Below are positions 1 to 14,253 of a stretch of 14,253 nucleotides of DNA, piece by piece. Within the stretch, counting starts at the first letter, position 1. Every line of letters begins with the position of its first letter. The notes under the pieces are model-generated. The model was given only the letters and a program-made list of their open reading frames with translations, made no database searches and was not told the origin of the DNA. The DNA comes from Ruminococcus difficilis (GTDB lineage: Bacteria > Bacillota_A > Clostridia > Oscillospirales > Acutalibacteraceae), in NCBI RefSeq assembly GCF_016680995.1, contig NZ_JAEQMG010000067.1, positions 1 to 14,253 of the forward strand, in the 5' to 3' direction. Both the position numbers and the translations under genes were made by a program.

Positions 1-1
1 C

Positions 2-3000
2 GGCAACTTCGTGCTCAAAACCTCGCCCGAAAGCGACGAGCCCGCCGGTGTTCCCATTGTCGGCAAAGCGAAAGACTACACATGGGAAGCAACCCTCATT
101 GACGAAACGCATCGCGCGCTCATCCGTTACAACGGAAACGACTATATATGTGACATACGCTTTAAAGGAGAATCCACGCTCCTCGATCGGATCTATCCGA
201 AAGAGATCGTACTCGACAGCGCCTCCACCCTCGGCGTTGTTCCGATCCGCACAGAGGCGTACAGCATCGATACTGGCGTGTACGGCGACAGCATCACGCT
301 GGTCAACGCGCGCTCGGTCAATTTCTCCGTAGATTTTGACTCGCGCAATATCAGCGCGGATAAGCCCGTCAACCTCGCGCGCTGGAGCTTTGTCGGAGAA
401 AACGGTATGCTCCGCAGCAGCGCGGATATCCCTGTTGCCAACGGCTCCTCCACGGCATCATACTCCTGTGTCGTGATGGAAAAAGCTAAGCCCGGCGACC
501 ATATGTTTATCGAATTCTACAACAAGGGCTATGACAGCTCCTCTAATGTCCGCTATACCCCTTACGGCAAGTATGAGGTAGGCTACACCTTTGTCAGCGC
601 GAACATCGACAAGGTCATGTCCTATATGCCCGATATCGGCTTCTATGACGATGAGGGCCCTGCCGAAACCGGCTCCGACCTCGCAGCGACCGGCGCCGAT
701 CTCTCCGCGACCGGAGCGCCTCATTACAGCAAGCTGCCCTCCGCGCCGGGCATCGGCCCGATCAGCCCGATGTTCTCTATCTACGGATTCCTGCCGACCT
801 ACAGCGATACCGCGACAGGTCAGAAGGATCAAAAGACCGGCAAGGATCTGTACTGCCTTGAGATCGGCGTACAGGTCAGCATCGCAAGAACCGATACCGC
901 TGAGAAAAAGGGAACATGGGGCGCTGCCAGCGTAGCGAAGCAATGGCAAAAGCTCTCCGACATCATCACCAAGAGTCCCGGCGAGCTCTGCCAGAACCTG
1001 CAGACCAGCACGAAGATCAGCATTACCATCAGCTTTGCGTATCAGCTGGAATACTATACGACCGACGACGGAGCGCGCTGCTATACGGCGAGCGTCTTCC
1101 TGCTCGGCGGAAAGCTCGGCATACGGATCTCGATCCCGTTCACCGTCGTGGCGATCCCGTGCTTCGTCTACTTTGATATCTCCGCCGACAACGTCGGATA
1201 TCTTGTCCATATGCCCAACGACAAAACGGACGGCTACTGGAAGTCCTCTATGCTGCACAACAGCTACTATTATGATACACACGGCGAATTCTCTCAGAAT
1301 TTCAAGATACAGATGGGCGTCGGCATCGGCTTTGACGGTCTGGCGGCGATCGGAGGTCATATCGACTTCGGATTGGTATCCCGGATCAGCGGAACCAATC
1401 ACGGAAAGATGACCTGCTCCGTAGCGGGCGGCGTTTACGCGCAGCTGCTCTTCTTCAAGGTCGATAAAACATGGAAGATCAAGGAGAAGGTGCTGTTGGA
1501 TACCGACGCGAAGCTCGCCTCGGTCGGCGCGAACCTTCTCAATCAGGAGGGCGGCGATCTGCTGGCGGACACCAAGCTCTCCGATCTCACTCTTGCCGAG
1601 GCGTCGGACGTCTATGACGACGACTTCAACAGAGATAAAGAGATCGCGGCCACCGGCTCCGACGGTCAGGCGATCTTCAGTCACGAGACCTATGCCGAGA
1701 AGAACACCGCCCAGATGTCGCCTGTCATCGGTCAGCTCTCACAGGATCGTTATCTGATCGCTTCCGTCATGAACGCGGATAATGAAAAATTCGGTCTCAG
1801 ATACTATATCTATGATACCGCAACCAACGAGATCGAGGAAAAAGGCGATCCCATTGATGAAGTGATCGAAGACAACGATTTATCGCTTGAGGATGAGAGA
1901 GTACAGAGATTGTCGGAATGCAACGATCTCATCGGCGACGTCAGCATCATCGACTGCGACGATAAGCTGCTTCTCGTCTGGGAGAGCTGTACCGTTGAAG
2001 ATTACCAGAGCGCTTCGGTAGACAGCGCGCTGCGTTCCTTCAAGATCGCGGCTGTCGTCTATGATAAAGAGACCGACAAGTTTACCGATTTTGATATCGT
2101 CGACACTAAACCCAACTCCCTGCCCGACCGACTCCGCGGCGTGTACAACCCGTTCGGCGGAACCGTGCATTTATTCTACAACAGCATCGACGTATCCAAT
2201 GTACAGAGCGACACGACTTTGCAGCAGCTCAACAACCTGCCGATCTCGCTCAACACCTGCTCCGTCGACCTTCACGACAGCCGTCCGAGCTTCACTGAGC
2301 CCGACAAGCTGGATATCCACGGCAACACCCTCACGGATTATGATGTTGCCCTTTACGGGGATGAGGTACTGGTGTCCCTGATCAGCGCCGACAAAAACTC
2401 TCTTACGGTCGAAAAATCGCTGACGTCCTCGGATTATAATGAAGAGAACTACGGTACAAAGAACAAGATGTATCTTGACCGCTATTCCGAGGAGCAGGAT
2501 GGATCGCTCGGCATCGAGGATTCCATCATGACAGCCGATGAGGATCTTGTTACAGCGAACCCGGAGTTTGTCAAGCTCCGTTATAAGGGCGATGAAAACA
2601 CCCTGCTCTTCTTCAAGTGTAACGGGCGCTACGGCTATCAGAATATTGAGAATCTGTACAGCCAGTGCGAGCACGAGAACTGGAGCGACACGCTGGTCGG
2701 CGACGCGATGAAGCCCGAATATATCACTGACGACGAGGATCATACCGTCGGCGAGGACTTCAGGGTATACGCCGGAGAAGACGGCTCGCTGTACGCGTTG
2801 TGGACGCAGTCCGAGGGCGCTCAGCAGCAGATCCGCGGACGACAGTTCCAGGTCGACTCGGTCGAAGAGATCGACAAAGCGGCTGTGACCGACAATGAAA
2901 ACAATGTTCAGTTCGGTCCGAACAATACGCCGATGACCCAACAGCTCGACAAGCCGATCCATATTCTGCACGGCTTCTGGGGCAACAAGGCGTATCTGAC

Positions 3001-4438
3001 GACCGGCGGCAACAAGGAAGAAGGAGCCGATACCGGTTACTATAAGGGTAAGTTCGACGCATTCGTTATCAACAAGGACAACATCCTGAGCGTATACAAT
3101 TCCTTCGACTACGATTTCGGCGATAAAGAGGAAGGCACCGGAATGAAGGCGATCAACAACCGCTTCGTCATCTCGGAGTTTGATATCAATTCCGACTATT
3201 ATCTCGGTGTGGATTACGAAGACCCGATCACGGTCAGCGACGATCTGCCTACCCCCGGCGAAACCATCAAAATCAAAGCAAAAGCTGAAAACGGCGGCTT
3301 CTCCAACGGCCGTGACGTCAAGCTGGCGCTTATAAAAGCCGGACAGAGTGAAGAGGTGGGCTCGGTCACATATCCCGTATGGCTTGCCGGAGAAGAGAAG
3401 GAAGCCGAGTTCGAGTACACCGTACCGAAGGACGCCGATCTCGCGAATGAGCCGATCCTGTTCTACTATCAGATCGAAGAAAACGGAGAAAGGAAGTATC
3501 GCTCCGAGTCCGTTTCCCTGACCAGCTCGCCGCGTCTGTCGATCGATCTGGCATACGCCGATCCCGAACAGCTGTTCACCGACGATAACGATACCACCTG
3601 CTACCATGTCACCGCGACCGTTACCAATACCGGTAACGCGCCGTATGAGGGCGGCGATGAGCTCGACTTCATCTTCAACGACATGGCGGCGCAGGCGGAC
3701 GTCATGAATCGCGACGTGCCTGACGTCGACCCGTTCTATATCAATTACGGCGGTATCGAGATCCCCGAGATCGGCGTCGGTTCCGGTGTGGAGCTCAGCT
3801 TTGTCAGCGACGATATCCCCGAAAGCATCTTTGATAAATACGGCACAAATTCGGCGAATCTCAGGCTGGCGATCACGCCCAAGGACGGTATCGGCTGGAC
3901 TGAGGTCAAGGGCGATGAGCCGTACAACTTCCTCGACGAGTTGGGTATCGGACAGTTCGTCAAGCCCGTTCCCAAGGAGGTCGCCGCGGTATCCGCGGAG
4001 GCAGTCACCGTTCCGCTCGGCTCCGAACGCTTTATCATGCCGACTGTCACTCCTGCCTCGGCGGCGTCTGAGGCGAAGTACACCTATTCCACAGAGGACG
4101 ACGACGTCATCACCGTGGATGAAAACGGTCTGGTAAAGGGTATCGCCCCGGGTACCGGTGTGGTCACCGTCAGCTGCGGCAGCGTCAGCACAGATGTTGA
4201 GATCACTGTCACCGCAGGCGCCCTGCTTCTCGGCGACGCCAATCTCAGCGGAGAGGTCGATATCATCGACGCGACGACCATCCAGCGTCATGATGTGCAT
4301 CTTCTCACGCTGCTCGGTACGGCGCTGCAGCTGTCCGACGTCGATGGGGACGGAGAGGTCACGATCATCGACGCGACATGGATCCAGCGCTGGGCGAACA
4401 AGATGACAGCGCCCGAGGGCATCGGCAAACCGATCTGA
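2..4438 (+). CDS. Giant dockerin-bearing multidomain protein, C-terminal part (5' end outside window)
   Basis: The frame is open to the left edge, so the start and any signal peptide are missing; the GTG at 11 is not a credible start. About 1478 residues are visible (numbered from that GTG). Residues 1-230 are beta-rich. A low-complexity TGSDLAATGADLSATGA stretch follows near 222-237. Residues ~325-490 show alternating strand patterns. Residues ~555-1060 repeat 'hydrophobic-W/F' blades (LLLVWESC, TVHLFYNS, SLYALWTQ, TLLFFKC) that suggest a beta-propeller. Two CARDB-like domains (~1075-1300) and a Big_2-like Ig domain (~1322-1402, ending in ENGLVKGIAPGTGVVTV) come next. Residues ~1405-1466 are a type I dockerin with two calcium loops (DANLSGEVDIID and DVDGDGEVTIID), each followed by an IQR motif. 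The dockerin implies binding to a cohesin on a scaffoldin or cell surface. No catalytic domain was recognised; polysaccharide binding or attachment is inference. A hairpin at 4488-4519 follows. Confidence 0.85.
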   Translation, partial: GNFVLKTSPESDEPAGVPIVGKAKDYTWEATLIDETHRALIRYNGNDYICDIRFKGESTLLDRIYPKEIVLDSASTLGVVPIRTEAYSIDTGVYGDSITLVNARSVNFSVDFDSRNISADKPVNLARWSFVGENGMLRSSADIPVANGSSTASYSCVVMEKAKPGDHMFIEFYNKGYDSSSNVRYTPYGKYEVGYTFVSANIDKVMSYMPDIGFYDDEGPAETGSDLAATGADLSATGAPHYSKLPSAPGIGPISPMFSIYGFLPTYSDTATGQKDQKTGKDLYCLEIGVQVSIARTDTAEKKGTWGAASVAKQWQKLSDIITKSPGELCQNLQTSTKISITISFAYQLEYYTTDDGARCYTASVFLLGGKLGIRISIPFTVVAIPCFVYFDISADNVGYLVHMPNDKTDGYWKSSMLHNSYYYDTHGEFSQNFKIQMGVGIGFDGLAAIGGHIDFGLVSRISGTNHGKMTCSVAGGVYAQLLFFKVDKTWKIKEKVLLDTDAKLASVGANLLNQEGGDLLADTKLSDLTLAEASDVYDDDFNRDKEIAATGSDGQAIFSHETYAEKNTAQMSPVIGQLSQDRYLIASVMNADNEKFGLRYYIYDTATNEIEEKGDPIDEVIEDNDLSLEDERVQRLSECNDLIGDVSIIDCDDKLLLVWESCTVEDYQSASVDSALRSFKIAAVVYDKETDKFTDFDIVDTKPNSLPDRLRGVYNPFGGTVHLFYNSIDVSNVQSDTTLQQLNNLPISLNTCSVDLHDSRPSFTEPDKLDIHGNTLTDYDVALYGDEVLVSLISADKNSLTVEKSLTSSDYNEENYGTKNKMYLDRYSEEQDGSLGIEDSIMTADEDLVTANPEFVKLRYKGDENTLLFFKCNGRYGYQNIENLYSQCEHENWSDTLVGDAMKPEYITDDEDHTVGEDFRVYAGEDGSLYALWTQSEGAQQQIRGRQFQVDSVEEIDKAAVTDNENNVQFGPNNTPMTQQLDKPIHILHGFWGNKAYLTTGGNKEEGADTGYYKGKFDAFVINKDNILSVYNSFDYDFGDKEEGTGMKAINNRFVISEFDINSDYYLGVDYEDPITVSDDLPTPGETIKIKAKAENGGFSNGRDVKLALIKAGQSEEVGSVTYPVWLAGEEKEAEFEYTVPKDADLANEPILFYYQIEENGERKYRSESVSLTSSPRLSIDLAYADPEQLFTDDNDTTCYHVTATVTNTGNAPYEGGDELDFIFNDMAAQADVMNRDVPDVDPFYINYGGIEIPEIGVGSGVELSFVSDDIPESIFDKYGTNSANLRLAITPKDGIGWTEVKGDEPYNFLDELGIGQFVKPVPKEVAAVSAEAVTVPLGSERFIMPTVTPASAASEAKYTYSTEDDDVITVDENGLVKGIAPGTGVVTVSCGSVSTDVEITVTAGALLLGDANLSGEVDIIDATTIQRHDVHLLTLLGTALQLSDVDGDGEVTIIDATWIQRWANKMTAPEGIGKPI

Positions 4439-4487
4439 TCCCGGCGCCCGCGAAGGCTCTGAACCACATCAAATAAGCCATTAATGA

Positions 4488-4519
4488 AGACGGTAGGTAT
4501 CTTACGATACTTACCGTCT
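4488..4519 (+). terminator. Hairpin terminator downstream of the dockerin gene
   Basis: Arms 4488-4501 and 4506-4519 pair over 14 bp with one G-T wobble around a TTAC loop, 50 bp after the dockerin gene stop. The following T tract is weak (ATTTGT), so termination may be inefficient or Rho-assisted. Confidence 0.5.
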
Positions 4520-4530
4520 ATTTGTCGACC

Positions 4531-4568
4531 AAAAAAAGATGCCGCCAAACTGTCCGTTTTGCGGCATC
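4531..4568 (-). terminator. Intrinsic terminator of the rex-hydA2 operon
   Basis: Read on the minus strand, arms 4556-4568 and 4538-4550 (GATGCCGC core) pair over 13 bp with one mismatch around a 5-nt loop. Seven T residues follow (4537-4531). It lies 29 bp after the hydA2 stop and is a textbook Rho-independent terminator for the minus-strand gene cluster. Confidence 0.88.
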
Positions 4569-4596
4569 CCTTTTCATATACAGCGTTAGTTGTAAA

Positions 4597-6030
4597 CTAA
4601 CTCAAAATCGAAATAGCGTCGAGGATGGATTTTTCCATCGCTTCCTGTCCGTATTTATCGACCTGCATTTTGTCCTTTGCGCCGTGGGTCAGACAGCCCG
4701 CGCCGCCGATACAGCCGCCGACGCACGCCATTCCCTCGATGAAGTTCGCTTTCAGCACATTTTTGCTCTTCAACGTCAGCGCTTTTTTACATTCCTCAAT
4801 GCCGTCGCAGGAGATCGCGTTCAGCTCAAAATCATCCAGACCCTGCTCCTTCAAGCCCTCGGCAACCGCGTCGGCCAATCCGCCGCAGCGGGCAAATATC
4901 CTGCCGAAGTACGAGGCGTTGTCGAGCACGCCCTCTTCGAGCGTGGTGAGGTCGATATCTCGGCTGTCAAACAGCGCCTGTAATTCCTCAAACGTCAGCA
5001 CGGAATCGACATAGGGCTTGACGGTATCGAGCTGTGCCTCCATCTTTTTCGCCGTGCACGGTCCGATGAAAACGATCTTCGCGTTCGGCGTGGTATCCTT
5101 GATGTACTTGGCGATCGTCGCCATCGGCGAAAGATTGTGAGAGACATTCGGCTTGAGCTCCGGGAAGGATTTGTTGATGTATTCAACAAAGGCAGGACAG
5201 CAGGAGCTGGTCAAGAAGCCCGTTTCCGCAAGCTCCTTTGATTCCGCCTGCGCGACCATATCTGCGCCGAGAGCGGCTTCTACGACCGTATGGAAGCCCA
5301 GCTTTTTCAGTCCGGTGATCACCTGACCGAGCTTTGCGTAAGTAAACTGGCTGGAGATCGACGGCGCGACAACGGCATAGATCTTATAGTTCTTTCCCTG
5401 CTCGCATTTCTTCAGCAGATCGATGACGTTCAGAATAAACGACTTGTCGCTGATAGCGCCGAACGGACACTGATAAACACACGCGCCGCATGAGATGCAC
5501 TTTGAATCGTCGATCTGCGCCGCGTTCTCGTCATTGATGTTGATCGCCTTGATCTTGCAGGCGATCTGGCAGGGACGCTTGCGGTTGGCGATCGCGGAAT
5601 ACGGGCATACCTTGGCGCATTGACCGCATTCCACACATTTGCTTTTATCGATATGCGCCACATGATTGTGGTCAAAGGAGATCGCGCCGCGGGGGCAAAC
5701 ATCCTCACAGCGATGTGCCAGACAGCCTCGGCAGGAATCCGTGACCTCATAACCGGCGGCAGGACATTCGTCGCAGGCGATGTCGATCACCTCGATGACG
5801 TTTTGACGATCGGAGTTGCCGCCCATGGCGATCTTGACGCGTTCGGCGAGGATCGCCCTCTCCTTATAGACGCAGCAGCGCATGGTCGGCGTTTTGCCGG
5901 GAACGATGATCTTCGGGATATCCAGTACATTCTCCAACAGCGTGTCATTCCATGCCTGACGCGCCACCTCGCGCAGTACCTTGTATTTCAGATACTGCAC
6001 CTTGGTATCAAATTTTCTTAATTTATTCAT
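4597..6030 (-). CDS. hydA2: Monomeric ferredoxin-type [FeFe]-hydrogenase (group B-like, HydA2)
   Basis: 477 aa, cytoplasmic; expected to reduce protons with electrons from reduced ferredoxin (or the reverse). The N-terminal part carries extra cysteines (86, 89) and three cysteine clusters: C100/C103/C108/C112, C132/C135/C138/C142 and C178/C181/C184/C188. H-cluster motifs follow: L1 TSSCCPAF (C277, C278), L2 IGPCTAKKME (C325) and L3 EGMACVGGCIGGAG (C436, C440). All four H-cluster cysteine ligands and the proton-relay cysteine position are kept, so it should be catalytically active. The F after CCPA, the G before PC in L2 and the short length point to the group B lineage rather than CpI-type group A. 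There is no NADH-binding subunit nearby, so an electron-bifurcating HydABC complex is unlikely. The ATG at 6030 has AGGTGA 7 nt upstream, and that site overlaps the TAG stop of the phosphatase gene, so translation is probably coupled. Last gene of the operon. Confidence 0.9.
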   Translation of the reverse strand: MNKLRKFDTKVQYLKYKVLREVARQAWNDTLLENVLDIPKIIVPGKTPTMRCCVYKERAILAERVKIAMGGNSDRQNVIEVIDIACDECPAAGYEVTDSCRGCLAHRCEDVCPRGAISFDHNHVAHIDKSKCVECGQCAKVCPYSAIANRKRPCQIACKIKAININDENAAQIDDSKCISCGACVYQCPFGAISDKSFILNVIDLLKKCEQGKNYKIYAVVAPSISSQFTYAKLGQVITGLKKLGFHTVVEAALGADMVAQAESKELAETGFLTSSCCPAFVEYINKSFPELKPNVSHNLSPMATIAKYIKDTTPNAKIVFIGPCTAKKMEAQLDTVKPYVDSVLTFEELQALFDSRDIDLTTLEEGVLDNASYFGRIFARCGGLADAVAEGLKEQGLDDFELNAISCDGIEECKKALTLKSKNVLKANFIEGMACVGGCIGGAGCLTHGAKDKMQVDKYGQEAMEKSILDAISILS

Positions 6031-6040
6031 AAGCGTTCAC

Positions 6041-7213
6041 CTAAAAATAACTGACCTTGATGCGCTTGCCCATCAGCTTGAGCGCCTTTGAAAGCTCCTG
6101 CACCAAATTCATTTTAATGTTGAAATTGATCGGCAGATCGGGATTCTGATGCGCCGGGTTGACTGCCTTGCCGACATAAAAATTGATATCTGTCGCTTCT
6201 TCAAACAGCAGACGGCTGATCAGCGAAGCGCCGTCATTACCATAGCCCCATTCCTCATAGGAATCGTTGTTTTGGATATAGTCGTTGGCGTATTCCACCA
6301 CCTTGTTGACGGTGATCACGCCCTCGGTCACCAGATCGACGCCCTCAAGCTCCGCGATCGGCGGCACATCGCTGCGCTCAAAGCTGAGCTTCGGTCGAAG
6401 CGGCTTTCGCAGCCACTTCGCGGCAATCGAGGAGGTCGTGCCTCCGCAGATGATATGCTTGCCCTCCTTGGAGAAGAAAAGGCTCATCATCCGATCACAG
6501 TCGTCCCTGTCGGAGGGAGGGCCGAAGAGGATATTCATCGGCACGCGCTTGCGGATCTTGATCACGCAGGCGGTAGCGTCATCGCCCGGCTTCCCGCCGT
6601 AGAGGCGATTGACCTCGTCGATCAGCATGGTGGAAAGCACCTTGGCGGTGAAGCCGCCCTGCGACATCCCCAGCATATAGTCGGCGATATCCTCCCGTTT
6701 CCAGCCGAAGTTATAGGCGATGCCGATCCCCGCGTGAGGACAGCCGTCGCTCATGGCAATGATGATGTCGTTCTCCATCAAGCGGATCACGGACTTGTAG
6801 ATCTTTTTTTCGCCGATATTCAGCTCGGTTTTGTCGTAATCGAAAAGAGCGCCGTCACGGATATAAATAATATGAGGATTATCATATTGGATCAGCTCGA
6901 CGGTGCGGGAGTTGATGATGTGCATAATGGTGAAGGTGGAGTACGCAACGCCGCGTACCGAGCAGACAGGGAGCGTTGCGGCAATGGTAGACACACATTC
7001 CTCCAGCGGCAAACCCTCCGCCATCATGGTCGAGATGATCTTGGAGGTCAGCGTGGAAAGGATACTCGCCTTGACGCCGCTGCCCATACCGTCCGCCAGC
7101 ACGATCACGGTGGAATCAGCGCCCTGTTCGACGATATCGATATGGTCGCCGCAAAGCTGTTCGCCTTCATGGTTAATGCTTTTGTAGCCGATCTCAGCAC
7201 ATAAATCATTCAT
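6041..7213 (-). CDS. SpoIIE/PP2C-family serine/threonine phosphatase with extra C-terminal domain
   Basis: 390 aa. Residues ~1-222 are a SpoIIE-type PP2C domain: LADGMGSG at 39-46 (D41 metal ligand), MSDGCPHAG near 154-162 (D156) and PGDDATA at 209-215 (D211, D212). This fold removes phosphate from serine or threonine using Mn2+ or Mg2+. Residues ~226-390 form a second domain not recognised, with ICGGTTSS near 255-262 and a conserved-looking YGNDGASL at 324-331. The ATG at 7213 lies inside the end of hydS (8-bp overlap, ATGAATGA), with AAGGAG about 10 nt upstream, so it is co-translated with hydS. In R. albus 7 a phosphatase gene belongs to the same hydS/hydA2 transcription unit. It probably opposes the kinase at 9559-10308; the phosphoprotein target is not identifiable, and no anti-sigma or STAS gene is in view. 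Confidence 0.85.
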   Translation of the reverse strand: MNDLCAEIGYKSINHEGEQLCGDHIDIVEQGADSTVIVLADGMGSGVKASILSTLTSKIISTMMAEGLPLEECVSTIAATLPVCSVRGVAYSTFTIMHIINSRTVELIQYDNPHIIYIRDGALFDYDKTELNIGEKKIYKSVIRLMENDIIIAMSDGCPHAGIGIAYNFGWKREDIADYMLGMSQGGFTAKVLSTMLIDEVNRLYGGKPGDDATACVIKIRKRVPMNILFGPPSDRDDCDRMMSLFFSKEGKHIICGGTTSSIAAKWLRKPLRPKLSFERSDVPPIAELEGVDLVTEGVITVNKVVEYANDYIQNNDSYEEWGYGNDGASLISRLLFEEATDINFYVGKAVNPAHQNPDLPINFNIKMNLVQELSKALKLMGKRIKVSYF

Positions 7214-8882
7214 CCTTGATCGACTCCTTCAGCTTAGACAGCGCGATTTTTGTTTCGGCGGCGGTTTCGCCCAGCAGTGAAGCGATCTCCTGTACGATAC
7301 GCATTTGCTTATCCACCACCTTGTCGGCGACCTCCACCGTCTGACGGCTGATGTCCTCTTTGCGCTGACGCGCGGTTTCCTCTTCGGTGACGTCGGTCAT
7401 GATGCAGATCAGCATATTGCTTTCTCTGTCGGGAACGACCGTCATTTCCACATAGCGGTCATATTCGGCTAAGAAGGTGCGTTCGTTGTAAATGCCGCGA
7501 TGGGTGGACTGCACGTTCAGGAACGGCAGCGGGTCAAGGATGCGCACCACCTGAGAGCCCATGACGTCCGACGCGGCGCGCAGGTTCAGCATTTTCTGCG
7601 CCGCGGAGTTGATCTGCTGTACCTCCAGCAGGTCGTTGACGACGATCAGACCGTTGGGCGTGTTTTTGACGATCGTATCCGAAAAGCTCTCCGCCTTGTC
7701 CTTCAAGAACGGCAGACACATGGAGATCTCCGCCTTGCCCTGATAGATGGCGACCGCCTTTTCACGGCAGGTATCGTAGCCGCAGGAACCGCAGTTCAGC
7801 TCCTGAGAGGGCTTGAATTTACCCATTTGCCGCAGGATCTGGTTGATCTCATAATCGGAGGGCTTTGCCGAGCGCGGCGCGATGAACTCGAACACCTTCT
7901 TCATCTCGACCGCCTCGGGCTGATCGACCTCAAAATCGTGCTTGCCGGCATATTTGGCGACCGCCGTATAGTCACTGACCGGGTTCAGCCGCTGCTTTTC
8001 CATCACGGGACCGCCGACGCAGCTTCCGGCGCAGGCGCTCATTTCAATAAAAGCTTTGTGAACATTACCTGCCTCGATGTCCTTCAGGGCGGCGATGCAG
8101 TTTTCTACGCCGTCGATCGCAAAGTAGGTATAATCCTGCGCCTTTTGCGACATCGTTTTCAGAATACCGCCGGTCGTCGGAAAAAACCGCGCAAGGCTGT
8201 TTTCCGTGCGGTCGGTTTTCTGCTCGAGGGTGATGTTTTCCTCTTTCAGCCACGCGGACAGCTCCTCGAAGGTCAGCGTGGCGTCAACAATGCCCTCATA
8301 ATGCTCCGCCTCGTCCTTCTTGGCGACGCAGGGGCCGATAAAGACGGTTTTGGCGTTGGGGATCCGCGACTTGATGTCCTTGCAGTGCGCCTGCATCGGC
8401 GACAAAACGTCGGCGAGATACGGCAGACAGCTCGGAAAATATTTTTGGATCAGCAAATTCACGGAATGACAGCAGGAGGAGATCACGATATCCCTGTCCT
8501 CTTCCTGCAGGATCCGGTCGTATTCACGCTTGACGATCGTCGCGCCGACAGCGGTTTCCTCAACATCGTAAAAGCCGAGCTCCTTCAGCGCGGCGCGCAT
8601 GGCTTCGATGCCCACGCCGGTGTAGTTGGCGACAAAGGACGGCGCGAGGCTGACGACCACGGGAGCGCCGCTTTGCAGCAGAACGCGAACCTTTTCGGTC
8701 TCATCAACGATTTGCTTGGCGTTTTGCGGACACACCACAAAGCAGTGACCGCAGAGAATACATTCGTTGCCGATGATATGCGCCTGATTTCCGGAAAAGC
8801 GGATGGACTTTACCGGACAGTGGCGAATACATTTATAGCAGTTTTTGCAATTTGATTTTTTTAATGTCAAACAGTTCGACAT
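7206..8882 (-). CDS. hydS: Sensory [FeFe]-hydrogenase with PAS domain (HydS, group C-like)
   Basis: 558 aa from the ATG at 8882. A GTG at 8900 would give 564 aa but has no ribosome binding site, while AGTGAGCGG precedes the ATG. Domain order: two [4Fe-4S] motifs (C12/15/18/22 and C41/44/47/51); an H-cluster domain with L1 SSCCHS (~135-140), L2 IGPCVAKKDE (C185) and L3 EMSACAGSCVGG (C284, C288); a four-cysteine cluster motif (C364, C367, C372, C389); a PAS domain (~400-505, start PNGLIVVNDLLEV); and a helical tail (~506-558). The usual TSCCP proline is replaced by His, as in sensory hydrogenases with altered turnover. There is no histidine-kinase or methyl-acceptor domain, so the PAS output must act on a partner. 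The stop overlaps the phosphatase start, making that protein the obvious partner. It probably reports H2 or ferredoxin redox state; this is inferred from family and context. Confidence 0.88.
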   Translation of the reverse strand: MSNCLTLKKSNCKNCYKCIRHCPVKSIRFSGNQAHIIGNECILCGHCFVVCPQNAKQIVDETEKVRVLLQSGAPVVVSLAPSFVANYTGVGIEAMRAALKELGFYDVEETAVGATIVKREYDRILQEEDRDIVISSCCHSVNLLIQKYFPSCLPYLADVLSPMQAHCKDIKSRIPNAKTVFIGPCVAKKDEAEHYEGIVDATLTFEELSAWLKEENITLEQKTDRTENSLARFFPTTGGILKTMSQKAQDYTYFAIDGVENCIAALKDIEAGNVHKAFIEMSACAGSCVGGPVMEKQRLNPVSDYTAVAKYAGKHDFEVDQPEAVEMKKVFEFIAPRSAKPSDYEINQILRQMGKFKPSQELNCGSCGYDTCREKAVAIYQGKAEISMCLPFLKDKAESFSDTIVKNTPNGLIVVNDLLEVQQINSAAQKMLNLRAASDVMGSQVVRILDPLPFLNVQSTHRGIYNERTFLAEYDRYVEMTVVPDRESNMLICIMTDVTEEETARQRKEDISRQTVEVADKVVDKQMRIVQEIASLLGETAAETKIALSKLKESIKDE

Positions 8883-8911
8883 CTGTCCGCTCACTTTCAC
8901 TAAAGTTTTTG

Positions 8912-9074
8912 TTATGCTAATATTCCATTAAACGCTTTAACAAATTTATTGGCGGGATATTTCGCAGAGCAAGGCGGACGACGCAGGCAGGCTGGCGCCT
9001 GTCAAGGAGGACAACACAGCTATGCGGAATATAACGCAATCAATGTTAATGTGTTTTAATGAATATTAGCATAA
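8912..9074. repeat. 163-bp imperfect palindrome, MITE-like, between the second ferredoxin gene and hydS
   Basis: The ends are an exact 14-bp inverted repeat, TTATGCTAATATTC (8912-8925) and GAATATTAGCATAA (9061-9074). The similarity continues inward with small gaps through ~8970 on one side and ~9019 on the other; the inner block 8953-8970 against 9019-9036 matches at 14 of 18 positions. The centre (8971-9018) is GC-rich and holds a small hairpin (CAGGC, TGGC, GCCTG at 8988-9001) and an AAGGAGG. No clear target-site duplication is visible. The last six codons and stop of the ferredoxin gene lie inside one arm. It could be a non-autonomous mobile element or a large transcribed stem-loop that attenuates, processes or stabilises the mRNA between the ferredoxins and hydS. 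Only one copy is in the window. Confidence 0.65.
8917..8944 (-). promoter_or_regulatory. Possible internal promoter for hydS with a Rex-like half site
   Basis: On the minus strand, TTGTTA (8943-8938) or TTTGTT (8944-8939) could be a -35 element, 15 or 16 bp before TATTAG (8922-8917). RNA would start near 8910, about 28 nt before the hydS ATG. The stretch begins TTGTTAA, the left half of the clostridial Rex operator (TTGTTAA-N4-TTAACAA), but the right half matches poorly. It overlaps the odd palindrome TTAAACGCTTTAA (8928-8940). It sits in one arm of the 163-bp inverted repeat. Weak evidence. Confidence 0.25.
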
Positions 9075-9304
9075 ATTTCGTTTTCAAAAAAGCTGTCAAA
9101 GGTTTCGGGCGTCACACCCGTAACGGTCTCGTCGTCGATCCGGACGGTAACACCCTCGCGGTTGCAGCGTCCGATACAGAAGCTTCCCGCAAGAGTGATC
9201 TTGTCCGCCAGACCGCGTTCCTCAACAGCTCTTTGGAACAGTTCGACGACCTTTTCCGAGCCCTTGAGATGGCACGACGAGCCAACGCAGATCTGTATGT
9301 TCAT
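9056..9304 (-). CDS. Thioredoxin-like [2Fe-2S] ferredoxin, second of a tandem pair
   Basis: 82 aa, cytoplasmic, a stand-alone domain of the NuoE C-terminal / thioredoxin-like ferredoxin fold. The four cluster ligands are C6 and C11 (CVGSSC) and C43 and C47 (CIGRC), the canonical C-x4-C...C-x3-C arrangement for one [2Fe-2S] cluster. The usual NuoE N-terminal helical domain is absent and no NuoF-like partner is nearby, so it is a free electron carrier or a small subunit docking on another protein. Its ATG overlaps the TAA of the preceding ferredoxin by one base (TAATG), so translation is coupled. About 37 of 80 positions match the first copy by eye, a clear tandem duplication. Its last six codons fall inside the 163-bp palindrome, so its C-terminus (IYANIH) differs from the sister's. 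Confidence 0.85.
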   Translation of the reverse strand: MNIQICVGSSCHLKGSEKVVELFQRAVEERGLADKITLAGSFCIGRCNREGVTVRIDDETVTGVTPETFDSFFENEIYANIH

Positions 9305-9546
9305 TATGATACCTTTGCCTTTATGTTTGTTTCAAAGAATTCGTCGACGCTTTCCGGAGATACCGAATGGAAGGCGTCGTCAACGGTGACGCAAACTCCC
9401 TTTTGGCACTGTCCCATACAGAAGGTGCCGCCCAGCTCCACCTTGTCGCTGAGATCGTTTTGCGCAATAAGATTCTGCAGCTGCTCTACTACCTGACGCG
9501 AGCCCTTGATGTGGCAGGAGGAGCCGATACATACGGTTACTTTCAT
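9304..9546 (-). CDS. Thioredoxin-like [2Fe-2S] ferredoxin, first of a tandem pair
   Basis: 80 aa. Same fold as its neighbour: C6/C11 in CIGSSC and C43/C47 in CMGQC are the [2Fe-2S] ligands, and an extra C52 lies just after. The ATG at 9546 has AGGAG about 8 nt upstream, and this Shine-Dalgarno overlaps the stop of the kinase gene (TAAGGAG), tying its translation to the kinase. Related domains occur as HydC/HndA-type subunits of hydrogenases and as small shuttle ferredoxins. Placed before hydS and hydA2, it probably passes electrons to or from one of them; this is inference, since no partner interface can be read from sequence. Confidence 0.85.
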   Translation of the reverse strand: MKVTVCIGSSCHIKGSRQVVEQLQNLIAQNDLSDKVELGGTFCMGQCQKGVCVTVDDAFHSVSPESVDEFFETNIKAKVS

Positions 9547-9558
9547 GCTGAATTCTCC

Positions 9559-10308
9559 TTATTCGTACTCGACGACGTTTGCCCAGCTGAGCAGGAGCTC
9601 GCGCTCCTCTTCGTTGCCCTTAACGGACTGTGAAGCCGCTACGATCGGCATCCACTTCTGGACATACTGCTTAGCGGTGTCGCTCTTTTTGCAGAACAGG
9701 TCGAGGTACTGCTTTGCGGTTTCCGTATCGCCCTTGAGCCAGAACAGCAGATAGGTTCTTGCCGCGTCTGCCGCGCCGTTGCCCTGTGTCGCGTGCGACC
9801 AGTCGATGATGTAGGGAGTGCCGTCCTTCGCGATGATGATGTTGGACGGATTGAAGTCGCCGTGGCACACCTTGTTGTGCTTGGGCATACCGTTCAGTCT
9901 GGTGTGGAGGTCATAGCGGGTGGTAGCGTCCAGCTCCGCCATGCTGATTTTTTGGTTCATTTTATCCTTGAGCTTGTTGAGCAGGGGACAGGTTTTGCTG
10001 AGGACCGTCAGCTGCAGGTCAACAAACAGATCGAGGTACTCATCCTTCTTGTCGGGGTCGTCATCCATCATCTGCTGCAGGGTCTTTCCTTCGATAAAAT
10101 CGGACACGATAGCCCATTTTCCGTCGATCTTCGTTACCTCGTGGATCTTCGGGATATTCAGTCCCGTTTCCTCGATACGCGCCTGATTGAGCGCTTCGTT
10201 CAGGACGTCCGCCTTGGAAAAGTCTTCGTTGAATACCTTTACGCAAAGGTCGCCGTCACGATAAACGGTTTTAGCGGTTCTTACCGCGATTACTCTGTCA
10301 AGTGTCAT
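9559..10308 (-). CDS. Aminoglycoside-phosphotransferase-fold kinase (TIGR02172-like)
   Basis: 249 aa, cytoplasmic. The protein-kinase-like fold is shown by a lysine in VKVF (K24), the catalytic loop HGDFNPSN (149-156, with base D151) and the metal-binding IIDW (167-170, D169), followed by a helical C-lobe. These are the signatures of the APH/choline-kinase branch. An antibiotic-resistance role is unlikely: it sits in a redox operon, 15 bp after adhE and 12 bp before the ferredoxin pair. The matching gene in the R. albus 7 hydS/hydA2 unit was annotated as a serine/threonine kinase, which would pair naturally with the PP2C-type phosphatase downstream. Whether it phosphorylates a protein or a small molecule cannot be told from sequence. 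The ATG at 10308 has GGGAGG 9 nt upstream. Confidence 0.8.
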   Translation of the reverse strand: MTLDRVIAVRTAKTVYRDGDLCVKVFNEDFSKADVLNEALNQARIEETGLNIPKIHEVTKIDGKWAIVSDFIEGKTLQQMMDDDPDKKDEYLDLFVDLQLTVLSKTCPLLNKLKDKMNQKISMAELDATTRYDLHTRLNGMPKHNKVCHGDFNPSNIIIAKDGTPYIIDWSHATQGNGAADAARTYLLFWLKGDTETAKQYLDLFCKKSDTAKQYVQKWMPIVAASQSVKGNEEERELLLSWANVVEYE

Positions 10309-10323
10309 CTTTTTGTTCCTCCC

Positions 10324-13047
10324 TTACAGATTTTTATGGATGCCGTTCTTTGCTCTGCGAAACGACTGCTTGATGTCTTTTTTATCGAGCTTTCCGCCGA
10401 GTTGTTTTTCGTCGGGTGTATCGGTCTCCTCAAAGGTCTTGCCGTAATACGCGTTCAGATACATCTGCTTGATCTCGCTCATCAGCGGATAACGGGGGTT
10501 AGCGCCCGTGCACTGATCGTCAAACGCCTGTACGGTCATATCGTCCAGTCTGTCGAGGAAGTCCTGCTCGTCGGGAACGTATTCTTTAATGGTGGATTTG
10601 ATGCCGATCTTCGCCTTGAGCTCGTCGATCTTAGCGATCAGGTTGTTAAGCTTTTCGCTGTCGTCCTTTCCGCCTACGCCGAGATAATCGGCAACCTCCG
10701 CATAGCGCGCGAGGGTATGCGGATGATCGTACTGCGGGAACGTACCCATCTTTGCGGGAACCTCAGCCGCGTTGAAGCGAAGCACCTCGTCGATCATCAG
10801 GGCGTTAGCCACGCCGTGAGGCAGGTGGTGGAAGGCGCCGAGCTTATGCGCCATAGAGTGGCATACGCCGAGGAAGGCGTTGGCAAACGCCATACCCGCC
10901 ATTGTGGCGGCATTCGCCATCTTCTCTCTGGCTTCGGCGTCGTTCAGACCGTTATCGTAGGCTCTGGGCAGATATTCGAAGATCACCTTCAAGGCTCTGA
11001 GCGCCAGGCCGTCGGTATAATCCGTCGCCAGCATGGAAGCATAAGCCTCGAGCGCGTGGGTAACGGCGTCGATACCGGAGGCGGCGGTCAGCCCCTTGGG
11101 AGCGGTCATATGGAAATCGGTGTCGACGATCGCCATATTCGGCAGCAGCTCGTAATCCGCGAGCGGATACTTGACGCCGGTCTTTTCGTCGGTGATAACG
11201 GCAAAGGGCGTTACCTCGGAGCCGGTGCCGGCAGAGGTCGGGATCGCGATAAAGTAAGCCTTTTCGCCCATCTTCGGGAAGGTGTAGATCCTCTTGCGGA
11301 TATCGGAGAAGCGCATCGCCATATCCATAAAGTTGACTTCGGGATGCTCATAGAGTACCCACATGATCTTTGCCGCGTCCATCGCGGAGCCGCCGCCGAG
11401 AGCGATGATGGTATCCGGCTCAAAGGACTTCATCTGCTCGGCGCCTCTGATCGCGCAGGCGAGGGTGGGATCGGGCTCAACATCCGCGAAGGAGGTGTAC
11501 TGGATCCCCAGCTCGTTGAGCTTATCGGTGATGGGCTTTGTATAGCCGTTCTTATAAAGGAAGCTGTCGGTCACAAGGAACACGCGCTTCTTGTTCATGA
11601 CATTTTTCAATTCATCGAGGGCAACAGGCATGCAGCCCTTCTTGATATAGATCTTTTCGGGTGCTCTGAACCAAAGCATATTCTCTCTCCTTTCGGCAAC
11701 TGTTTTGATGTTGATCAGGTGCTTGACGCCGACGTTTTCGCTGACGGAGTTTCCGCCCCACGAGCCGCAGCCGAGGGTGAGCGAAGGCGCGAGCTTAAAG
11801 TTATACAGGTCGCCGATACCGCCCTGAGAGGACGGAGTATTTACCAGGATACGGCAGGTTTTCATACGTGCCGCGAATTCATCGAGCTTGTCCTTTTCGT
11901 TGACAGCGTCAATATAGATGGAGGAGGTATGGCCGTAGCCGCCGTCCGCGACAAGCTGCTCCGCCTTGTCGAACGCGTCCTGAATGTCCTTAGCGCGGTA
12001 CATAGCGAGAACGGGGCTGAGCTTTTCGTGAGCGAATTCCTCGCTGAGATCAACGGATTCAACCTCGCCGATCAGGATCTTCGTGCCGGCGGGAACCTTT
12101 ACGCCTGACAGCTCGGCGATTTTAGCCGCCTTTTGACCTACGATCTTCGCGTTGAGAGAGCCATTGATGATGATGGTTTTGCGAACCTTATCCAATTCGT
12201 CGCCCTTTAAGAAGTAACAGCCGCGCGCCGCGAATTCCTGTTTGACGGCGTCGTAGATGCTGTCGAGTACGATCGTGGACTGCTCGGATGCGCAGATCAT
12301 ACCGTTGTCAAAGGTTTTGGAGTGGATGATCGAGTTGACAGCCAGAGTGACGTCAGCGCTTTCGTTGATGATCGCGGGTGTGTTGCCCGCGCCGACGCCG
12401 AGTGCCGGCTTACCGCTGGAATAAGCCGCTTTGACCATGCCGGGACCGCCGGTAGCCAGAATGATGTCTACTTCCTTCATCAAAAGGTTCGTCATATCCA
12501 GTGAGGGAACGTCGATCCACGCAATGATATCTTCGGGAGCGCCCGCCGCTATCGCAGCCTCCAAAACGACCTTTGCGGCTTCGATCGTGCTTTTCTTCGC
12601 GCGGGGATGCGGGCTGATAATGATCGCGTTTCTGGTTTTCAGACAGATCAGCGCTTTAAAAATAGCGGTAGAAGTGGGGTTGGTCGTAGGAATGACCGCG
12701 CCTACTACGCCGATCGGCTCGGCGATCTTCTTTGTGCCGAACGCCTTGTCCTCTTCTATCACGCCGCAGGTCTTGGTGTCGCGGTACTGATTGTAGATAT
12801 ATTCGCTGGCGTAGTGGTTCTTGATGACCTTATCCTCTACGATACCCATACCGGTTTCTTCCACCGCCATTTGGGCGAGAGGGATCCTTGCCTGGTTTGC
12901 CGCGGTAGCAGCCGCTAAAAAGATAGCGTCGACCTGCTCCTGCGTGTAGCCGGCAAAGATCTTCTGTGCCGCTCTGGCTCTGTCGAGCGCGGCTTCCAGT
13001 TTTTCTACGCCGTCAACGATCTCATAATTTTTCTTTTTTGTTTCCAT
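10324..13047 (-). CDS. adhE: Bifunctional acetaldehyde-CoA / alcohol dehydrogenase AdhE
   Basis: 907 aa, the usual full length. It reduces acetyl-CoA to acetaldehyde and then ethanol, oxidising two NADH, and normally forms filaments (spirosomes). The N-terminal aldehyde dehydrogenase half (~1-440) has GAGNTPA at 219-225 and the catalytic cysteine C252 (NGMICASEQS). A linker leads to the iron-type alcohol dehydrogenase half (~460-875), with nucleotide motif GGGSAMD (551-557) and Fe ligands D660, H664 (GIDAVTH), H730 and H744 (HHLPHG). All active-site residues are present, so both activities are expected. The basic tail after 875 is not conserved in my reading. The ATG at 13047 has AGGAGGAG upstream; the gene starts 15 bp after the rex stop, so expression should follow NADH through Rex. 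Confidence 0.96.
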   Translation of the reverse strand: METKKKNYEIVDGVEKLEAALDRARAAQKIFAGYTQEQVDAIFLAAATAANQARIPLAQMAVEETGMGIVEDKVIKNHYASEYIYNQYRDTKTCGVIEEDKAFGTKKIAEPIGVVGAVIPTTNPTSTAIFKALICLKTRNAIIISPHPRAKKSTIEAAKVVLEAAIAAGAPEDIIAWIDVPSLDMTNLLMKEVDIILATGGPGMVKAAYSSGKPALGVGAGNTPAIINESADVTLAVNSIIHSKTFDNGMICASEQSTIVLDSIYDAVKQEFAARGCYFLKGDELDKVRKTIIINGSLNAKIVGQKAAKIAELSGVKVPAGTKILIGEVESVDLSEEFAHEKLSPVLAMYRAKDIQDAFDKAEQLVADGGYGHTSSIYIDAVNEKDKLDEFAARMKTCRILVNTPSSQGGIGDLYNFKLAPSLTLGCGSWGGNSVSENVGVKHLINIKTVAERRENMLWFRAPEKIYIKKGCMPVALDELKNVMNKKRVFLVTDSFLYKNGYTKPITDKLNELGIQYTSFADVEPDPTLACAIRGAEQMKSFEPDTIIALGGGSAMDAAKIMWVLYEHPEVNFMDMAMRFSDIRKRIYTFPKMGEKAYFIAIPTSAGTGSEVTPFAVITDEKTGVKYPLADYELLPNMAIVDTDFHMTAPKGLTAASGIDAVTHALEAYASMLATDYTDGLALRALKVIFEYLPRAYDNGLNDAEAREKMANAATMAGMAFANAFLGVCHSMAHKLGAFHHLPHGVANALMIDEVLRFNAAEVPAKMGTFPQYDHPHTLARYAEVADYLGVGGKDDSEKLNNLIAKIDELKAKIGIKSTIKEYVPDEQDFLDRLDDMTVQAFDDQCTGANPRYPLMSEIKQMYLNAYYGKTFEETDTPDEKQLGGKLDKKDIKQSFRRAKNGIHKNL

Positions 13048-13062
13048 TGTTCTCCTCCTGAT

Positions 13063-13671
13063 TTAATCAATTTGCATACTGTGCAGATGTGCTAAGGATA
13101 ATGCCAGGTTTTCGTTTTGCAGCGCGATGCTCTGCGGGACCTTCAGCATAACGGGAGAAAAATTCCATATCGCTTCGATCCCGCTTGCGATCAGTTGATC
13201 GCAGACCGATTGCGCCGCGCTTGCCGGAACGGTGATAATGCCGATTTTGACGTCCTGGATCTGACAAAACCGCCGCAGCTGTTCCATGGGATATACGGGC
13301 TTGCCGGACGTATTCCGGCTTTTCTCCGCATCCTTGTCAAACGCCGCTATGATCTCCATCCCGTAATCACGGAAGCCGCTGTAATCCATCAAAGCGGCTC
13401 CGAGCTTACCCGCGCCGACCAAAACAGCCGGCGTGACCTTGTTGACGCCCAGCGCGGCTTTCAGCGAAGCCGTCAGCGCGTCGGTATCATAGCCTGTTTT
13501 GGGCTTTCCTTTTCCGCACACAAGGCTCAGATCCTTGCGCACCAAAACCTCACCCAAGTCGAGTGCTCTTGCGATTGCCGGCGCCGAGATATGTTCGGTT
13601 GTTACGCTTTCCACATAATGCAGATAAGCCGGCAGCCGACCGAGCGTTGCTTTTGAAATTGCGGACTGCAA
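13063..13671 (-). CDS. rex: Redox-sensing transcriptional repressor Rex
   Basis: 202 aa. The N-terminal winged helix (~1-75) holds the family motifs KATLGRLPAYLHYV and VRKDLS. The Rossmann domain (~78-190) has the NADH motif VGAGKLG (85-91) and an acidic strand end AAFD (D112), followed by a C-terminal domain-swap helix. Rex binds DNA when NAD+ dominates and leaves it when NADH rises, which here would release adhE and the hydrogenase genes when reducing power accumulates. It is the first gene of the operon, so autoregulation is likely. The start is TTG at 13671; no better in-frame ATG exists, and a strong AGGAGG lies 7 nt upstream. A canonical clostridial Rex operator (TTGTTAA-N4-TTAACAA) is not visible at its promoter. 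Confidence 0.93.
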   Translation of the reverse strand: MQSAISKATLGRLPAYLHYVESVTTEHISAPAIARALDLGEVLVRKDLSLVCGKGKPKTGYDTDALTASLKAALGVNKVTPAVLVGAGKLGAALMDYSGFRDYGMEIIAAFDKDAEKSRNTSGKPVYPMEQLRRFCQIQDVKIGIITVPASAAQSVCDQLIASGIEAIWNFSPVMLKVPQSIALQNENLALSLAHLHSMQID

Positions 13672-13678
13672 AGACTCA

Positions 13679-13684
13679 CCTCCT
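13679..13684 (-). promoter_or_regulatory. Ribosome binding site fixing the TTG start of rex
   Basis: AGGAGG (continuing GTGAG) on the minus strand lies 7 nt before TTG 13671. It decides the rare TTG start, since the next in-frame ATG is far inside the conserved region. Confidence 0.85.
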
Positions 13685-13698
13685 GTTTGCTGTTTATC

Positions 13699-13727
13699 AT
13701 TATAGCGTTATTTTCTCCCTATGTGAA
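13699..13727 (-). promoter_or_regulatory. Sigma-70 type promoter of the rex operon
   Basis: On the minus strand, TTCACA (13727-13722) and a perfect TATAAT (13704-13699) are separated by exactly 17 bp. The expected RNA start is near 13692, giving a leader of about 20 nt before the rex start. It is the only strong promoter seen for the eight-gene minus-strand cluster. Confidence 0.8.
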
Positions 13728-13732
13728 TAACG
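13706..13732. promoter_or_regulatory. Dyad overlapping the -35 and spacer of the rex promoter
   Basis: CGTTATT (13706-13712) and AATAACG (13726-13732) form a 7-bp perfect inverted repeat with 13 bp between. It covers the -35 box and most of the spacer, where a repressor would block RNA polymerase. The half-site spacing does not fit the known Rex operator, so the binder is unknown. Confidence 0.45.
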
Positions 13733-13737
13733 AAAAA

Positions 13738-13768
13738 GGTATATCGGTAATATACTTATCGATATACC
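13738..13768. promoter_or_regulatory. 31-bp dyad just upstream of the rex promoter
   Basis: GGTATATCGGTAA (13738-13750) and TTATCGATATACC (13756-13768) are inverted over 13 bp with one mismatch around TATAC. The centre is about 61 bp upstream of the predicted RNA start, a usual place for an activator. On the minus strand it is followed by five T, so an AT-rich terminator protecting the promoter from read-through is an alternative. Confidence 0.6.
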
Positions 13769-13800
13769 ATATCTCGATTGACGGAATCTGATCCCCATGC

Positions 13801-13882
13801 TGTCATTTTGAGCGGTTGCAAAGGGGTTCTTTCAGCGAAATACCGCGCGTTTTGCCTGCGGCGACCGCTTAGTAAAACGCGC
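13801..13882. repeat. Repeat-like intergenic stretch with a nested stem-loop
   Basis: TGTCATTTTGAGCGG (13801-13815) resembles a dispersed intergenic repeat core (TGTCATTCTGAGCG) that I recall from many anaerobe genomes; this is from memory and unchecked. It is followed by a perfect 9-bp inverted repeat, GCGCGTTTT (13845-13853) and AAAACGCGC (13874-13882), with an inner GCGG-CGA-CCGC hairpin (13858-13868). No gene was found here. Confidence 0.35.
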
Positions 13883-13903
13883 CTTACTTCATTGCCGTCG
13901 CAG

Positions 13904-13939
13904 AAAAAACAGCAGCCGCTCCCGGAAGGGAAGGGCTGC
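13904..13939 (-). terminator. Intrinsic terminator of the gene upstream of rex
   Basis: On the minus strand, GCAGCC (13939-13934) pairs with GGCTGC (13917-13912), with an inner CCC/GGG stem, and is followed by six T (13909-13904). It lies just after the stop at 13945 and separates that gene from the rex operon. Confidence 0.8.
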
Positions 13940-13944
13940 CGCGT

Positions 13945-14253
13945 TTATTGCAGACATTTGCTTTTAGAGTTGTACAGCTCGGTCATGAATTCCCGGTCGA
14001 GCTTGCTGAGCCGGTAATCCTTGCGGCATATCAGCATATCCCGGTAGAGCTTTTGGTTATCGGGACACGGCTTTTGCACCAGACCAAAGCCCGAGATGAT
14101 ATCGTCGGGCAGGGGAGAAACCCACATGAACGTATCCGGATTATGAGCGAGCAGATGGAACTGACCGCCGCGCTCAAAAACATAGATGTTGCGGGAGCAG
14201 TTGACGGTATGCTCATCCTTTTGCACCGCTGCCGCGGGCAAAGAGGGAACATA
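13945..14253 (-). CDS. C-terminal end of a probable LysR-type regulator (start outside window)
   Basis: 102 residues are visible in a frame open to the right edge; a TTG at 14241 is not a convincing start. The pattern resembles the last part of a LysR effector-binding domain: a 'position in the pocket' stretch (QFHLLAHNPDTFMWVSPLP), then GFGLVQKP, a strand LYRDMLICRKDYRLSKLDREF, and a closing helix (FMTEL). The short Lys/Cys-rich tail ends NSKSKCLQ. No helix-turn-helix can be seen because the N-terminus is missing, so the family call is tentative. A terminator follows directly, so it is not co-transcribed with rex. Confidence 0.5.
   Translation of the reverse strand, partial: YVPSLPAAAVQKDEHTVNCSRNIYVFERGGQFHLLAHNPDTFMWVSPLPDDIISGFGLVQKPCPDNQKLYRDMLICRKDYRLSKLDREFMTELYNSKSKCLQ

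Follow-up and report, generated by a model that had tools for sequence, protein, structure and literature searches.

An ethanol and hydrogen operon with an upstream LysR-type gene, a candidate operator and a kinase that accompanies adhE

Known ethanol and hydrogen gene sets and the locus studied here

In Ruminococcus albus 7, an eight-gene cluster was 111-fold down in low-H2 co-culture, and the available part of that report gives the change without a named transcription factor (PMC6776011). In Thermoanaerobacterium, the accessible text of two sources describes hfsABCD with HfsB of the HydS type, HfsC of the phosphatase type and HfsD of the HydA2 type (PMC5707799, PMC11837493); from the gene order, HfsA is probably a Trx-like protein. 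In C. thermocellum, the excerpt of PMC3848806 places rex, adhE, an 'aminoglycoside phosphotransferase', an Fe-S protein, a SpoIIE-type protein and an Fe hydrogenase consecutively within Cthe_0422-0432, and reports that these genes were jointly lowered after furfural. Going by its annotation in that excerpt, Cthe_0426 would be HydS. The route by which sensory [FeFe] hydrogenases pass on their signal is called unknown in the available portion of a review (PMC11376134).

Here, we describe by computation the genes, gene order, conservation, co-occurrence and a promoter motif of a further copy of this bacterial ethanol and hydrogen gene set, within a stretch of 14,253 nt (the window). ORF calls and profile searches located eight ORFs, all on the minus strand at 4597-13671: rex, adhE, kinase, trx1, trx2, hydS, phosphatase, and hydA2. 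The first-pass annotation had proposed eight minus-strand genes, and both the ORF calls and the profile matches to the expected families bear this out. Its link to an R. albus transcription unit also holds, since the R. albus 7 cluster matches in gene content: as far as the available text of PMC6776011 goes, both have a ferredoxin hydrogenase, a bifunctional alcohol/aldehyde dehydrogenase, a group C sensory hydrogenase, a phosphatase and further regulatory genes. The full set of eight, ordered as in the window, occurs in R. albus 8 together with an upstream LysR gene that is not mentioned for R. albus 7 in that text. In T. saccharolyticum, adhE and rex lie apart from hfsABCD, going by what the accessible source says of adhE's neighbour, whereas the window holds everything in one locus, with the hfsABCD-type order trx-hydS-phosphatase-hydA2. 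Unlike the window, Cthe_0422-0432 has an additional NuoE-like gene and further hydrogenase genes in the excerpt of PMC3848806.

From rex to hydA2, the gaps are 15, 15, 12, -1, 155, -8, and 10 bp. Gaps of 10-15 bp or overlaps, as initially described, are thus right for six junctions but not for trx2-hydS, with its 155 bp. An inserted copy of a dispersed repeat (8913-9073, minus strand), with inverted-repeat ends of about 19 bp, fills that gap and runs into the final codons of trx2; the available description of the R. albus 7 cluster differs in this respect. The repeat had 45 matches in the nearest relative's genome examined. In L001, whose HydS is 98% identical, about 256 bp separate trx2 from hydS, and L002 and L003 (91%) have them next to each other. 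A missed ORF or a frameshift in the gap was ruled out because the DNA is the dispersed repeat, and we did not count as a site a Rex-like half-palindrome with 4 mismatches that lies inside this repeat.

The promoter-like site TTCACA-17-TATAAT in front of rex (13699-13727, minus strand) matches the consensus at 11 of 12 positions and is the best-scoring in the window, although the scan returned 8 sites vs. 9.0 expected from shuffles, so that their number is not above chance. Behind hydA2, a hairpin with a T run (about 4531-4575, minus strand) forms an intrinsic terminator of -24.4 kcal/mol in the fold of 4531-4590; the terminator scan, with a loop rule of 3-8 nt, did not report it, and it was found by folding. 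Both features agree with the strong promoter and the strong terminator claimed at first pass. Rfam at gathering scores gave no match within the window.

We compared 80 related loci, many of them on short contigs, so that contig ends are included in the absences. On the operon strand, the phosphatase was present in 78, a trx in 78, hydA2 in 65, the kinase in 58, adhE in 44, and rex, the member most often missing, in 20; 13 had the complete eight-gene set. This neighbourhood comparison, which the first-pass annotation had suggested, found the genes frequently together.

The LysR-type gene, the candidate operator and Rex

Upstream of rex lies a ninth same-strand gene, absent from the first-pass annotation and truncated by the window edge. 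Its remaining part (13945-14253, minus strand) encodes 102 aa from the C-terminus of a LysR-type regulator and matches the C-terminus of the L003 protein at 87% identity. Full-length copies in relatives (L003:4161-5138 and L080:4805-5749) scored 61.5 and 73.9 bits for HTH_1. The LysR_substrate profile reached 27.9 bits in L003 (cut-off 28) and was not listed for L080; the window has only those last 102 aa. Of 44 loci in which the first gene is complete and the upstream DNA extends for 1300 bp or more, 29 have a same-strand LysR gene upstream and 13 have none in the stretch.

A 45-bp motif, the presumed LysR operator (13721-13765, minus strand), scored 38.3 bits in the window when left out; it contains the -35 TTCACA and most of an inverted repeat at 13738-13768. 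Left-out scoring removed similar promoters from the motif training, and thinning by shared words left 37 of 43 LysR-adjacent promoters. The motif reached at least 10 bits in 31 of these 37 vs. 1 of 555 shuffles, a test that is not fully independent because the training was seeded with a hand-entered consensus-like site. Among 44 control loci lacking a same-strand LysR gene, scored with the full motif, four reached this level, and at least four of the controls (L039, L056, L057, L079) begin within contig-cut operons and hence have no promoters. Two of the four box-bearing controls have a LysR gene elsewhere in the locus, and one has it on another contig. Six LysR-adjacent promoters stayed below 10 bits (L052, L081, L083, L101, L102, L117), as did the rex-first loci without a LysR gene (L096, L119, L120).

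The LysR gene accompanies either half of the operon. In five genomes that lack HydS (L081-L085) it stands ahead of adhE-kinase, and in L101 and L102, both among the six box-less promoters, it stands ahead of trx-hydS with neither adhE nor kinase. Among 243 Clostridia, 25 of the 27 genomes with a LysR match of at least 200 bits (38 were listed) have HydS or the operon-type AdhE subfamily. Among the papers listed by our literature searches, none makes a LysR link to this operon in the text shown; we do not claim that the link is unpublished.

The operon-type Rex (13063-13671) passed its family profile (NF003994, 237.1 bits, cut-off 130). The initial proposal that Rex reads NADH for this operon is weakened by a promoter without a canonical Rex box and by the frequent absence of rex from the related loci (present in 20 of 80, contig ends included). 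Operon Rex is not the same as ordinary Rex, and its target site might differ. We searched with a consensus that we take to be the Rex box. The best promoter match had 5 mismatches in the window and 6 in R. albus 8, where the LysR gene is present and the candidate operator scores 29.2 bits (left out). The only 3-mismatch site of the whole window is at the hydA2 start (0.20 expected).

We consider it quite improbable that Rex is the main switch, with NADH freeing the promoter of Rex so that the operon turns itself on. It would fit with rex as the first gene, with 15 of 29 related promoters carrying a box that has no more than 2 mismatches (0.25 expected), with a perfect box over the -10 in the near relative L003, and with a different site for operon Rex. 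However, besides the poor matches above, the box occurs in 5 of 16 rex-first vs. 10 of 11 adhE-first loci. We prefer the LysR-type regulator as the main transcription switch, presumably acting through the candidate box over the -35. Where relatives carry a Rex box over the -10, Rex may contribute control by NADH, which it would hardly do at the window promoter.

The kinase, AdhE and the sensory hydrogenase

HydS (7206-8900) is a group C sensory-type [FeFe] hydrogenase (PF02906, 172.6 bits; PF04060, 42.4 bits), and its 36 PDB sequence matches at E 1e-10 or better were all hydrogenases, going by name. Column conservation was read from alignments that omitted genes if they had internal stops or matched only over a short length. 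The H-cluster-type cysteines C143, C144, C191, C290 and C294 of the H domain, and C370, C373, C378 and C395 of the C-terminal Cx2Cx4Cx16C motif, were kept in 96 of 96 sequences. The H domain and this motif are shared with the characterised sensory-type enzymes TmHydS and TamHydS in the available text of PMC10055695 and PMC8163306; by motif, C143 corresponds to an alanine in TmHydS there. For a PAS domain, a TmHydS feature in the same text, residues 408-453 of our HydS scored just below the profile cut-off (PF00989, 22.0 bits, cut-off 22.6).

Its presumed partners are two short [2Fe-2S] thioredoxin-like proteins. Trx1 (9304-9546; PF01257, 35 bits, cut-off 24.8) kept C6, C11, C43 and C47 in 85 of 85 aligned sequences, and trx2 (9056-9304; PF01257, 34.4 bits) kept its four in 62-63 of 63. 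HydA2 (4597-6030) is a monomeric [FeFe] hydrogenase (TIGR04105, 575.2 bits, cut-off 450).

The SpoIIE/PPM-type phosphatase (6041-7213; PF07228, 58.9 bits, cut-off 25), whose gene overlaps hydS by 8 bp, has D23, D41, D156, D211 and D212 invariant in 32 sequences, presumably as metal ligands. Its fold matches (VIA-align 2) cover mainly residues 2-223, and it carries a conserved extra C-terminal part. The C-terminus has a weak sequence match to phosphoheptose isomerase (E 0.042). In the 243 Clostridia, the phosphatase (74 genomes) and HydS (75) occurred together in 73; HydS lacked the phosphatase in two, and the phosphatase lacked HydS in one.

The kinase behaves otherwise. It occurred in 55 of these genomes, after two weak matches (G080, G245) were dropped from 57 and one of the two kinase fragments of G071 was dropped. 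It was found with the subfamily of the operon AdhE, defined at 63% identity or more, in 53 genomes and without it in 2, and this AdhE lacked the kinase in 23 (OR 190); none of 39 genomes having solely the other AdhE subfamily had the kinase. With HydS it shared 25 genomes, against 30 with the kinase alone and 50 with HydS alone (OR 2.3, p 0.012, a guide only, as are all such p-values given the shared ancestry of genomes). It lies directly 3' of adhE (10324-13047; bifunctional acetaldehyde-CoA/alcohol dehydrogenase, NF010378, 1396 bits, cut-off 951) in 48 genomes, of which 29 lack HydS. This suggests that the kinase is a companion of the ethanol enzyme and not of the hydrogen sensor.

The first-pass annotation had the kinase/phosphatase pair relay the HydS signal, and PMC5707799, in its accessible text, attributes a relay model for R. 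albus to Zheng et al. There, HydS would sense H2, its PAS part would drive the adjacent kinase, and the phosphatase would reverse the mark on a shared target. Kinase and phosphatase genes do sit together in the operon, in the window as in many related loci, both are missing from L006 and L034, G131 and G148 retain the kinase beside hydS without operon-type AdhE, and the weak association above and a RIO1 match (below) point the same way. However, 30 of 55 kinase genomes lack HydS and 50 of 75 HydS genomes lack a kinase of the operon type, while the phosphatase tracks HydS nearly without exception. The relay is not favoured, and we judge it unlikely.

The kinase (9559-10308; model pLDDT 93.2) passed Pfam APH (PF01636, 43 bits, cut-off 23.2) and RIO1 (36.6, cut-off 22), and did not pass the Hanks-type Pkinase profile (20.1 bits, cut-off 31.7). 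The best fold match of its model was APH(3')-Ia (TM 0.68), with APH(4)-Ia and LicA choline kinase also listed; in PDB sequences, choline kinase was best (E 1e-5). Together with its place behind adhE in HydS-less genomes, these matches make a phosphotransferase for small molecules, such as a metabolite produced or consumed close to AdhE, and with no part in signalling, a serious possibility, though short of probable. It would be compatible with the two-module reading given below. Against it stand the next PDB match, the protein kinase StkP (E 4.8e-4), and RIO1; since RIO proteins are atypical protein kinases, passing that cut-off makes a protein substrate possible. On AdhE phosphorylation, the literature search gave nothing usable among the matches listed.

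A proposed arrangement of two modules behind one promoter

The reading we prefer, at about an even chance, is that two modules, LysR-(rex)-adhE-kinase and trx-hydS-phosphatase-hydA2, were joined behind one LysR-controlled promoter. The first would serve ethanol formation and NADH re-oxidation. The second, of the hfsABCD type, would form H2 from ferredoxin and probably sense H2 or the redox state, with HydS and its Trx partners acting through the phosphatase on a phosphoprotein. The APH-fold kinase would act on AdhE or a neighbouring metabolite, and would not be an obligate counter-enzyme of the phosphatase.

More tentatively, and with some doubt on our side, a LysR-type regulator rather than Rex could drive the H2/redox response of ethanol-H2 operons in these Clostridia, with R. 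albus among them, and might also provide the output of HydS that has been missing; the kinase would belong to a family of dedicated AdhE-partner phosphotransferases that exists also without the hydrogen sensor.

Reassigning the kinase from HydS to AdhE alters which experiments make sense, and the control question becomes directly testable now that there are a conserved regulator and a defined candidate operator. How much H2 is released by rumen and gut fermenters depends on their switch between ethanol and acetate plus H2, which therefore bears on methane formation and biofuel yield.

Operon content and conservation

ORF listing recovered, in place, all eight minus-strand genes (4597..13671) described in the first-pass annotation. 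Profile searches (Pfam, NCBIfam) assigned the rex and adhE families, an APH-family phosphotransferase (the kinase), two short [2Fe-2S] thioredoxin-like proteins (trx1 and trx2), a SpoIIE-type phosphatase and a monomeric [FeFe] hydrogenase (hydA2); in the hydS product they found an H-domain and, at the C-terminus, an FeS motif, and its PAS match fell slightly under the cut-off. The proposed promoter and terminator agree with our results: the window's top promoter-like site precedes rex, the count of such sites not being above chance, and a strong hairpin lies 3' of hydA2. From rex to hydA2, the gaps are 15, 15, 12, -1, 155, -8 and 10 bp, so the claim of 10-15 bp gaps or overlaps stood everywhere except between trx2 and hydS. 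This kind of operon is already known, and the window is one more member; it lies close to locus L001, from a MAG labelled uncultured Ruminococcus sp.

We retained the best 80 loci of a larger match list from a scan of genome contigs, many of them short, and they include R. albus 8, R. bromii YE282, and Thermoclostridium caenicola. On the operon strand, the phosphatase and a trx were each found in 78 of these best 80 loci; the counts were 65 for hydA2, 58 for the kinase, 44 for adhE, and 20 for rex, and 13 loci carry all eight genes. Two loci (L006, L034) have rex, trx1, hydS, and hydA2 and lack both kinase and phosphatase.

NCBIfam types hydA2 (4597-6030) as FeFe_hydrog_B1, whereas PMC6776011 places the R. 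albus cluster's hydrogenase in group A1. By motif, C143 of HydS (7206-8900) occupies the place of the proton-relay cysteine; this residue is Cys in 96/96 aligned sequences, compared with 17% of sensory hydrogenases according to PMC10055695. Next to the operon and convergent to it, a large ORF with a cut 5' end (2-4438, plus strand) carries Ig-like domains together with a type I dockerin at its C-terminus (Pfam) and is likely a cellulosome-type or dockerin-bearing secreted protein.

The trx2-hydS spacing is about 256 bp in L001 (HydS 98% identical), and both genes adjoin in L002 and L003 (HydS 91% identical). The inserted DNA (8913-9073; also L001:4500-4800 and L121-L123) is bounded by inverted-repeat ends of about 19 bp, TATGCTAATATT and AATATTAGCATA in the window, and runs into the final trx2 codons. 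It was matched in 6/9 same-genus genomes (45 matches in G001, the nearest genome examined, 44 in G005, 3 in G008, 59 in G013, 48 in G018, and 14 in G022), with 0 matches in the other three (G003, G009, G011); isolated pieces occur too. Both end arms are altered jointly between the window and L001, so their pairing is preserved. This dispersed repeat looks like a MITE-type element, and it might reduce or split the operon transcript.

The kinase, the phosphatase and their partners

Co-occurrence was assessed in 243 Clostridia genomes, requested at 90% completeness, with presence cut-offs of E 1e-70 or better for HydS and E 1e-20 for the phosphatase. HydS was present in 75 genomes, the phosphatase in 74, the kinase in 55 (57 minus two weak matches), and the close AdhE subfamily (at least 63% identity) in 76. 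HydS and the phosphatase co-occur in 73 genomes. For the kinase, proposed earlier to relay the HydS signal with the phosphatase, the counts were both 25, kinase only 30, and HydS only 50 against HydS (OR 2.3, p 0.012), and both 53, kinase only 2, and AdhE only 23 against the close AdhE (OR 190, p 1.4e-32); since genomes share ancestry, these p-values are a guide only. The kinase lies directly 3' of close-subfamily adhE in 50/60 copies (48 genomes, 29 of these without HydS), and it was found in 0/39 genomes having only the other AdhE subfamily. Counting against a pure AdhE link, in G131 and G148 the kinase adjoins hydS and the close AdhE is missing. Away from its hydS operon, G001 has a second adhE-kinase pair (G001:C36:14217-17659; 77% and 67% identical).

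The kinase is most likely an active APH-type phosphotransferase, and a protein substrate is possible. Its AF2 model (pLDDT 93.2) matched best to aminoglycoside phosphotransferases in Foldseek, with LicA choline kinase also listed; by sequence, choline kinase came first among solved structures (E 1e-5) and the protein kinase StkP second (E 4.8e-4). Pfam APH and RIO1 scored above their cut-offs and Pkinase below. H149, D151, N156, and D169, which we take to be the catalytic residues, are invariant across 46 sequences.

The phosphatase ends in a stretch of its own (residues about 225-390; 6041-6540, minus strand) that is highly conserved over 32 sequences, matched no Pfam family, and displayed a weak match to phosphoheptose isomerase.

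LysR-type regulator, Rex and their candidate sites

Upstream of rex, the window end cuts a ninth gene (13945-14253), the C-terminus of a LysR-type regulator judging from relatives' full copies; HTH_1 was found in the complete copies of L003 and L080. In 44 loci the first gene is whole and preceded by 1300 bp or more of sequence; among these, the LysR-type gene is same-strand upstream in 29, elsewhere in the locus in 2, and absent from the stretch in 13. It also precedes adhE-kinase in five HydS-less genomes (L081-L085) and trx-hydS in L101 and L102, where adhE and kinase are missing. At 200 bits or more, it occurs in 27/243 genomes, and 25 of the 27 have HydS or the close AdhE. Away from adhE-kinase-hydS, LysR and operon-type rex are neighbours in three loci, in the order LysR-rex in L088 and rex-LysR in L089 and L090; in the latter two, an ORF comes next whose match to AdhE (41-43%) is confined to the alcohol dehydrogenase half.

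Thinning reduced 43 LysR-adjacent promoters to 37, and on these we trained a 45-bp motif. With each promoter and similar ones left out, 31/37 scored at least 10 bits vs. 1/555 shuffles (misses: L052, L081, L083, L101, L102, L117), in a test not fully blind because training was seeded with a hand-entered consensus-like site. The window promoter scored 38.3 bits, and the predicted box (13721-13765) encloses the -35 element. The full motif reached at least 10 in 4/44 loci without a same-strand LysR gene, at least four of these 44 not being promoters: in L025 and L037 the gene lies at another place in the locus, in L086 it is on a different contig of the genome, and the L058 contig starts about 1 kb upstream of adhE. 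The box tracks LysR rather than Rex, since three rex-first loci without LysR (L096, L119, L120) score below 10. On sequence grounds, it is likely the LysR operator.

Rex sites were scanned with a palindrome that we take to be the consensus. At two or fewer mismatches, it was present in 15/29 promoters vs. 0.25 expected (first gene adhE 10/11, rex 5/16, others 0/2). Against this consensus, the best match had 5 mismatches in the window promoter, which thus lacks a canonical palindrome, and 6 in the R. albus 8 promoter; the entire window holds a single 3-mismatch site, at the hydA2 start. Among 66 genomes, operon-type Rex (98% identical in G001, 45-56% in 14 further genomes) is distinct from ordinary Rex (27-38%), and seven genomes, G001 among them, have both. 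The operon Rex may read a different site. By eye, promoters before rex in L009, L012, L016, and L028 present no canonical Rex box and a TTCGATA...TATCGAA-type inverted repeat over the -10, a candidate operon-Rex site.

Proposed mechanism

In published work, the eight-gene cluster of R. albus 7 was down 111-fold in low-H2 co-culture (PMC6776011), C. thermocellum Cthe_0422-0432 decreased jointly under furfural (PMC3848806), and deletion of hfsA or hfsB raised adhE transcripts and ethanol, with no significant adhE change reported there for hfsC or hfsD (PMC5707799). Our literature search, with the key R. albus paper outside its scope, did not find the LysR gene, the box or the AdhE-kinase linkage described, and we do not claim that they are unpublished. 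From the promoter evidence and these results, we infer that HydS and the Trx-like proteins would read H2 or redox state, and the phosphatase would relay their signal to a phosphoprotein. The LysR regulator would carry out the transcriptional switch, the kinase may target AdhE or a nearby metabolite, and Rex would add NADH control in some lineages.
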